Positions 1 to 64,000 of a stretch of DNA of 64,000 nucleotides are shown in pieces (position 1 is the first letter of the stretch; every line of letters begins with the position of its first letter). The stretch is from the NCBI RefSeq assembly GCF_027111315.2, contig NZ_CP114289.2, forward strand, positions 2,046,001 to 2,110,000, written 5' to 3'. Below the pieces are notes generated by a model. That model worked only from the letters and a program-made list of their open reading frames with translations. It did no database searches and was not told where the DNA came from. The stretch is from Flavobacterium limnophilum. Its GTDB lineage: Bacteria > Bacteroidota > Bacteroidia > Flavobacteriales > Flavobacteriaceae. Made by a program: the position numbers and the translations under genes.

Positions 1-699
1 TGAGTAAACACCACTTCTTTCCGAATAATGTCCATCGGCATCGATATAAATTCCTTCAGCCAGCCATTGTTCAATTCTTCGAACATATTTGGCATCCGGA
101 TACAGGGAATTGATGTTGGCCAAAGCCGCACTAACCACCCATCGGTGATTGGGTGTATGCACGCCTCCGGTTACCATAGCTTCTCCTGCATTGACAATAA
201 AGGTTTTGAATTTATCCCTTAAACCATCTAAATCTTTCTGTTTTTCCAGATTCAACACTGCCGCTGCAGGGCAAATATATTCCAAAATAAAGGCGGTATC
301 TGGAGGTGATTGACGGTTTCCTCCGGCATCCAATGTACCATCGGGATATTGCTCCTTCAACATTACATCCATTAACTGATTCAATTGCTCAGCTACAACT
401 TTGGACTTGTAATATACCGATTCCGAGTGCGAAATCGAAGCAGTCATCACGGTTATGGCTCCTGCCAATGGTCGAAAATTACTGATTCTGATTGTAGAAT
501 TTAACATTCCTTTATTCAAAAGACTTTTCACTTTGGCATCATTGTTCAAAAGGAGACTTTTCATCAATTGAACATCTATTTTTGGCTGACTATTGTTTGA
601 AAAAAAATCATTTGCCAAAGCAAAATCACTGACCAAAGCTCCCGCTAATGTCAGTCCTCCTAGTCTGATAAATTTTCCACGACTCATTTGATTTTTCAT
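1..699 (-). CDS. Secreted helical protein, possibly polysaccharide-lyase-like (partial, C-terminus outside window)
   Basis: An open frame of 233 codons reads without a stop from an ATG at 699 to the window edge, so the C-terminus is missing. The N-terminus (MKNQMSRGKFIRLGGL, then TLAGALVSDFALA) looks like an export signal with a hydrophobic core. A second Met at residue 5 is an alternative start. Motifs seen include DGTLDAGGNRQSPPDTAF, TPNHRWVVSAALA and a YSERSGVYS stretch at the truncation. This helical, aromatic-rich pattern recalls (alpha/alpha) toroid proteins found in Bacteroidota glycan loci, some of which are lyases or hydrolases; that assignment is inference only. It is the last visible gene of the minus-strand GH92 operon and lies 39 bp after the preceding gene, so it is probably co-transcribed and acts on the same glycan. 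Confidence 0.7.
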   Translation of the reverse strand, partial: MKNQMSRGKFIRLGGLTLAGALVSDFALANDFFSNNSQPKIDVQLMKSLLLNNDAKVKSLLNKGMLNSTIRISNFRPLAGAITVMTASISHSESVYYKSKVVAEQLNQLMDVMLKEQYPDGTLDAGGNRQSPPDTAFILEYICPAAAVLNLEKQKDLDGLRDKFKTFIVNAGEAMVTGGVHTPNHRWVVSAALANINSLYPDAKYVRRIEQWLAEGIYIDADGHYSERSGVYS

Positions 700-738
700 A
701 CTCTTGGTTTCAGTTCGTTAATGAAAATGACATAGCAT

Positions 739-1305
739 TTACTTGTCCTCAATTTTTACAAGTGTAAAATTTATTCCCAATGGATTTTTGGTCATTTTAC
801 AAATTAATGGGTAATCCGCATTTTTCACGATCCACATTTCGGTTTCATCTATCTGCGCCACCACGTGCAATGTATCAACTGGTTTTCCGTCCAATGCAAA
901 ACTGTTTTTATCCGCATTTTCATCTAAAACATAGGTGGTATTATTATAAACAAACTTCTTGTTTTTCAGCAACTCTTGGTAGGCCGATTGTGAAATCATG
1001 AAATAAGTTTCCGTTGGTTTCAACGCCAAAACAGGCGCAAATTCTCCTTGGTTAAAACTTAAGGCATTGCCGTTTTTCAATGCTTCGGGCATAATTACAA
1101 TGCTGCTTTTTACGCCTCGGGTTTCTAAATCCAAAACCAGATTATCATTAGTTATTTTGGAGGTCAAAGTCAAGGTTCTGGTTTGCCCGTGTAATTTACA
1201 GACATAATTCAATGCCGTATTATTTTTGATTGTGGGAATAAAACCTTGCGCTGTCGCCAATTGAAAAAGGGAACAAAAAACGATTGTTATAATTGTATTT
1301 TTCAT
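739..1305 (-). CDS. Small secreted protein of unknown function
   Basis: The 188-aa product starts with a clear signal peptide (MKNTIITIVFCSLFQLATAQ, cleavage likely after TAQ). The remainder is mixed beta-rich sequence without a recognised motif; it contains one Cys in the mature N-terminal part (YVCKLHG) and one near the end (ICKMTK). The spacing of 6 nt to the upstream GH92 gene (ends at 1312) makes co-transcription very likely. The role in glycan processing is unknown: it could be a periplasmic or surface accessory protein of the locus. No function is assigned. Confidence 0.75.
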   Translation of the reverse strand: MKNTIITIVFCSLFQLATAQGFIPTIKNNTALNYVCKLHGQTRTLTLTSKITNDNLVLDLETRGVKSSIVIMPEALKNGNALSFNQGEFAPVLALKPTETYFMISQSAYQELLKNKKFVYNNTTYVLDENADKNSFALDGKPVDTLHVVAQIDETEMWIVKNADYPLICKMTKNPLGINFTLVKIEDK

Positions 1306-1311
1306 CTATGC

Positions 1312-3588
1312 TTATTTTGTTGGTGGTAAAATAGTAGTTCCCCAAGCCGAAGGTTTTGAATCCATTTCCAATATCAATTCGCCACCTTTAACGAGGTCTT
1401 CGTGCAAAATCCAAGCTTGGTTATACAGTTTCCCGTTCAACAAAGCCGATTTGACATACTTGTTTTTATCGCTTAAATTTTTGGCCGTAATCTTGAAACT
1501 TTTTCCGTCTTCCAACTGCAAAGTGGTTTCCTTGATTAACGGCGTATTTAATAAATAATAGGGCTGTCCAGCATTGGGATACAACCCCATCATGTGGAAA
1601 GCCAACCAAGAGGACATCGCCCCCGAATCGTCATTGCCCGGCAAACCTGCCCGAGAAGTATTGAAATTCTCTTTAATGATTCCCTTGATTCGGTCACTAC
1701 TCAAATACGGTTTTCCAATCCAATGATACATCGTGGGTGCCAAAAAAGAAGGCTCATTCGATACATCATACAATTTGTTGTCAAAAAAAGTGTCCAATCT
1801 TTTTTGGAAAGCCAAATCGCCACCTAATCTACGAACCACTTCGGGTAAATCGTGCGGAATACTCAACGAATATTCCCAAGAAGTTCCTTCATAGAAAAAC
1901 ACGCACCAATGGCACACATACCAAGGCGATTCCGTAATTGTTGGAGTAAATCTAAAGGAAGGCTTTTGAATTTTTGATTCCCCAAAAGGAACATCATCCA
2001 ACCATTTTCCGGAAGCATCTTTAGGCATAATAAAACCTTTCGTGCCATTATTTTCATAATCGGCTCGCCATAAATTTTTCCAATTATCGGCTTGTTTGAT
2101 GTATCTATTATAAATATCCAGATGATTCAATCCTTTGGCAACGGTGGCAATATTATAATCGTTGTACGCATAATCAACGGTGCGATTTCCTGCGCGGTCT
2201 GTGCCATAAGGAACATAACCCAATCGCAAATAATCCAACAATCCGCCCCTGCCTTCTCGCTCTTCATTGCCTCCCGGAGGAACTTCGGCATCTTTAAGCA
2301 TGGCTTTCAATGCCAATTCATAATCAATTCCTTTCAAGTTTTTTACAAAGGCATCGGCAATAACGGTTTCGGCATTTGAACCACCTTGAGTTCGACCATT
2401 GTCGTTGCCGCTTCTACCTTCCGGCAAATAACCTTCCCGTTTGTAAATGTTCAACATAGCGTTGACAATTTCCACTTGTCGCTTGGAATCAATCAACGTA
2501 ATCAAAGGGCTGGATGTTCTGAAAGTGTCCCAAATACAATAAAAATCATCGTAATAGGGTTCATTATTCGTCCATAAAGGATTTTCTCCTGTTCGGTTTA
2601 CCGGCATTATCATCGTGTGGTACAAGCCCGTGTAAAACATTTTTTTGTACTCGTCAGAAGTGTCGGGCGAAAGTTTGATGCGACCCAACAATTGCTCCCA
2701 TTTGTTTTCCAAAGCCGATAAAACGGCATTAAAATTCCAATGCGGAATTTCCACTTGAATATTGTTTTTGGCTTTTAATTCACTCAAAAAGGAGATTCCA
2801 ATTTTTACGTTCAACTCTTGTTTTCCATCTTTTCCAAAAGAAAGCAAGGCAGCCGTTTTTTTCCCGGAATCAAATTGAGCCGATTCATTGGCGTAGAATT
2901 TACCGTCTTTCCATGTAACATATTTGGCAATGGGTTGGTCGAAAACAGCCCAAAAATAAACCGTATAGGCACGACCGTTGTTCCAACCGCCTCGAATTCG
3001 GCTGTAGCCTCTCACTTCGGTATCGGAAACAATTTCGATTTGGGAACCCACAAATTGTTGTGCCTCCCTTCCATCGGGTTCTGGTTGTTCTCCCAAGAAA
3101 AATCCCGGGTCAATTTTCAATTCTTTGGACGCATTTTTTGGATATGTAATGCGATAAAACGAAACTTTCTCGGCTGTCGTTATTTCGGTTTTGATCCGGC
3201 TTCCTTTGAAAACAGTTTCATAATAACCCAGTTTCACCTGTTCTTCTTCTCTAAATGCAGCTTGGTCCAATTTATCCAAGGCTCCGGAAAAAGGCATGAT
3301 TTGGATGTTCCCGTATTTGGGACCACCGCCCGTTCCGCTGACGTGAACTTGGCTGAATCCCGTAACTTCCGTTGGTAAAGGCAACCAGCCACTATTGGGT
3401 CTCACCGTGCAATCCGGACTTGGTTTTACCATCCCGTAAGGACAGGAAGGACCAATAAACACTCTTCCGTCACCTTCCGAACCAATCATTGGATCCACGT
3501 AATTATGCAACTGGTTTTGGGCATTGATCGTTGTCGCAAAGAATAACGATGTCCCTAAAAAAAGTATCATTTTAGTATTCAATTTCAT
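1312..3588 (-). CDS. GH92 family alpha-mannosidase (secreted)
   Basis: A 758-aa protein with a signal peptide (MKLNTKMILFLGTSLFFATTINAQ), the normal size for GH92, which are calcium-dependent inverting exo-alpha-mannosidases. N-terminal beta-domain motifs include YVDPMIGSEGDGRVFIGPS and PYGMVKPSPD. The (alpha/alpha)6 catalytic domain shows DDFYCIWDTFRTSSPL and, near the end, GNDDSGAMSSWLAFHMMGLYP, the family block that carries the catalytic Asp residues. It follows the second GH92 gene by 59 bp in the same orientation, downstream of susC/susD. Family-level function is secure; the linkage specificity (alpha-1,2, 1,3, 1,4 or 1,6) cannot be read from the sequence by eye. Confidence 0.93.
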   Translation of the reverse strand: MKLNTKMILFLGTSLFFATTINAQNQLHNYVDPMIGSEGDGRVFIGPSCPYGMVKPSPDCTVRPNSGWLPLPTEVTGFSQVHVSGTGGGPKYGNIQIMPFSGALDKLDQAAFREEEQVKLGYYETVFKGSRIKTEITTAEKVSFYRITYPKNASKELKIDPGFFLGEQPEPDGREAQQFVGSQIEIVSDTEVRGYSRIRGGWNNGRAYTVYFWAVFDQPIAKYVTWKDGKFYANESAQFDSGKKTAALLSFGKDGKQELNVKIGISFLSELKAKNNIQVEIPHWNFNAVLSALENKWEQLLGRIKLSPDTSDEYKKMFYTGLYHTMIMPVNRTGENPLWTNNEPYYDDFYCIWDTFRTSSPLITLIDSKRQVEIVNAMLNIYKREGYLPEGRSGNDNGRTQGGSNAETVIADAFVKNLKGIDYELALKAMLKDAEVPPGGNEEREGRGGLLDYLRLGYVPYGTDRAGNRTVDYAYNDYNIATVAKGLNHLDIYNRYIKQADNWKNLWRADYENNGTKGFIMPKDASGKWLDDVPFGESKIQKPSFRFTPTITESPWYVCHWCVFFYEGTSWEYSLSIPHDLPEVVRRLGGDLAFQKRLDTFFDNKLYDVSNEPSFLAPTMYHWIGKPYLSSDRIKGIIKENFNTSRAGLPGNDDSGAMSSWLAFHMMGLYPNAGQPYYLLNTPLIKETTLQLEDGKSFKITAKNLSDKNKYVKSALLNGKLYNQAWILHEDLVKGGELILEMDSKPSAWGTTILPPTK

Positions 3589-3647
3589 TTTCTTTTATGC
3601 TTTGAATTGGTTTGTTTTTTGTCGTTAATTAGTTCAAAAATAAAGTA

Positions 3648-5975
3648 TTATTGCGTTGGTTTATTGGACATTTCCAAAATTAATTCGCCGCCATTTGTAA
3701 TCTCGTCATGAGAAATGTTAAACTTTTTCACGGCTTTCTTGTTGAAGTTTATGGCATTGACATAAACGTTATCTGCACTATTGTTAAGCGCTTTAATGAC
3801 GAACTTTTTACCCGGATAATATTTTGGATTCAGTTGAATGGAAACTTCATTGAATATCGGGCTGCCTATTTGGTACACCGGATTTTCATCTGTTCCTCCG
3901 TTCATTTGAAACAACCCAATTTTAAGCAGAACGTTCAAGCTTCCCATCAAACCTTGGTCTTCATCACCATTGTAACCGGTGTTGGTCGATAATCCGCTAA
4001 AGGTTTCTTTTACCACATTTCTTGTCCAATACTGGGTCAAATCCGGTCTTCCCAACAGGTTGAAAATATTGGAGGTTTGAATTGAAGGCTGGTTTCCAAA
4101 ATTAATTGGAATCCGACTGTATTCGGGATGCAATTCGGCATCGTGCGAGTTTCCTGAAGTGAATTTCAACTTTTGGGCAGCTTCAAATTGGGTGTTCAAT
4201 TTTGCCGCCGCTTTTTCTTTTCCTCCCATCAATGCTGCCAAACCGTCGATGTCGTGTGGCACAAACCAAGTGGATTGCGCACCATTCGACTCTATAAAAC
4301 CATTTTCGTATTGATACGGATCGAAATTTTCGAGCCATTTATCGTCAACATTCTTGGGACGCATCCAGCCTATTGTTTGGTCAAAAACATTTTGATAATT
4401 TTTGGATCGAGTCCTAAAATAGTCGTAATCGTCTTGATGATTCAATTTCTTGGCCAATTGTGCCAAAGTCCAGTCCTGATAAGCATATTCCAAAGTCTGG
4501 CTGGCACCATCTTGATGGCTTCCAAATTTATTTCCTTCAGGAATTGGATAAGGAACATAGCCTTTTTCCATATAATATTTCAATCCTCCGCCAATGTTGG
4601 TATCGTGTTCATAACCCGCTTTTCCCATAATGCCGTTGAGCATGTGGTTCTTTTTGAGAGCCGTGTAAATGGATTCCAAATCGTCTTTTACCAAGCCTTT
4701 TTGGATGGCACTGACAATAAAAGGCGTTGATGAAGCCCCGGTCATCACAAAAGTATAATTCCCTCCCGAAGGGCCACGAGGAATCATCCCACCATCTTTA
4801 TAATATTGCATTAACGAATGTACAAATTCCTCCATTATTTCGGGATAAACGAGTCCCCAAAGCGTGTTAATCGTCCACTGGGCTCCCCAAAAAGCATCCG
4901 AATTGTAGTGGTTGAATTTTGGTTTTCCATTTGTATCCAGCGGCAATTGTCCAATCCTGAAGTTTTTTCCCGTATTGTCTGGATAAGCACCATTGGCATC
5001 ACTGATTATTTTTCGTCCTTGCAAAGCGTGCCATAAGTCTGTGTAAAATCTTCTTTGATCGGTTGCTGTTCCGCCTTCTACTTTAATTCTCCCCAACAAA
5101 CTGTTCCATTCGGTTCTCGATTCTGCAATTACTTTGTCAAAATCCCAATGGGGCAATTCTTGTTGAATATTAATGTTGGCGTTTTCGACCGATGTATAAG
5201 AAATACCGACTTTCATCAATACTTTTTTAGTTGATTGACCTAAAGTGACCAAATAATTTCCTGTGCTTTTATCTTGTTCAATTGATGTTGTTGGCACATT
5301 CATCTTGATTTTAAAAAATACTGTCACTGGTTTTGGGCGTCTAAAATTTGGAGTCATTACCAATGTCCCGGAAAGTTCATAATCGTTGTTTTTTTCTAGA
5401 GTTCCATTTGTATTGTCGCAAGGCCCCAAAATGGTATTGAGATTAAAAAGGATGGCTTTTTGGGCATTTTCTGGAAATGCATATCTATGAAAACCCACTC
5501 TTTTGGTACTGGTCAATTCCGTGGTTATTTGGTATCTTTCAAGTATTAGAGAATGATATCCAGGAGTTATTTTTTCGGTTTCGTGACTGAATTTAGAATA
5601 AAAGTCTTTAAATATATTTTTCTTGGACTCTTCAGAAATAGTTACCGGCATCACGGAAAGCCCGGACATTTGCCATTCATGCACATGACTGAAGCCTTTT
5701 ACGGTATCTGTCGTGTATTTGTAGCCACCTCCCCAATCGCCTTTTATTTCCGTGTCTGGACTCAAACTCGTCATGCCGAATGGACGGTTTGCGGAGGAGA
5801 AGAAAAACCAACGCGAATTTTCGGTATCCAGCAAAGGATAGACCTTGTCCACTAATTGTACCTCATCAATAGACGCGGTTTTTCCGGTTTTACATGATAC
5901 CAAAAAAACAAGGAGAAAGCATATTCCTATTTTTCCCATTTTATGAATTTTGTCTAGTTTAATCATTCTATTCAT
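3648..5975 (-). CDS. GH92 family alpha-mannosidase (lipoprotein)
   Basis: The 775-aa protein has a lipobox (ICFLLVFLVSCKTGK), so it is probably membrane-anchored, unlike its neighbour with a signal-peptidase I type leader. GH92 features are present: RPFGMTSLSPDTE in the N-terminal domain, SDAFWGAQWTINTLWGL and the late block NTGYNGDEDQGLMGSLNVL. The last differs from the more usual GNDDxG block of the neighbouring paralogue (GDEDQG instead of GNDDSG), which may indicate a different subfamily or linkage specificity. Two divergent GH92 enzymes in one operon fit stepwise removal of different alpha-mannosyl linkages. It lies between susD (133 bp upstream) and the second GH92 gene. Confidence 0.9.
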   Translation of the reverse strand: MNRMIKLDKIHKMGKIGICFLLVFLVSCKTGKTASIDEVQLVDKVYPLLDTENSRWFFFSSANRPFGMTSLSPDTEIKGDWGGGYKYTTDTVKGFSHVHEWQMSGLSVMPVTISEESKKNIFKDFYSKFSHETEKITPGYHSLILERYQITTELTSTKRVGFHRYAFPENAQKAILFNLNTILGPCDNTNGTLEKNNDYELSGTLVMTPNFRRPKPVTVFFKIKMNVPTTSIEQDKSTGNYLVTLGQSTKKVLMKVGISYTSVENANINIQQELPHWDFDKVIAESRTEWNSLLGRIKVEGGTATDQRRFYTDLWHALQGRKIISDANGAYPDNTGKNFRIGQLPLDTNGKPKFNHYNSDAFWGAQWTINTLWGLVYPEIMEEFVHSLMQYYKDGGMIPRGPSGGNYTFVMTGASSTPFIVSAIQKGLVKDDLESIYTALKKNHMLNGIMGKAGYEHDTNIGGGLKYYMEKGYVPYPIPEGNKFGSHQDGASQTLEYAYQDWTLAQLAKKLNHQDDYDYFRTRSKNYQNVFDQTIGWMRPKNVDDKWLENFDPYQYENGFIESNGAQSTWFVPHDIDGLAALMGGKEKAAAKLNTQFEAAQKLKFTSGNSHDAELHPEYSRIPINFGNQPSIQTSNIFNLLGRPDLTQYWTRNVVKETFSGLSTNTGYNGDEDQGLMGSLNVLLKIGLFQMNGGTDENPVYQIGSPIFNEVSIQLNPKYYPGKKFVIKALNNSADNVYVNAINFNKKAVKKFNISHDEITNGGELILEMSNKPTQ

Positions 5976-6108
5976 GTTACAATGTGTGGCTGTTACGGAA
6001 CTTGAGGAATTCCAGAATATATTCTTTATGAAAAAAAGGAGAAGAAAATTAATCTCCTCTCCTTTTTATAAAATTAAAACCTAATTGCAATTTGCTTTTA
6101 GATTATTT

Positions 6109-7722
6109 TTATTGTGGATAACCAGGGTTCTGGGTTAAAGTTGGATTTAAAGCCTTGGCATAAGTTGGAATTGGAAAAATACGACGGTAGGTCTCCGCAT
6201 TGGTTTTGAATCCCCATTGACCTTCGTATTTACCATATCGAATCATGTCGTTTCTATGCCATGCTTCCCAAGCAAATTCGCGGCATCTTTCTTTATAAAT
6301 ATCCTCCAAACTTACACTGGTCCATGCAGCAGAAGTAGTACGATTGGCACGAACCATGTTTACCAATGAAAGTGCGGTGTGACCCAAAGTGGCATTTCCT
6401 CCACGAAGAATAGCCTCGGCTTTCATCAAGAGAACATCTGAATAGCGCAAAAAGGGCACATCATTATTTTGGTTACGACTTGTTGAAGTAGCGTCTGGAT
6501 AAAACTTGATATTTCTGTACCCCATATTCCATGCAATTTCATCATTGCCACAGTCAAACAAAGCAGCATTCTGACGAAGAACAATGTTTGGTGTCAAGTC
6601 AACCTGATAGGTATAAGTCGCACCTCCATCTGATCCTGCATAAAACTGGTCATAGCCTTTTTTGGTTGTTGTAACCCTTACAGGAGTAACACCGTCATTC
6701 ATGAATTGCAAGCCGGTCAACCATTGTTTGTTGCGAATATCATTCGCATCGTCGAAATTGGCATAAAATTCAGGCAAGGTACTTCGAGGCGCACTTGGCG
6801 TAAACGGAAGTCCAAACTTGGCTCTTTCAGAACGCGGAACATCATAACGGGAATGATACATTTGTCCATTGAATCCAACGGTGGTAGCTGCAGGGTCAAA
6901 AGGTACTGCAAAAATAAATTCTTTCATTGCAGGGCCATTATTTGGATAAAACATTTGAAGATAAGTACTTCTAGGCTCAACAGCATACAATCCTGAACTA
7001 ATTACGGCATCACAAGCGGCCACACAATCATTGTAACGTTGGGTTCCCGTATAAACCTCGGCATTCAAATACATTTTGGCCAACAAGGCATTTGCTGTTT
7101 GTTTATTCGGTCTGCCATAAGTTGTTATACCAGTTGCAGGATTTAAATTAGGAATGGCTTTTTTCAGTTCTTTCTCGATGAAATTGAAAACTTCAATTCT
7201 GCTTGATCTGGGTTTTGAACTAAATTCACCATATACAGTGTCTAGCGGAACACCTCCATAAGAATCCATCAACATAAAATAAGAAATGGCACGCATCGTT
7301 TTTAATTCAGAAATCATTGTTGCTTTTTCTGAACCACTTGGCATTGCTTTATCTAAAATTGAAATGGTTTGATTGCTCGTCCCGATAACAGCTTCTGCCC
7401 AACCCCAAGGACCAACACCATTATCTGGAGTCCAATCATGATAGTGTTGGCAAGCATACCCTCTGTTGTCAAACCAGTTTCCTCCACGTGCAGGCAGAAT
7501 AGCTTCATCGGTAGTCAGAGACTGTGACCACCACCAGGAAAATGCGAAATCTCCACGGAAAGCAGCATATACAGCACCAGATTGTTGAATATATTGTGCT
7601 GAATTCTGCGGGAACACATCTGGCGTGAGTTGTGTCGTAATAGGCACATCCAGATTTTCACAGGACCATAACAAACCAACCATAAGTACTGGAAGGCCTA
7701 AATATTTTGATATTTTTTTCAT
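6109..7722 (-). CDS. SusD/RagB family glycan-binding outer-membrane lipoprotein
   Basis: The 537-aa product has a lipobox (LMVGLLWSCEN), a typical SusD length, and typical SusD features: a helical TPR-like N-terminal half (MRAISYFMLMDSYGGVPLDT) and the C-terminal block FLRYSDVLLMKAEAILRGG, followed by RCREFAWEAWHRNDMIRYG and a terminal LTQNPGYPQ. SusD proteins cap the SusC channel and bind oligosaccharide at the cell surface. The gene begins 19 bp after susC, as expected for a susCD pair. The ligand is not predictable from the sequence, but the surrounding GH92 and GH89 enzymes point to mannose- and GlcNAc-containing glycans. Confidence 0.95.
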   Translation of the reverse strand: MKKISKYLGLPVLMVGLLWSCENLDVPITTQLTPDVFPQNSAQYIQQSGAVYAAFRGDFAFSWWWSQSLTTDEAILPARGGNWFDNRGYACQHYHDWTPDNGVGPWGWAEAVIGTSNQTISILDKAMPSGSEKATMISELKTMRAISYFMLMDSYGGVPLDTVYGEFSSKPRSSRIEVFNFIEKELKKAIPNLNPATGITTYGRPNKQTANALLAKMYLNAEVYTGTQRYNDCVAACDAVISSGLYAVEPRSTYLQMFYPNNGPAMKEFIFAVPFDPAATTVGFNGQMYHSRYDVPRSERAKFGLPFTPSAPRSTLPEFYANFDDANDIRNKQWLTGLQFMNDGVTPVRVTTTKKGYDQFYAGSDGGATYTYQVDLTPNIVLRQNAALFDCGNDEIAWNMGYRNIKFYPDATSTSRNQNNDVPFLRYSDVLLMKAEAILRGGNATLGHTALSLVNMVRANRTTSAAWTSVSLEDIYKERCREFAWEAWHRNDMIRYGKYEGQWGFKTNAETYRRIFPIPTYAKALNPTLTQNPGYPQ

Positions 7723-7741
7723 AGTATTTACAATTTAATTT

Positions 7742-10700
7742 TTAGAATATCACGTTCAAACCAAACAAAAAGGTTCTGGTTTTTGGATAAAAGTTATTAG
7801 AATCAACCCCTGGAGCCGTTCCTCCTTGTTCCACTTCTGGATCAATTCCAGAATACTTGGTAATCACAAACAAGTTGTTTATGGTTTCGTAAATACGTAT
7901 TTTCTTGATGTATTTACCCACTTTACCAAAGTCATAACCAAAAGTCATATTGTCCAATCTAATGTAACTGCCATCTTCTATAAAACGCGTTGAATATTTA
8001 TACGCATTAAGGTCATTTGGTGATTCATTTGCCGCATCTACCAGAATATTGTTTGACATTGCCGTACTAGGCCTGAATAAATCGGCACGAGTGGCATTGA
8101 AAATTTTATTGCCAAATACGCCACGGAAAAAGATGTTCAAATCAAACTTTTTGTAAGTGAAATTATTATCCCAACCCATCATAAATTTAGGCTGTGCACT
8201 ACCTGCATAATGGTAATCAACACCAATAGCCGGGTTAGTAGTTAAACTACCATCTTTGGCAACATATTGGGAAACACCTGCTGCATTTTTTCCTGCATAT
8301 TGCAACGTGAAGAATTGTCCAAGAGGTTTTCCTTCCTTGAAAATTTGCAAGGTGCTTCCTGTTTGTCCACCACCATCAGGCTGCACTCTCCTAATTGAAT
8401 CTCCACCGATAAAATAGGGGTTTTTCAATTTGGTGATAACATTCTCGTTGTGGGAATAATTCAAATTGGTTGACCAACTAAAATTCTTGGTTTTCACAGG
8501 AGTGGCATTCAAGGCAATTTCAATTCCACGGTTTGACATACTGCCACCATTGGCTACAATATTTCCTACCGGCACAAGCACTGGATTTACCGCATAATTA
8601 AAAATCATGTCGGTAGTTTTCTTGTCATACACATCAACAGAACCAGACAATACCCCTTTTAATACCGTAAAATCAACACCTAAATTTGTGGTGGCTGTTT
8701 TTTCCCAATTCAAATCCGGGTTGGCTGCCTGGTTTGGTCCGTAAGCCCCCATTTGTTGTCCGTTATAATAGAATGTACCCAAACTTCCCGAGATAAATTG
8801 AGCCGTATAAGCGTTGAATCCAGATGAGTTACCTGTTTCTCCATAACTGGCACGGAATTTCAAATCGGTGAAAATCTTTTGGTTTTGCATGAAACCTTCT
8901 TTGTCAATTCTCCATGCACCACCCACGGAAGGAAAATACCCCCATTGATTGTTTGTACCAAATACGGAACCACCATCTCTCCTAATTGATCCTTGCAAAA
9001 GGTATTTGTCCTTGTAATTGTAGTTTACACGTGCAAATTGAGAAATCAAACGTTTTTTCTGATACGCCTTGCTATCGCCAAAATCAACTCTATAACCTGA
9101 AACCGAACCGTAGTTACCCAAAGCTAGATTGTTGTAGCTCACGTCATCCACAGGAAAATTAGTGTTTGTGGCCTGGAATCCATCACCCAATACATCTTCT
9201 TGCCATGAATACCCAATAACAGCCTTGATTTTGTGCTCGCCAAAAGTCTGGTCCCAATTCAAAAAGCTTTCAATAATGCTATTGGTATTTTGGTAGGAAT
9301 TTCTCAATGCCGAACCGTTCACGCCAAAATTCATCAAAGAGTGCACTTGAGGTGGGTCTGGATTATTGTAGAAATTGGCACTGTTGTATTTTTGATAATA
9401 ACTGTCATAAAACTCTCCGTGCAATGAATTCAATTGTTGGTAGGAAAGATTCAAGTTATAGGAAAATCCAAAAGGCAATTTTACTTCGGTGGTAAAGCTA
9501 CCCACAAAATTATTGGTTTTCGTATCGTCGTCACCGTGATTAATCAAGGCAACCGGGTTAAAATAACCGGTTTGAATGAAGTTTTCAAAATAGGATCCAT
9601 CAGGATTTCTTACCGGAGAAACCGGAAGGTGGTTCACTGACTGCAAAAGTGCCGTGTTACGTTGCGGCACATTGTTGTACACACTATTCGAATTGGTCAC
9701 GTTCAAACCAAATTTAACTTTATCGTCAATGGCATATTGTTCTATTGCCAAATGCGCAATTACTCTTGAAAACTTGCTGCTCAAAAGAACCCCTTCTTTA
9801 TTGATGGCCGTCACACTCGCGAAATAATTGCCATGTTCCCCACCGCCACTCATCGAAAGGTTGTGGCTGCTTGAAACAGCACCCCCATCTCTAAGAATTT
9901 CTTTTTGCCAATCCGTATCTGCCCCTTTATCGTTTTCAGGGGTGAAATTCAAATTGTTTTTAACGGTGAATGCCCTCAACTGGTCTGAATTCATCATGTC
10001 AAGCGTGTTTGAAACTTCCTCAAAACCAAAATAATTGCTGTAACTGATTTGGGTTTTGTCTTTACTTCCTCTTTTTGTGGTTACCATAATAACTCCATTT
10101 GCGGCACGATTACCATAAATAGCCGTTGCAGCTGCATCTTTCAACACATCAATGGTTACAATATCCTCCGGTGCAATGATGGAAATATCGACACCCGGAA
10201 TACCATCCACCACATAAAATGGCCCTTGAGAACTGTTTAATGTTGAAGCCCCACGCAAAACCACCGAAGAACCTTTGGTTGGGTCGCCACTGGTTGAAAC
10301 ATTCAACCCCGCCACTTTACCTTGAAGCAATTGCCCCACATCGCTGATTACCCCATTATTCAATTGGTCCGCTTTTACGGAAGCAACGGCGGTAGTCAGG
10401 TTTTTACGAGATCCTTTTCCATACCCCACCACCACAACTTGCTCTAGAGTAGTTGCGCTAGAAGCCAATTTAATGGTATAATTGGTTTTTGATCCATCCA
10501 CTTTAACACGTTGTTCCACATAGCCGACAAATGAAACTAGCAATACGGCATTTTTATTGGAAAGCGCTATTTTAAATTTTCCATCAAAATCTGTCTCGAC
10601 ACCATTTTTAGTGCCACTTTCAAGTACGTTGGCTCCCGGCAAAGGCATCCCTTGCTCATCCAAAACCACACCCGATACCTGTGTGTTTTGCGCCCAAGAA

Positions 10701-10753
10701 TTAATTGAGAAGCCTATAAAAAAGGCTAATAATAGAAATTTAAGTTTTTCCAT
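7742..10753 (-). CDS. SusC/RagA family TonB-dependent transporter
   Basis: A 1003-aa outer-membrane receptor. After a signal peptide (FLLLAFFIGFSINSWAQ) there is a carboxypeptidase-regulatory-like domain (VSGVVLDEQGMPLPGANV to about residue 100). A VVVVGYGKGSRKNLTTAV segment and the plug domain follow (about 110-230, with ASTLNSSQGPFYVVDGIPG and DVLKDAAATAIYGNRAANG), then a long beta-barrel ending in an aromatic residue (FGLNVIF). It imports oligosaccharides using TonB energy together with the downstream SusD. It is the first gene of the transport part of the operon; 155 bp separate it from the NagB fusion gene. No sigma/anti-sigma or hybrid two-component regulator is visible in the window, and no N-terminal signalling (STN) domain is present. 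Confidence 0.95.
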   Translation of the reverse strand: MEKLKFLLLAFFIGFSINSWAQNTQVSGVVLDEQGMPLPGANVLESGTKNGVETDFDGKFKIALSNKNAVLLVSFVGYVEQRVKVDGSKTNYTIKLASSATTLEQVVVVGYGKGSRKNLTTAVASVKADQLNNGVISDVGQLLQGKVAGLNVSTSGDPTKGSSVVLRGASTLNSSQGPFYVVDGIPGVDISIIAPEDIVTIDVLKDAAATAIYGNRAANGVIMVTTKRGSKDKTQISYSNYFGFEEVSNTLDMMNSDQLRAFTVKNNLNFTPENDKGADTDWQKEILRDGGAVSSSHNLSMSGGGEHGNYFASVTAINKEGVLLSSKFSRVIAHLAIEQYAIDDKVKFGLNVTNSNSVYNNVPQRNTALLQSVNHLPVSPVRNPDGSYFENFIQTGYFNPVALINHGDDDTKTNNFVGSFTTEVKLPFGFSYNLNLSYQQLNSLHGEFYDSYYQKYNSANFYNNPDPPQVHSLMNFGVNGSALRNSYQNTNSIIESFLNWDQTFGEHKIKAVIGYSWQEDVLGDGFQATNTNFPVDDVSYNNLALGNYGSVSGYRVDFGDSKAYQKKRLISQFARVNYNYKDKYLLQGSIRRDGGSVFGTNNQWGYFPSVGGAWRIDKEGFMQNQKIFTDLKFRASYGETGNSSGFNAYTAQFISGSLGTFYYNGQQMGAYGPNQAANPDLNWEKTATTNLGVDFTVLKGVLSGSVDVYDKKTTDMIFNYAVNPVLVPVGNIVANGGSMSNRGIEIALNATPVKTKNFSWSTNLNYSHNENVITKLKNPYFIGGDSIRRVQPDGGGQTGSTLQIFKEGKPLGQFFTLQYAGKNAAGVSQYVAKDGSLTTNPAIGVDYHYAGSAQPKFMMGWDNNFTYKKFDLNIFFRGVFGNKIFNATRADLFRPSTAMSNNILVDAANESPNDLNAYKYSTRFIEDGSYIRLDNMTFGYDFGKVGKYIKKIRIYETINNLFVITKYSGIDPEVEQGGTAPGVDSNNFYPKTRTFLFGLNVIF

Positions 10754-10908
10754 ATTGTATTTATTAGTTAATTGGTTAATAGTAAAGCGAATTTAGCGGT
10801 AAAGATTTGTCAAGGAATGGACAAGTTATTCAGAAATATGGATGTTTTTAATACCCCCAATGAAAACGGGGCATCCAAGACCCTAATTTCTACAACGATA
10901 TAGTAAAA

Positions 10909-12837
10909 TTAATAAATCCATCTCACAAAAGCTTCCATTGCGGCATAATGGGAGAGTCCCAATTGATGGTATAAGTCGGCAGTTTCCCTATTTCTGTCTT
11001 CGGCACGTTGCCAAAATTCCCTGCTGTCGGCTCCTTGAAAAACCACTCCGTCTTTTTGGGATTGGTGTTTGAAAATGGCCTTTCTTTTTTCCAGTACTTG
11101 GTCGGGTCCCATGGGCACGGCCATTTCAATTTCATCCATTCCCCATTCTTGCCAAGCTCCTCTGTACAACCATACCCAGCAATCGTCCATGTACTTTTCG
11201 TGTTTCAATCTTTTGACTGCTTCAAAAACGATATCCAAACAAGTTTTATGGGTTCCGTGTGGATCTGCCAAATCCCCTGCCGCATAGATTTGGTGGGGCT
11301 TGATTTTAGCGATCAAATCCATTGTGATTTGAATGTCTACTTCGCCCAAAGGTTTTTTCTTGATAGTACCTGTTTCATAAAAAGGAAGTTCCATAAAATG
11401 GATTTGGCTATCAGGCAATCCCACGAAATAACAAGTGGATTCCGCTTCCCCTTTTCGAATCAAGCCTTTGATGTAGCGTACTTCAGGGATATCGACTTCA
11501 CTGTTTTTCTTGTTTTGGAGAAACTGTGCCGCCTTGGTGTAAATGTTGTCGGCTTCCCTGCTTTCGATACCGAACTTGGTGTTGTAATCGCATACAAAAC
11601 TGGCGAATCGCAAGGCTTCATCATCGGCTACGGCAATGTTTCCAGAGGTTTGATACCCCACGTGTACTTCGTGTCCTTGTTCCTGCAAGCGTTTGAATGT
11701 GCCTCCCATACTTATAATATCATCATCGGGATGGGGACTAAAAATAAGCACTCGTTTCTTGGCTGGTTCCGCTCTTTCTGTTCGTTTGCTATCGTCGGCA
11801 TTGGGTTTACCTCCTGGCCAGCCTGTGATGGTATTTTGTAATTTATTGAAAATTTTGATGTTGATGTCGTAAGCTGGCCCTAAATCGGCTAGTAAATCAC
11901 TCATTCCATTCTCGATATAATCGGCATCGGTCAACATCAAGATTGGTTTTTTTAGATGCAGGGCCAAGCCCAAGACCGCTTTTCGGATAAGAGTGTCCGT
12001 CCAACTCACTTTTTCGACCAACCAAGGCGTGTTGATGCGGGTCAATTTGGAAGCCGCCGACTTGTCCAAGACAAAAGTGGTATTGCTGCGTTCCTGCAAA
12101 AAAGAGGCCGGTACTTGATTGGTCACAGGCCCTTCCACGGAAGCCTTGATGATGTTTGATTTTCCTTCGCCCCAAGCCATCAGTATCACCCGTTTGGCCT
12201 CCATAATCTTTTTGACTCCCAAAGTAATGGCGGTTCTTGGCGTATTGTTCAGTCCCGAAAAGTCATTGCTGGCCGCCACGCGCGTAATGTGATCCAAGGC
12301 CACCAACCGCGTTTTAGAGTTTTGCAAGGAACCCGATTCATTGAATCCGATATGGCCGTTTCCTCCAATACCCAGGATTTGCAGGTCGATTCCTCCCGCC
12401 GCTTCAATCTTGGCTTCGTAATTGTCACAGTAGTCCCCTATTTCATTTTTCGACAAAGTACCGTCGGGAATGTGGATGTTTTCCGGCAAGATATCTACAT
12501 GATTGAACAACAGTTCTTTCATGAACCTCACGTAACTATTGATGGAGTCCGGTTCCATTGGGTAATATTCATCCAAGTTGAAGGATACCACATTCTTGAA
12601 ACTCAATCCTTCTTCTTTGTGAAGACGAACCAGCTCGGCATACAAACTTTTTGGACTGGAACCTGTAGCCAAACCCAAGATACACGGCTGGTTTTGGGCT
12701 TGTTTTTCCTTTATTAAACTCGCAATTTCCTGTGCCACCGATTGGGAAGCCACCACCGAGTTTTCATAGACAACGGTGCCGATATTTTCGAACCGCTTTT
12801 CAAAACTGGTTGCTTTGTCTATACTGCTTTTTAACAT
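10909..12837 (-). CDS. nagB: Glucosamine-6-phosphate deaminase fused to a PIG-L (LmbE-like) deacetylase domain
   Basis: A 642-aa two-domain protein. Residues about 1-270 are NagB-like: LGLATGSSPKSLYAELVRLH, FNLDEYYP and LGIGGNGHIGFNESGS (near residue 152) are family active-site blocks. After a linker, residues about 355-640 are a PIG-L/LmbE domain with the zinc-binding HPDDD motif near residue 367 and a second metal-site region DLADPHGTHKTC. NagB converts glucosamine-6-phosphate to fructose-6-phosphate and ammonia. The PIG-L domain suggests N-deacetylation of a GlcNAc derivative, so both steps could be on one chain. Such fusions are known in Bacteroidota, but the substrate of the second domain is inference. 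There is no signal peptide, so it is cytoplasmic. It fits catabolism of GlcNAc released by GH89. Confidence 0.92.
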   Translation of the reverse strand: MLKSSIDKATSFEKRFENIGTVVYENSVVASQSVAQEIASLIKEKQAQNQPCILGLATGSSPKSLYAELVRLHKEEGLSFKNVVSFNLDEYYPMEPDSINSYVRFMKELLFNHVDILPENIHIPDGTLSKNEIGDYCDNYEAKIEAAGGIDLQILGIGGNGHIGFNESGSLQNSKTRLVALDHITRVAASNDFSGLNNTPRTAITLGVKKIMEAKRVILMAWGEGKSNIIKASVEGPVTNQVPASFLQERSNTTFVLDKSAASKLTRINTPWLVEKVSWTDTLIRKAVLGLALHLKKPILMLTDADYIENGMSDLLADLGPAYDINIKIFNKLQNTITGWPGGKPNADDSKRTERAEPAKKRVLIFSPHPDDDIISMGGTFKRLQEQGHEVHVGYQTSGNIAVADDEALRFASFVCDYNTKFGIESREADNIYTKAAQFLQNKKNSEVDIPEVRYIKGLIRKGEAESTCYFVGLPDSQIHFMELPFYETGTIKKKPLGEVDIQITMDLIAKIKPHQIYAAGDLADPHGTHKTCLDIVFEAVKRLKHEKYMDDCWVWLYRGAWQEWGMDEIEMAVPMGPDQVLEKRKAIFKHQSQKDGVVFQGADSREFWQRAEDRNRETADLYHQLGLSHYAAMEAFVRWIY

Positions 12838-12894
12838 TGCTTTTATTTTTTGGTTAAACTATTAATTTGTTGGTTGTAATTGATTTATATTCTT

Positions 12895-13440
12895 TTTTAA
12901 ACGCATAGAAACATAGCTCTCGTTAATTTTGATTAGACGTTTCACTTCATTTTAGGACGCATAGACTATGTGTTAAACCATTATAATGAATTGTTTACCT
13001 CCTTTTCTATTTTTTAAACGCATAGAAACATAGCTCTCGTTAGTTTTGATTAGACGTTTCACTTCATTTTAGGACGCATAGACTATGTGTTAAACCATTA
13101 TAATGAATTGTTTACCTCCTTTTCTATTTTTTAAACGCATAGAAACATAGCTCTCGTTAGTTTTGATTAGACGTTTCACTTCATTTTAGGACGCATAGAC
13201 TATGTGTTAAACCATTTTAATGAATTGTTTACCTCCTTTTCTATTTTTTAAACGCATAGAAACATAACCCTCGTTAGTTTTGATTAGACGTTTCACTTCA
13301 TTTTAGGACGCATAGACTATGTGTTAAACCATTTTAATGAATTGTTTACCTCCTTTTCTATTTTTTAAACGCATAGAAACATAACTCTCGTTAGTTTTGA
13401 TTAGACGTTTCACTTCTTTTTAGAATGCATAGGGTTATAC
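12895..13440 (+). repeat. Five tandem 117-bp direct repeats between nagB and GH89
   Basis: The block beginning AAACGCATAGAAACATAG recurs with its ACG at 12901, 13018, 13135, 13252 and 13369, an exact 117-bp period. Each unit also has a shared TAGACGTTTCACTTC segment and a CATAGACTATGTG palindromic core. The last unit is diverged and truncated near 13440. The first four units differ by only a few substitutions (for example ATTATAATG or ATTTTAATG), so the expansion is recent. No ORF of note lies inside. Two further copies lie upstream of GH89 (15757-15990). Confidence 0.92.
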
Positions 13441-13538
13441 TAAACCAAGACTTTTTCTATGCTTCTATGTGTTATCATTTTATATTTTGAAAGATTCAAT
13501 AATTGGAAGACTCTAATTAAAAGTATTGGCACGCCCTG

Positions 13539-15704
13539 CTACTTTTCAAACATCTCTTGGCTTTCACACCATTTTAATTCCCATTGTTTTATGGATTCTC
13601 TTTCCTTCTCTTCGTCGAATGGTTTGTTGTTGATTTTGGATTCTTTTAATGCCTGCAGAAACATTTTCCATCTTGGCCAATAGAACTCCTTGTACATTCC
13701 GCTCCAGGCCCTTGAGGCATAATCATTCAAATGGCCTTCTCCTCCCCAAAGGGTGATGAGGGTTTTGGCATTTTTTAAATACAATTTTGAATCCTCGGCA
13801 GTACTTCCGTAATCCCAAGCCGATTGCAGCCAATGATTCAAGCGGTTCAAAGGCTGTCCTGAAATGATGTCGTCTGTATCCAAGGCCTGTTGTTCTATTT
13901 TTTGGAACAAGGCATCCGCTTTTGGTATGTCTTTCGATTCGTAAGCGGCCACGCATTCCATCAACATCTCGTCGATGCAAAGGGAATAATAGTGTCTTGA
14001 AGCATCCCTCAAATCATGTTGGTAAAGGCTGTTTTTATCGAAGTTTTTGGCTTCCTTTTTCAAAATGTTTATGGCTTGTTCCAACTTTTTCTTGTCACCG
14101 GGATTGCCCTTGAATTCCGTTATTTTCAAGGTAGGTCTTTTGAAAAACATGTAAGCTCCCGCCCTGCTGTCCCACCAACGGGTTTCCCAATATTTGGTGC
14201 TGTAGATCGATTCCACCAACAATTGCCAAGCCTGAAAAACAGGAGGTGAAATTTTATTGCCGTATCTGGCTTTCAAATAACGTTGCAACCAATCGTTGAC
14301 CGGTTCCTTTCCTTGTGTCCAAGGGAGATCATAAATATACTCATAAACTATCGAATTATTGTTTAGTCCTTCCGGCATAACTCCATAGCCTACTAGATTG
14401 CCTTTGTTGGTGTTTTTCAATACGTAAGCAAGTTCCTTTTTGTAGTAATTCAAATCACCATAGACCGGGTTCGATCCGCCGTAATTGTGTACATAACCAT
14501 ACGTCCATTGTTTGCCGTAAAAGGCTTCCTGGTTTTCCCATACTTTGTACCTGTCGTTGGCATAGTCTTGCACCATCAAACGGTTGTTGGGCACTTTGGA
14601 CAGAAACGCTTGGGTGGCTTCTTTCGTCCAAAACTCTTTATTGTCGCCAAAGAGCCAGCCTTGCATCACCCAAGTTGCTCCCGGAGCGGCTACATCGATG
14701 GTTTGGAATATGGCGCTTCCATAATCGGATAGTTCCTCGTTTTTGTGTTCTTTTGAAACGGGTGGCGTTATTTCGTTGAAGGAATCCGCCAGATAGAAAT
14801 CGGAATGACCGTACCATTGGGTGTAGATTTCGATGAATCGTTTTCCAATTTCCTTGAACAAAGGGTCTTTGGAATCCAATAAATAAGTGCTTTTGAAACC
14901 ACCTCCAGACCAAGAATTTAATTCGGTAATTTTGGATTCGGGATGTTTTTCGGCAAATGCTTTGGGTACATAGCCACTGAAAGCAGGAACAACGGGGTGC
15001 ATTCCCAATGCCCTCATTCGTTGCAGGATGTTTTTCTGAACCGCCGCCTTTTTAGCGATCCATTCTTGCGGCAAGGGGCCTTCCAGACTGTTGATGTTGC
15101 CCATTCTTTGCCAAGGCAGGAAGGCGGGTCCCGCAAAATGCGCCTTTAATTGACTGTCGGTTAGGCCATACTCTTTCCATAATTGTTGCCAAACGGCTTC
15201 TTGCCCTTCCATAGCGGTGGGCAGGTTGATGCCGTGCAGCGCCATCCAGTCGATTTCTTGTTCCCAACGCTTCCAATCCCACCAAGGCGTGGTGTAGCCA
15301 AAGGTACAGGCGTTCAAATATTCCCTGTATTGGAAGGGTGTGGCACCTTTTTTGGCATACTTGGGCCAAGTCTTGGGCAAATCTATCCTGTTGCCTTCCC
15401 AGCTTACCGAAGCGGCTCCGATGTCTTTAAGAAAAGCGTATGCCGCATAGCAAAGGACTGCGTTAGAGGTTCCTTTAATGCTTACTCGATTGGCTGTTGT
15501 CCTTACTTCAAAGCTGTCTCCATTGGCCGGGTTCTTGTTTTCGATAATGCTTAAGTCGAACTCTGCCGCGCGTTTGCCGACGAGTCTTTCGATTACGGCT
15601 GTTGCAGTTTTTGTGGTTTCCTTGTTTTGGGAATAGGCCTCCATTGCCCCAAAGAAGAGCAGCATCAAAAGGATTCTTTTTCCCAAGACCTTGTACTTAT
15701 TCAT
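13539..15704 (-). CDS. GH89 family alpha-N-acetylglucosaminidase (NAGLU-like)
   Basis: The Met at 15704 is preferred because it gives a compact signal peptide (MNKYKVLGKRILLMLLFF, cleaved near EAYSQ). An in-frame Met at 15734 would add ten residues before it. About 721 aa, in line with NAGLU proteins. Family blocks are clear: TPWWDWKRWEQEIDWMALHG, AFLPWQRMGNINSLEGPLP, LADSFNEITPP and GYGVMPEGLNNNSIVYEY; the last two contain the Glu residues expected for the catalytic pair. GH89 enzymes remove terminal alpha-linked GlcNAc from glycans. It is upstream of nagB and susC in the same orientation but separated from nagB by a 117-bp repeat array, so it may have its own promoter. Confidence 0.93.
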   Translation of the reverse strand: MNKYKVLGKRILLMLLFFGAMEAYSQNKETTKTATAVIERLVGKRAAEFDLSIIENKNPANGDSFEVRTTANRVSIKGTSNAVLCYAAYAFLKDIGAASVSWEGNRIDLPKTWPKYAKKGATPFQYREYLNACTFGYTTPWWDWKRWEQEIDWMALHGINLPTAMEGQEAVWQQLWKEYGLTDSQLKAHFAGPAFLPWQRMGNINSLEGPLPQEWIAKKAAVQKNILQRMRALGMHPVVPAFSGYVPKAFAEKHPESKITELNSWSGGGFKSTYLLDSKDPLFKEIGKRFIEIYTQWYGHSDFYLADSFNEITPPVSKEHKNEELSDYGSAIFQTIDVAAPGATWVMQGWLFGDNKEFWTKEATQAFLSKVPNNRLMVQDYANDRYKVWENQEAFYGKQWTYGYVHNYGGSNPVYGDLNYYKKELAYVLKNTNKGNLVGYGVMPEGLNNNSIVYEYIYDLPWTQGKEPVNDWLQRYLKARYGNKISPPVFQAWQLLVESIYSTKYWETRWWDSRAGAYMFFKRPTLKITEFKGNPGDKKKLEQAINILKKEAKNFDKNSLYQHDLRDASRHYYSLCIDEMLMECVAAYESKDIPKADALFQKIEQQALDTDDIISGQPLNRLNHWLQSAWDYGSTAEDSKLYLKNAKTLITLWGGEGHLNDYASRAWSGMYKEFYWPRWKMFLQALKESKINNKPFDEEKERESIKQWELKWCESQEMFEK

Positions 15705-15756
15705 TTCCAAACCCAATTTTCTCATAATAGACACTTATTTTGTTACCACTTTTATT

Positions 15757-15990
15757 TTTTAAACGCATAGAAACATAGCTCTCGTTAGTATTGATTAGAC
15801 GTTTCACTTCATTTTAGGACACATAGACTATGTTAAACCATTATAATGAATTGTTTACCTCCTTTTCTATTTTTTAAACGCACTTCGTCTTCGCTCAGTG
15901 CAGGCTAGAAACATAGCTCTCGTTGGTTTTGATTAGACGTTTCACTTCATTTTGGAATACATGGGCTAAGCGTTAAACCGTTCTTTTCCC
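15757..15990 (+). repeat. Two further copies of the 117-bp repeat, one with a 23-bp insertion
   Basis: Copies of the unit seen at 12895-13440 occur here with their ACG at 15763 and 15878 (115 bp apart, because the first lacks a GT). The second is interrupted after AAACGCA by 23 bp at 15883-15905, containing CTTCGTCTTCGCTCAGTG, after which the unit resumes at TAGAAACATAG. The GH89 gene is thus flanked on both sides by direct copies. Confidence 0.88.
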
Positions 15991-16440
15991 ATTATTGCTA
16001 TTAAAAACAAGCCCCTTTATCCCCAAAAACCGGAGCAAAAAATAGGGAGATTATATCTTCCATACATCTCCCCGTTTCACCTAACTAAACTAACTATAAA
16101 CATTTAACCTTTCCAAGGTCATTTGAATTCTTAACTTAATGATATTGCACTTGAACCGACAAAAGCCATTTTGCGAAGCTAAAGCGATGTTCTCGACTGC
16201 GCTCGAACTGACAGTATCTCAATCTAAACGGCATAACCCCAAATTGGCAGTTGTTATTTGATTTAAACAAGGGAGATTAACCCTGTAATCTCCCCGTCTA
16301 AACAAAACTAACTTAACTAACTTATCGATAAAAAACCATTATATCCTCGAGCGCAATAAATCTTCATTTAATTCAATGCTAAAATTATAACTAATGCATC
16401 GTTAAAAGATGGACGTATTCTTCAAAATTATAGACGGAAT
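15991..16440. other. Gene-free stretch with two similar stem-loops followed by CTAAACTAACT-type leaders
   Basis: No ORF is supported. Two stem-loops of the same design are seen: GGGAGAT/ATCTCCC at 16045-16072 and GGGAGATTA/TAATCTCCC at 16271-16294. Each is followed within about 20 bp by an AACTAAACTAACT-like run, but no gene follows either. A CTCGACTGCGCTCGAACTGA dispersed repeat lies near 16194-16215. Confidence 0.6.
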
Positions 16441-16730
16441 GTGCATTGTGAGTTGTGGGTTGTCGGTTGACCCCCTAGCCCCCTAAAGGGGGGACAAGAA
16501 AGAGGGATGAATACCATTTAGTGGAGAGATTGCCGCGTCGTTCCTCCTCGCAATGATGATGATGGGGACGACTGTGGGGGAGGCAACAGGTTGCCGCGCT
16601 ACACTGCGTTTCGCTCGCAATGACGGTGGGTTTGAGGATGATTGCGGTGGAGAGATTGCCGCGTTCCTCGCAATGACAGCCGAGCTACACTGGGTTCCGC
16701 TCGCAATGACTGTGGTGGCGGGGTTGTATT
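16441..16730 (+). repeat. Heptad tract, CCCCCTAGCCCCCTAAAGG element and cluster of AGATTGCCGCG..CGCTCGCAATGA repeats
   Basis: 16441-16468 is four GT-led heptamers (GTGCATT, GTGAGTT, GTGGGTT, GTCGGTT). It runs directly into the CCCCCTAGCCCCCTAAAGGG element at 16471. Three or four degenerate copies of a dispersed repeat with ATTGCCGCG at one end and CTCGCAATGA at the other follow (about 16527-16556, 16588-16625, 16651-16678, and a partial near 16684-16712). The same repeat family recurs at 34165-34302 and 50789-50820. A 143-codon minus-strand frame through this stretch is a by-product of the repeats. Confidence 0.8.
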
Positions 16731-16736
16731 GCCAAG

Positions 16737-16937
16737 CTATATAATCAGGGATTCGACCTGTTCCTGTTTGAGGCTGGTGTATTGGCAGAATTCCTCGACG
16801 CTGACGAACTCGTTTTGGAGTTTGTTGAGCTCTTTCCTGATGTTTTGCATCATTCTGATGCTTTGGCGGTAACTTTTTCCGGTAATGCGCTGTATATCCT
16901 TTGGGTAGATGCACAATCTTTTGGTTTCTTTTTTCAT
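16737..16937 (-). CDS. Small conserved-looking protein, possible DNA-binding
   Basis: A 66-aa frame (KRLCIYPKDIQRITGKSYRQ, then SIRMMQNIRKELNK and FVSVEEFCQYTSLKQEQVES). The two segments look like a helix-turn-helix style unit: a GKSYRQSIRMMQ recognition-like helix and a second EEFCQYTSL helix. Similar short proteins are, to my recollection, frequent in Flavobacteria without known function. A longer overlapping frame (16483-16914, another frame) runs mostly through dispersed repeats and is rejected. Three and a half 11-bp iterons lie directly upstream of the start. The role is unknown; a regulatory or nucleic-acid-binding role is inference from composition only. Confidence 0.7.
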   Translation of the reverse strand: MKKETKRLCIYPKDIQRITGKSYRQSIRMMQNIRKELNKLQNEFVSVEEFCQYTSLKQEQVESLII

Positions 16938-16948
16938 ATACTATCTAT

Positions 16949-16986
16949 GGCTTTGAGTAGGCTTTGAGTGGGCTTTGAGTAGGCTT
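16949..16986 (+). repeat. 11-bp direct repeats upstream of the 66-aa gene
   Basis: GGCTTTGAGTA, GGCTTTGAGTG, GGCTTTGAGTA and a partial GGCTT follow each other immediately upstream (minus strand) of the small gene. On the coding strand they read ACTCAAAGCC repeats. The same TATCTATGGCTTTGAGT block occurs at 59178-59206 with two iterons. They could be an operator/iteron set or a recombination relic. Confidence 0.75.
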
Positions 16987-17228
16987 CACTCCCAAGCGTC
17001 TTTTTTGATTTCTTTAGTGTAAAAATACTAAATATTTTCATTGGTTTTTGAGTGCCATTTGTGTCTTTTTGTGCCATTTATGTCATTGTTGCACAGGTCA
17101 ATGAACGTCTCCTTCAAAACAAAGCATTTAAGTTGGATATTTGCTTTGAATTCAATCCAAAGCTGTTGCAACACGAATCACGATTGATGGAAATTTAACC
17201 TATTTATTCATTTAAAATTTTAGAAATT

Positions 17229-17987
17229 ATGGCAAAGTTAAAAGGCATAATCAAAATTAAAGGTACTATCGGGGATATTACCTTTTACAAATCGCAGGAC
17301 GGTTACATGGTTCGAGAAAAAGGGGGCATCGACCCCAAAAGAATTGCCACCGATCCCGCTTTCCAGAGAACCAGAGAAAACAATTCGGAGTTTGGCCGAG
17401 CCGGAAAAGCCGGAAAGCTGTTGAGAACGGCCTTGCGTGCTTCGTTGCTGAATTCAGCCGACGGCCGAATGGTGAGCCGCCTTACGCAGGCGATGACCAA
17501 AGTCATCCAGGCGGACGTGACGAGTTTGAGAGGCTTGCGCAACGTGATTGACGGCGAAGCGGAATTGCTCAGCGGCTTTGAATTCAACATCAGGGGCAAA
17601 CTGGACGGCAGTTTGTTTGCTCCTTTTGTGGGCACTATCGACCGCATCACTGGCAACATTTCGGTTGACATCGATTCGTTTGTTCCCCAAAATATGCTTG
17701 CTGCCCCAATTGGCACTACGCATTACAAAATTATTTCGGGAGGTGTCGAGGTGGATTTTGAAGCCGGGACTTTTGTGGAAGCCCACAGCGAAAGCGACAT
17801 TCTTCCTTGGGATGGCTTGGCCACCGTTGCCATCAGCCAAGTAAATGCCGTCACTCCCAACAGCAGCAAACCCCTGTTTTTGGCGTTGGGTGTCGAGTTT
17901 TACCAAGAAGTCAACGGCCAGATGTATCCTTTGAAGAATGGGACTTATAATCCTTTGGCCTTGGTTAAGGTGGATGGAGGAGCGTAG
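17229..17987 (+). CDS. Conserved hypothetical protein (MAKLKGIIKIKGTIGD family)
   Basis: A 252-aa soluble protein with no signal peptide. The N-terminus MAKLKGIIKIKGTIGDITFY, followed by the charged block GGIDPKRIATDPAFQRTREN, resembles a family I recall as widespread in Flavobacteria and other Bacteroidota without assigned function. The C-terminal half is beta-like with repeated hydrophobic stretches. It is the first of a set of small plus-strand genes (DUF5675 protein, two membrane proteins). GC content looks higher than in the flanking regions (for example GCCGGAAAAGCCGGAAAG). The stop codon is followed immediately by a heptad-repeat tract. No function is assigned; a DNA- or polymer-associated or phage-derived structural role is possible but unsupported. 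Confidence 0.8.
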   Translation: MAKLKGIIKIKGTIGDITFYKSQDGYMVREKGGIDPKRIATDPAFQRTRENNSEFGRAGKAGKLLRTALRASLLNSADGRMVSRLTQAMTKVIQADVTSLRGLRNVIDGEAELLSGFEFNIRGKLDGSLFAPFVGTIDRITGNISVDIDSFVPQNMLAAPIGTTHYKIISGGVEVDFEAGTFVEAHSESDILPWDGLATVAISQVNAVTPNSSKPLFLALGVEFYQEVNGQMYPLKNGTYNPLALVKVDGGA

Positions 17988-18592
17988 GACGAGGTACGAG
18001 GTATGAAGTACGAGGTACGAGGTACGAAGTACGAGGTACGAAGTACGAAGTACGAGGTACGAAGTACGAAGTACGAGGTACGAAGTACGAGGTACGAAGT
18101 ACGAGGTACGAAGTACGAGGTACGAAGTACGAGGTACGAAGTACGAGGTACGAAGTACGAGGTACGAAGTACGAGGTACGAAGTACGAGGTACGAAGTAC
18201 GAGGTACGAAGTACGAGGTACGAAGTACGAGGTACGAAGTACGAGGTACGAAGTACGAGGTACGAAGTACGAGGTACGAAGTACGAGGTACGAAGTACGA
18301 GGTACGAAGTACGAGGTACGAAGTACGAGGTACGAAGTACGAGGTACGAAGTACGAGGTACGAAGTACGAGGTACGAAGTACGAGGTACGAAGTACGAGG
18401 TACGAAGTACGAGGTACGAAGTACGAGGTACGAAGTACGAGGTACGAAGTACGAGGTACGAAGTACGAGGTACGAAGTACGAGGTACGAAGTATTAAGTA
18501 TTAAGTATTAAGTATTAAGACGGGAGATGGAAGATGGAAGACGGGAGATGGGAGATGGAAGTCTGAAGTTGGAAGTCTGAAGTTGGACGTCT
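17988..18592 (+). repeat. Long 7-nt periodic repeat tract (GAGGTAC/GAAGTAC and derivatives)
   Basis: From 17988 to about 18490 the sequence is alternating GAGGTAC and GAAGTAC heptamers, about 72 units (a 14-bp higher-order unit). The 7-nt phase then continues without a break into other heptamers: TAAGTAT four times, GGAGATG/GAAGATG/GAAGACG types, then GAAGTCT/GAAGTTG. A 164-codon frame across it (from 18003) only encodes a 14-aa repeat and is not taken as a gene. The tract abuts the stop of the previous gene and ends 9 bp before the start of the next. Confidence 0.95.
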
Positions 18593-18600
18593 TTGAGCTT

Positions 18601-18999
18601 ATGGAACTGCTGTTGATTAGAACTTACTTCCCTGACGGGACTAATGGAATTCTTGAATGCGGGGGGCAATTTGTTTGTCACAGCATTGAGCTACCTTGGA
18701 TGGGCAACCGCAACAGGATTTCCTGCATTCCGGAAGGGAAGTATTTTTTGAAAAAGCGCTACAGCCTGAAATTTCAATGGCATCTGGAAGTTGTTGGTGT
18801 AGCGGAAAGAAAATTGATTTTGTTTCATCCCGCCAATAATGCCCTGAAAGAGTTGAAAGGCTGCATCGCCCCGGTAAGTACACTTTCCAGCCCCGGATTG
18901 GGGTTGCAATCCAGAAAGGCATTCAACCGACTTAAAGCGTTGGTTTATGCGGCTTTGGAACGCCAAGAAAGTGTCGTGTTGATTGTAAGCTCCCGCTAG
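18601..18999 (+). CDS. DUF5675 family protein
   Basis: The ATG at 18601 gives MELLLIRTYFPDGTNG, the typical DUF5675 start; a TTG at 18583 lies inside the repeat tract and is not used. 132 aa. Family features seen: IELPWMGNRNRISCIPEGKY, the KKRYSLKFQWHLEVVGV strand, and LILFHPANNALKELKGCIAP with a conserved His and Cys. DUF5675 proteins occur in phage and phage-derived loci and in Bacteroidota; biochemical function is, to my knowledge, not established. A following small membrane protein (19158) would fit a lysis-cassette-like arrangement, but this is inference. Confidence 0.85.
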   Translation: MELLLIRTYFPDGTNGILECGGQFVCHSIELPWMGNRNRISCIPEGKYFLKKRYSLKFQWHLEVVGVAERKLILFHPANNALKELKGCIAPVSTLSSPGLGLQSRKAFNRLKALVYAALERQESVVLIVSSR

Positions 19000-19010
19000 A
19001 GGGGGATTTA

Positions 19011-19094
19011 GTTGGCAGTGGTCAGTTTTCAGTGGTCAGTGATCAGTGGTCAGTGGTCAGTTGGCAGTTGGCAGTTATCTGTTTTCAGTTGGCT
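19011..19094 (+). repeat. Twelve GT-led heptamers (GTGGTCA/GTTTTCA/GTTGGCA)
   Basis: Read from 19011: GTTGGCA, GTGGTCA, GTTTTCA, GTGGTCA, GTGATCA, GTGGTCA, GTGGTCA, GTTGGCA, GTTGGCA, GTTATCT, GTTTTCA, GTTGGCT. The period is exactly 7 nt with a conserved initial GT and a mostly CA end. It lies between the DUF5675 gene and the holin-like gene. Confidence 0.93.
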
Positions 19095-19157
19095 AAAGCC
19101 TCGTTTTTAGGAGTTAAAAAAGCATTGCATATAACCATTTAAAAAAATTTAATAATT

Positions 19158-19421
19158 ATGAAAATAATAGATCGATTCAAAGCCCCCACTCCCCGATTTT
19201 TTCGGGTTTTGAGAAACATTGGTTTGGGGTTGTTGTCCCTTAGCGGCACTATATTGGCGGCACCGCTGGTTTTGCCCGCAGCGGTGGTCTCGGTGGCCGG
19301 TTATGTGGCGGTTGCGGGCGGGGTTCTTTCGGCCGTGAGCCAAATGACCGTTGACGAGGAGGCCGTCACCCCTACTGGGCAAGACTTGCCCGAGTCCCCT
19401 ACAGGAAGCGATGGAGCCTAA
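19158..19421 (+). CDS. Small membrane protein, holin-like
   Basis: An 87-aa protein. A basic N-terminus (MKIIDRFKAPTPRFFRVLRN) is followed by two hydrophobic helices (GLGLLSLSGTILAAPLVLP and VVSVAGYVAVAGGVLSAV) and a short acidic, proline-rich tail. Two short transmembrane helices, a small size and a position after a DUF5675 gene resemble holin-like proteins of lysis cassettes, but no family assignment is certain. Its 3' end overlaps the next membrane-protein gene by 11 bp, indicating coupled translation. Confidence 0.75.
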   Translation: MKIIDRFKAPTPRFFRVLRNIGLGLLSLSGTILAAPLVLPAAVVSVAGYVAVAGGVLSAVSQMTVDEEAVTPTGQDLPESPTGSDGA

Positions 19422-19584
19422 TTTGTCGCTCCGCATGGGCACCACCTCGGGTACCCTGTTGAGCATCGCCCCGCAACTTCTTTCGGAGGATATCGCCAGA
19501 ACCATTCTCTTGGCGGCGGTGGGTGCCACTGCCAGTTTCGTGGTTTCCTTCTTCTTGAAGTGGCTGTGCAAACGGAGAAAATAA
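19411..19584 (+). CDS. Small single-span membrane protein
   Basis: The frame is open further upstream (TTG at 19351), but the first ATG is at 19411 and overlaps the previous stop, which suggests translational coupling. The 57-aa product (MEPNLSLRMGTTSGTLLSIA onwards) has one hydrophobic helix (TILLAAVGATASFVVSFFL) and a basic tail KWLCKRRK. It has no recognised family. Together with 19158-19421 it forms a two-gene membrane unit closed by a strong terminator at 19598. Confidence 0.72.
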   Translation: MEPNLSLRMGTTSGTLLSIAPQLLSEDIARTILLAAVGATASFVVSFFLKWLCKRRK

Positions 19585-19597
19585 GGTGGTTAGGAAG

Positions 19598-19623
19598 CCG
19601 GATCGGGAGATCCGGTTTTTTTT
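19598..19623 (+). terminator. Rho-independent terminator after the small membrane genes
   Basis: Perfect 7-bp stem CCGGATC/GATCCGG with loop GGGA, followed by eight T residues. It begins 14 bp after the stop at 19584, so it ends the plus-strand unit that includes 19158 and 19411. Confidence 0.9.
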
Positions 19624-19665
19624 GTTTGTGGTTTAGGGTTATCAGTTATGGGTTATCTGTTATGG
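19624..19665 (+). repeat. Six GT-led heptamers (GTTATCA/GTTATGG type)
   Basis: GTTTGTG, GTTTAGG, GTTATCA, GTTATGG, GTTATCT, GTTATGG in exact 7-nt phase, starting right after the terminator T-run. This is the fourth heptad tract within about 3.2 kb. Confidence 0.85.
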
Positions 19666-19681
19666 GGTGTGGTTTGTGGTC

Positions 19682-20410
19682 GTAGATCGTTAGAAAGTCT
19701 CTCGACTGCGCTCGAGATGACAATAGGGATACCCCCTTAGACAAGCTACCAATGACGCATTGTGTTAAGTTCAATAGTAACCACCCCACCCTTCGGGCAC
19801 CCCTCCAAAGGAGGGGAATTATAGTCGATAAAGAGTTATTTATATTGCTTTTTTTAGAAAAAAATTCTACCTCAGGGTGACACGGATGCAACTGATTATC
19901 GCGGATTTTTTATTTGTGCGTTTGGGGTTGTAGATCGTTAAAAGGTCTCTCAACTGTACTTCGACTTCGCTCAGCATGAACTTCTCGAGATGACAGTAGG
20001 GATACCTCCTTCGACAGGCTACCAATGACGCATTGTGTTAAAGTTCAATAGTAACCACCCCACCCTTCGGGCACCTCCCGAAATAAAATCGGGACAAGCT
20101 CTCCAAAGGAGGGGAATTGTTGTCGATAAAGAGTTATTTATATTGCTTTTTTTAGAAAAAAATTCTACCTCAGGGTCACACGGATGCAACTGATTATCGC
20201 GGATTTTTTATTTGTGTGTTTGGGGTTGTAGATCGTTAAAAAGTCTCTCGACTGTACTTCGACTTCGCTCAGCATAAACTTCTCGAGATGACAATAGGGA
20301 TACCTCCTTCGACAGGCTACCAATGATGCATTGTGTTAAAGTTCAATAGTAACCACCCCACCCTTCGGGCACCCCTCCAAAGGAGGGGAAGTGTTGTCCC
20401 TAAAGCTTTA
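19682..20410 (+). repeat. Three tandem copies of a 250-300-bp composite repeat
   Basis: Copies begin with GTAGATCGTTA at 19682, 19930 and 20228 (spacing 248 and 298 bp; the third is truncated near 20410). Each contains a CTCGAGATGACA segment, CTACCAATGACGCATTGTG, ACCACCCCACCCTTCGGGCA, CTCCAAAGGAGGGG and (first two) TCTACCTCAGGGTNACACGG. Copies 2 and 3 carry an extra about 25 bp with ACTTCGACTTCGCTCAGC. Copy 2 also carries an insertion with CCCGAAATAAAATCGGGACA. No gene is supported; an 81-codon minus-strand frame is a by-product. Confidence 0.85.
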
Positions 20411-20873
20411 TTTATGCTGTTTTTGATTCAACAAAAGTAGCTAAGTCCCTTTTTGACGACGTTTTTTTCATTTTTGGCGGTCGTAAGTTGACTATTTATT
20501 GGTTGTGTCAAAACACCTCTATTTTCCTATTTTTTTTTAAGAAGTGGCGGAGTTATTGACTTGATTTCAAAGCACTATTTGTTAACCTGTTCAAAAAATG
20601 GACATCTTGATTTGTATTCCTTTACTTACTATATTTAGCTCTGTTTAATTCACCAAAATATGGCACAAGCACACCACTTCCCTTACTTAATCAAGTATTC
20701 CCACATCCCCGTTCAATCCCTTATTCCATCCGCTTGTCGTTACTTCGGCAGCGGTGTGTGGAAAGTTCCCTCCTGCCCCCTGCTAATCGCTTTCTCTCCT
20801 TAGGCCATTCCAATTCCCTTTTCCAAAAACAAGCCCCTTTCATTATCAACATTAACAATACCAAAAAAAAATC
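20411..20873. other. Gene-free stretch upstream of the replication-like genes
   Basis: No ORF, RNA or clear hairpin terminator is recognised. The stretch changes from AT-rich (20480-20650) to a C-rich, low-G plus strand (about 20690-20850) just before the 20874 start codon. It presumably holds the promoter of the 20874-22993 gene set, but no convincing TTTG/TAnnTTTG pair is seen. Confidence 0.4.
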
Positions 20874-21686
20874 ATGAATTACATTAAACACCTTAGCGGT
20901 TTTTTCGATAGAGCTGCTACCGACCTAGAACTGAATCCTACTCATATCAGCCTTTACATGGCCATTTTTCAATTATGGAACCAAAACCGTTTTAAAAATC
21001 CGATTTCCATTTCGAGAGACTCACTGATGTCCCTCAGCAAAATTGGTTCCAATGCCACCTACCACAAGTGCATCAAGGGATTGAACGAACGGCATTACGT
21101 GAACTACATGCCGTCCTACAACCAAGTCAAGGGCAGTACCCTGGAAGTCATTTCACTGGAATCGTACCGAAACCCGCTTACCCAAAAGGGACTCCCTAAA
21201 CACAAGAGCTGTTCTTCCATTAAACAGCCCATTGAACAAGCCGCTAAACAAGAACTGAACTGCTCCCGTACTGGCACTGAACTTCTACCTTATATAAACA
21301 ATACAAACCTTATAAACATCGCAAACGGATCCGCTCCAAAAAATGAAGAAGACCAAGATTTGTTTTTTTCAAGAAATGGATCGGCAAGCTCCCAAGAGTT
21401 TCCTGAAAAAATGGAGGACTCCAGCGCCGAAACCGTGCCGCCGCTTTGGGAGGCTGTCCTGCTATTTTTTGAATCGAATCATTTTCCCGCAGTGGAAGCG
21501 CAAAAATTTTACAATTATTTTGAAAGCATTGGTTGGCTTGTGGGCGGTAAAAGCCCGATGAAAGACTGGCAAGCCGCCGCCCGCAACTGGATGCTGAAAG
21601 CCGTCCAATTTGCACCTTCAAGCCAAAGTCCCCAAGCCCAACATTTGCACACTCCCAATTCGAAAAATTATGACGAAGCTTTGTAA
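20874..21686 (+). CDS. Replication-initiator/DnaD-like protein
   Basis: 270 aa. The N-terminal about 90 residues look like a winged-helix unit (HISLYMAIFQLWNQNRF, SRDSLMSLSKIGSNATYHKC, LNERHYVNYMPSY), a pattern shared with phage and plasmid replication helper proteins. A low-complexity linker follows. The C-terminal part (EAVLLFFESNHFPAVEAQKF, YFESIGWLVGGKSPMKDWQAA and ARNWM) resembles the short DnaD/DnaB-type C-terminal motif that contacts a helicase loader. The next gene encodes a DnaC-like ATPase and overlaps it by 17 bp, supporting a role in loading a replicative helicase. This is a family-level inference. GC content is higher than in the flanking restriction genes. Confidence 0.7.
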   Translation: MNYIKHLSGFFDRAATDLELNPTHISLYMAIFQLWNQNRFKNPISISRDSLMSLSKIGSNATYHKCIKGLNERHYVNYMPSYNQVKGSTLEVISLESYRNPLTQKGLPKHKSCSSIKQPIEQAAKQELNCSRTGTELLPYINNTNLINIANGSAPKNEEDQDLFFSRNGSASSQEFPEKMEDSSAETVPPLWEAVLLFFESNHFPAVEAQKFYNYFESIGWLVGGKSPMKDWQAAARNWMLKAVQFAPSSQSPQAQHLHTPNSKNYDEAL

Positions 21687-22329
21687 ACAAGTCTCCGACA
21701 CCTACGAAATCATAGACGGCCGCAAACTCCATGATTTTGACCGATGCCTTGCTTATCTTGACTATCAGGGCAAAGCGCATTATGGTCCCACTTTTAGAAT
21801 CAACTCCCTAGACCTGCCCGTTATCTACCGATTGGTTGTCTATATGCTGCGGGACGAAAAGGCTGCCTTGGCCGCGAAGCTCGATTTGAACAAAGGTTTG
21901 CTGGTGACCGGTCCCATCGGCTGCGGGAAGACCTCGCTGATGCATTTGGTCAAGGCCTTTGCTCCTCCGCCGGCTTTTTACAAAATCAAGACTTGCCGGG
22001 AGATTTCGTTGGAGTTTGCCAAGTACGGTTACGAGCCCTTGAGTCGTTACACGCAAAAACAAGCGCAACAAAGCCGGTTGCCGGGTTATTGTTTTGACGA
22101 TTTGGGTGCCGAACACCAAATCAAGCATTACGGCAACGAATGCAATGTCATGGCGGAGGTCTTGCTGAGCCGTTACGAACAATTCGTGGAAAACCAGACC
22201 GTCACCCACCTGACCACCAACCTCTCCGCTTCCGAGATCGAGTTGTTTTACGGCAATCGTCTCCGCTCTCGGATGCGCCAAATGTTCAATCTAATTTCCT
22301 TTGACAAAAATTCCCATGACAAACGCTAA
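21670..22329 (+). CDS. DnaC-like AAA+ ATPase
   Basis: The ATG at 21670 is chosen: it overlaps the preceding gene by 17 bp, while the longer frame from 21610 lies inside that gene. 219 aa. It has a Walker A block GLLVTGPIGCGKTSLMHL (near residue 75-95) and a Walker B-like block GYCFDDLGAEHQIKHYGN (near 139), then a sensor-like THLTTNLSASEIELFYGNRL and RLRSRMRQMF with the arginine finger region. This is the layout of DnaC/IstB-type helicase loaders. There is no transposase next to it, so an IstB role is unlikely. It probably works with the 20874 initiator-like protein. Confidence 0.85.
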   Translation: MTKLCKQVSDTYEIIDGRKLHDFDRCLAYLDYQGKAHYGPTFRINSLDLPVIYRLVVYMLRDEKAALAAKLDLNKGLLVTGPIGCGKTSLMHLVKAFAPPPAFYKIKTCREISLEFAKYGYEPLSRYTQKQAQQSRLPGYCFDDLGAEHQIKHYGNECNVMAEVLLSRYEQFVENQTVTHLTTNLSASEIELFYGNRLRSRMRQMFNLISFDKNSHDKR

Positions 22330-22993
22330 ACTTCCTTCCAGGCCACAGGTGACCCGTTTCTGGAACTGGGTTCAAAAAAACGAGCCCCAAATCGTCAACG
22401 CCTTTCTTCTCGGCCTCCAGACCGATGCCGTTTATTTCCAAATCCGCAAAAGGCTCCGTGCCGTTTCCAAAAGAATCGACTTTATAATCGCCTTTCCGCC
22501 AAAAAGTCCCGGCAGCCTCCGGCTTGTTTTTACCTGTTTTGGTCGTGCCTCCCTCTTCGACAAAATCATTGCCCTAGAGCAACAGGCACCTCCACTGCGC
22601 TACATCGGTGCGCAAGCCTTTATCCAGCCGCTAACCGATATTTCGGAGTTCCTGAACGGTTCCGACCTCCCCGTTATTTGCCCCAACTTCGAAATCAAAA
22701 TCAGCAGCCTAGTACTGTCGTTGGAGAATTACAATATTGCGAGCCAGCAGCTCAAAATCAAGGTGTACCTTACCCATTACGACGTCCTGCGGCATTTTGA
22801 AGACTTGAAAACGGAAATTGAATGGATTGTCCTGCTGATTGTAGGCGAAATTGCCTATTGCCGACACATCAAAGCCATCGAGTTGTCGCAATTGCCGCTT
22901 GGCCCCAATTCTTTTTTGCCCCTGGTGGAGCTTGTGGATTTGATTGAATCCCTAAGTGGAATGGATTCCAGGAGGAAGATGGGGAGTGTTTAG
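22316..22993 (+). CDS. Conserved hypothetical protein downstream of the DnaC-like gene
   Basis: The ATG at 22316 is preferred to an upstream TTG at 22301. It overlaps the ATPase stop by 14 bp, so translation is probably coupled. 225 aa, soluble, no signal peptide. Notable segments: RFWNWVQKNEPQIVNAFLLG, IDFIIAFPPKSPGSLRLVFT and QQAPPLRYIGAQAFIQPLTD. No family is recognised with confidence. The strict overlap with a helicase loader suggests a function in the same process; otherwise unknown. A strong terminator follows at 23036. Confidence 0.75.
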   Translation: MTNAKLPSRPQVTRFWNWVQKNEPQIVNAFLLGLQTDAVYFQIRKRLRAVSKRIDFIIAFPPKSPGSLRLVFTCFGRASLFDKIIALEQQAPPLRYIGAQAFIQPLTDISEFLNGSDLPVICPNFEIKISSLVLSLENYNIASQQLKIKVYLTHYDVLRHFEDLKTEIEWIVLLIVGEIAYCRHIKAIELSQLPLGPNSFLPLVELVDLIESLSGMDSRRKMGSV

Positions 22994-23035
22994 TAGCAAT
23001 ACGTATGAAATCACCATCATTTCGTTTTGTATTTC

Positions 23036-23062
23036 AAAAGCCCAGTAAAATGGGCTTTTTTT
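23036..23062 (+). terminator. Rho-independent terminator after the 20874-22993 operon
   Basis: Stem AAAAGCCCA/TGGGCTTTT (9 bp) with loop GTAAAA, extended by further T residues. It separates the replication-like operon from the restriction island. Confidence 0.88.
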
Positions 23063-23327
23063 ATTTCAATAGCGGAGAGCCTGCGTGCTCTTCACTCCAT
23101 TTTACCTTTTTTCATATCTTTTCTTACATTTTGTTAATAATATTTCGCTCGTTTACGGTTTTCCTCAATATACATTCCATTGCTTTTTCGTATTATTGTA
23201 TTTAATTATTCGGTATTTTTTTTTCAGTTTTTAAATACTACTAAAACTGACACAATTACAACAAATTGAAATAATATTTCATTAGAAAAACTAAAAATGT
23301 CTCTTAATTGAGACTGTCCTATTAAAA
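23063..23327. other. AT-rich gene-free stretch upstream of the type III restriction gene
   Basis: No ORF of note. A GTCTC/GAGAC inverted pair lies near 23299-23314, just before the start codon at 23328. The sharp drop in GC compared with 20.9-23.0 kb marks the left border of the defence island. Confidence 0.4.
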
Positions 23328-26036
23328 ATGATTTTAAAACTTGAAAACTTAGCCTACCAGGAAACAGCAATACAGACTATTGTAAAAATTTTTGAGGGAA
23401 CAGAAAGAAATTCTTTTGACAATGCTTGTTTTGAAGGAATTCGTTCAAATATTACTAAAATGTCTTTCGATGAAGTTCAAAGTAATTTTATAAGTATTAT
23501 AAATGATAATGGTATTCCTGAAGAAGTTGCCAAACTTTCAGCTGATAATGATATTTGCATTGAAATGGAAACTGGGACAGGGAAAACACTTGTTTACGTA
23601 AAAACTATTTATGAATTATACAAGCATTACGGTTTTACAAAATTCATTATACTTGTTCCATCGGTTGCTATTCGTCAAAACATCATTGGAACATTCAAGG
23701 CATTCAACAAGCAATTAGAAAGTATTTATGGTTTTAGTCCTAATGCTTTTGAATATGACAGTAAAAAATTGCAAAAAGTAACTCAATTTATTGAAGACCA
23801 GCATCCACAAGTGATGATAATGACGTTAGCTTCTTTCAATTCAGAGGATAAAATTTTAAATCAGGCACAGAGAGAAGATTTATTCAATAATATCCCTTTC
23901 ATCGAAGCAATTGGAAAAACCAATCCATTTATCATTATGGATGAACCGCAAGAAGGAATGGATACGGAGAATTCCATCAAACAAATTGCAAAACTGAACC
24001 CAATATATAAAATCCGATATTCTGCAACCCACAAAGTGGTCAAGAATTTATTATACCGATTAACGCCTTATGATAGTTATAAAGATGGATTAGTCAAGAA
24101 GATTGAAGTTCTTACCGTTACCGAAAAAAATGATGAAGCAACCCTCAAAATTGAATTATCAGACATACAATTCGGAAAAGGTGATCCAAAAGTAAAGCTC
24201 AAAGCTTGGCATCTAAACAAATCGACCAACAAGATAGATTTTAAAGATACGGCTTGGCTCAATCAAAATGATAATTTAGGAGACAAAACAAACAATCCTA
24301 GTTATTTGAATTATACCATTTCCAATATCAACAAGAGTTTGAAAACAGGCAAATGGACGGTTACATTTTCAAATGGTGCTGAAATTCTTGAAAAACAAAT
24401 TTCCGGAGGTTTAGAGAACATTTGGGCGTTACAATTAGAATGGTTAATTCACAGACATTTTACAAAATCCCAAAAATTAGTATCGAAAGGAATTAAATGT
24501 TTATCCCTTGTCTTTATCGATAGGGTGGCCAATTATATGGGAGAGACTCCAATAATTAAAAACCTTTTTATAGAAAAATACAAAGCCATTTATCCTGAAT
24601 ACAATGATGGCAAAGTACCAACAAACGAACACATTCAAAGCCTTCAAGGCTATTATTTTGCTCAAAAAGCGAGTGGTGAATATGCCGATAATGAAGGTGG
24701 CGTTAAGGAACAGAGCAAAATTTATGAGTTGATTTTAAAAGGGAAAGAAGAATTACTGACATTATCCAATCCGGTTCAATTTGTTTTTTCTCATTCAGCT
24801 TTAGGTGTCGGTTGGGACAATCCAAATGTGTTTAATATTGCCACATTAAACAATTCCTATTCCGAAATTAAAAAGCGACAAGAAATAGGTCGTGGTTTGC
24901 GAATATGTGTAAACCAAGACGGTCAAAGAATTTATGATGCCTTAGATGTTGATGATAGTGAACGAATCAACCAACTTACCGTTATTCCCAATGAAACCTA
25001 CGAAACATTTGTGACACAGTATCAGGAAGAAATTAAATCGGTTTACGGCACAACAAATGCAGGTGCAGGAATGACACATTCCCACAAAGGTGTTGATGCC
25101 GACAAAGTGAATTTCAAACGTAATCCTTCGGCAGAAATAGACAAAGCTTTCCGAAAATATTGGACAACATTGGCAAAGAAAACGGACTATACGATGGCTT
25201 TTAACGAGGAAAGTTTAGTTGCAGAAGCAGCAACTTTAATCAGTAAAATTACCATTCCGGATTTTATTATTGAAGCTTCCAGTTTTGTAATTGATGCCAT
25301 AACAGAAGATGGTAAACAAGATACGTTTAAAGGTTCCGAAAAAGTGAAGCAAAAATCTATTTTCACGCCTTTGGATTTAATCGAAGAATTGAGCGAAAAC
25401 ACAGGCTTGAGCTACACCACTTTATTCAGGATTGTAGAAAGTTTGACTAACCTATCACAAGTCGTTAAAAACCCAGCTCGTTTTATTCACGAAGCTGCGG
25501 CAATAATTCGCAATGTAGAATTAGATGAAATGATACGGGGTTTAAATTATCATGTTACTGGAGAAAGTTACCCTTTTGAATTCGAGGATTTCGTTAAAAA
25601 TATAGCTCCAAATGGTTATGTTGATACGCCAATTAAAGGTGTTTTTGACAAAATGCTTATTGATAGTGATGTAGAACGCAAATTTTCTTTAGAAGCCGAT
25701 GCAGCTACTGAGGTGGTATGCTTCCTTAAATTACCTAGTTGGTACAAAATAAAAACTCCTATTGGTCCTTATGAACCTGATTTTGGATTGATAATGAAAC
25801 GCAAAAGTCTAAAAGATGGTAACGAAAGTGAATTCTATTTTGTAATAGAAACCAAAGGAACAAATGACATCAACGATAAAAAAGCATTAAAGGAAAGCGA
25901 AGTTTACAAAATAAGGTGTGCAATGCAACACTTTAAATCATTGGGATTAGAAGTACAATACAAAGCACCGGTTAAAGAATACAATTATTTTAAAACAGAA
26001 GCAGACAAAGATATTGCTGCTTTTATAAATACATAA
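23328..26036 (+). CDS. res: Type III restriction-modification system, restriction subunit (Res)
   Basis: 902 aa, normal for Res subunits. The N-terminal superfamily 2 helicase part has Walker A METGTGKTLVYVKTIYEL (near residue 80), a IIMDEPQEG box near 204 in place of DEAH (DEPQ is common in this family), and the late motif block SHSALGVGWDNPNV with RQEIGRGLRICV (near 520). The C-terminal region YEPDFGLIMKR...FYFVIETKGT (near 815-845) is the PD-(D/E)xK nuclease. Res works with Mod to cut DNA about 25-27 bp from unmethylated sites in an ATP-dependent way. The mod gene is 982 bp downstream, with a dinD gene between. Confidence 0.94.
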   Translation: MILKLENLAYQETAIQTIVKIFEGTERNSFDNACFEGIRSNITKMSFDEVQSNFISIINDNGIPEEVAKLSADNDICIEMETGTGKTLVYVKTIYELYKHYGFTKFIILVPSVAIRQNIIGTFKAFNKQLESIYGFSPNAFEYDSKKLQKVTQFIEDQHPQVMIMTLASFNSEDKILNQAQREDLFNNIPFIEAIGKTNPFIIMDEPQEGMDTENSIKQIAKLNPIYKIRYSATHKVVKNLLYRLTPYDSYKDGLVKKIEVLTVTEKNDEATLKIELSDIQFGKGDPKVKLKAWHLNKSTNKIDFKDTAWLNQNDNLGDKTNNPSYLNYTISNINKSLKTGKWTVTFSNGAEILEKQISGGLENIWALQLEWLIHRHFTKSQKLVSKGIKCLSLVFIDRVANYMGETPIIKNLFIEKYKAIYPEYNDGKVPTNEHIQSLQGYYFAQKASGEYADNEGGVKEQSKIYELILKGKEELLTLSNPVQFVFSHSALGVGWDNPNVFNIATLNNSYSEIKKRQEIGRGLRICVNQDGQRIYDALDVDDSERINQLTVIPNETYETFVTQYQEEIKSVYGTTNAGAGMTHSHKGVDADKVNFKRNPSAEIDKAFRKYWTTLAKKTDYTMAFNEESLVAEAATLISKITIPDFIIEASSFVIDAITEDGKQDTFKGSEKVKQKSIFTPLDLIEELSENTGLSYTTLFRIVESLTNLSQVVKNPARFIHEAAAIIRNVELDEMIRGLNYHVTGESYPFEFEDFVKNIAPNGYVDTPIKGVFDKMLIDSDVERKFSLEADAATEVVCFLKLPSWYKIKTPIGPYEPDFGLIMKRKSLKDGNESEFYFVIETKGTNDINDKKALKESEVYKIRCAMQHFKSLGLEVQYKAPVKEYNYFKTEADKDIAAFINT

Positions 26037-26068
26037 AACCATATTGCTGGCACCAGCAAAATGGTTTT
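26035..26068 (+). terminator. Near-perfect hairpin directly after res
   Basis: Arms AAAACCAT-A-TTGCTGG and CCAGCAA-A-ATGGTTTT flank a CA loop, with one A/A mismatch. It begins at the res stop codon and ends in four T residues, so it could stop or attenuate transcription between res and dinD/mod. Confidence 0.65.
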
Positions 26069-26106
26069 GATTTATCAACTTCCTGACATCAAGAATGTGA
26101 TAGATA

Positions 26107-26139
26107 TTTCAAACCGTGATGAATTGTCACGGTTTGAAA
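26107..26139 (+). promoter_or_regulatory. 13-bp perfect inverted repeat upstream of dinD (candidate operator)
   Basis: TTTCAAACCGTGA and TCACGGTTTGAAA are perfect complements around the 7-nt spacer TGAATTG. It sits 36 bp upstream of the dinD ATG and lacks a following T-run, so an operator or mRNA structure is more likely than a terminator. Confidence 0.6.
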
Positions 26140-26175
26140 ACAAATTTTTCAAAAATTACTTAAAGTAGAAATACT

Positions 26176-27015
26176 ATGAAAACAGAAGAAATAAAAGAAC
26201 TATTTACCCAATTTGAGGCTATTACAACTGAATTTGAAGGAATTGAATGTTGGAGTGCCAGAGAATTGCAAAAACTTTTAGGCTATAGCAAATGGGAAAA
26301 TTTTGAAAAAGTAATAAAAAAAGCAAAAGATGCTTGTGCAAATGCTGGAGAAGATACAAACAATCATTTTCCTGACATCAGGAAAACGATACCTATGCCA
26401 AAAGGTGCTGAAAAAGAGATAGATGATATTTTACTTACCCGTTATGCTTGTTATCTGATTGCTCAAAACGGTGACAGCCGCAAAGAAGAAATTGCTTTTG
26501 CCCAAAATTATTTTGCGGTACAAACTCGTAGATCTGAAATAATTGAACAACGATTATTAGAGTTTGAAAGAGTAAAGGCAAGAGAAAAACTCTCACAAAC
26601 CGAGAAACAATTGTCGGGGATATTATTTGAACGTGGTGTGGATAGCAAAGGTTTTGGGATTATTCGTTCCAAAGGAGACCAAGCATTATTCAGGTTATCG
26701 ACCCTACAGCTCAAAAAGAAAATGGGTATACCCGACAACAGACCAGTTGCCGATTTTCTACCTACCATTAGTATCAAAGCAAAAGACTTGGCAGCGGAAA
26801 TGACAGGCTTAAATGTGCAAAGCAAAGACCTAAAAGGACAAAACAGAATCGAAAACGAACACGTCGAAAATAACAAGGCAGTAAGACAAATGCTTACCCA
26901 AAGAGGAATCATTCCAGAAAATTTGCCAACTGCCGAAGATGTAAAAAAGATCCAACGCAAACTGGATAGCGATGACAAAAAAGTCTTGAAAGAATCAAAA
27001 AAACCGAAAAAGTAA
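26176..27015 (+). CDS. dinD: DNA-damage-inducible protein D (DinD-like)
   Basis: 279 aa, close to the E. coli DinD size. The N-terminus shows a BRO-N-like domain (ECWSARELQKLLGYSKWENF, KVIKKAKDACANAG and DDILLTRYACYLIAQNGDSR, then FAQNYFAVQTR). The C-terminal half has a LFERGVDSKGFGIIRSKGDQ block and ADFLPTISIKAKDLA. In E. coli DinD is an SOS gene that antagonises RecA filaments. Here it lies between res and mod, 4 bp ahead of mod, so it is part of the restriction operon. Similar gene orders (res-dinD-mod) have, to my recollection, been seen elsewhere, but the functional link is not established. Confidence 0.9.
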   Translation: MKTEEIKELFTQFEAITTEFEGIECWSARELQKLLGYSKWENFEKVIKKAKDACANAGEDTNNHFPDIRKTIPMPKGAEKEIDDILLTRYACYLIAQNGDSRKEEIAFAQNYFAVQTRRSEIIEQRLLEFERVKAREKLSQTEKQLSGILFERGVDSKGFGIIRSKGDQALFRLSTLQLKKKMGIPDNRPVADFLPTISIKAKDLAAEMTGLNVQSKDLKGQNRIENEHVENNKAVRQMLTQRGIIPENLPTAEDVKKIQRKLDSDDKKVLKESKKPKK

Positions 27016-27018
27016 TAA

Positions 27019-28995
27019 ATGGAAACCATCAACGACTATATGCCCTTGAGCAACGACTGGAACAACGAACGTTTGCTGACCTTAAAAAGGTTATACCCAG
27101 ACTTGTTTACCAATGAGCAAATGCCAAACATTCAGGAAATTATAAAAATCTTTAATTATGCAGGCCTTCAGGAAACCGAACGCTACGAATTTCGTTGGTT
27201 TGGCAAAAGCCAGGCCAAGCGCAATGCCTTTACCCCAAGCAATGCCACATTGGTTTATGATGAAGAAAGAAGCGTAAACCCTAACGATAGCGAAAACCTC
27301 ATTATTGAAGGCGAAAATCTTGAAGTATTAAAGTTATTAAGTGGTAGTTACCGGGAGAAAGTAAAATGTATTTATATAGATCCGCCATACAACAAGGATA
27401 AAGATTTTGTTTATAAAGATACTTGGAAGCAAGATATTAAAGGTTATTGGGAAGATTCAGAAATGACTGAAAAGGGAGTAAAAATAGACACTAACTCAGA
27501 AACTTCAGGAAGATACCATAGCAATTGGTTAAATATGATTTACACTAGGTTTTTAATAGCTAGACAATTATTATCTGATGATGGAGCAATCTTTATTTCT
27601 ATAGATGATACAGAGATACATCATTTGCGGAAGTTATGTGACGAAGTTTTTGGGGAAGAGAATTTCATAGCTATTTTCCCTTGGAAAAAGAGAACAGCTA
27701 AAAGCGATGTTCCATTTGGTATCTCACAAGATTATGAATGGATAATATCATATGCAAAAGAAAAATTTAACGCTGGATTGGATATTGAAAGAAAATATTA
27801 CCAAACAGATGATTTTCCAAAAGATAGATGGAGATTATCCGATTTGACCACACAGAGAAATGCAAAAGAAAGACCAAATTCAGCTTTTGATATGGTAGAC
27901 CCAAAAACAGGAAAGTCTTTTCCATATAATCCTCTAAGGGTTTGGGGAGTTTCAATAGATACATTTCAAAATTATTATGATAAAGGAAAAATTGTTTTTC
28001 CACAAGATTACGATATTTTAAAAATATCAATTCCAGCATTTAGAGTATTTGAAAGTGAAGATAAAGCTAAAGCTTTAAAAAAATATGGAAGTGAAGATGC
28101 TATTAAAGCCGCTTCAACATTCCTACCTAAAAGTGTAGGATTGACAGAAGATGGTAATAAAGAAATAATTGAAATATTTGGGAGTAAAATTTTCAGTTTT
28201 CCTAAACCAACTAGTTTAGTGAAATATTTTTATTCGATAATTAATGATAAAAATGCTTTAATTCTTGATTTTTTTGGAGGGTCAGGGACAACTGGTCAAG
28301 CTATAGTGGAACTCAATAGAGAAGACGGTGGCAATCGTAAATTTATAATAGTACAAATTCCAGAAGCTACTGATGAAAAAAGTGAAGCATATAAAGCCGG
28401 TTATAAAAAGATAAGTGATATCACCATAGAACGAAATAAAAGAGTTGTAGCTAAAATAGAAAAAGAACTTGCCGAAAAAGCCAAGAAAAAAGAGGGCGAA
28501 TTACAGCTAGATATTGTTGCAGAACCTGCTGCCAACGAACTACAAACCAAAAACAACAAACATCAATCTGGTCTTGGTTTCAAGGTTTTCAAACTCCAAA
28601 AATCTAATTTCCCTAGAGTAGATTTCGCACCTGATCCAGAGTTAGACGATGCCGCAAATCTGGAATTGCTCAAAAAATACATAGCAGATAAAGAAAGTCA
28701 ATTGGTCAATGCGTTCAATAAAGAAGAACTAATGACCGAGATTTTATTAAAAAATAATTTCTCACTTAATTACACAGCAATACCACAAGAACAGTTTACC
28801 AAAAATGAAATTGTCTTTGCTACCGATGGCGAAAAAGAAACCTTGATTTGTCTTGATGTATCAATTGCTCCCGAAACAGTAGATTATTTAAAAGCCAATA
28901 CAAATCAAAAATTTATTTGTCTGGAAAGAGCTTTAGATACTACCAAGAAATACAATTTGAAACACTATTTGGGAGATAAATTTAATGCGTTTTAG
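27019..28995 (+). CDS. mod: Type III restriction-modification system, DNA adenine methyltransferase (Mod)
   Basis: 658 aa. The catalytic DPPY motif is in YIDPPYNKDKDFVYKD (near residue 120) and the AdoMet-binding FxGxG motif is in LDFFGGSGTTGQA (near 417). DPPY before FxGxG is the beta-class order expected of type III Mod subunits. The central variable part between the motifs is the target-recognition domain; it is AT-rich compared with the ends, as is common for horizontally exchanged recognition domains. It methylates N6 of adenine at an asymmetric site and supplies specificity to Res. It begins 4 bp after dinD. Confidence 0.94.
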   Translation: METINDYMPLSNDWNNERLLTLKRLYPDLFTNEQMPNIQEIIKIFNYAGLQETERYEFRWFGKSQAKRNAFTPSNATLVYDEERSVNPNDSENLIIEGENLEVLKLLSGSYREKVKCIYIDPPYNKDKDFVYKDTWKQDIKGYWEDSEMTEKGVKIDTNSETSGRYHSNWLNMIYTRFLIARQLLSDDGAIFISIDDTEIHHLRKLCDEVFGEENFIAIFPWKKRTAKSDVPFGISQDYEWIISYAKEKFNAGLDIERKYYQTDDFPKDRWRLSDLTTQRNAKERPNSAFDMVDPKTGKSFPYNPLRVWGVSIDTFQNYYDKGKIVFPQDYDILKISIPAFRVFESEDKAKALKKYGSEDAIKAASTFLPKSVGLTEDGNKEIIEIFGSKIFSFPKPTSLVKYFYSIINDKNALILDFFGGSGTTGQAIVELNREDGGNRKFIIVQIPEATDEKSEAYKAGYKKISDITIERNKRVVAKIEKELAEKAKKKEGELQLDIVAEPAANELQTKNNKHQSGLGFKVFKLQKSNFPRVDFAPDPELDDAANLELLKKYIADKESQLVNAFNKEELMTEILLKNNFSLNYTAIPQEQFTKNEIVFATDGEKETLICLDVSIAPETVDYLKANTNQKFICLERALDTTKKYNLKHYLGDKFNAF

Positions 28996-29036
28996 GCATT
29001 TTTAAAATCAAACTTCAAAAACCAGAATACTAATTT

Positions 29037-29195
29037 ATGCAATCCTACGTCGGACATATATTTCTACCAAAAGAAGATGGCTTTCAAGAAATTGAAGGAG
29101 TTTGTCTATTTATAGATGGAAATGATTTTTGGATAGAAGCTTCAATAAACTCGTATGGCTTAGAAAAGTATAACTTAATTAAATGTAAAAACTAA
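29037..29195 (+). CDS. Short ORF between mod and mcrB (unknown)
   Basis: A 52-aa frame starting MQSYVGHIFLPKEDGFQEIE and ending YNLIKCKN. It fills most of the 206-bp gap between mod and mcrB in the operon direction and ends 6 bp before the mcrB start. Composition is protein-like (FIDGNDFWIEASINSYGLEK), but no family is recognised. It could be a small accessory or antitoxin-like protein, or a remnant. Confidence 0.45.
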   Translation: MQSYVGHIFLPKEDGFQEIEGVCLFIDGNDFWIEASINSYGLEKYNLIKCKN

Positions 29196-29201
29196 AATGA
29201 T

Positions 29202-31832
29202 ATGCAAACACAATTTCAATATATAGTCGATTTAGCGAAGCAGTACAATGGATATGCAGAAAATCCAGAGGTTTTATATACTGCGTTAAATAATTTACCG
29301 GACGAAATAATTACTGAAATTTATAGAGAATATGGTAATCCGGAAAACAGATTTCAACCAGTAAATTTATTACGTGCGGAAGTAGCAAGACAAATTTTGA
29401 ACCGTGTTCCTATTAATGCTGAATTTATCAATGACATTAAAGCTAAAATTAGAAATAAGGATGTTGAATATTTTAATCATTTAGCACCTGCATTTCTAAA
29501 TGAATTGGTAGTTTATCCAGTTGGGAAAAGGGATATGTTTGCCAATTGGCAAAAACCTTGGGCTATATTGCATACTTTTTTCTATAATAAATGGACAAAA
29601 CAAAAAGAAACTGTTCAAAATTATTTAGAACAAATTTGCAAAGATCTTTTGCAAAAATTAGATTTGAAAGAATATACCTATCACAAAGTAGATTTTCAAG
29701 GTCCATCTAATTTTGGAGATGTTAGATGTTGGATTGCATTATTTCCAATTATAAAAAATTCTCATAGAGATGCCTATCAATTTTTTATTACCCTAGAGAA
29801 TAATCCAAAAGCCGGGATGCTAGCAGGACATTCCTTACGAAATGCAAAGCCGAACAAGTTGAGAAGAGTACACGGTTATTTAGATACATTACAATATTTT
29901 GAAGAAGTAAAAGACGAAATTGTAAAATTAAATAAAGAAAGCAGAAACTATTTCAAGTTTGCTCCGGGAAGCCAAGCATCAGAATGGGAAGAGTTTTATA
30001 ATGATGGTATCGCTGCAATAGATTATAGTAATATCAATATTGGTGACCTTAATCAATTCGAGGACTACAAGGAAATGCTCAATAAAGCAGGGTTGCCAGC
30101 TGATAGTCAATCTAATCAAGCAGGTAATTTATGGTTTTTTAAAACTGCAAATAAAGGAGATGTAGTTTTTGCAAATAAAGGGGTTAATACTTGCCTTGGG
30201 ATTGGAATTATAGAAAGTGATTACTACTTTGATAAAAACACAAACGGTTACAATCACCGAAGAAAAGTAAATTGGATAACAGATAAAGTGTATCAATACA
30301 AATCGAACGCGCATAAAGATTACAAAACACTTTTCAGACCAGATACGTTCAGCCCAACAAAACCTTGGGAATTTCTGTTAAGCGAATATGCTAGATTGTA
30401 CCCAGAATTAGTGCCAGTTTTTCAAAAGCAAAACTTAATTTTCAATAGCGAACAAAATGTCAAAATTGATGAAGTTGTAGAGGACGAAGATTTGAATGAA
30501 ATTGAAATTGCAGAGCCAATAAATTTTTGGTGGCTGAATGCTAATCCTAAAATTTGGAGTATTTCCAATAATAAAGAAGGTGAATTACAAACCTACACAA
30601 CGCACAACGAGAAAGGAAACAAACGTAGGATATACAAATACTTTGAACAAACTAAACCTGGTGATTTAATTATTGGTTACGAAAGTACACCAACCAAACA
30701 AATCAAGGCAATTTATGAAGTTACTAAAGGTATTCACAACACTGATCAAGGGGAAGAAATAGAATTTGAATTAGTAGAAAAATTAGAAATACCGGTAAGT
30801 TGGAATGAGCTAAAAAACAATCCTGCTTTACAAAAATGTGAAGTATTTATCAATAATCAAGGGAGTTTATTCAAAATAACGGAAGAGGAATATGATATTA
30901 TTCGCGAGGTAATAGACAACAAAAATATTATTAGCGAAAAACTATTGCAACATAGCAACATCAAGAAATATAAATTCTCTGAAGATGCTGACAAACCATT
31001 TATCAGTGAAGAACAATTTTTAAAATCCGTTTCACTATTAAAAAGAAAGAAAAATATAATCCTTCAAGGTCCTCCGGGAGTCGGCAAAACTTTTATAGCT
31101 AGAAAACTGGCGTATGAAATTATGCAAGAAATAAAAGATACCAGTATTGAAATGGTGCAATTTCATCAATCCTACAGCTATGAAGATTTTATACAAGGAT
31201 TAAGACCAACTCAAAAAGGAGGTTTTGATTTAAAAGATGGTATTTTCTATACATTTTGCCAAAGAGCATTAGCACATCCCGAAAAACCATTCTTTTTCAT
31301 TATTGATGAAATAAACAGGGGTAATTTAAGTAAGATTTTTGGTGAGCTGATGATGTTAATTGAAGCGGATAAAAGAGACGCAAAGTATGCTTTAAAACTA
31401 ACGTATGCAGAAGAGGAAGAAGACCGCTTTTTTGTACCCGAAAATCTATATATTATTGGCACAATGAACACGGCAGACCGTTCACTGGCAATAGTAGATT
31501 ATGCGTTGAGACGACGATTTGCATTCATAAGTCTACAACCAGATTATGGTGATAACTTCCGTAATTTCTTATCCTCAAATGGGCTTTCTAATAGTATGAT
31601 TGGACACATAAGTTCGTCAGTATTTAAAGTAAATGAAAAAATAAAAGCCGATAGTAATCTTGGAGAAGGTTTTCAAATTGGACATAGTTATTTTTGTAAT
31701 TTCAATGATACGGTAGATGAAAATATCTGGTGGCAGGAAATTATTGATTTTGAATTAAAACCTTTGTTAGAAGAAATATGGTTTGACGAATTGAATAATG
31801 TTTCCGATATGACAAGATTACTTTCAAAATAA
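29202..31832 (+). CDS. mcrB: McrB-like AAA+ GTPase subunit of a type IV restriction system, with an EVE domain
   Basis: 876 aa. The N-terminal about 430 residues include a DNA-reading-type region (VRCWIALFPI and GNLWFFKTANKGDVVFANKG). Residues about 439-590 look like an EVE domain (INFWWLNANPKIWSI, YFEQTKPGDLIIGYES), a fold that recognises modified bases. The C-terminal motor (about 610-876) has Walker A LQGPPGVGKTFIARKL (near 621), Walker B FFFIIDEINRGNLSKIFGEL (near 702) and the McrB signature GTMNTADRSLAIVDYALRRR (near 752). McrB recognises modified DNA, translocates using GTP, and recruits McrC for cleavage. mcrC starts 2 bp downstream. The modification recognised cannot be predicted here. 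Confidence 0.92.
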   Translation: MQTQFQYIVDLAKQYNGYAENPEVLYTALNNLPDEIITEIYREYGNPENRFQPVNLLRAEVARQILNRVPINAEFINDIKAKIRNKDVEYFNHLAPAFLNELVVYPVGKRDMFANWQKPWAILHTFFYNKWTKQKETVQNYLEQICKDLLQKLDLKEYTYHKVDFQGPSNFGDVRCWIALFPIIKNSHRDAYQFFITLENNPKAGMLAGHSLRNAKPNKLRRVHGYLDTLQYFEEVKDEIVKLNKESRNYFKFAPGSQASEWEEFYNDGIAAIDYSNINIGDLNQFEDYKEMLNKAGLPADSQSNQAGNLWFFKTANKGDVVFANKGVNTCLGIGIIESDYYFDKNTNGYNHRRKVNWITDKVYQYKSNAHKDYKTLFRPDTFSPTKPWEFLLSEYARLYPELVPVFQKQNLIFNSEQNVKIDEVVEDEDLNEIEIAEPINFWWLNANPKIWSISNNKEGELQTYTTHNEKGNKRRIYKYFEQTKPGDLIIGYESTPTKQIKAIYEVTKGIHNTDQGEEIEFELVEKLEIPVSWNELKNNPALQKCEVFINNQGSLFKITEEEYDIIREVIDNKNIISEKLLQHSNIKKYKFSEDADKPFISEEQFLKSVSLLKRKKNIILQGPPGVGKTFIARKLAYEIMQEIKDTSIEMVQFHQSYSYEDFIQGLRPTQKGGFDLKDGIFYTFCQRALAHPEKPFFFIIDEINRGNLSKIFGELMMLIEADKRDAKYALKLTYAEEEEDRFFVPENLYIIGTMNTADRSLAIVDYALRRRFAFISLQPDYGDNFRNFLSSNGLSNSMIGHISSSVFKVNEKIKADSNLGEGFQIGHSYFCNFNDTVDENIWWQEIIDFELKPLLEEIWFDELNNVSDMTRLLSK

Positions 31833-31834
31833 CA

Positions 31835-32878
31835 ATGCAAATTCCAATTGAAAACATATACTATCTTTTATGCTACGCCTGGAATAAGCTGGAGGAGAAA
31901 GAGCGTGTAAACGTTTCAGTTGATGATAAAACGGAACTACTTGACCTGTTTGCTAACATTCTAATTAACGGTACTAAAATACTGCTCAAAAGAGGAATTG
32001 ACAGGAGTTATATAGATTTCACGGATGAAATTCCGGGAGTAAAAGGAAAAGTACAAATCAGTCAGACTTTAAAGAGCAATTTACTTTTCAAACAAAGAAC
32101 AATTTGCACTTTTGATAGTTTTTCCTCTAATATTTTAACCAATCGAATTTTAGTTTCTACAATATATTCATTGTCAAGAACCAAAGGACTTGACAAGGAT
32201 TTAAAAAAGGAGCTAATTACGCTTCAAAGAATGTTTTCAGACGTTGATTTAATTCAGATAAACAATTCACTTTTCAGTCAAATCAAATTAAATAGAAACA
32301 ATCGTTTTTATGGTTTTTTGATGAATGTTTGCCAGATAATCTATGAAAACACTTTGCCGTCAGAAGAACAAGGAAATTATAAATTTACAGATTTCACTAG
32401 GGATGAACGTAAAATGAATCAACTCTTTGAGGCATTCATTAGAAACTTTTATAAAATAGAGCAAAGCAAATACAACATTATAAAAAAGGAAACTATAGAC
32501 TGGCAATTTGAATATGAAGAAAGAGATGGTTTTCAGTTTGTACCAAAAATGGAAACCGATATTACATTGGAAAACAACACCGAAAAAATTATTATTGATG
32601 CCAAGTATTATAAAGAAACTATGACAATCAATTATGATAAAGAAAGGATTAAATCCGACAATCTTTATCAGTTATTCAGTTACTTGTTAAATCAAGAAGA
32701 TAATACGACAAAAACGGCCTACGCCAAAGGCATCCTTCTTTATCCTACAATCGAAAAGGATTATGATCTTCAATACAAATACAAAACCCACACAATTGAA
32801 ATTAGAACAATAAATCTAAACTCAAACTGGAAACTAATTTCAAACCGTCTTAAAGAGATTATCGGATTAAATGATTAA
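31835..32878 (+). CDS. mcrC: McrC-like nuclease subunit
   Basis: 347 aa. The N-terminus QIPIENIYYLLCYAWNKLEE is typical of McrC. The C-terminal PD-(D/E)xK nuclease is seen as PKMETDITLENN followed by KIIIDAKYYKE (Asp and DAK catalytic residues). McrC is recruited by McrB rings to cleave modified DNA. The gene starts 2 bp after mcrB, so translation is probably coupled. It ends the restriction island. Confidence 0.92.
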   Translation: MQIPIENIYYLLCYAWNKLEEKERVNVSVDDKTELLDLFANILINGTKILLKRGIDRSYIDFTDEIPGVKGKVQISQTLKSNLLFKQRTICTFDSFSSNILTNRILVSTIYSLSRTKGLDKDLKKELITLQRMFSDVDLIQINNSLFSQIKLNRNNRFYGFLMNVCQIIYENTLPSEEQGNYKFTDFTRDERKMNQLFEAFIRNFYKIEQSKYNIIKKETIDWQFEYEERDGFQFVPKMETDITLENNTEKIIIDAKYYKETMTINYDKERIKSDNLYQLFSYLLNQEDNTTKTAYAKGILLYPTIEKDYDLQYKYKTHTIEIRTINLNSNWKLISNRLKEIIGLND

Positions 32879-33015
32879 TCATTACAGAAAATATATTTTA
32901 AAAAAATCATTATCTCATTCAGCTGCACAAAACTTTCATTTAGTCCAAGTATTCCTAAACTCAAGTCTTTGTTTGCTTCATTTCTTTAATTTCAATTCTC
33001 AAGCAGGACATTCCA

Positions 33016-33576
33016 ATGCAGCTACTCAAAATCAATCTTCACGGGGAAAGTTGGACACTGAATAAACTCGAGTGCAGCGCGGATGATTTGAGTGCTTGCA
33101 AGCAAGTAGCGGCTACCATGAAAGTTCCATTGGCCAAAGCATTAATAGACCCTTTTTTCTATTACTATCTAAAAATACCCCGTATCCCATCGGTTGAGTA
33201 TTTACCCGGCAAAAAGTGGAGCGGCTTATTGGACAGTCCCAAAAACCAAATCGAAATCCTGTTGGACGGTAAGAAAATCCAGAAACTCCAGATCCAGGAT
33301 TTAAACCAGGGGCAATTGCTTTTTCCGTTATACGCTGTTCATAAAACCGAAATAACGGAAAATTACGGTCCGGGAATTTATGTGGAACAAAAAGCCATTG
33401 GTTTTATTGGCAATCATGAAATCAAAGTGGAGGATTTTAGTATTGATGATTTACAATTCCATTTATTGCAATTCAACAACAAACTGTTGTTGCAAAGACC
33501 TGCTTATCAAAACAAGAAAGTGATTTCCAGAAGAAAGGAAACCTTGCTTATTTACCAGAATAGTTTCGAGATTTAA
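33016..33576 (+). CDS. Hypothetical protein
   Basis: 186 aa, no signal peptide. Segments: MQLLKINLHGESWTLNKLEC, VPLAKALIDPFFYYYLKIPR and YGPGIYVEQKAIGFIGNHEI. No family is recognised. Codon use and higher GC than the restriction genes suggest it belongs to the resident chromosome, so the right border of the defence island lies near 32.9 kb. No obvious partner in the surrounding sequence. Confidence 0.7.
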   Translation: MQLLKINLHGESWTLNKLECSADDLSACKQVAATMKVPLAKALIDPFFYYYLKIPRIPSVEYLPGKKWSGLLDSPKNQIEILLDGKKIQKLQIQDLNQGQLLFPLYAVHKTEITENYGPGIYVEQKAIGFIGNHEIKVEDFSIDDLQFHLLQFNNKLLLQRPAYQNKKVISRRKETLLIYQNSFEI

Positions 33577-33820
33577 AAGGCTGCAATGGATTAACTTTAG
33601 TATCTTCCTTTTTTAAAAAACTGAAGTAAAGCCGAGCCTTACAAAATGGATATAGCGTATGGCTCCACAATGTCAGCGTAAAATTACAAGGGCGATTCAT
33701 TCCGTTGGAAAGTCATAAAACGAGAACAGCATCGCTTCTAGTTTTTTACAAACCAAGGCTTTGCGACAGCGTATAATAAAAAAGGAGTTTAGTGAAGAGT
33801 TGGATTAAAACACAAAACAA
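33577..33820. other. Short intergenic stretch, no clear elements
   Basis: It contains two copies of the heptamer AGCGTAT (near 33648 and 33767) and CCGAGCC/AAGGCTTTG-like segments, but no convincing inverted structure and no ORF. It presumably includes the promoter for the 33821 gene. Confidence 0.3.
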
Positions 33821-34144
33821 ATGAAAATTTTAGAAAGAAGTGCCATTACCATTACGTACAAAAAACCATTTGTAGATTGGAACAATAAATTGACGCCCGA
33901 ATTGCCCTTGCACGAAAACCTGTTGGGCGAATCCAAAACCTATCTCACCCAAGTTGATTTTGATGATGCCGATAAACTAATTCGAAAACATTACAAAGAA
34001 ATTTTCGAAATGGAATTGGAAGGTATGTGGACAGCCGAAAACGATTGGCCACAAAAGCGGGATTTTAAACTTTTCAATGAATGGTTTCATTATGAAATAA
34101 GCGATTGGGTCACGGATTTGGGCAAGGGAAAGTTGACCCCCTAG
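33821..34144 (+). CDS. Hypothetical protein whose 3' end lies in a dispersed repeat
   Basis: 107 aa (KILERSAITITYKKPFVDWN, SKTYLTQVDFDDADKLIRKH, FELEGMWTAENDWPQ-like region). Similar proteins without known function are, to my recollection, common in Flavobacteria. The last codons (KLTP and the TAG stop) are supplied by the dispersed element TTGACCCCCTAGCCCCCTAA, which also occurs at 16462-16491. The natural C-terminus has therefore probably been replaced or trimmed by repeat insertion. No function is assigned. Confidence 0.75.
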   Translation: MKILERSAITITYKKPFVDWNNKLTPELPLHENLLGESKTYLTQVDFDDADKLIRKHYKEIFEMELEGMWTAENDWPQKRDFKLFNEWFHYEISDWVTDLGKGKLTP

Positions 34145-34345
34145 CCCCCTAAAGGGTGAACTGTAACAGATTGCCGCGCTGCACTGCGTTCCGCTCGCAA
34201 TGACGGGTGGGGATGATTGTGGGGTTGCCGCGCCCCCTAACCCCCTAAAGGGGGAACTGTAACAGATTGCCGCGCTGCACTGCGTTTCGCTCGCAATGAC
34301 AAGGGCGATTGTGGTGGGGTCTCGACTGCGCTCGACTTGACATAA
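34130..34345 (+). repeat. Cluster of dispersed repeats (CCCCCTAGCCCCCTAAAGG and AGATTGCCGCG..CGCTCGCAATGA)
   Basis: Two copies of the CCCC(T/C)TA-CCCCCTAAAGG element (near 34136 and 34231) alternate with two copies of the AGATTGCCGCGCTGCACTGC...CGCTCGCAATGAC element (34165-34203 and 34262-34301). A CTCGACTGCGCTCGACTTGA element follows at 34321. Together the first two form a 95-bp direct duplication. All families recur elsewhere in the window. Confidence 0.85.
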
Positions 34346-34611
34346 TCTGGTTTGTCGAGGAAACAAGATGCTTACTTGGATTAATTGCCATTAGGTTTAT
34401 CCCGTATCCGGTGTTGCGGCATATTTTCAGTGCAACGCAATGCCTTTACCCTATTCCATTCATTTAATATTCTCTTTAACAAAAAATCACGAGGAAACTA
34501 TTCATATAAATTGTATGTTTGGCGTTTTAGTTTTAAAACCATAAAAGACAGCATCCTGCTCCTATTCATTGGACTTAAAAGAGGATTAGCCCTAGCCGAA
34601 AAATACATTTT
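34346..34611. other. Upstream region of the adhesin gene
   Basis: A 76-codon frame at 34385-34615 is not convincing as a gene. A TATGTTTG box at 34514-34521 matches the Bacteroidota -7 consensus TAnnTTTG about 90 bp ahead of the adhesin start, but no -33 TTTG is seen at the right distance. Confidence 0.35.
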
Positions 34612-37600
34612 ATGAGGAAGTTTTACCCGATTCTATTTTTAGTTATTTTCATCCATTGTGGGGTTATCTTAAATGCCAAGGAGAATCATATCCGCAAAAT
34701 TTTGGCATTGCCTGCGGCCAGTATTTCCGGTACGACTGCCGTTTGCCAAAATGCAACAGCCCCACAAATTACGTTCACAGGCTCCCTTGGAACTGCACCC
34801 TATACGTTTACCTATACCATCAATGGAGGTGCTCCTTTGACTGTAACTACCACTGGGTCCAACTCCTCCATAACCGTTACTGCTCCTACCACTGCTGCGG
34901 GTACTTCCAGTTATGATTTAGTCAGTGTGCACGATGCCAGTTTACCTCTGACAGAAATTACCCAAACCGGTACCGCAACCGTTACTGTAGGCAGTCCGCC
35001 TACCGTTAATTTTACATTTACCAACGATGCGACTTGCTCGGGAACGGCCATACAATTTAATTCCTCGGTTACAGGAACCGGAACCATTGTTTATTCTTGG
35101 GACTTTGGAGATGGAACTGCTTTGTCCAATCTGCAAAATCCAACGCATCAATTCACGGCTTTAGGATGCGGTACTTCGACATTTCCAGTGACATTAACCA
35201 TTACCGTAAATGGCTGTACAGCCACAAAAACACAAACTATTTCGGTTAAGCAAAAACCAAACATCAGTTTTAATGATTTGAATAATCCTTTAGCCATAGA
35301 CCTATTTAACAATTGCTCGAATGCAGCCACCAATCCCGTATTTTCGATCAATGTGGGGAATACTTCTCTTTCTTCAGCTTGTATCAGTTCCTACGCTATC
35401 GACTGGGGAGACGGGAGTGCCATTACAACCAATGCCAGCTTTCCTGCTACCCATACTTATAATTTAATAGGCGCTTACAACATGGTTGTAACCGCTTTGG
35501 GCACCAATGGCTGCAGTAATTCAGTAACCTATGTCATCAAGAATGTAACCAATCCGTCGGGTGGAATTGTAAGCCCCGGAAGCACCCAAAATTTATGTGC
35601 TCCAACAGCCCCCTTGAATTTTACCATTTCCAATTGGGGAGCCAATTCAATTGGCACTGTTTACGACATCGATTATGGCGATGGTTCTGCTGTTGTTCAT
35701 CTTACCCAAGCCACTTTACAAAGTTCCATTTATTACAATGCTTCCAATCCTTCGGCCTCATTGAATTATCCCATTCCGTATGTTTATACCACATCCAATT
35801 GTCCCAATCTGAAGTTCACGGCCTTGCTAACCGTTTCGAATGCTTGTGGTGAAACCCCCAGTTCCGTGTCCAATATCACTGTTTATTCAAAACCTACGGC
35901 CAATTTCACTGCGCCTCCCCAAGCCTGTTTGAATACCAATGTACTATTTACCAATTCCACGCTTACCGGATACAACCAGAATTGTATTCAAAATGCCCTT
36001 TATCAATGGGATTTTGGTGATGGCACCACCTCTACATTAACCAATCCAACCCATACTTATACCGTAGCGGGAAATTATACCGTAAGCCTAATAGCCCAAG
36101 GATATTGTGGTTTTTCAGCTCCAATGACAAAAACTATTTGTGTTGAAGCGCCGTTAACCCCTTCTTTTACCTTAAATAATCCTTTAGGTTGCGCTCCGTT
36201 GGCCATTACCACTACCAATACAACCATAGAGACCAATTCTTGTACACCACCCACTTATTTGTGGACGGTTACTTATGCTGCAGCCAATTGTGGAACAGCC
36301 ATTGCAACTCCAAATCAAACGACAAAGAATGCTTCCTATAACTTTACCATACCCGGTATTTATACGATTAAATTAACAGCGACCAATTCTTGTGGAAGTG
36401 CAACTACCTCACAAACCGTTGAAGTCAAAAAGCCGCCTACCATAACTTCAATCAACGGAATAAATGCCAATTATTGTGGGGCAACCAACATCAGTCCAAC
36501 CGCAACAGTGAATAGTTGCGCACCTGCTTCCAGTACTTTAACCTATGCCTGGAATTTTCCCGGCGGGATTCCCACCACCTCTAATTTGGCCAATCCGGGT
36601 CCCATTAGTTATGCCACTGCCGGAAATTATACCGTATCTTTAGTGGTCAGCAATGAGTGTGGGGCTTCGACAATGTCCACAAAATCCTTTACCATTAATG
36701 ACACTCCAGTATTAACCAATACGCCCTTGACCCAAACTATTTGTTCGGGTACCACAACGGCCTTGGTCAACTTGACTTCCAGTCCCGCTGGAGCCAATTT
36801 TACTTGGACAGCCACAGCCACGGCAGGAATTACAGGATTTAGTCCTTCTGGAACGAGTACGATACCTGTTCAAACCCTATCCACAACCAATGCCAGTCCA
36901 GGAACGGTTACTTATGCCATCACGCCTTCCTTGGGTGGCTGTCCCGGTACAGTTACCAATTATGTCATTACCGTAAATCCGGCACCTGCCATCACCAGTC
37001 AACCCGCTTCCAGCACGATTTGTTTGGGAGGAAGTCTTGCGGTTTTGTCTTTCACGACAACTGGTATAATTGGTACACCAACCTATCAATGGTATTCCAA
37101 TGTTGCCAACAATACGACAACTGGAACGGCTATTCCAGGGGAAACCAATGCCACTTATACCCCAGTCTCCACAATAGCAGGAACATTTTATTACTATTGC
37201 ATCATTACTTTGCCATCTGGAGGTTGTTCGAATATAAAAACCAATACGGCAACGGTGACCATAATGCCGAATGCTACCATTACAACCCAACCCACTCCTA
37301 CTCAAAATCTTTGTGTGGGTGTGACGACACCAGCTCCATTAAGCATTAGTTATTCGGGTGGAACAGGAACGGTTAGTTACCAATGGTTTTCCAATACTTC
37401 TAATTCCAACATTGGCGGCAGCTTAATCGCTGGTGCCAGTTTATCCACCTATACTCCGCCTGTTTATACCGTCCCGGGGAATTATTATTACTATGCCACA
37501 GTCTCTTTAAACGGCAATGGTTGTTTGCCTGCCACCAGCAATGTAGCCGAAGTTATTGTGTATGCCGATCCAACCATTAGTGCACAACCCATTGCCACTC

Positions 37601-40600
37601 AAACCTTGTGTCAAACCGCAACTCCATTAAATTTAGATGTTACGGCAACTGGAGGAAATGGAACCTTCAGTTATCAGTGGTACAGCCATTCGACCAATGC
37701 CAATTCAGGAGGAATATTAATTACTGGAGCAACTAGCAATAGTTACACTCCGCTTACCAATACTGTTGGCACAAACTATTATTATTGTGTCGTGAGTCAA
37801 AACAGTACTTCCGGCTGTAGCGTTACCAGCGCAACGGCTGCCATTATTGTTATTTCTTCCCCCACCATTACGCAACCCGCTTCCAGCACGGTTTGCCAAG
37901 GCGGAAGTCCAACTCCTTTGTCCATTACGGTTAGTGGTGCGACTGGAACTCCCACCTATCAGTGGTATTCCAATGTTGCCAATAACACCACTACCGGAAC
38001 TGCAATTTCTGGAGAAACCAATGCTACTTATACCCCATCGGCAGCCGCTGTGGGGACCACTTATTATTATTGCATCATCACTTTGCCTTCCGGCGGCTGT
38101 TCGAGCATCACTTCCAATACTGCCACCGTGACCATCAATGCCGGAGCGACTATCACTACACAACCTACGCTAACCCAAAGTTTATGTGTTGGAGCGACCA
38201 TTGCCACTCCATTAACGATAAGTTATACCGGAGGAAGTGGCAGTGTGAGTTACCAATGGTATTCCAATACGAGCAATTTGAATTCGGGTGGTACTTTAAT
38301 TCCAGGAGCTACCAATGCCAGTTATACGCCGGCCGTTTTTACCACAAGCGGTACTAATTACTATTATGTAACACTTTCCTTCTCCGGAAATGGCTGTGGT
38401 CCCATCACGAGTAATCCTGCCGAGATTGTGATAGTCACTGATCCAACGGTTAGTTCACAACCCTTAGTTTCGCAGACTTTGTGTCAAGGTGCTGCCCCAA
38501 CGAATTTGACTGTAACTGCCACGGGAGGCATTGGCACTTATTCCTACCAATGGTTTTCTTCGGTTTCCAATTCGAATACGGGAGGAATCCTGATTGCCGG
38601 GGAAACCAATGCTAGTTATACTCCACCAACCGCTTCCGTTGGAACAAGGTATTATTATTGCGTGATTTCTCAAACGGGGATTGGCTGTAATGTGACCAGT
38701 GCCACGGCAGCTGTAATTGTTAATTTAGCGCCAACCATTACCACCCAGCCACAATCCAGCTCTGTTTGTTTGGGCATTACCCCCACTGTTTTAAATGTAG
38801 CTTACAGCAACGGTGTAGGAACACCCGCTTACCAATGGTATTCAAATACAGTCAACACCACCGTGGGAAGCACGCCTATTTCAGGAGCCACAAACGCCAC
38901 TTATACTCCACAAAATACTGTTGTTGGAACGACTTATTATTATTGCATCATCACTTTGCCAACGGGTGGTTGTTCTAGTTTAACTTCCAATATTGCAACT
39001 GTAACCATCAACCCCAATCCGGTGATTTCCAATAAAACCGCCATCATTTGCAGTGGAAATTCTTTTACAATCACTCCCGATAATTTAAGTGGTGACACCG
39101 TGCCTGCCGGGACAACTTACACTTGGTCGAATCCCACTATTTCACCCGCAGGTTCCATAACGGGAGCATCGGCGCAAAATGTGCAACAAACGACTATTAG
39201 CCAAAACTTAATCAATACCACAACGAGTCCAGCCACTGTCACTTATACCGTTACGCCACTTTCGGGAGTTTGTGCTGGTGCTAATTTCTCCGCAGTGGTT
39301 ACGGTAAATCCTGCCATTTCGCCCAATGTCACTTCCACCAATAGTTCTTGTTTTGGTACCAATAACGGTGCTATTCAAACCAATATCACGGGAGGAATTC
39401 CTTTCAGTTCCGGTGCGCCTTATCTCATTTCTTGGACGGGTCCCAGCGGATTTACCTCCTCGGCCTCGAGCATTTCGAATTTGGTTCCTGGCGATTATAA
39501 TCTTTCCATTACGGATGCCGGCGGTTGTCCCATTGACAAAACTTATACCATCACGGAACCAAATGACATTGTCATCACCACCGATTTAGAAAAAGACATC
39601 AGTTGTTTTAATGCTGCTGATGGTGCAATTCAAATCACTTTAACTGGCGGCACTTTAAATTATAAAATCAATTGGACGAAAAATGGAATCCCTTTCGCCA
39701 CGACCGAAGATTTATCCAATTTAAGTCCCGGAACTTATGTGGTTACCGTTTCGGACGCCAACAATTGTGGTCCCAAAACGGCGACTTTTACCATAACTGA
39801 ACCTCCTATCTTGGCCGTGAATTTGGTCAACAAAACCAACATCTTGTGTTTTGGAGATGCAACAGGAACCATAAACGTAAATGTTGTTGGAGGAACAGCT
39901 CCTTATACTTTTGCCTGGACTGGCCCCAATGGTTTCACAAGTTCCAATCAAAACCTGACTGGTCTTTTTGCGGGAACTTACAACTTGATTGTTGCCGATA
40001 ATTCGGGTTGTTCCAAAAACTTGTCGGTACCCATTACCCAAACTCCCGAAATTAAAATAACGGCAACCACAACTCCGATTGTCTGTTATGGCGACAATAA
40101 TGCCTCCATCAACCTGGTGGTTTCTGGCGGTGTTGCGCCTTATACTATAGCTTGGAGCAATTTGGGAAGCGGCATTTCTCAAAACAATCTTTCGGCTGGG
40201 GATTACACCATTAGCGTTACCGATGCCTTGAGTTGTACCCAAACCTTAACCGTGAATATTCCCGAAGCGCCTATTTTTACCGTCAATCCGGTGGTGAAAA
40301 ACATCAGTTGTTTTGGAGCCAATAATGGCAGTATTACCCTTAATTTTGTGGGCGGTATTGCACCCGTGACCTTGACTTGGAATGATGGAGCGGTAACGGG
40401 AACTACCCGAAATAATTTAAAACCGGGTTCCTATACGGTAACCATTGTTGACAGTAAACCGTGTACGATTGTAAGAACGTTTATTATACTCGAACCGCAA
40501 CTATTGGTGCTTTCCGCCAATGTAACGAATGCCTTGGACTGCAACAATGCCAATACCGGTGCCATCAATCTTTTGGTTTCCGGTGGTTCCTCGCCTTTTA

Positions 40601-41511
40601 CTTATGCTTGGTCCAACGGAGCGACCACCGAGGATTTGGTCAACATTCCCGCAGGAAATTATTTGGTTACCGTAACCGATGCCAACGGCTGTACCCAACA
40701 AGCCCAATACAGCATTAACCGACCGCCGCCAATTGTGGCTGGGGTAACTACCAAAACGGATTTTAATTGCGATACCAAAACGGTAAAACAAACTTTTGTG
40801 GCCCAAGTTTCGGGTGGGGTTCCGCCTTATCAATTGGTTTGGTCCAGCGGAACGGTTAGCGGTGCCAATAATGAATTTATGAATACTACCCAAAACGGAA
40901 CGGTGATTTTGACTGCTACCGATGCCATTGGGTGTCAATCGAATTACAGTTTCAATGTAAATGTGCCTACATTGGAAACCCCTTCTTTTATTGTCGATTC
41001 CTATGCGTATTCCACTTTTGGAACCTATTCCATCAATGACCCCATACAGTTTACCAATACGGCGACCGGTGATTTTACCAGCGTGGCTTGGGATTTTGGC
41101 GATGGTACTTTTTCGACCGAACCCAATCCTGTTCACACTTTTGTGAATCCAAAAGAGTATGTGGTGACGCAAACGGTTACTTACCCTTTTGGCTGCGTCT
41201 ATGTCCAAAAAATTACCCTGATCGTTGGCAAAGGCTATGTATTGGTTGTTCCAACTGCTTTTACCCCCAACAATGACAGTCTAAATGATAAATTCAGACC
41301 CGTGACCAAAGGGTTGAAAAATGTCCGTTTAGATGTTTACGACACCTGGGGTTCCCTGATTTATTCAGAGACGGGTGACGTTCTGCGAGGCTGGGACGGC
41401 AAAATAAAAGGCATCCATGCCGAAAACGGCAATTACTTCTGCAAGGTTAGCGGAGAAACTTTTTATGGCACCACTGTCAATGACAATCACCCTTTTGTAT
41501 TACTAAAATAA
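34612..41511 (+). CDS. Giant PKD/Ig-like/SprB-repeat adhesin with type IX secretion (CHU_C) C-terminal domain
   Basis: 2299 aa with a signal peptide (FYPILFLVIFIHCGVILNA). Module order: PKD-like domains (about 120-700; YSWDFGDGTALSN, YQWDFGDGTTSTL); seven Ig-like modules of about 95 aa (about 789-1465; each has YQW(Y/F)S near the middle, SYTP/TYTP, and YYYC or YYYY), in the order A-B-C-A-B-C-A; a variable segment; seven SprB-like repeats (about 1568-2123; SCFG..G.I....GG and TDANGC); a last PKD (VAWDFGDGTFSTE); and a CHU_C gliding-motility-type C-terminal domain (AFTPNNDSLNDKF ... GWDGK ... GNYF). It is exported by the type IX system and attached or released at the surface, probably for adhesion or gliding. 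A PorP/SprF gene follows. Confidence 0.93.
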   Translation: MRKFYPILFLVIFIHCGVILNAKENHIRKILALPAASISGTTAVCQNATAPQITFTGSLGTAPYTFTYTINGGAPLTVTTTGSNSSITVTAPTTAAGTSSYDLVSVHDASLPLTEITQTGTATVTVGSPPTVNFTFTNDATCSGTAIQFNSSVTGTGTIVYSWDFGDGTALSNLQNPTHQFTALGCGTSTFPVTLTITVNGCTATKTQTISVKQKPNISFNDLNNPLAIDLFNNCSNAATNPVFSINVGNTSLSSACISSYAIDWGDGSAITTNASFPATHTYNLIGAYNMVVTALGTNGCSNSVTYVIKNVTNPSGGIVSPGSTQNLCAPTAPLNFTISNWGANSIGTVYDIDYGDGSAVVHLTQATLQSSIYYNASNPSASLNYPIPYVYTTSNCPNLKFTALLTVSNACGETPSSVSNITVYSKPTANFTAPPQACLNTNVLFTNSTLTGYNQNCIQNALYQWDFGDGTTSTLTNPTHTYTVAGNYTVSLIAQGYCGFSAPMTKTICVEAPLTPSFTLNNPLGCAPLAITTTNTTIETNSCTPPTYLWTVTYAAANCGTAIATPNQTTKNASYNFTIPGIYTIKLTATNSCGSATTSQTVEVKKPPTITSINGINANYCGATNISPTATVNSCAPASSTLTYAWNFPGGIPTTSNLANPGPISYATAGNYTVSLVVSNECGASTMSTKSFTINDTPVLTNTPLTQTICSGTTTALVNLTSSPAGANFTWTATATAGITGFSPSGTSTIPVQTLSTTNASPGTVTYAITPSLGGCPGTVTNYVITVNPAPAITSQPASSTICLGGSLAVLSFTTTGIIGTPTYQWYSNVANNTTTGTAIPGETNATYTPVSTIAGTFYYYCIITLPSGGCSNIKTNTATVTIMPNATITTQPTPTQNLCVGVTTPAPLSISYSGGTGTVSYQWFSNTSNSNIGGSLIAGASLSTYTPPVYTVPGNYYYYATVSLNGNGCLPATSNVAEVIVYADPTISAQPIATQTLCQTATPLNLDVTATGGNGTFSYQWYSHSTNANSGGILITGATSNSYTPLTNTVGTNYYYCVVSQNSTSGCSVTSATAAIIVISSPTITQPASSTVCQGGSPTPLSITVSGATGTPTYQWYSNVANNTTTGTAISGETNATYTPSAAAVGTTYYYCIITLPSGGCSSITSNTATVTINAGATITTQPTLTQSLCVGATIATPLTISYTGGSGSVSYQWYSNTSNLNSGGTLIPGATNASYTPAVFTTSGTNYYYVTLSFSGNGCGPITSNPAEIVIVTDPTVSSQPLVSQTLCQGAAPTNLTVTATGGIGTYSYQWFSSVSNSNTGGILIAGETNASYTPPTASVGTRYYYCVISQTGIGCNVTSATAAVIVNLAPTITTQPQSSSVCLGITPTVLNVAYSNGVGTPAYQWYSNTVNTTVGSTPISGATNATYTPQNTVVGTTYYYCIITLPTGGCSSLTSNIATVTINPNPVISNKTAIICSGNSFTITPDNLSGDTVPAGTTYTWSNPTISPAGSITGASAQNVQQTTISQNLINTTTSPATVTYTVTPLSGVCAGANFSAVVTVNPAISPNVTSTNSSCFGTNNGAIQTNITGGIPFSSGAPYLISWTGPSGFTSSASSISNLVPGDYNLSITDAGGCPIDKTYTITEPNDIVITTDLEKDISCFNAADGAIQITLTGGTLNYKINWTKNGIPFATTEDLSNLSPGTYVVTVSDANNCGPKTATFTITEPPILAVNLVNKTNILCFGDATGTINVNVVGGTAPYTFAWTGPNGFTSSNQNLTGLFAGTYNLIVADNSGCSKNLSVPITQTPEIKITATTTPIVCYGDNNASINLVVSGGVAPYTIAWSNLGSGISQNNLSAGDYTISVTDALSCTQTLTVNIPEAPIFTVNPVVKNISCFGANNGSITLNFVGGIAPVTLTWNDGAVTGTTRNNLKPGSYTVTIVDSKPCTIVRTFIILEPQLLVLSANVTNALDCNNANTGAINLLVSGGSSPFTYAWSNGATTEDLVNIPAGNYLVTVTDANGCTQQAQYSINRPPPIVAGVTTKTDFNCDTKTVKQTFVAQVSGGVPPYQLVWSSGTVSGANNEFMNTTQNGTVILTATDAIGCQSNYSFNVNVPTLETPSFIVDSYAYSTFGTYSINDPIQFTNTATGDFTSVAWDFGDGTFSTEPNPVHTFVNPKEYVVTQTVTYPFGCVYVQKITLIVGKGYVLVVPTAFTPNNDSLNDKFRPVTKGLKNVRLDVYDTWGSLIYSETGDVLRGWDGKIKGIHAENGNYFCKVSGETFYGTTVNDNHPFVLLK

Positions 41512-41731
41512 GCTCTAAATCCGTTGGGGCGAATTAACAGAAAATTATTAATGAAATATATAATTTTAACACATAGACACATAGAAAAAGAGGTTGGGAT
41601 AGACCAATTCTTGGTTTCACATAGCTAAGACTATCCATAATTTAAGTTAAAAGTCTTGCTAAAACCAACAAAATCATGTATTTAAAAGAACATAAATTGA
41701 ATTAAACCCAATAGGTTAATCACAAAAGAGA

Positions 41732-42754
41732 ATGAAACTAAAACTTGTTTTATATATACTACTAACAACCTTGTCTATTGCTGAGGTTAAAGCGCAAGAC
41801 CCCATATTTACGCAATATTTTTTGGTGCCTGAATCCTTGAATCCTGCCTTTACAGGAACATTGGTCACAGGATACACGGGACTCATCCACCGATCGCAAT
41901 GGCCCAATGAAAATAGACGAATTGACACGGAATATGCTTTTGTCAATAGTCCGATTGGTCGAGAACGAGAAATGGGTTTGGGCTTAACGATTTTAAATCA
42001 AAGGGAGGTTTTTACCAAATACAATTACACCCAAATCAATGGCGTGTATTCCTATAATGTCAATTTGAATGATGAATGGCGATTCCGATTGGGCATAGAA
42101 GCGGGATATGGACACAAAAACTTCAATTTCAGCAGCCTTTTATTGGAAGACCAAATCAATTCTGACGGTTCCATAAGCGGAGGTAGTGTCGATCCGAGTA
42201 TTTTGAACGCCAATGATAAAATTGGCTTTTTTGATTTTTCGTCGGGAATCTTGTTGTATAGTGACAAAGCTTGGTTTGGCGCTTCGTTGAAGCACTTAAA
42301 CAAACCCAATATTGCCTTTACCGACTATGCAGCCGTGCCTTTGGAATTGTTTTTGAGTGTTCACACGGGTTATTCCTTGAGTTTAGATGACAGTTCGATG
42401 TCCTTTTTTCCAGATGAAACCAATGTGTTAGTGACCGCCAATTATATGCGTCAAGCCCAATATAACCGATTGGATTTTGGCACCGCCTTGGAATTAAAAC
42501 CTTTTATCGTTGGCATCCTCGCAGCGACCAATCCGGAAGGAAAAAGCAACAACAGCCATTTATTAACTTCCCTCAATCTTTTTGGTTCCATCCAGCTGGA
42601 TCGTTTTGTTTTTGGTTATTCCTATGACATCAATACTTCGCAAATGGGCAATACCCAAGGCGTACACGAAATTTCGCTGACTTGGCAAATAGGCCGTGAA
42701 TGCGAAAGCTGCAATAATTACTTGGTCAAACATCCTTGGGGGAGGAATTATTGA
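41732..42754 (+). CDS. PorP/SprF family type IX secretion membrane protein
   Basis: 340 aa with a signal peptide (LVLYILLTTLSIAEVKAQ). The start of the mature part, DPIFTQYFLVPESLNPAFTG, is the family hallmark, followed by GYTGLIHRSQWPN and a beta-barrel-like remainder. PorP/SprF proteins pair with large CHU_C adhesins and help retain them at the cell surface. The gene lies 220 bp downstream of the adhesin in the same direction. The gap contains an ACACATAGACACATAGAA repeat near 41569 that is related to, but not the same as, the 117-bp family. Confidence 0.92.
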   Translation: MKLKLVLYILLTTLSIAEVKAQDPIFTQYFLVPESLNPAFTGTLVTGYTGLIHRSQWPNENRRIDTEYAFVNSPIGREREMGLGLTILNQREVFTKYNYTQINGVYSYNVNLNDEWRFRLGIEAGYGHKNFNFSSLLLEDQINSDGSISGGSVDPSILNANDKIGFFDFSSGILLYSDKAWFGASLKHLNKPNIAFTDYAAVPLELFLSVHTGYSLSLDDSSMSFFPDETNVLVTANYMRQAQYNRLDFGTALELKPFIVGILAATNPEGKSNNSHLLTSLNLFGSIQLDRFVFGYSYDINTSQMGNTQGVHEISLTWQIGRECESCNNYLVKHPWGRNY

Positions 42755-42768
42755 AATTTTTCTATTTT

Positions 42769-44240
42769 CCCTCCAGTTAAAACTGGAGGCAATTGAGAGA
42801 TAATCAAAACATTCTTTTTCCCTCCAGCTGAAGCAGGAGGCAATTGAAGGTTGGAGAGGAATGTAACTGGAAAACAATCAAGAAATAATCAAAACATTCT
42901 TTTTCCCTCCAGCTAAAGCAGGAGACAATTGAAGGTTGGAGAGGAATGTAACTGGAAATAATTAAGAGATTATTAATACATTCTTTTCCCTCCAGCTGAA
43001 GCAGGAGGCAATTGAAGGTTGGAGAGGAATGTAACTGGAAATAATTAAGAGATAATTAATACATTCTTTTCCCTCCAGCTAAAGCAGGAGGCAATTGAAG
43101 GTTGGAGAGGAATGTAACTGGAAATAATTAAGAGATAATCAATACATTCTTTTTCCCTCCAGCTAAAGCAGGAGGCAATTGAATGTTGGAGAGGAATGTA
43201 ACTGGAAAACAATCAAGAAATAATCAAAACATTCTTTTTCCCTCCAGCTAAAGCAGGAGGCAATTGAATGTTGGAGAGGAATGTAACTGGAAAACAATCA
43301 AGAAATAATCAAAACATTCTTTTTCCCTCCAGCTGAAGCAGGAGGCAATTGAAGGTTGGAGAGGAATGTAACTGGAAATAATTAAAAGATAATCAATACA
43401 TTCTTTTTCCCTCCAGCTAAAGCAGGAGGCAATTGAATGTTGGAGAGGAATGTAACTGGAAATAATTAAGAGATTATCAAAACATTCTTTTTCCCTCCAG
43501 CTGAAGCAGGAGGCAATTGAAGGTTGGAGAGGAATGTAACTGGAAATAATTAAAAGAGAATCAATACATTCTTTTTCCCTCCAGCTAAAGCTGGAGGCAA
43601 TTGAAGGTTGGAGAGGAATGTAACTGGAAATAATTAAGAGATAATCAATACATTCTTTTTCCCTCCAGCTAAAGCTGGAGGCAATTGAATGTTGGAGAGA
43701 ATTACAACTGGAAATAATTAAGAGATAATCAATACATTCTTTTTCCCTCCAGCTGAAGCAGGAGGCAATTGAAGGTTGGAGAGGAATGTAAATGGAAATA
43801 ATTAAGAGATTATTAATACATTCTTTTCCCTCCAGCTAAAGCAGGAGGCAATTGAAGGTTGGAGAGGAATGTAACTGGAAATAATTAAGAGATAATCAAT
43901 ACATTCTTTTTCCCTCCAGCTGAAGCAGGAGGCAATTGAATGTTGGAGAGGAATGTAAATGGAAATAATTAAGAGATAATCAATACATTCTTTTTCCCTC
44001 CAGCTAAAGCAGGAGGCAATTGAATGTTGGAGAGGAATGTAACTGGAAATAATTAAGAGATTATTAATACATTCTTTTCCCTCCAGCTGAAGCAGGAGAC
44101 AATTGAAGGTTGGAGAGGAATATAACTGGAAATAATTAATGAAATAGTTTTGCATAAAATTTCATCCCATTCAATATCAATACATTCTTTTTTCCCTCCA
44201 GTTAAAACTGGAGGCAATTGAATGTTGGAGAGGAATGTAA
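42769..44240 (+). repeat. REP-like array 1: 18 units of about 83-86 bp
   Basis: Each unit begins CCCTCCAGCTAAAGCAGGAG (or CTGAAGC, GTTAAAAC) and continues GCAATTGAAGGTTGGAGAGG, AATGTAACTGGAAA and a variable AT-rich linker ending ACATTC. Starts at 42769, 42820, 42905, 42988, 43071, 43155, 43240, 43325, 43409, 43493, 43577, 43661, 43745, 43828, 43912, 43996, 44079 and 44194. Units with CCTCCAGC/GCTGGAGG (43577, 43661) have a perfect 8-bp stem; others have a CAGGAGG mismatch. Same orientation as array 2. A 117-codon minus-strand frame is a by-product. Confidence 0.95.
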
Positions 44241-44517
44241 ATGGAAAACAATCAAGTTTGAGTTTACTATCTCTCTTCGCAAAATAAGCCGTTCTTGCTC
44301 GAACAATGGTGAACTCCTATAATGAATCGATCAAAGCAACTGATTTTTTTGGTGCTTTTTGGTGCGCTATAAACTTTTATTAAATAATAATTGCTCTAAA
44401 TGAGGGAAACCGTAAAGTATATTGTTTTTGATAGATTACATTTGAGCATTGTTTAAAATAAACATCAGGGACGCTGAAAACTGAATAGAGTAGGCAACAA
44501 ATTAAATTTAAAAATTA
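44241..44517. other. Gap between REP array 1 and the lipoprotein gene
   Basis: No gene or terminator is seen. It presumably carries the promoter of the 44518 lipoprotein gene; no convincing TTTG/TAnnTTTG pair is recognised. Confidence 0.3.
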
Positions 44518-45870
44518 ATGAAAAAAATTATTCTATTGTCAATGATTCTTTCTCAACTGGCAATCTCTTGCTCCAGTGACGATAACTCAGACACAACTGA
44601 TTCACAAAGTTTAACTGAACAAATCGAAGCAATCATAAAGCAACCTTACTCTAAGCTGACTCCATCAGAACAAAAAGTAAAATTGGAGGCTGAAGCCAAT
44701 ACCATGCTTATGCAAATGGACAAATCAAAAACTTCAGGAGCTATCGAAGCCATACAAAATCTTGGGAATTTATTAAGTATTGGTGCCGTTGATATATTCG
44801 ATAAAAAAAATGATAATCAAATAGAGGACATCCTAAATGTTTCAGGAGTATATGGAATTTACACTTGGAATAATTCAAAACAAGATTGGATTAAAACGGC
44901 TTCAACAACTGAACTTAAATTTATCTTTCCAGCAAAGAAAAATCTAACCACAAACAACGCTTCGTTCTCTTCTAAAAGTGTCTCTTCAAACATAAAAGTA
45001 AAAATGGAAGACAGTTACAACTGGCAAACAGGAGCTGTTATAAATGACTATTTTTATCTACCAACTTCTGCAGATGCCACTTTAACTATTGATAATGCAC
45101 AAGCTGCAACATTTGTTGCAAATGCAAAATATACCGGTACGGTAGAAGCTCCAGATGAAGCTAGTTTTAAAATGGTATTGAACGATGGTTATTCTTATGA
45201 AATTAGTGGTGGTAAAAAAGCAACTGCAAATACAGCAAAGTCTTCATTTAGTTATAATGGGAAAAATTTAGTTTCATTTACATCTGGAAGTACTGCTGAT
45301 ATTGATGCCTTAATAAAAGATGATAATCTTATTCAATACCAAGGCAAAGCAAATGGTTTGGTTCAAATTATGGACAACTTCATCATTATAGCGGATATGG
45401 ATATTGCTACACAAACTAAAGATGAAGAAGCTTTAGAAAAAAGTTTGGTGTATCCTACGGATCCAGATTACGAAAGCCCAAATTCTAATTACAAAGCATA
45501 TTACACAGCAGAAAACACATACTACAAAAAACATTCTGAAGGCAATGTTCTTAATTCAAATAAAAACACAAAACTGATTTTAGTCTCTAAAAAAGACGGA
45601 ACTAAAATCGCTGACGTTGTTTATCGTTCAGAAAAAGGGGATAGCTACGACAGAGAATTACCAGTTTGGATTGTTGATAAATACTATCCCAACGGAGGCT
45701 ATTGGTCAATTAATGGCAAAGGCGGAATAATTACTATTCAACATTACGATGATGTGCTTTACTTGAAATTCAATGACAATACAGAAGTTGAAATGGGAGC
45801 TTATTTTTCTACTGGATTTGATACTTTGGAAACCAAATTTGAAGATTTCTTGAAAGCTTTTGAAAGATAG
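44518..45870 (+). CDS. Lipoprotein of unknown function
   Basis: 450 aa with a lipobox (LSQLAISCSSDDNSD) followed by the acidic, serine-rich tether typical of Flavobacteria surface lipoproteins. The mature part has no recognised domain; it contains TASTTELKFIFPAKKN, EMGAYFSTGFDTLETKFEDF and a repeating beta pattern. It is convergent with the DUF4249/TonB-receptor operon and shares a bidirectional hairpin terminator with it. Together the three genes lie between two REP arrays. Confidence 0.82.
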   Translation: MKKIILLSMILSQLAISCSSDDNSDTTDSQSLTEQIEAIIKQPYSKLTPSEQKVKLEAEANTMLMQMDKSKTSGAIEAIQNLGNLLSIGAVDIFDKKNDNQIEDILNVSGVYGIYTWNNSKQDWIKTASTTELKFIFPAKKNLTTNNASFSSKSVSSNIKVKMEDSYNWQTGAVINDYFYLPTSADATLTIDNAQAATFVANAKYTGTVEAPDEASFKMVLNDGYSYEISGGKKATANTAKSSFSYNGKNLVSFTSGSTADIDALIKDDNLIQYQGKANGLVQIMDNFIIIADMDIATQTKDEEALEKSLVYPTDPDYESPNSNYKAYYTAENTYYKKHSEGNVLNSNKNTKLILVSKKDGTKIADVVYRSEKGDSYDRELPVWIVDKYYPNGGYWSINGKGGIITIQHYDDVLYLKFNDNTEVEMGAYFSTGFDTLETKFEDFLKAFER

Positions 45871-45896
45871 ATAATTTAAAATTCAAACTTATTATT

Positions 45897-45928
45897 AAGG
45901 TCAATCTGAAATTATTCAGGTTGACCTT
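45897..45928 (+). terminator. Bidirectional hairpin between convergent genes
   Basis: AAGGTCAATCTGAA and TTCAGGTTGACCTT form a 14-bp stem with one T/G pair and an ATTA loop, followed by a T-rich run (ATTTTTTT) on the plus strand. The right arm overlaps the stop codon of the minus-strand DUF4249 gene. Confidence 0.8.
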
Positions 45929-46784
45929 ATTTTTTTGGAGTTGTTCGAACCACAATTGTACTTTGTCCATAACCAGCCCAAATACCAATTCCACCATTAA
46001 TATTTGATTTCAGACTTGTATTGGACGGATAAATGGGGTTTCTTCCATTCACGAGTTCGTTTTGCCAACTATTCCAGAAATCAAGAGCGTCTTTATTCAT
46101 CGTTCTTAATTTCACATAAATCAAATCCCCGTCCGTAAAATAAGGTTTGTATTTAGTTTTGGGAAAAATGAGCACTCCCCTGTTTACCTGCATCGAAATC
46201 TTGGGGGAATCAAAATTTTTATCATCCAGATTACCATAAAAAGCGGGAACAAAAATAGGCTCTTGTCCTTCTAATCTTGTTGCAATTTGGTAATAATTCT
46301 TTTCATTTAAAGGGTCATCAAATTTCACAAAAACATAGCCTGTAGTATCTGCAACGTTATTTTTAACATATTCTGCACTAGTAAGATTCACCGTTTTGGG
46401 AATCGTTGTTGATGCTGACACAATTCTGTTTAAATATTCTATTTTCAAGGTATAAGTCTTGCCTGCTACGCCAATAATTTCGGAACCATAATACACGAAC
46501 GGCGGCAATCTGTCTTTATCATTTTTAACTTTTAAAACCTCTACTTTTTGTCCATCAGAAACCGTCACTTTTGCCGACCGTATAACATGGTCTAAAACAT
46601 TGGTAGAATCAATAACCTCAGTTATTGGAATACTACTGGACAATATTAGCTGGGGCACGTCGCCCTCTTCAATCCAGCCTTCAACAACTATCTTCGATTC
46701 AAGATTAATTTTAGCACTAAAATCATCATTATTACAGCTGATTGCCACCACTATCAAAAGAAATAAACACCATTTTTTCATCAT
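45927..46784 (-). CDS. DUF4249 family lipoprotein
   Basis: 285 aa with a lipobox (LFLLIVVAISCNNDDF). The N-terminal part ESKIVVEGWIEEGDVPQLIL and the motif YTLKIEYLNRIVSASTTIP are typical of DUF4249 proteins. These regularly accompany small TonB-dependent receptors in Bacteroidota and are thought to be their surface partners; the ligand is unknown. It starts 1 nt after the receptor's stop, so it is translated from the same mRNA. Confidence 0.88.
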   Translation of the reverse strand: MMKKWCLFLLIVVAISCNNDDFSAKINLESKIVVEGWIEEGDVPQLILSSSIPITEVIDSTNVLDHVIRSAKVTVSDGQKVEVLKVKNDKDRLPPFVYYGSEIIGVAGKTYTLKIEYLNRIVSASTTIPKTVNLTSAEYVKNNVADTTGYVFVKFDDPLNEKNYYQIATRLEGQEPIFVPAFYGNLDDKNFDSPKISMQVNRGVLIFPKTKYKPYFTDGDLIYVKLRTMNKDALDFWNSWQNELVNGRNPIYPSNTSLKSNINGGIGIWAGYGQSTIVVRTTPKK

Positions 46785-49064
46785 TTAAAATTTAAATCTC
46801 CAACTTACAGAAGGAAGGATTTTATATAAATATTTTTTTTCTGTTTCCACAACTACACTTTGTTTGTCTTCATTAACCTTTACATTTAAAACAACATAAA
46901 TAGGATTTTCAATATTGAATGTATTGTAAATGGAAAAATTTAAGGCACTTTCCTTCTTACTACTTTTTATGAAAAAATAATTAGCAGATAGGTCTGTTCG
47001 AATATAATTGGGCATTTGGGCGTTGTTATATTCCGAATATTCCTTGACAGGATTATTATTGATAAAGTACCACGACGTAGGCATTGTAAAACGATTTCCA
47101 GAACTAAAAATCTGGGTAACGCCAAAATTCCATTTCAAATTTAAATCGTACATTCCGACTAATGACAAATTATGACGTCTGTCGTATTTTGCAAAATATG
47201 TATTTCCATCATTTATCTCTTCAAAATTTCTATTTGACCGACTCAAAGTATAACTCAACCATCCCTTGAACTTTCCATTATTCTTTCGTAACATCATTTC
47301 AAGTCCATAGGCTTTTCCCTTCCCGACAAGCAAGTCATTTTTTAATGTTGACATCTCATTAAACTGGGCAACTCCATAAGGATATTCCAATAGATTTTTC
47401 ATTGAACGATAAAATCCTCCAAATGAAGTTGCGATATTTTTAGAAATCGTCTGGTTTGAACCAATAGAAAACTCGTCGGAAGTTTGTGGAGAAATTCCAT
47501 CTGAACTTGCTATCCAAAAATCTGTTGGAATACCCACACTCGAAGTCGTAATTAAACTCAAATATTGATTTTGTCTATTATAAGAAGTATAAAAAGAAAA
47601 TTTTTTGTTTGGATAATAATTCAATACCATTCGAGGCTGGAAGTGCAAATATGAATTAGACTTTGATCCGGAACTGTAATAATTAATTCTCAAGCCTAAT
47701 TCTGCATTGAAATAATCAGAAAATTTCGGTTTTGCTGTTGCAAAAACAGCCAGCTCGTTGGCTTTAATTAAATTATTTTGCTCTTCAATTGCGGTCGCAA
47801 TTTGACTAGTAATTTGAATCTTTTGTGGTTGCAACTTATGAAAAGTATATTGCAAACCAGATTCAAAAGGAATTTCTTTAACCCTAAAACGAACCGAATT
47901 TGCAAACCCGAAATCCTGTACATAAGAGGAAATCCCCATTTGCACTGTAGCTTGCTGCATATCTAAATTATTGGTATATTTAGTAAAATAAACAGCATTT
48001 GACATCGTTGTTTTTGAAGATAATTTAGAAATTAGTGTTGGAGACACGGAGAAATTTCCCCATTTTAGACCAGTTTTTAAGGATATATTAGAATCTTCTA
48101 TTTTTAATTTATCGGCACTTACAAAAGCATCAACAACCAAGGAATTATTTTTGGAAACCTCCGTGATGAAGGTCAAATTCCCATCCGAAAAATCATATTT
48201 CATATTTTGAACATCATTGTTTTTTGAAAACGAGTTTACTATTGGAACCACAATTTCGTCAATATATGTTTTCCTGCCTGAAATAAAAAGTCCTGATTTT
48301 TTACCCAAGGGAACTGCCAATGTCATTTGAGATGCCAGTAGGCCAACGTTTCCTTGAACCGTGAATTGTGAAGGTGTTTTTTTATTGGGAATCAACAAAG
48401 TAGTAGAACTCAAACGTCCTCCATATTTTGCATTAGAACTCGATTTGTCAAATTCAACTTCTTGTATATGATCTGTATTGTAAAAAGGGAAAACACCTAA
48501 CAAATGTGACATGCCATATATTGGAGTTCCTCCATATAGAATTGAATTATGCCCAGGGTCACCACCTCTCACATACAAATACCCATTGGCATCACCCGAA
48601 TTTTGGACTCCCGGCGTTAATTGCAAAAGCTTAATTATATCCGTTGTCCCTAGAATAGTGGGTAAAGAAGATAATTCTTTTAGATTAAAAGACAATTTAC
48701 CTCCAGACAAGGCTGTTATGGAACTTTTTTTATTGTTAGAAACCACAACTTCCTTCAAAAGCAACCTGTCTTTCTCTAATTCAATGGAAAGTATGGTGTC
48801 TTTTTTTAAAGTAAAACTTAACTCTTTTTCTATGCAACCGAAATGATTAATTGCCAATCTCAGCAGCCCTGATTTAAGGTTGGCAGAAAACACGCCTAAA
48901 GAATCCGTTACCTCATGGGAACTATTCCCATTTATATCAAAAGCAACGATAACTCCGGAAAGACTCAAACCTTCATTAGACTTGACTTTACCTGATATTT
49001 TAATACCTGATTGTCCGAACAAGTTGGAAAAACATAACAAAAAAAACAAAATAACTAATTTCAA
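46785..49064 (-). CDS. TonB-dependent receptor with carboxypeptidase-like N-terminal domain
   Basis: 759 aa, shorter than SusC proteins. Signal peptide LVILFFLLCFSNLFGQ; a regulatory-like domain (ISGKVKSNEGLSLSGVIVAF); plug domain with IIKLLQLTPGVQNSGDANGY, LYVRGGDPGHNSILYGGTPI and EVEFDKSSSNAKYGGRLSST; barrel to the C-terminal SVSWRFKF. The GGRLSS plug motif and pairing with DUF4249 identify the subgroup. No glycan enzymes lie nearby, so the substrate may not be a polysaccharide. It forms a two-gene operon with 45927-46784. Confidence 0.92.
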   Translation of the reverse strand: MKLVILFFLLCFSNLFGQSGIKISGKVKSNEGLSLSGVIVAFDINGNSSHEVTDSLGVFSANLKSGLLRLAINHFGCIEKELSFTLKKDTILSIELEKDRLLLKEVVVSNNKKSSITALSGGKLSFNLKELSSLPTILGTTDIIKLLQLTPGVQNSGDANGYLYVRGGDPGHNSILYGGTPIYGMSHLLGVFPFYNTDHIQEVEFDKSSSNAKYGGRLSSTTLLIPNKKTPSQFTVQGNVGLLASQMTLAVPLGKKSGLFISGRKTYIDEIVVPIVNSFSKNNDVQNMKYDFSDGNLTFITEVSKNNSLVVDAFVSADKLKIEDSNISLKTGLKWGNFSVSPTLISKLSSKTTMSNAVYFTKYTNNLDMQQATVQMGISSYVQDFGFANSVRFRVKEIPFESGLQYTFHKLQPQKIQITSQIATAIEEQNNLIKANELAVFATAKPKFSDYFNAELGLRINYYSSGSKSNSYLHFQPRMVLNYYPNKKFSFYTSYNRQNQYLSLITTSSVGIPTDFWIASSDGISPQTSDEFSIGSNQTISKNIATSFGGFYRSMKNLLEYPYGVAQFNEMSTLKNDLLVGKGKAYGLEMMLRKNNGKFKGWLSYTLSRSNRNFEEINDGNTYFAKYDRRHNLSLVGMYDLNLKWNFGVTQIFSSGNRFTMPTSWYFINNNPVKEYSEYNNAQMPNYIRTDLSANYFFIKSSKKESALNFSIYNTFNIENPIYVVLNVKVNEDKQSVVVETEKKYLYKILPSVSWRFKF

Positions 49065-49261
49065 AAGTAAAAGTTTTTATAAGAAAAATGCTAAATTAAA
49101 CAATTAAAAATCCAATTCATCATTTAGTAATTATTTTAAATCACCTATTTATACTTGAAAATTATGAATAGGATATTTAAAAAGTATTTGGACTAATTAC
49201 TGTTTTTTTTTTTAAGATTATGATTGAAATTTTGGCTAAAGCCCCCACAACACTTCATCCC
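49065..49261. other. AT-rich gap between the TonB receptor and REP array 2
   Basis: No gene. The promoter of the minus-strand receptor operon must lie here or within the first repeats. A TTTTGGCTAAAGCCCCCACA segment at 49232-49252 recurs in related form at both ends of the transposase gene (near 50019 and 50552). Confidence 0.35.
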
Positions 49262-49265
49262 TTTT

Positions 49266-49920
49266 CCCTCCAGTTAAAACTGGAGGCAATTGAAGGTTGG
49301 AGAGGAGTGTAACTGGAAATAATTAAGAGATAATCAATACATTCTTTTCCCTCCAGCTAAAGCTGGAGGGAATTGAATTTTAGAGAGGAATGTAACTGGA
49401 AAACAATCAAGAAATAATCAAAACATTCTTTTTCCCTCCAGCTAAAGCAGGAGGCAATTGAATGTTGGAGAGGAATGTAACTGGAAATAATTAAAAGATA
49501 ATTAATACATTCTTTTTCCCTCCAGTTAAAACTGCAGGCAATTGAAAGTTGGAGAGGAATGTAACTGGAAATAATTAAGAGATTATTAATACATTCTTTT
49601 CCCTCCAGCTGAAGCAGGAGGCAATTGAAAGTTGGAGAGGAATGTAACTGGAGAACAATCAAGAAATAATCAAAACATTCTTTTTCCCTCCAGCTAAAGC
49701 AGGAGGCAATTGAAAGTTGGAGAGGAATGTAACTGGAAATAATTAAGAGATTATTAATACATTCTTTTCCCTCCAGCTGAAGCAGGAGGCAATTGAAGGT
49801 TGGAGAGGAATGTAACTGGAAAACAATCAAAAAATAATCAAAACATTCTTTTTCCCTCCAGTTAAAACTGAAGGCAATTGAAGGTTGGAGAGAATTGTAA
49901 CTGGAGAACAATCAAGAAAT
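49266..49920 (+). repeat. REP-like array 2: 8 units of about 83-86 bp
   Basis: Same unit and orientation as array 1; CCCTCCAG starts at 49266, 49349, 49434, 49518, 49601, 49686, 49769 and 49854. The second has the perfect palindrome CCTCCAGC-TAAA-GCTGGAGG. Linkers alternate between the GGAAATAATTAAGAGATTAT and GGAAAACAATCAAGAAATAA types, as in array 1, so both arrays share the same two sub-types. A 184-codon minus-strand frame is a by-product. Confidence 0.95.
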
Positions 49921-49973
49921 AAAAATAGTTTACATTTATAGAATCCTATTATGTAGCACTATATGTTGAATTG

Positions 49974-49993
49974 CCTCCTGCTTCAGCTGGAGG
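49974..49993 (-). repeat. REP unit in inverted orientation, left of the transposase
   Basis: CCTCCTGCTTCAGCTGGAGG on the plus strand is the reverse complement of the array unit head. It lies between array 2 and the transposase gene and is followed by GGCTTTAGCCGAAAT at 50018-50032. With the copy at 50589 it brackets the transposase in opposite orientation. Confidence 0.88.
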
Positions 49994-50046
49994 AATATGG
50001 AGATTAGGTTATTATTAGGCTTTAGCCGAAATTTATATAAAGAATC

Positions 50047-50076
50047 TTTGTCAATAAAAACAATAATTTAGGTTTG
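50047..50076 (+). promoter_or_regulatory. Candidate Bacteroidota promoter of the RAYT gene
   Basis: TTTG at 50047-50050 and TAGGTTTG at 50069-50076, separated by 18 nt, closely match the Bacteroidota consensus TTTG-N19-TAnnTTTG. It lies 28 bp ahead of the start codon. Confidence 0.6.
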
Positions 50077-50104
50077 TTATTAATCAAATTAATAATTTTA
50101 AACT

Positions 50105-50560
50105 ATGTCATTTATAAAAGTTTATATCCATTTTGTCTGGAGCACAAAAAACAGAATACCATTCCTGGAAACCCCAAAAATCAGACAGATGATGTGGAAT
50201 CATATTAGAGAAAATGCCAAAGAAAAAGGAATACATATTGATTTTGTCAATGGATATTCTGACCATTGCCATTGTTTGGTTTCGCTTGGAGTAGATCAAA
50301 CTATTCAAAAAGTGATGCAATTAATCAAAGGAGAATCCTCCTTTTGGATGAATAATCAAAAATTAATCTTGGATAAATTCGAATGGCAGGATGAATATTT
50401 TGCAGTATCCGTCAGTGAATCCATTTTAGAGAGAGTGAGAAATTATATCAAAAATCAGGAACAACATCACAGCAAACAAACATTCGAAGAAGAATACAAT
50501 GAATTTATGACTAAATATAAATTTCAAAAATTTACCGATAAACAAGACTGTTTTGGCTAA
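50105..50560 (+). CDS. REP-associated tyrosine transposase (RAYT; IS200/TnpA-like Y1 family)
   Basis: 151 aa. The N-terminus FIKVYIHFVWSTKNRIPFLE, the HUH-type motif SDHCHCLVSLG (His-Cys-His near residue 60), the VMQLIKGESSFWMN block and the catalytic-Tyr region RNYIKNQEQHHSKQTFEEEY identify a Y1 single-strand transposase of the IS200 superfamily. The gene is bracketed by inverted REP copies (49974 and 50589) and lies beside arrays of the same REP. This is the hallmark of RAYT genes, which act on REP hairpins rather than as a normal insertion sequence. All three key features are intact, so it may be active. Confidence 0.92.
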   Translation: MSFIKVYIHFVWSTKNRIPFLETPKIRQMMWNHIRENAKEKGIHIDFVNGYSDHCHCLVSLGVDQTIQKVMQLIKGESSFWMNNQKLILDKFEWQDEYFAVSVSESILERVRNYIKNQEQHHSKQTFEEEYNEFMTKYKFQKFTDKQDCFG

Positions 50561-50588
50561 AGTCAATTTGAATTCTATTTATTTTCAT

Positions 50589-50612
50589 CCTCCAGCTAAA
50601 GCTGAGGCAATT
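50589..50612 (+). repeat. REP unit right of the transposase
   Basis: CCTCCAGCTAAAGCTGAGGC followed by AATTG matches the array unit head in the plus orientation. It lies 28 bp after the transposase stop and is preceded by GGCTAAAGTCAAT, which mirrors the GGCTTTAGCC motif on the left side. Confidence 0.85.
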
Positions 50613-50917
50613 GAACTAGTAGGAATTCAAATATAGAAACAAACAAGAATTGACTTCATTTTTTGAAATAACCCTATTTGAAAATGGGGGAACACTAAAC
50701 TTTTTTCAAAGCCAGCAACAATGAGCATTTAATGCCATAACCAAGGATTTGGGATTGATTTAAGAAGACGATGGCGGCGAAGACAACAGATTGCCGCACT
50801 TCGCTTCGCTCGCAATGATGTTAGAACAATCCTGAATGTCTTTCCCGTTTTATAAAAAAAAAGGTGCCAAAAGTAATGGATTAAAAAAAACGCTTTATAT
50901 TTGAATTTTACAATCCT
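50613..50917. other. Gap with one dispersed repeat, upstream of the AraC gene
   Basis: Contains one copy of the AGATTGCCGC..CGCTCGCAATGA repeat (50789-50820). A TATATTTG box at 50896-50903 just before the AraC start matches TAnnTTTG, but no -33 TTTG is seen. No gene. Confidence 0.5.
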
Positions 50918-51847
50918 ATGGATACCACAACCATCAAACAATTTTACGAAGCCATTTTTGGAGCGATCTGTCCCGATTTGGATGCTATTCTCAGCGAGAA
51001 CATCCACAAAGACATTGGCCACTTCAATGTGTTTGACATTGCCGAGATGTATCAATCCTGCAAGTCGAAACTGGAAATGCCGTACAACCGTAGAACGTAT
51101 TACAAAATAAGCCTGATTTCCGGAAAAAACAAAGTAGAGTTTGCCGACAAAACTGTCGAAATCCAGGAATGCGGCCTCCTGTTTGCTTCGCCTAAAATCC
51201 CGTATAATTACACACCTTTAGACCAAGAACAGTCAGGACATTTTTGTGTGTTTACCAAAGACTTTTTGGCCAAATCCAAAATTGGAATGGAAATAGACCT
51301 CTTCCCTATTTTTTCTCCCCAAAGCGATTTTATTTATCAAATCAGCCCAGACCAATTTAACGAAGTCAACGCCATTTTCCAGAAGATGCACACCGAAATC
51401 GATTCGGATTATGAATATAAATACGATTTGTTGCGCAACTATTTGATGGAGCTTATTCATTATGGACAGAAATTAAAACCTATTTTGGCCGTTGCCAATG
51501 TCAAAACGGCTTCTGCGCGAATTACTTCCTTATTCATTGAATTGTTGGAACGCCAATTCCCCATTGAAAACACAACTCAAGTTTTGTTATTGAAAAGTCC
51601 GAAAGATTATGCCGACACTTTAGGCGTTCACGTCAACCATCTCAACAAAGTATTGAAAGAAACTACCGGAAAAACTACCAGCGAAATTATTTCCAGCCGA
51701 ATGGATCAAGAAGCCAAAGTATTGCTTAAACAAACACAGTGGAATGTTTCCGAGATTGCCTACACACTAGGGTTCGAAGAAATTGCCCATTTTTCCAATT
51801 TCTTTAAAAAACACAACCAACAATCGCCTTTACAATTCAGGGAATGA
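50918..51847 (+). CDS. AraC family transcriptional regulator
   Basis: 309 aa, cytoplasmic. The N-terminal two-thirds are a cupin-like sensing domain (FADKTVEIQECGLLFASPKI). The C-terminal HTH pair (about 210-309) shows SPKDYADTLGVHVNHLNKVL, then WNVSEIAYTLGFEEIAHFSN and FFKKHNQQSPLQFRE. The SDR gene starts 92 bp downstream on the same strand; AraC/SDR pairs of this kind are common in Flavobacteria, so the SDR is the likely target. The inducer is unknown. Confidence 0.92.
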   Translation: MDTTTIKQFYEAIFGAICPDLDAILSENIHKDIGHFNVFDIAEMYQSCKSKLEMPYNRRTYYKISLISGKNKVEFADKTVEIQECGLLFASPKIPYNYTPLDQEQSGHFCVFTKDFLAKSKIGMEIDLFPIFSPQSDFIYQISPDQFNEVNAIFQKMHTEIDSDYEYKYDLLRNYLMELIHYGQKLKPILAVANVKTASARITSLFIELLERQFPIENTTQVLLLKSPKDYADTLGVHVNHLNKVLKETTGKTTSEIISSRMDQEAKVLLKQTQWNVSEIAYTLGFEEIAHFSNFFKKHNQQSPLQFRE

Positions 51848-51939
51848 TTATTTGATTTTCGCAAACAACAGTTTGATTATTGCAATTATCCATTCCACTT
51901 TTGTCCCCAATTTTGTAGTGTAATTTAAAACCCTATAAA

Positions 51940-52707
51940 ATGACAAACAAAGCAAATAAAATCGCCTTGGTAACAGGTGGAAGTCGTGGTCTTGGAAAAG
52001 ATGCTGCACTACAATTAGCCCAAAGAGGATTTGACCTCATCATTACGTACCAAACCAAAAAAGAATCCGCTGAACAAGTTGTAAAAGAAATTGAAAGTAT
52101 CGGTGCAAAAGCCTTTGCTATTGCTTTGGACATTTCTACAACTGCGGGTTTCGAGGATTTCAAAAATGAAGTACAAACTATTTTGGACTCCCATTTTGAC
52201 GGCAAAAAACTAGATGCTTTAGTGAACAACGCTGGTATTGGAGTCAATGCTAAATTTGATGTTACTACCGAAGAACAACTGGATGCGATGACCAACATCC
52301 ACTTTAAAGGACCTTACTTTTTGACCCAAAAATTATTGCATTTATTGAATGAGGGTAGTAGCATCGTGAATACTTCGTCGGGATTGGCTAGATTCTCCTT
52401 TCCGGGTTATTCCGCTTATGGTGCGATGAAAGCGGCTATTGATTCCCTTTCAAGATACCAAGCCTTAGAATTGGGCAGCAGAAAAATCAGGGTGAATTCA
52501 GTGGCTCCGGGAGCGATTGAAACTGATTTTGGTGGTGGAGCCGTTCGTGACAATTCTGATTTTAACCAAATGCTCGCTTCGCAAACTGCTTTGGGAAGAG
52601 TAGGTTTACCTGATGATATTGGTACTGTGGTGGCTTTTCTGTGTTCGGAGGATTCGAAATGGATTAACGCCCAAAGAATAGAAGTTTCGGGTGGTTTTAT
52701 GATCTAA
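51940..52707 (+). CDS. Short-chain dehydrogenase/reductase (SDR)
   Basis: 255 aa, classical SDR size. Cofactor-binding TGGSRGLGKDAA (residues 12-23), the NNAGIG motif near 93, catalytic Ser in VNTSSGLARF, and the YxxxK motif in SAYGAMKAAIDSL. It reduces or oxidises a carbonyl/alcohol with NAD(P)H. The substrate is unknown. It lies downstream of, and is probably controlled by, the AraC regulator. Confidence 0.92.
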   Translation: MTNKANKIALVTGGSRGLGKDAALQLAQRGFDLIITYQTKKESAEQVVKEIESIGAKAFAIALDISTTAGFEDFKNEVQTILDSHFDGKKLDALVNNAGIGVNAKFDVTTEEQLDAMTNIHFKGPYFLTQKLLHLLNEGSSIVNTSSGLARFSFPGYSAYGAMKAAIDSLSRYQALELGSRKIRVNSVAPGAIETDFGGGAVRDNSDFNQMLASQTALGRVGLPDDIGTVVAFLCSEDSKWINAQRIEVSGGFMI

Positions 52708-52739
52708 GATTATTTCTGTTTTTTTGGCTGTTTAAATAA

Positions 52740-52780
52740 AATGTATCGAGAAGCCTATAAACTTTTCGATACATTTTTTA
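52740..52780 (+). terminator. Bidirectional terminator between SDR and GH53 genes
   Basis: AATGTATCGAGAAG and CTTTTCGATACATT form a stem of about 14 bp with one G/T pair around loop CCTATAAA-like bases, followed by T residues on the plus strand and flanked by A residues on the left, fitting termination from both sides. Confidence 0.82.
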
Positions 52781-52858
52781 TTGAGAGGGATTCCGACTAC
52801 GCTCAACCTGACAGTTTAAATGTCATTTAATATGGAACTAATACTATTGTTTTTACCA

Positions 52859-53914
52859 TTAATTCTTGAAAGCGTCCAATGCCGGTGACGGTTTTCCGTC
52901 AGACTGCCAAGCATTCAATTGATAACCGCTCCAACTTTTTTCTCCTTCCGGTTCCCAATAAATCACGCCAAGTCCTTTGTTATTTGGCACTGCTTTTACT
53001 GCTTTTATGACGGCTACCAACATGTCTTTTGTGTTTTGTACCAAGGTGTAATCGCCTCCAACTTCCACCACCATTACTTCTTTGTCGTATCTTGCCGCCA
53101 TGTCTTTTAGATTGTTTTCCAAATCAAGAATCGTGGCCGTGTAATCACTTTTTATCCAATACGGATAATAAGAAAGTCCAATGACATCATATTTCACCTT
53201 ATTGGCTTTGGCATTGTCAAAAAACCATCTGAATTTGGCATTGTTATTTCCTTCGTCAACATGCACGATTACCTTGATGGCTGCGTCTACTGCCTTTGTC
53301 GCCTCGTAGCCTTTGTTTAAAAGTTGTGCCAATTGACTAAAATTGGAAGATTTCCCTTCAGGCCATAACATCCCACCGGGAATTTCATTGCCCACCTGCA
53401 CCCATTCTGGAGTTACTCCTGCCGATTTTAGAGCCGTTAAAACATCAAAAGTGTGTTGGTACACGTCATTTTGCAAGTCGGCAAAAGAATGACTTGCCCA
53501 AGCGGCCGGTTTGGTTTGCTTTGCAGGATCAGCCCAAGAGTCGCTGTAGTGAAAATCAATCATAATACGCATTCCTAATTTTTGAGCACGAACCGCCATC
53601 ACCACCGTTTCGGCAGGGCTGCAATGTCCGCTGGCTTTGTCATTGGATGGATTTACCCAAACCCGAAGGCGAATGGTGTTCATCCCTCTGTCTTTCAAGA
53701 GTTGCAAACAATCTTTTTGACTGCCATCGATATCATAAAATTTGTATCCAGTTGCTTCCATTTGGGGCAACCATCCCACGTCAGCTCCTTTTGAAAAGGC
53801 AAAAAGAGTTGGTGTCGGCGTTATCTCTGGTGTTTGTGCTTTTGAACAGGATGAAAACATCAATGCTGCCAAAAGTGTCATTAACAATGGGAACTTGGTT
53901 TTTACTTTTTTCAT
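52859..53914 (-). CDS. GH53 family endo-beta-1,4-galactanase (lipoprotein)
   Basis: 351 aa with a lipobox (LAALMFSSCSKAQ). GH53 features: GADVGWLPQMEATGYKFYD, RLRVWVNPSNDKAS, acid/base Glu in VQVGNEIPGGMLWPEG and nucleophile Glu in VMVVEVGGDYT. GH53 enzymes cut beta-1,4-galactan side chains of arabinogalactan/pectin. It is not in an operon with other galactan genes, although a GH2 enzyme, possibly a beta-galactosidase, lies at 56.5 kb in the opposite direction; the two could cooperate. Confidence 0.92.
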   Translation of the reverse strand: MKKVKTKFPLLMTLLAALMFSSCSKAQTPEITPTPTLFAFSKGADVGWLPQMEATGYKFYDIDGSQKDCLQLLKDRGMNTIRLRVWVNPSNDKASGHCSPAETVVMAVRAQKLGMRIMIDFHYSDSWADPAKQTKPAAWASHSFADLQNDVYQHTFDVLTALKSAGVTPEWVQVGNEIPGGMLWPEGKSSNFSQLAQLLNKGYEATKAVDAAIKVIVHVDEGNNNAKFRWFFDNAKANKVKYDVIGLSYYPYWIKSDYTATILDLENNLKDMAARYDKEVMVVEVGGDYTLVQNTKDMLVAVIKAVKAVPNNKGLGVIYWEPEGEKSWSGYQLNAWQSDGKPSPALDAFKN

Positions 53915-54015
53915 TTTAATATTCGTTTTTCTATTTTGTAGCTAATTCAAGGTTCTGTAATGATTGATTTTTAATTGAGTTATATTATTTTACTGTGTCT
54001 TACAATTTTATAATT

Positions 54016-54309
54016 TTATCCATATTTTAAAACTATTTTGTCGATTGCTTTAGCCAAGTCGAAATCTTTTGTGGTTATGCCATTGGCGTCGTGGGTGCTT
54101 AGCGCAATGACCACTTTGTTGTAAGCATTATTCCAATTGGGATGATGGTTCGCTTTTTCTGCCAGCAAAGCGACAGCCGTGATGAATGAAAAAGCTTCGA
54201 CAAAATCCTTGAAATGAAATTCCCGATGGAGGAATTTTCCAAACACTATCCAAGCCGGATCTAATTCCTTCATTCTGGACAGGATTTCTTTTTCATTTAG
54301 TTTTTCCAT
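54016..54309 (-). CDS. phhB: 4a-hydroxytetrahydrobiopterin dehydratase (pterin-4-alpha-carbinolamine dehydratase)
   Basis: 97 aa, family length. The signature [20 protein letters not shown] with the downstream [15 protein letters not shown] carries the conserved His-His-Pro and His-x-Asp residues. It recycles the pterin cofactor of aromatic amino acid hydroxylases. The gene lies 41 bp downstream of the MTA/SAH nucleosidase gene on the same strand, so co-transcription is possible. No hydroxylase is in the window. Confidence 0.92.
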
Positions 54310-54350
54310 TTTTTCTAGTTTTTAGTTTGCAATTATTAAAATCGAATGCG

Positions 54351-55115
54351 TTATATCTGTTCGAAAATATTCTTGATGATTTCGGCAGCATATTTACTGG
54401 AAATCTTTTGGATGAAGGCCGGAAAGTCGATGTGTGAATTATCGTCTGCCACATCGGAGATGGTCCTGATAATGCTGAACGGGATTTCGTATTCGTAACA
54501 CACTTGGGCTACCGCTGCACCTTCCATTTCCACGCACAAGACGTTGGGCAATTGGGTAGCCAAGCCTTGTTTCTGTTCGTTGCCAGAGAAAAACTGGTCG
54601 CCACTGGCAATGTCTCCAATAACCAACTTGGGTTGTGCAATATCAAACTGCATTAAATCTTCGGTTGCAATGACGGTGTGCAGGGCTTTGTTTTCAAATA
54701 CCTTTTGCACGGCTTTTGCGGCGATGGCCAAATGGACTGTGTCGCTTTCGAAATAGGTTTTGGAGAGCAAGGGAATTTCGTATTGTTCCATCAAGGGTCG
54801 GGCATCCATATCGTGCTGAAGGAGTCTTTTGCCCAGCACAATGTCCCCTATTTTTAAATCCGAATGAATAGCTCCAGCCACTCCGGTAAACAACAATTCG
54901 GTGATCTTGAATTCGTGAATCAAGGTGGTGACGGTTGTGGCGGCGGCCACTTTGCCCCATCTCGAAAACACCACCACGGTGTCGATTCCGTTGATTTGTC
55001 CCGTAAAATAGCTGCGTTTGCCCATTTTGGTTACCTCGGGATTTGCCAGCAAAGCCACCACTCCTTCAATTTCTTCGGGCATCGCGCCCATAATGCCTAT
55101 TGTTCTTTTTTTCAT
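54351..55115 (-). CDS. mtnN: 5'-methylthioadenosine/S-adenosylhomocysteine nucleosidase
   Basis: 254 aa. Family blocks: IGIMGAMPEEIEGVVALLAN, FTGVAGAIHSDLKIGDIVLG, CVEMEGAAVAQVCYEYEIPF (purine/ribose-binding Glu) and RTISDVADDNSHID (catalytic Asp). It removes adenine from MTA and SAH in methyl-cycle and methionine salvage. Cytoplasmic. Probably transcribed with the pterin dehydratase gene. Confidence 0.95.
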   Translation of the reverse strand: MKKRTIGIMGAMPEEIEGVVALLANPEVTKMGKRSYFTGQINGIDTVVVFSRWGKVAAATTVTTLIHEFKITELLFTGVAGAIHSDLKIGDIVLGKRLLQHDMDARPLMEQYEIPLLSKTYFESDTVHLAIAAKAVQKVFENKALHTVIATEDLMQFDIAQPKLVIGDIASGDQFFSGNEQKQGLATQLPNVLCVEMEGAAVAQVCYEYEIPFSIIRTISDVADDNSHIDFPAFIQKISSKYAAEIIKNIFEQI

Positions 55116-55274
55116 GTTTAATGCAATACTGATCTTTAGCTACCAATTTTAATTTAAGTAAAATTAGGTGTTTTAAACCATACTAAGCCCTTTTCTTTGA
55201 ATGATTTCCACGCTTAAAAATATTAAAACAAAAGTTTTAATACTATATTTGAACCATCAATATCTGCTTCTTTA

Positions 55275-55766
55275 ATGAAAATATATTCCTTTCCACCTAT
55301 ATCCCATTCCAATGCCCAAATTCTTATTCTTGGTACAATGCCCAGCGAACAATCCTTGGCCGTAAACCAATATTATGGCCACCCGAGAAATGCTTTTTGG
55401 AAAATAATTTTTACTGTTTTTGACACTCCTTTTTCGAATGATTATGAAATAAAAAAAAGTCTTTTATTGGAAAACAATATCGCTTTATGGGATGTTTTGG
55501 AAGTCTGTCTGAGGGAAGGGAGCCTGGACAGTGCCATCGAACAGGAAGTACCCAACGATTTCAACACGTTTTTGAAAGCACATCCCAACATCAGGCATAT
55601 TTACTTTAACGGCCAAAAAGCAGCCGCCTATTTCAAGCGATACATCAAGCTGGAACATGATTGTCATTTGACCACTTTGCCTTCCACGAGTCCAGCCCAT
55701 GCCGGAAAATCTTTTGATGCAAAATTAAAGGAATGGAGTATTATTAAACCCGAATTCCTGCTCTAA
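55275..55766 (+). CDS. DNA-deoxyinosine (hypoxanthine) glycosylase, uracil-DNA-glycosylase superfamily
   Basis: 163 aa. The motif LGTMPSEQSLAVNQYYGHPR followed by NAFWKIIF is the active-site region of this small UDG-superfamily group; a TTLPSTSPAHAG block near the end is the DNA-intercalation-type loop. It is likely to remove hypoxanthine or uracil from DNA. A TATATTTG box at 55244-55251 is a possible promoter element, though no -33 box is clear. Its stop overlaps the start of the DUF6642 gene by 1 nt. Confidence 0.88.
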   Translation: MKIYSFPPISHSNAQILILGTMPSEQSLAVNQYYGHPRNAFWKIIFTVFDTPFSNDYEIKKSLLLENNIALWDVLEVCLREGSLDSAIEQEVPNDFNTFLKAHPNIRHIYFNGQKAAAYFKRYIKLEHDCHLTTLPSTSPAHAGKSFDAKLKEWSIIKPEFLL

Positions 55767-56329
55767 TGGATAATGACAAATTTATATTTTGCCTCGAAGG
55801 CGTTCCTGATGTAGAAACAAACGCTACTACCGAAGTGGTCAAAAATCTGGAACAATTGGCCCTTGAACAAGGCATTGCCAGCATTTATAAAACCTGCGAC
55901 ACCATTGAAGGATTGGAAGAAAGCCTGAATGCCCTACTCTATCACGACCATAATTTTACGGATTATGAAATCATCTATTTGGTGATGCCCGGCAAAGCCA
56001 ACAACATTTGCCTGAATGACTATTATTACAGTTTACAGGAAATAGCCGAACTCTTTGAAGGCAAAATGAAAGGTAAAATCATCCATTTTGCCAATGTCAA
56101 GGTTTTGGATTTAGACCATGAGGAAGCGCAATATTTTTTGGATATCACGGGAGCTTATGCTGTTTCGGGTTATGGCCTAAAACAGGGCAAAATACCAAGT
56201 TGCAGCACCATCGACAAGGCTTTCTTCAGTCTATGTCAAGAACTGGACGATATCGTTGAAATTGTGGAAGAATTGCATCAAAAACACTATGCCTTGTGCA
56301 AATTGTTGGATTTTAGATTGTATTATTAA
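55766..56329 (+). CDS. DUF6642-like protein
   Basis: 187 aa. KFIFCLEGVPDVE at the N-terminus, IIYLVMPGKANNICLNDYYY, and FEGKMKGKIIHFANVKVLDL are DUF6642-like segments; this family name is from memory. Function unknown; a caspase-like or hydrolase-like fold is conceivable from the beta-strand/His pattern but is unsupported. Start and previous stop overlap (TAATG), so it is translationally coupled to the DNA glycosylase. The pair could belong to one repair or stress response. Confidence 0.75.
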   Translation: MDNDKFIFCLEGVPDVETNATTEVVKNLEQLALEQGIASIYKTCDTIEGLEESLNALLYHDHNFTDYEIIYLVMPGKANNICLNDYYYSLQEIAELFEGKMKGKIIHFANVKVLDLDHEEAQYFLDITGAYAVSGYGLKQGKIPSCSTIDKAFFSLCQELDDIVEIVEELHQKHYALCKLLDFRLYY

Positions 56330-56495
56330 AAACTTACAAAGAATTAAACCTTCTTGACTATCCTGTTGTCAAACAGGATGGAAAAAACCAACAAATGAAC
56401 TTTCTTTACCATTAAAAACCCTTGTTGAACACAACCGTATAAAAACCATAGACTTCACTGAAGTTAGCCATACAAACAATAATAAGCAGAAAAAA

Positions 56496-58847
56496 ATGAA
56501 CCATTTTAAAACAAAACACTACAAATTACTCACTTTAGCTTTTCTATTGCTGTTTTTAGCAACAGCCACCAACGTCTTTTCGCAAGCACGCAAAACCATC
56601 AATTTTGACAACAACTGGCAATTTATAAAAGAAGATGTTTCGGGCGCAGAAAAACCTTCGTTTAATGATGCACAATGGACAAAACTTAATGTTCCCCACG
56701 ATTGGAGCATTGAAGGGCCTTATGACAGAGCCAATCCATCGGGTCGCGGTGGCGGTTATTTGCCTACCGGAATTGGTTGGTATCGCAAAACCTTTACCGT
56801 GGACAAGGCCGATGCCCAAAGAATATGCACCATCGAATTTGACGGTGTTATGGCCAACAGCGATGTCTGGATCAACGGGAAACATTTAGGGAAACGTCCT
56901 TACGGCTATACCAGTTTTGCCTATGACCTGACTCCTTATTTGAACTTTGACAAGCCCAACGTCATAGCCGTGAGAGCCGACAATTCCATCCAGCCTGCTT
57001 CCCGTTATTATACCGGTGCCGGTATTTATCGCCACGTTCGTTTGGTTACGGTAAACCCGACCCATTTCAAACATTGGGGAACTTTTATCACCACTCCAGT
57101 TGCCACAGCGGCTAAAGGAATCATTAACCTAAAAGCCGAAATTGAGAACAAAGGAACGGCTGGTGACTACAAATTGCAAATCGACATTGTGGACGATAAA
57201 GGGACGGTGGTTAAAACTGTCGAAAGCGTGAAAAATATTGCTGCCAACGCCAGTGGATTGATTTCGCAAGACATTGAAATCAAGAATCCAAAACTATGGG
57301 GTTTTGATGCCCCCAATTTATACACTGCCAACACCAAATTGTATTCCGGCAAAACCCTTATTGACAACCAAAGCATTCCTTTTGGCATCAAAAAAGCGGA
57401 ATTCATTGCCGAAACTGGTTTTTGGCTGAATGGTAAAAACTTGAAACTAAAAGGGGTTTGCCTTCATCACGATGGTGGAGCCGTTGGTTCCGCAGTGCCT
57501 TTGGGCGTTTGGGTAGAACGATTCAAAAAGCTGAAGGAAGTGGGCGTGAATGCCATTCGCACCTCACACAATCCCGTTGCTCCCGAGTTTCTTGACTTGT
57601 GTGACCAAATGGGTTTTGCCGTAATGGACGAAACCTTCGACACCTGGAATTCTGCCAAGCATAATGGCGAAAAAGGGTATAATCTCTATTTTACGGATTG
57701 GTGGGAACAAGACACGAGAGACATGATTTTGAGAGACCGCAACCATCCTTCCATCGTTATTTACAGCATTGGAAACGAAATACACGACGACCTTAGTTAT
57801 CCTGAAGGCTACAAAAAATACAAAATGCAGGAAGACTTGGTGAAGAAATACGACGACAGCCGACCGGTGACCATGGCGCTTTTTAGACCCGCCAATTCCA
57901 AGGTGTATCTTAGCGGTTTTGCCGAACAGATGGATGTCGTAGGACAAAATTACCGCGAAAACGAACTGATTGCCGCCCACGAAGCGCACCCCAACTGGAA
58001 AGTAATAGGAACCGAAAATACCCATGTGTTGAACCAATGGTTGGCTTTACGCGACAAACCTTATATGGCTGGTCAATTTTTATGGACGGGTTACGACTAT
58101 TTAGGCGAAGCCGATTGGCCAGAAACGACCAATAACCAAGGTTTATTTGACAGAGCAGGAAACTGGAAACAACAAGCCTTGCAAAGAGACAGCTGGTGGT
58201 CAACCGAGCCTGTGGTACATATCGTGAGAAAATCTGAAAATGCAGGAGCCGGAAATTGGGTAGCCGATTGGACGCCAAACGATTTTGACACCTACGACAA
58301 TGCCAAAGTGGAAGTGTACAGCAATTGCGACGAAGTGGAACTTTTCCTTAACGACAAGTCCTTGGGAAGCCTCAAAAAACCAGCCAATGATTCGCCAAGA
58401 GAATGGAATGTGACTTTTGAAGAAGGCACCATCAAAGCCATTGGCAAGAACAACGACAAAATTGTGGCGCAAGAAGCGTTTACCTCGGCCGGGAAACCCG
58501 CAAAGATCATCCTTAGCAAAAGCAAGCCAACGCTGGCCAACAACTGGGACGATGTTTCTTTCATCACGGCCACCATCGTGGACGACAAAGGAACAAGATG
58601 CGCCAATGCCGACAACCTGATCCAATTCAGCATCACGAATTCAGGGAAGCTGATTGGGGTGGACAACGGCAACATCATCAGCCATGAGGATTACCTTTCG
58701 CCGGAACGACATGCTTTTGCCGGAAAGGCCATTGCCATCATGAAAGCGGCACAAGATGCCGGCAAGATTGAAATCAAGGCCAGTGCCGAAGGTTTGGAAG
58801 CAGGATCGATACTCGTAGAGATTGTTGCGGAGAAAACCAAGCCCTAA
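56496..58847 (+). CDS. GH2 family glycoside hydrolase (beta-galactosidase-like, secreted)
   Basis: 783 aa with a signal peptide (LLTLAFLLLFLATATNVFSQ). Sugar-binding N-domain (FDNNWQFIKEDVSGAEKP, LNVPHDWSIEGPYDR), then an Ig-like domain. The TIM barrel has RTSHNPVAPEFLDLCDQMGF, the acid/base Glu in YSIGNEIHDD (near residue 425) and the nucleophile Glu in VIGTENTHVL (near 506). Two C-terminal beta domains follow. The family includes beta-galactosidases, glucuronidases and mannosidases; the HDWSIEGP N-domain and full architecture suggest beta-galactosidase, but this is inference. A stem-loop (56360-56379, ATCCTGTT/AACAGGAT) lies upstream. Confidence 0.9.
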   Translation: MNHFKTKHYKLLTLAFLLLFLATATNVFSQARKTINFDNNWQFIKEDVSGAEKPSFNDAQWTKLNVPHDWSIEGPYDRANPSGRGGGYLPTGIGWYRKTFTVDKADAQRICTIEFDGVMANSDVWINGKHLGKRPYGYTSFAYDLTPYLNFDKPNVIAVRADNSIQPASRYYTGAGIYRHVRLVTVNPTHFKHWGTFITTPVATAAKGIINLKAEIENKGTAGDYKLQIDIVDDKGTVVKTVESVKNIAANASGLISQDIEIKNPKLWGFDAPNLYTANTKLYSGKTLIDNQSIPFGIKKAEFIAETGFWLNGKNLKLKGVCLHHDGGAVGSAVPLGVWVERFKKLKEVGVNAIRTSHNPVAPEFLDLCDQMGFAVMDETFDTWNSAKHNGEKGYNLYFTDWWEQDTRDMILRDRNHPSIVIYSIGNEIHDDLSYPEGYKKYKMQEDLVKKYDDSRPVTMALFRPANSKVYLSGFAEQMDVVGQNYRENELIAAHEAHPNWKVIGTENTHVLNQWLALRDKPYMAGQFLWTGYDYLGEADWPETTNNQGLFDRAGNWKQQALQRDSWWSTEPVVHIVRKSENAGAGNWVADWTPNDFDTYDNAKVEVYSNCDEVELFLNDKSLGSLKKPANDSPREWNVTFEEGTIKAIGKNNDKIVAQEAFTSAGKPAKIILSKSKPTLANNWDDVSFITATIVDDKGTRCANADNLIQFSITNSGKLIGVDNGNIISHEDYLSPERHAFAGKAIAIMKAAQDAGKIEIKASAEGLEAGSILVEIVAEKTKP

Positions 58848-59672
58848 ACTGTTTTCCGATTTATAGCTTACTCCAAAGACGGTTTTAGCGAATAGCAATA
58901 ATTGAAAAGCATGCACTACCACTTTGTAAAGACCAGGAAAGGGAAATCACATTACTTGCTCTCGTTATGTGATTTCTCCCGTTTGTCGCAATGACAAAAA
59001 GGTTTAGCTTACCCATTGGGAATACTTCCATTTGTTTCCTTTTTCAAACAGGGTTCTTCTTTGCCCGGTGCAGGGCAACAACATCCCTTTTTATAACTAC
59101 TGAAAGGCGTTCCATCTTCTTCAAGAAGCAATCGACCCCATAATTTGGACTATTTTGGGGGTACCACAACCTAGGCTTATCTATGGCTTTGAGTGGGCTT
59201 TGAGTGGGAGTGGCTATTTGCCAAATTCGCTCTATCAAGTCGTGTGCAAATCCTGTCCCAAAACAGACAGGTTCTTGAACAGAAAATTCTTGATGGCCAG
59301 AATACCCAAGGCAGCTATCAACGACTTGATGATGATGGCCCTTTTTACGATGTACTTCCTCTTTTATTTTTTTTTTGCAAAGTAAGAAATATATCCAGAA
59401 TTGGGAATCTTTTTTTGATTTCAAGGGGTTCTCAACCGTTTAGAAGGCTTGTGTAAATAATTCGTTTTTTGGATGGTTTGTAAGTATTTATTTCTATATT
59501 AGCGGTGTTAAAAAATAAGATTTGTTTAAATACCTTTTTGTAATGAAAGAAAAATTTAAAATTAAACGAGGGCAAAATTCACCCACAAAAAGCAAACGAG
59601 AGTAAATTTTAATTATATTCACACTCGAACATAAATTAGAGGTAATAAACGCCTTCGTTTAAAAATTATAAA
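58848..59672. other. Gene-free stretch with an inverted repeat, iterons and possible relics
   Basis: AAATCACAT/ATGTGATTT at 58944-58975 forms a stem after the GH2 gene but lacks a strong T-run. At 59178-59206 the block TATCTATGGCTTTGAGT with two 11-bp iterons repeats that upstream of the 66-aa gene at 16.9 kb. A minus-strand reading near 59226-59350 (IKSLIAALGILAIKNFLFKN) looks like a membrane-protein fragment without start; not annotated as a gene. Weak promoter-like AT-rich DNA follows to 59672. Confidence 0.45.
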
Positions 59673-59795
59673 ATGAGTAAGAAAATAACACATAATCCGG
59701 AAATTCCGTACAATGATTTGCCGCTATTACCCCCACAAGCGGAAATAGAAAATACTACAATACTTAAAGGAAAGTTGGTTTTGTATTTGGGATGA
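59673..59795 (+). pseudogene. N-terminal remnant of a Fic family protein
   Basis: Forty codons start MSKKITHNPEIPYNDLPLLP and continue PQAEIENTTILK. This matches the well-known N-terminal segment of Fic proteins (xPYNDLPLLPPxxELET...VLK). The frame then runs into GKLVLYLG and a stop supplied by a segment (59767-59817) that is a piece of the attC-like element at 62765. The rest of Fic, including the HPFxxGNGR motif, is absent. It is therefore a truncation by recombination with that element. Confidence 0.78.
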
Positions 59796-59817
59796 TTTGC
59801 TTCGTCTGTTCGCTATC
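59767..59817 (+). repeat. Fragment of the attC-like element inside the fic remnant
   Basis: AGGAAAGTTGGTTTTGTATT and TGGGATGATTTGCTTCGTCT then GTTCGCTAT match the central part of element B (62800-62850) almost base for base. It lacks the element ends. Confidence 0.82.
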
Positions 59818-59999
59818 TCCGCACGTGCACATAAACAAAATAAAAAACAAAGAATTACAAATTGAAATGGATACGAGCGGGGAATCATTTAATTTTACTA
59901 TCCATTCTCGAAACGTGTAAATATCAAGGAATAAACTTCTACGATTTCTTAATTTCAGGTGCAAGTAGTATTTATAATTTTTCAAAAAAATAAGTCGTT

Positions 60000-60026
60000 G
60001 TCCCAAATATTAACTAAATTTGGGAC
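60000..60026 (+). promoter_or_regulatory. Inverted repeat and promoter box upstream of abiEi (probable autoregulatory operator)
   Basis: GTCCCAAAT and ATTTGGGAC are a perfect 9-bp inverted repeat with a 9-nt spacer. The sequence TAAATTTG inside it (60015-60022) matches the -7 consensus TAnnTTTG. It ends 13 bp before the antitoxin start. AbiEi antitoxins are known to repress their own promoter by binding inverted repeats, so this is a good operator candidate. Confidence 0.65.
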
Positions 60027-60039
60027 GAAATGAATCATA

Positions 60040-60642
60040 ATGGAACGACCAATAGTAGAAAATAAAATTGCCGAAGTGCTGAAATCACACCCAAAAGGAA
60101 GTGTTCTTTTTGTAGATGATTTTTTGGATTATGGTAATCCAGAAAGTGTTAAGAAAGCTCTACTTCGACTAAAGGAAAAGGAAATACTTGTTCGCTTGGC
60201 TCACGGTATTTACTTATACCCCAAAATCGACAAAGAACTTGGAGTTCTCTTCCCATCAACCGAAGACATAGCCAAAGCAATTGCAAGACGAGACAGAGCA
60301 AGAATTGTCCCAACAGGAGTTCAAGCGTTGAATAAATTGGGATTATCAACCCAAGTTCCTATGAAAGTGGTTTATCTGACGGATGGAGCAGCAAGAAGCA
60401 TTAAAGTTGGAAAACGAACAATTACTTTTAAAAATACAAGCCCAAAAAATTTAATGGCACAAGGCGAAATAAGCAGTTTAGTAATTCAAGCACTAAAAAC
60501 TATTGGTCAATTAAAAGTAGATGATGAAACACTTTTAAAAATTCAAACACTTCTCCAAAAGGAAAAAATAGAGAATAGATTGAATGATGCCAAACTTGCA
60601 CCAGCTTGGATAAACAAAATATTAATAAAATCCATTCGATGA
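60040..60642 (+). CDS. AbiEi-like antitoxin / DUF6088 family protein
   Basis: 200 aa. An N-terminal winged helix (VLFVDDFLDYGNPESVKKAL, LKEKEILVRLAHGIYLYPKI) and the central block RIVPTGVQALNKLGLSTQVP with KVVYLTDGAARSIKVGKRTI are typical of DUF6088/AbiEi-type proteins. Its stop overlaps the AbiEii start (ATGA), the usual order for an antitoxin-toxin pair. A type IV toxin-antitoxin system, often involved in phage defence by abortive infection, is the expected role. Confidence 0.88.
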   Translation: MERPIVENKIAEVLKSHPKGSVLFVDDFLDYGNPESVKKALLRLKEKEILVRLAHGIYLYPKIDKELGVLFPSTEDIAKAIARRDRARIVPTGVQALNKLGLSTQVPMKVVYLTDGAARSIKVGKRTITFKNTSPKNLMAQGEISSLVIQALKTIGQLKVDDETLLKIQTLLQKEKIENRLNDAKLAPAWINKILIKSIR

Positions 60643-61643
60643 ATACCAACTGGCTAGCATTATCAAAGGAAAGAAGAATTGAAATTCTAAATCAGGCAAC
60701 AGAACTAACGGGTTTACCTTCGGTAGCTATTGAAAAAGATTGGTGGGTAACATTGGCATTGAACGCTTCATTCTCTTTGCCTTACAGTAAAAATATAGTT
60801 TTCAAAGGTGGCACTTCTTTAAGCAAAGGATGGAATTTGATAGAACGATTTTCTGAAGATATTGACTTGGCTATTGATAGAAAGTTTTTTGGTTTTGAGG
60901 GAGAGATTAGTAAAACTCAAATCAAAAATCTAAGGAAGGAATCTTGTGAATTTATATCAACTACATTTCTTGACGATTTAACTAAAATATTGACCGAGTG
61001 GCAGGCAATTAGCGAATGTAAACTAATTGCTCAACCAGTAAAAGATTCAGACAAAGACCCACAGGTAATTGAAATTCATTATAATTCAGTAATTGACACA
61101 TCGGAATATTTACCCCAAAGGGTTTTGATAGAAGTAAGTTCACGTTCATTAATGGAGCCAATCGAGGAAAGAGAAATCAACTCAATTTTAAGCGATAACT
61201 TTCCTAAACAAAGTTTTGTAACAGTTCCTTTATCAATATCGACCGTGCTTCCACAAAGAACGTTTTTAGAAAAAGTGTTTTTGCTTCACGAAGAGTTTTC
61301 GCAAGAAACAGAAAAAATACGTGTTGACAGACTTTCAAGGCATTTATATGACTTAGAAAAATTGATGGATACCGAACACGGAATTGAGGCGTTGAAAAAC
61401 AAAGAACTATACAACAAGATTGTTACACACAGAGAAAAATTTAATCCATTAAGAGGGCTTGACTATGACAATCATATTCCAAGTAAAATCAGTATAATTC
61501 CGCCAGACAAGGTAATAAAAGACTACGAAAGGGATTATGAAGCAATGACCCGTTTTATGATTTACGGAGATCCGTTAAAATTTGACCAACTAATGAAAAG
61601 AATTTTGGAACTACAATCAAGAATAAATGATATTACTAAGTAA
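60639..61643 (+). CDS. AbiEii-like nucleotidyltransferase toxin
   Basis: The ATG at 60639 overlaps the preceding stop; a start at 60606 would lie inside the antitoxin gene and is not used. 334 aa. The nucleotidyltransferase motif is clear in NIVFKGGTSLSKGWNLIERF followed by SEDIDLAID (GG[ST] and DxD). The remainder (RVLIEVSSRSLMEPIEEREI, LRGLDYDNHIPSKISIIPPD) is helical. It is the toxin partner of the AbiEi-type protein and is expected to modify an RNA or nucleotide target. Confidence 0.9.
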   Translation: MNTNWLALSKERRIEILNQATELTGLPSVAIEKDWWVTLALNASFSLPYSKNIVFKGGTSLSKGWNLIERFSEDIDLAIDRKFFGFEGEISKTQIKNLRKESCEFISTTFLDDLTKILTEWQAISECKLIAQPVKDSDKDPQVIEIHYNSVIDTSEYLPQRVLIEVSSRSLMEPIEEREINSILSDNFPKQSFVTVPLSISTVLPQRTFLEKVFLLHEEFSQETEKIRVDRLSRHLYDLEKLMDTEHGIEALKNKELYNKIVTHREKFNPLRGLDYDNHIPSKISIIPPDKVIKDYERDYEAMTRFMIYGDPLKFDQLMKRILELQSRINDITK

Positions 61644-61706
61644 TCACGAATACCAATAAAAATGAATGACAAAGTGAATAATTAGTCAGCCCTCAATGAC
61701 ACAGTG

Positions 61707-61800
61707 AACAGGAGGCCAGCAGGTAACAGCTAGAGTTCGTTGGGCTCGCAGAGAGCCAACAATGAAACTCCTGTTGAACAGCTTGTCCCGATGCATCGGG
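61707..61800 (+). other. Structured non-coding segment (nested inverted repeats)
   Basis: AACAGGAG (61707-61714) pairs with CTCCTGTT (61768-61775), enclosing GTTGGGCTC/GAGCCAAC (61739-61760). A further perfect palindrome CCCGATGCATCGGG follows (61787-61800). No gene. The TATGGAGTTATCGA sequence is repeated twice downstream (near 61824 and 61880). Confidence 0.6.
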
Positions 61801-62042
61801 AGAACCAGCAATTATCTTATACTATGGAGTTATCGAAAATTTGGAAAAGGAATATGTAAGAGGTGTTTTTATTCCTAATATGGAGTTATCGACAATCTAT
61901 TGATTTTCAACGTAATAAATCAAATTCAAATGCCGTAACTACAATGCAAAAGTACAAACTAAATTGGGTTATGGCAATTATTTAAATTTGTTTTCAAAGG
62001 CTTCTTAGATAATTATATTTTAACACAGCTACCGTAGGTTTA
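61801..62042. other. Gap with no recognised element apart from a duplicated 14-mer
   Basis: TATGGAGTTATCGA(A/C)AAT occurs at about 61824 and 61880, 56 bp apart. No ORF, terminator or promoter is recognised. Confidence 0.35.
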
Positions 62043-62174
62043 GTTCAACAGCCACTACAACGGATTTGGGCATTTGGCTTAATGGAAACATGGTCTTGTA
62101 CTTGGGATATTTGGTAAATCCGAAAATAGGGCTTAATTTAGTCCCAAACCCGCTGTAGTGCCAAGACGTTATGC
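62043..62174 (+). repeat. attC-like element A
   Basis: Starts with GTTCAAC and ends with GTTATGC (62168-62174). Arms CACTACAACGGATTTGGG (62053-62070) and CCCAAACCCGCTGTAGTG (62143-62160) pair at 16 of 18 positions. The interior shares GGCTTAATGGAAA and AGGGCTTAATTTAGTC with elements B and C. Length and imperfect-palindrome architecture resemble integron attC sites, although the core sites do not fully fit the GTTRRRY consensus. Confidence 0.7.
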
Positions 62175-62196
62175 CTCATGCTAAAAAAACTGACAG

Positions 62197-62379
62197 ATGA
62201 GCGAAAGAAAAAATCGTAAACTAAAAAAAGAAATAAAAGCTGAAGACGTTGAATTTGATCGCGATGAAAATTTTGCTTTTATTGTGGGATACACTTCTGG
62301 TGGTGCACCGTATGGCGTGACACACGAAGAGATGAATGGAATTGAAAAAGAAGACCACGAAACTGACGATATAATATAA
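62197..62379 (+). CDS. Small hypothetical protein with a GYTSGGAPYGVT motif (cassette gene)
   Basis: 60 aa. A basic N-terminus (MSERKNRKLKKEIKAEDVEF) is followed by ENFAFIVGYTSGGAPYGVTH, an acidic tail and stop. The central motif resembles small conserved proteins I recall in many bacteria (FIAGYTxGGxPYG(I/V)TWEE), of unknown function. It is the first of two genes between attC-like elements A and B, 10 bp before the next gene, as in a gene cassette. Confidence 0.7.
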   Translation: MSERKNRKLKKEIKAEDVEFDRDENFAFIVGYTSGGAPYGVTHEEMNGIEKEDHETDDII

Positions 62380-62389
62380 AAGAAAACAA

Positions 62390-62770
62390 ATGTCATCTGG
62401 AGAAGCACATACAATTTGGTTTCCTGAATTAAAAAAGTATTTAAAAGAGAATTGGAAAGCTAATTTGACAATTCCAAAACATTTTAAACTTGTGGCTGAA
62501 TTAGATAATAAACTGAAGCAAATTAGAACCGAAAGAAATATTCAACCTCCAATGATGTGGTGTCCAAAATGCCAAAAAAGACATCGCTCAAGGCTTAGGT
62601 CAATTTCTATAACTGCAATGTATTTTGCTTTAAAAAAATTTGATAATTGTACCGAAATTGAGTTTAAAGAATTTATGAAAAATTGGAAATTGTATTCAAA
62701 AGAGAAAAATATTGACATTTACGGAAACGAAGTGCTAAAAACCAATTTAGAAGAAAGCACGAAGGCATAA
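62390..62770 (+). CDS. Hypothetical protein with a single CPKC motif (cassette gene)
   Basis: 126 aa. MWCPKCQKRHRSRLRSIS contains one CxxC pair (a complete zinc ribbon would need a second pair, which is not seen). It also has an AMYFALKKFDNCTEIEFKEF helix. No recognised family. Its TAA stop is part of the border of attC-like element B (GCATAAC at 62765). No function is assigned. Confidence 0.72.
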   Translation: MSSGEAHTIWFPELKKYLKENWKANLTIPKHFKLVAELDNKLKQIRTERNIQPPMMWCPKCQKRHRSRLRSISITAMYFALKKFDNCTEIEFKEFMKNWKLYSKEKNIDIYGNEVLKTNLEESTKA

Positions 62771-62922
62771 CACACGCTACAAGCAATTTGGCGAATTGGC
62801 TTAATGGAAAGTTGGTTTTGTGTTTGGGATGATTTGCTTCGTCTGTTCGCTATTGCTCGGGTGGTAAATTCGAAAATAGGCTTAATTTGATCCAAACTCG
62901 CTGTACAACCAGACTGTTAGCA
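62765..62922 (+). repeat. attC-like element B
   Basis: Begins GCATAAC (62765-62771) and ends GTTAGCA (62916-62922). Inner arms TACAAGCAATTTGG and CCAAACTCGCTGTA pair imperfectly. The interior contains GGCTTAATGGAAAGTTGG, ATGATTTGCTTCGTCTGTTC and AATAGGCTTAATTTGATCC, which are shared with A, C and the fragment in the fic remnant. About 158 bp. Confidence 0.72.
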
Positions 62923-62939
62923 TAAATTTAAATTAACAA

Positions 62940-63716
62940 ATGAAAAAAATCTTATTATTAATTTCACTTGCACTAACAAGTCAAGTTTTTAGTCAAAAAG
63001 TATTGTTTGACACATTAAAGGTAGATTCAAAAACTAAAATAATCGGAAGATATCCTCAATACGATAAAAGTAAAACATACGAAAAATATAATTTTATAAT
63101 CGAAGACTCGGCTTCAATAGTTGATTTTATAAAAACTTTAAAATTGGGCGATGAAGTAAAAAATTCTTTTGAAACTCCAAGTTTTATGTTAACTGTCATT
63201 AAAAATTATGATGAAATAGGTTCTTGGACCATAAATCCAACACTAAAAAGTGCAATGACTCACGATGGTCATACATATCAATTTGATCTTAATCAAATTT
63301 CAAAATTGAATGAAAACAATTACTTCAATTACTTATATGAGCAAAAGAGTTTCAGCAACAGTAGTGAGTATGTAAATTACCTAAAACAACAGAAAAACAA
63401 TCCAAAATTCTTATTTGATTATTCCCCTCATTTTAAGTATGAAGGTAGCTTTGAAATTGGATTTAAAAAATCTGAACGATTCCCACATCCAAAGGCAATT
63501 AGCGAATATCTTAAACCCTATATAGAAAAAATAGTTAACCACGGTGAATACAACCTTGTATATATTTTCGATGAAAAAAATAAAAAAGATAGAGAACAAT
63601 ATACAATGACAATTTCAGGTTCTAAAAAATTGTTTGATAATCTTAAAGTTGAAAAGTTAAAAACCGAGAATTGGCAACCAATAATCGAAGAAGGATATTT
63701 CTTTTATAAAAAATAA
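62940..63716 (+). CDS. Secreted hypothetical protein (cassette gene)
   Basis: 258 aa with a signal peptide (KKILLLISLALTSQVFS). The mature protein contains KVLFDTLKVDSKTKIIGRYP and a C-terminal region rich in Lys and aromatic residues (NWQPIIEEGYFFYKK). No recognised family. It is the only gene between attC-like elements B and C, starting 17 bp after B and ending directly at C, the size and packing of a gene cassette. Confidence 0.75.
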   Translation: MKKILLLISLALTSQVFSQKVLFDTLKVDSKTKIIGRYPQYDKSKTYEKYNFIIEDSASIVDFIKTLKLGDEVKNSFETPSFMLTVIKNYDEIGSWTINPTLKSAMTHDGHTYQFDLNQISKLNENNYFNYLYEQKSFSNSSEYVNYLKQQKNNPKFLFDYSPHFKYEGSFEIGFKKSERFPHPKAISEYLKPYIEKIVNHGEYNLVYIFDEKNKKDREQYTMTISGSKKLFDNLKVEKLKTENWQPIIEEGYFFYKK

Positions 63717-63840
63717 ACTACTGCCAACGGATTTGGGCAATTGGCTTAATGGGAAGTTGGTTTTGTAAATGGAGATCAGTGCAAATCCGAATAATGGGCT
63801 TAATTTAGTCCCAAACCCGTAGTAGTAACAGAATGTTGGC
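63717..63840 (+). repeat. attC-like element C
   Basis: ACTACTGCCAACGGATTTGG at the left and CCCAAACCCGTAGTAGT at the right (63811-63827) pair apart from a short GCCA bulge. The terminal GCCAAC (63723-63728) and GTTGGC (63835-63840) are perfect complements. It shares GGCTTAATGGGAAGTTGG and GGGCTTAATTTAGTCCC with elements A and B. Confidence 0.75.
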
Positions 63841-63886
63841 GGATATTTTGCAAAAAAAACAGAAAAATAAAAACATAGAAAATAAT

Positions 63887-64000
63887 ATGAAAATTAAATT
63901 AACTATCATTCTTGCTATTATTTCAATCCATTTTAGCTTCAGTCAGAAGGTTGAAAATTTAGACTATTGCAATTGTATGGATAAAATCGAAATTAAAGAA
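63887..64000 (+). CDS. Secreted protein, partial (next cassette gene)
   Basis: The frame is open from 63887 to the window edge. It begins with a signal peptide (KIKLTIILAIISIHFSFSQ) followed by KVENLDYCNCMDKIEIKE. It starts 47 bp after attC-like element C, so the cassette series continues beyond the window. Nothing more can be said of its function. Confidence 0.65.
   Translation, partial: MKIKLTIILAIISIHFSFSQKVENLDYCNCMDKIEIKE

Follow-up and report, generated by a model that had tools for sequence, protein, structure and literature searches.

The 64,000-nucleotide window analysed here (C1:2046001-2110000 of the 4.51-Mb genome of Flavobacterium limnophilum) very probably carries an integrase-less cluster of integron-type gene cassettes. 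As far as sequence can tell, the enzyme behind it would be a tyrosine recombinase of a family found at the head of related cassette arrays, hereafter the array family. The original prediction was of an integron-type cassette array, either divergent or integrase-less, and it is supported by the exchange of cassettes at element borders and by the lack of a nearby integrase. The window cluster is partly decayed.

Structure of the cassette cluster

The features of the cluster are as follows.

61722..61779, plus strand: short hairpin site (GGTAAC...GTTGAAC), by reading
61773..62049, plus strand: remnant unit with complementary ends GTTGAAC...GTTCAAC, by reading
62043..62175, plus strand: attC-like element A, with R'' GTTCAAC at 62043-62049 and R' GTTATGCC, the R' core from 62168 (GTTATGCCT); R1 match of 141.3 bits, A itself being a seed of model R1
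62168..62916, plus strand: gene cassette A-B, with complementary ends and homologous copies in G545, G491 and, three times, in G481
62197..62379, plus strand: cassette ORF of 60 aa, without Pfam match
62390..62770, plus strand: cassette gene of 126 aa, without Pfam match
62764..62922, plus strand: attC-like element B, with R'' GGCATAAC, the core ending at 62771 (AGGCATAAC), and R' GTTAGCA at 62916-62922; found by covariance model R1
62940..63716, plus strand: gene of 258 aa between B and C, without Pfam match
63712..63841, plus strand: attC-like element C, with a degenerate left core and R' GTTGGCG at 63835-63841; found by R1
63833..64000, plus strand: start of a 339-aa ORF after C, which crosses the window end
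C1:2110856-2111012: element D, next after C and beyond the window; found by R1

The positions and common orientation of A, B and C agree with the original prediction, and R1 places them at 62043-62174, 62765-62922 and 63712-63841. The small genes were also confirmed: those of 60, 126, 258 and 339 aa all run with the array and the first three have no Pfam match. The stop codon of the 126-aa gene falls within the R'' core of B. Signal peptides in the small genes are plausible by eye, and a signal-peptide-like stretch was likewise seen by eye at an internal Met of the 339-aa ORF. Two or more attC-like sites lie less than 4 kb apart, where sites were called by our own hairpin criterion and R1 and not by a published attC model. 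Left of A, the hairpin of 61722..61779 is one that is seen again where an IS91/recombinase module of the genome's array 1 ends, and the right end of the remnant unit, ACACAGCTACCGTAGGTTTAGTTCAAC, is common to the left flanks of three other elements of this genome (both by reading).

No IntI integrase had been noticed in the window, and the PF00589 profile gave no match there. The nearest PF00589 match lies ~0.16 Mb from the cluster. With the head recombinase of the genome's main array ~1.09 Mb distant, the cluster counts as integrase-less and CALIN-like, a CALIN being an attC cluster with no integrase nearby.

At the gathering score, no Rfam family matched in the window. When E values up to 5 were admitted, the final 2.5 kb of the window gave one weak S15-leader match, which was taken as chance. 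Just left of the cluster, window positions 60040-61643 hold a DUF6088 gene and an AbiEii-type gene, possibly a type IV toxin-antitoxin pair. Synteny on the right flank is uninformative: among 26 same-genus genomes, the kinase encoded there is matched over nearly its full length in one other genome and by a single partial match in another.

Complementary cassette ends

The original reading overlooked that R' of A (GTTATGCCT) and R'' of B (AGGCATAAC) are perfect reverse complements over 9 bp. These are the two ends of one cassette, which begins with the GTT of A and ends with the G of B's GTT, so that element B belongs to cassette A-B. Complementary ends also join other neighbours in this genome (by reading). 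In the window, only A to B retains them; the ends from B to C mismatch, showing that the left end of C has decayed. The A-B link, noticed by reading, is confirmed by its homologues in other genomes. The automated link finder, with its further requirement of strong hairpin arms, gave no links in the window cluster (L018), in the far end of array 1 (L009) or in pairs of L017 and L023.

The same complementarity was counted among elements chosen by hairpin alone, not by linkage, in 33 regions with at least four elements each. Adjacent pairs reached at least 8 bp of complementarity in 94 of 180 cases and all other pairs in 35 of 1589, the latter including each element against itself and the reverse order. 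The commonest complementarity was exactly 10 bp (66 adjacent pairs); one pair had 14 bp and none had 11 to 13. Among 269 linked elements from 40 arrays, own array 1 included, 99% of R' have an A at position 11, where 80% of the R'' complements have a G, and this difference explains why the match usually stops there. The predicted deviation from GTTRRRY is also seen in these elements, position 4 being R in 99% and position 5 a purine in only 44%, with the GTT itself fixed by how the finder was built. The cores consequently depart from the GTTRRRY / RYYYAAC pattern by which integrons are recognised.

Movement of cassettes between contexts

Exchange of genes at element borders had been named as the key check, and it was found: cassette A-B occurs in different contexts in genomes G545, G491 and G481. 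Of 149 other genomes of the genus, three have a homologue of its 126-aa gene (83-84% identical). The homologous stretch in G545 (91.7% over 617 bp) reaches from 3 bp outside the left GTT to 10 bp beyond the right AAC, and the flanks around it differ. In G491 the homology amounts to 90.1% over 675 bp and is followed by a different element-arm variant. In G481 there are three copies whose sequence is the same over at least 719 bp, beginning one base ahead of GTT and stopping at the GTT with which their own element closes; their left neighbours all differ, and so do their right neighbours. They belong to a series of 33 linked cassettes (about 241 to 203 kb) that is headed by a recombinase 48% identical to that of F. 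limnophilum and interrupted near its start by ~7 kb without links. For the 258-aa gene lying between B and C, a second copy (91%) exists at another place in its own genome, with DNA homology over 809 bp, and 3 of 149 other genomes hold homologues. The same cassette is found in different contexts, exchanged at the core, as the definition of an integron asks, and the evident points of cassette exchange are the GTT/AAC cores.

The element family and its folding

Element A has 27 matches in its own genome, itself included (E<=1e-3), and the hairpin sites of the A-D family are mostly about 130 bp long. Model R1 was built from 18 elements of this genome, A, B and C among them. Its consensus structure has 13 pairs, nine of them with at least one double change that keeps the pair. 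R1 has 22 matches in the genome, 16 in clusters of at least two and 6 outside clusters. Dispersed repeats had been named as a refutation of the original prediction only if small genes between them and gene exchange were lacking; single copies do occur elsewhere in the genome, but so do cassettes and their exchange. R1 matches are present in 35 of 41 same-genus genomes, own included, one of them with 82, the number scored. The corresponding figure of 22 of 149 family genomes reflects a model built on one genome, which misses other variants.

An IS110-family transposase adjoins an element at L009:14769-15845. Four elements of this genome, A included, are preceded by the same sequence, perhaps an IS110 end. 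Insertion of IS110-type elements at attC is known elsewhere.

When the stretch between the cores was folded as DNA, the bottom strand was the more stable one in 233 of 269 linked elements, compared with 70 of 258 control stretches within cassettes; the arm score of the finder treats both strands alike. Stem mismatches are A opposite C in 498 of 813 cases, which become G.T wobbles on the bottom strand, and only 50 are of the kinds that wobble on the top strand. The bottom-strand bias is seen across the arrays and in element A (-17.6 kcal/mol for the bottom versus -13.4 for the top strand), but not in C, where the top strand is more stable. Since, in addition, the bottom strand was more stable in only 9 of the 18 elements of this genome, the bias is not shown for the window itself. 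Taken over all arrays, it suggests that the bottom strand may be the strand used.

A recombinase at the head of cassette arrays

The main array of the genome and its recombinase lie outside the window.

C1:991-1017 kb, minus strand: own array 1
C1:1017958-1019010: head recombinase of array 1, a tyrosine recombinase of 350 aa

The stop codon of the recombinase gene is followed by a terminator-like stretch, GTTACCTGCT, the first cassette and the cassette end AGCAGGTAAC. The array head thus comprises the recombinase, a candidate attI-like site and the first cassettes. Homologues of the recombinase (E<=1e-40) were found in 100 of 149 family genomes, own included, and its nearest named relative in a quick tree is that of F. 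enshiense.

Downstream of 79 recombinase loci we found 156 linked cassettes, against one in shuffled sequence. Fifteen of the loci have less than 1.5 kb of downstream sequence, too short to judge. Among the remaining 64, at least one linked cassette lies downstream in 42 and none in 18, the upstream side of these 18 being mostly seen for only ~1 kb. At L071, L072, L073 and L078 the array is on the other side, divergent from the recombinase gene. Link counts on the opposite strand nearly mirror those on the plus strand, because the link test is palindromic, and could not serve as a control. Upstream, this set gave a count of 1, a weak control given flanks of only ~1 kb, and a second set was analysed for this reason.

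The second set comprised the best 80 loci of its scan, of which 39 were chosen by rank (L159-L195, L208, L214) and the other 41 served for comparison. The 39 best-scoring loci gave 47 links downstream, none upstream and none in shuffled sequence; ten have links, and each of these ten has at least as much sequence upstream as downstream. Beside the 41 other recombinase loci of the set (genome_contigs) there was one link in all. Hosts with links include Winogradskyella ursingii, Seonamhaeicola aphaedonensis, Aequorivita sinensis, Aquiflexum sp., Rufibacter sp., Flavobacterium aciduliphilum, F. enshiense and Algibacter onchidii. The 39 loci are mostly titled Bacteroidota; the Undinarchaeales, Woesearchaeota, Firmicutes and Spirochaetota MAG loci also among them gave no links.

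A candidate attI, defined by complementarity only as a stretch that matches the first R'' and precedes the first element, was found in 28 of the 42 loci. In 22 of these 28 it lies 26-151 bp after the recombinase stop. At about ten loci (e.g. L099, L103, L094) a covarying palindrome, ATAAAC-N8-GTTTAT, was seen by eye ~6 nt before the first GTT.

In nine cases (L086, L087, L091, L093, L114, L115, L138, L140 and L141) the contig ends within about 210 bp past the recombinase stop on the array side, so near that the arrays were probably lost in assembly. A subgroup of recombinases of 272-280 aa (L104, L108, L110, L116, L137, L139) is too short for the N-terminal domain described below. No downstream arrays were found in its five testable members, L137 having too little sequence, and L110 has one link upstream.

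On the mobilizable plasmid pls1 of Pontibacter kalidii (L156) the recombinase is followed by small genes, and cassette ends match by eye in five cassettes, one of which spans an IS110 transposase. The automated finder gave no links on this plasmid, so membership there rests on matching by eye. The sites of pls1 appear shorter, about 60-70 bp.

Cassette contents

Of 68 cassettes no longer than 1.3 kb, drawn from five arrays, 63 have their longest ORF in the direction of the array. Array 1 includes the gene pairs PIN/DUF6364, Gp49-like/HTH and DUF3368/UPF0175, which look like toxin-antitoxin pairs. Such pairs occur in known large integrons. At C1:997-1016 kb (L009, L010), six modules of a tyrosine recombinase and an IS91-family transposase lie inside array 1. 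They share one orientation and each ends right before an element arm, as if targeting the site. One copy, read at its other end, sits between a cassette R'' and the arm, like an insertion into the site.

Relationship to canonical IntI

The recombinase of the array family is, by the sequence comparisons made here, not a canonical IntI. The insertion of ~44 residues found in IntI1, a part regarded as essential in classical integron integrases, is absent from all 18 array-family rows of alignment A2. The criteria for an integron quoted in PMC9668308 include an IntI with the IntI-specific additional domain, which these array-family rows lack. Nine array-family recombinases scanned with TIGR02249 scored 184.8-213.4 bits, below the cut-off of 265, compared with 507.5 for IntI1. 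This profile was over its cut-off in none of the 149 family genomes, a search with no positive control within it; that such a search can succeed is shown by the 84 of 296 phylum genomes in which it passed. In seven of the nine, the best NCBIfam match was NF040815 (recomb_XerA_Arch), an Xer-type family whose description also says 'integron integrase'; three of the nine passed its cut-off. The best solved relative by sequence was IntI4 (2a3v), with two matched stretches and the part between them unaligned.

In the quick tree of 118 rows, the array-linked recombinases fall within one group of 100 rows, most of them Bacteroidota (support 81), while another three rows from Bacteroidota are unplaced. 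The three IntI rows, the only ones included, make up a clade of their own, which joins IS91-linked, archaeal, patescibacterial and clostridial recombinases (support 94). Supports in this tree are modest and long branches meet.

Array-family recombinases have an extra N-terminal domain of about 70-100 aa, for which no clear match was obtained in profile or structure searches. Pfam HARP was matched by 2 of 14 members (best E 0.0013) and DUF5710 by 4 of 14 (best E 0.0026). Structure 4o66, titled as a SWI/SNF-related protein and presumably a HARP-domain structure, came sixth in the list at E 1.2. HARP was not among the matches for ten whole recombinases at E up to 5. These matches faintly suggest that the domain is HARP-like.

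Proposed mechanism and alternative explanations

A cassette consists of one or two small genes and the attC-like hairpin site that follows them. The array family, tyrosine recombinases of Bacteroidota whose gene heads the main array here and in many relatives, would join the folded bottom strand of the hairpin, at its GTT core, to an attI-like site adjoining the recombinase's own gene or to other hairpins. Cassettes could in this way be inserted, excised and shuffled. The exchange would be catalysed by the head recombinase, and its N-terminal domain may fill the role that the IntI insertion has in classical integrons.

The sites could be real and be served by another enzyme, host XerC/XerD or an IS91-linked tyrosine recombinase. 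This is improbable in our judgement, even with six IS91-linked recombinases sitting inside array 1 and one aligned IS91-linked recombinase that also lacks the long IntI insertion. Many arrays start beside an array-family recombinase with the first GTT near its stop codon, whereas the IS91-linked modules each precede an element arm and the one fully read resembles an insertion into the site. Moreover, the 41 other recombinase loci of the second set, of which at least two (L196, L204) fall with an IS91-linked recombinase in the tree, have a single link between them. The IS91-linked enzymes also differ from the array family in being coupled to an IS91 transposase (440.3 bits), in having no N-terminal domain and in lying within sites instead of at the array head. 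XerA, XerC and XerD share the catalytic and core-binding domains of the array family, which differs from them in its extra N-terminal domain and in its cassette arrays in place of dif-type sites. Xer recombinases act at dif-type sites. That the elements are dispersed non-coding repeats (MITE or REP-like), with small genes flanked by chance, is scarcely credible. The 27 genome-wide matches of element A, several single or partial, would suit such repeats, which would yield neither cassette-specific complementary ends between neighbours nor identical gene-plus-element units exchanged at the GTT core.

With the cluster taken as integron-type cassettes served by the array-family recombinase, the origin of that enzyme can be read in two ways. 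It may be a derived canonical integron integrase, an IntI relative that lost the insertion; we consider this rather doubtful, and it overlaps with the preferred explanation instead of competing with it. TIGR02249 is among the best-scoring families for these enzymes, though below cut-off, and IntI4 is their best solved relative. In the portion of a survey seen, the insertion is incompletely conserved in an integron-like subgroup (PMC8138268). The quick tree, with its modest supports, sets the three IntI rows apart from the group of 100. The other reading, for and against which we find the balance about even, is a second, Bacteroidota lineage of integrons whose integrase never had the IntI insertion. 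It would use an Xer-like enzyme with a different N-terminal accessory domain, possibly a relative of the branched-DNA-binding HARP domain, on bottom-strand hairpins, and would be either older than the IntI insertion, as its forerunner, or an independent invention of the same mechanism.

Compared with classical sedentary chromosomal integrons and CALINs, the system is alike in its small-gene cassettes with a hairpin site, exchange at GTT, a bottom-strand folding bias over the arrays as a whole, a recombinase beside the array and a candidate attI-like site. Toxin-antitoxin-like cassettes and IS110-type transposons among the sites are known from classical integrons, and their likes are found here too. 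The differences are the recombinase without the IntI insertion and with an extra N-terminal domain of ~70-100 aa, the 9-10 bp complementarity of cassette ends, the break of GTTRRRY at position 5, and an array mostly downstream of, and co-directional with, the recombinase gene.

Implications

The cassette system is widespread in Flavobacteriaceae. Among the matches listed in a search of open-licence PMC articles without preprints, the portions seen held no description of such a system in this family, and an earlier description elsewhere is possible. A survey requiring IntI or published attC models names, in the part consulted, one complete integron in Bacteroidetes proper, that of Salinibacter ruber M1 (PMC9024848). 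If our reading is true, a large pool of cassettes in a major phylum, one member of it on a mobilizable plasmid, has been missed by tools that need IntI or published attC models. It would furthermore bear on a paradox set out in a passage of PMC4792948, namely how the IntI-specific domain and attC sites could arise together, since here hairpin cassettes appear to move without that domain.
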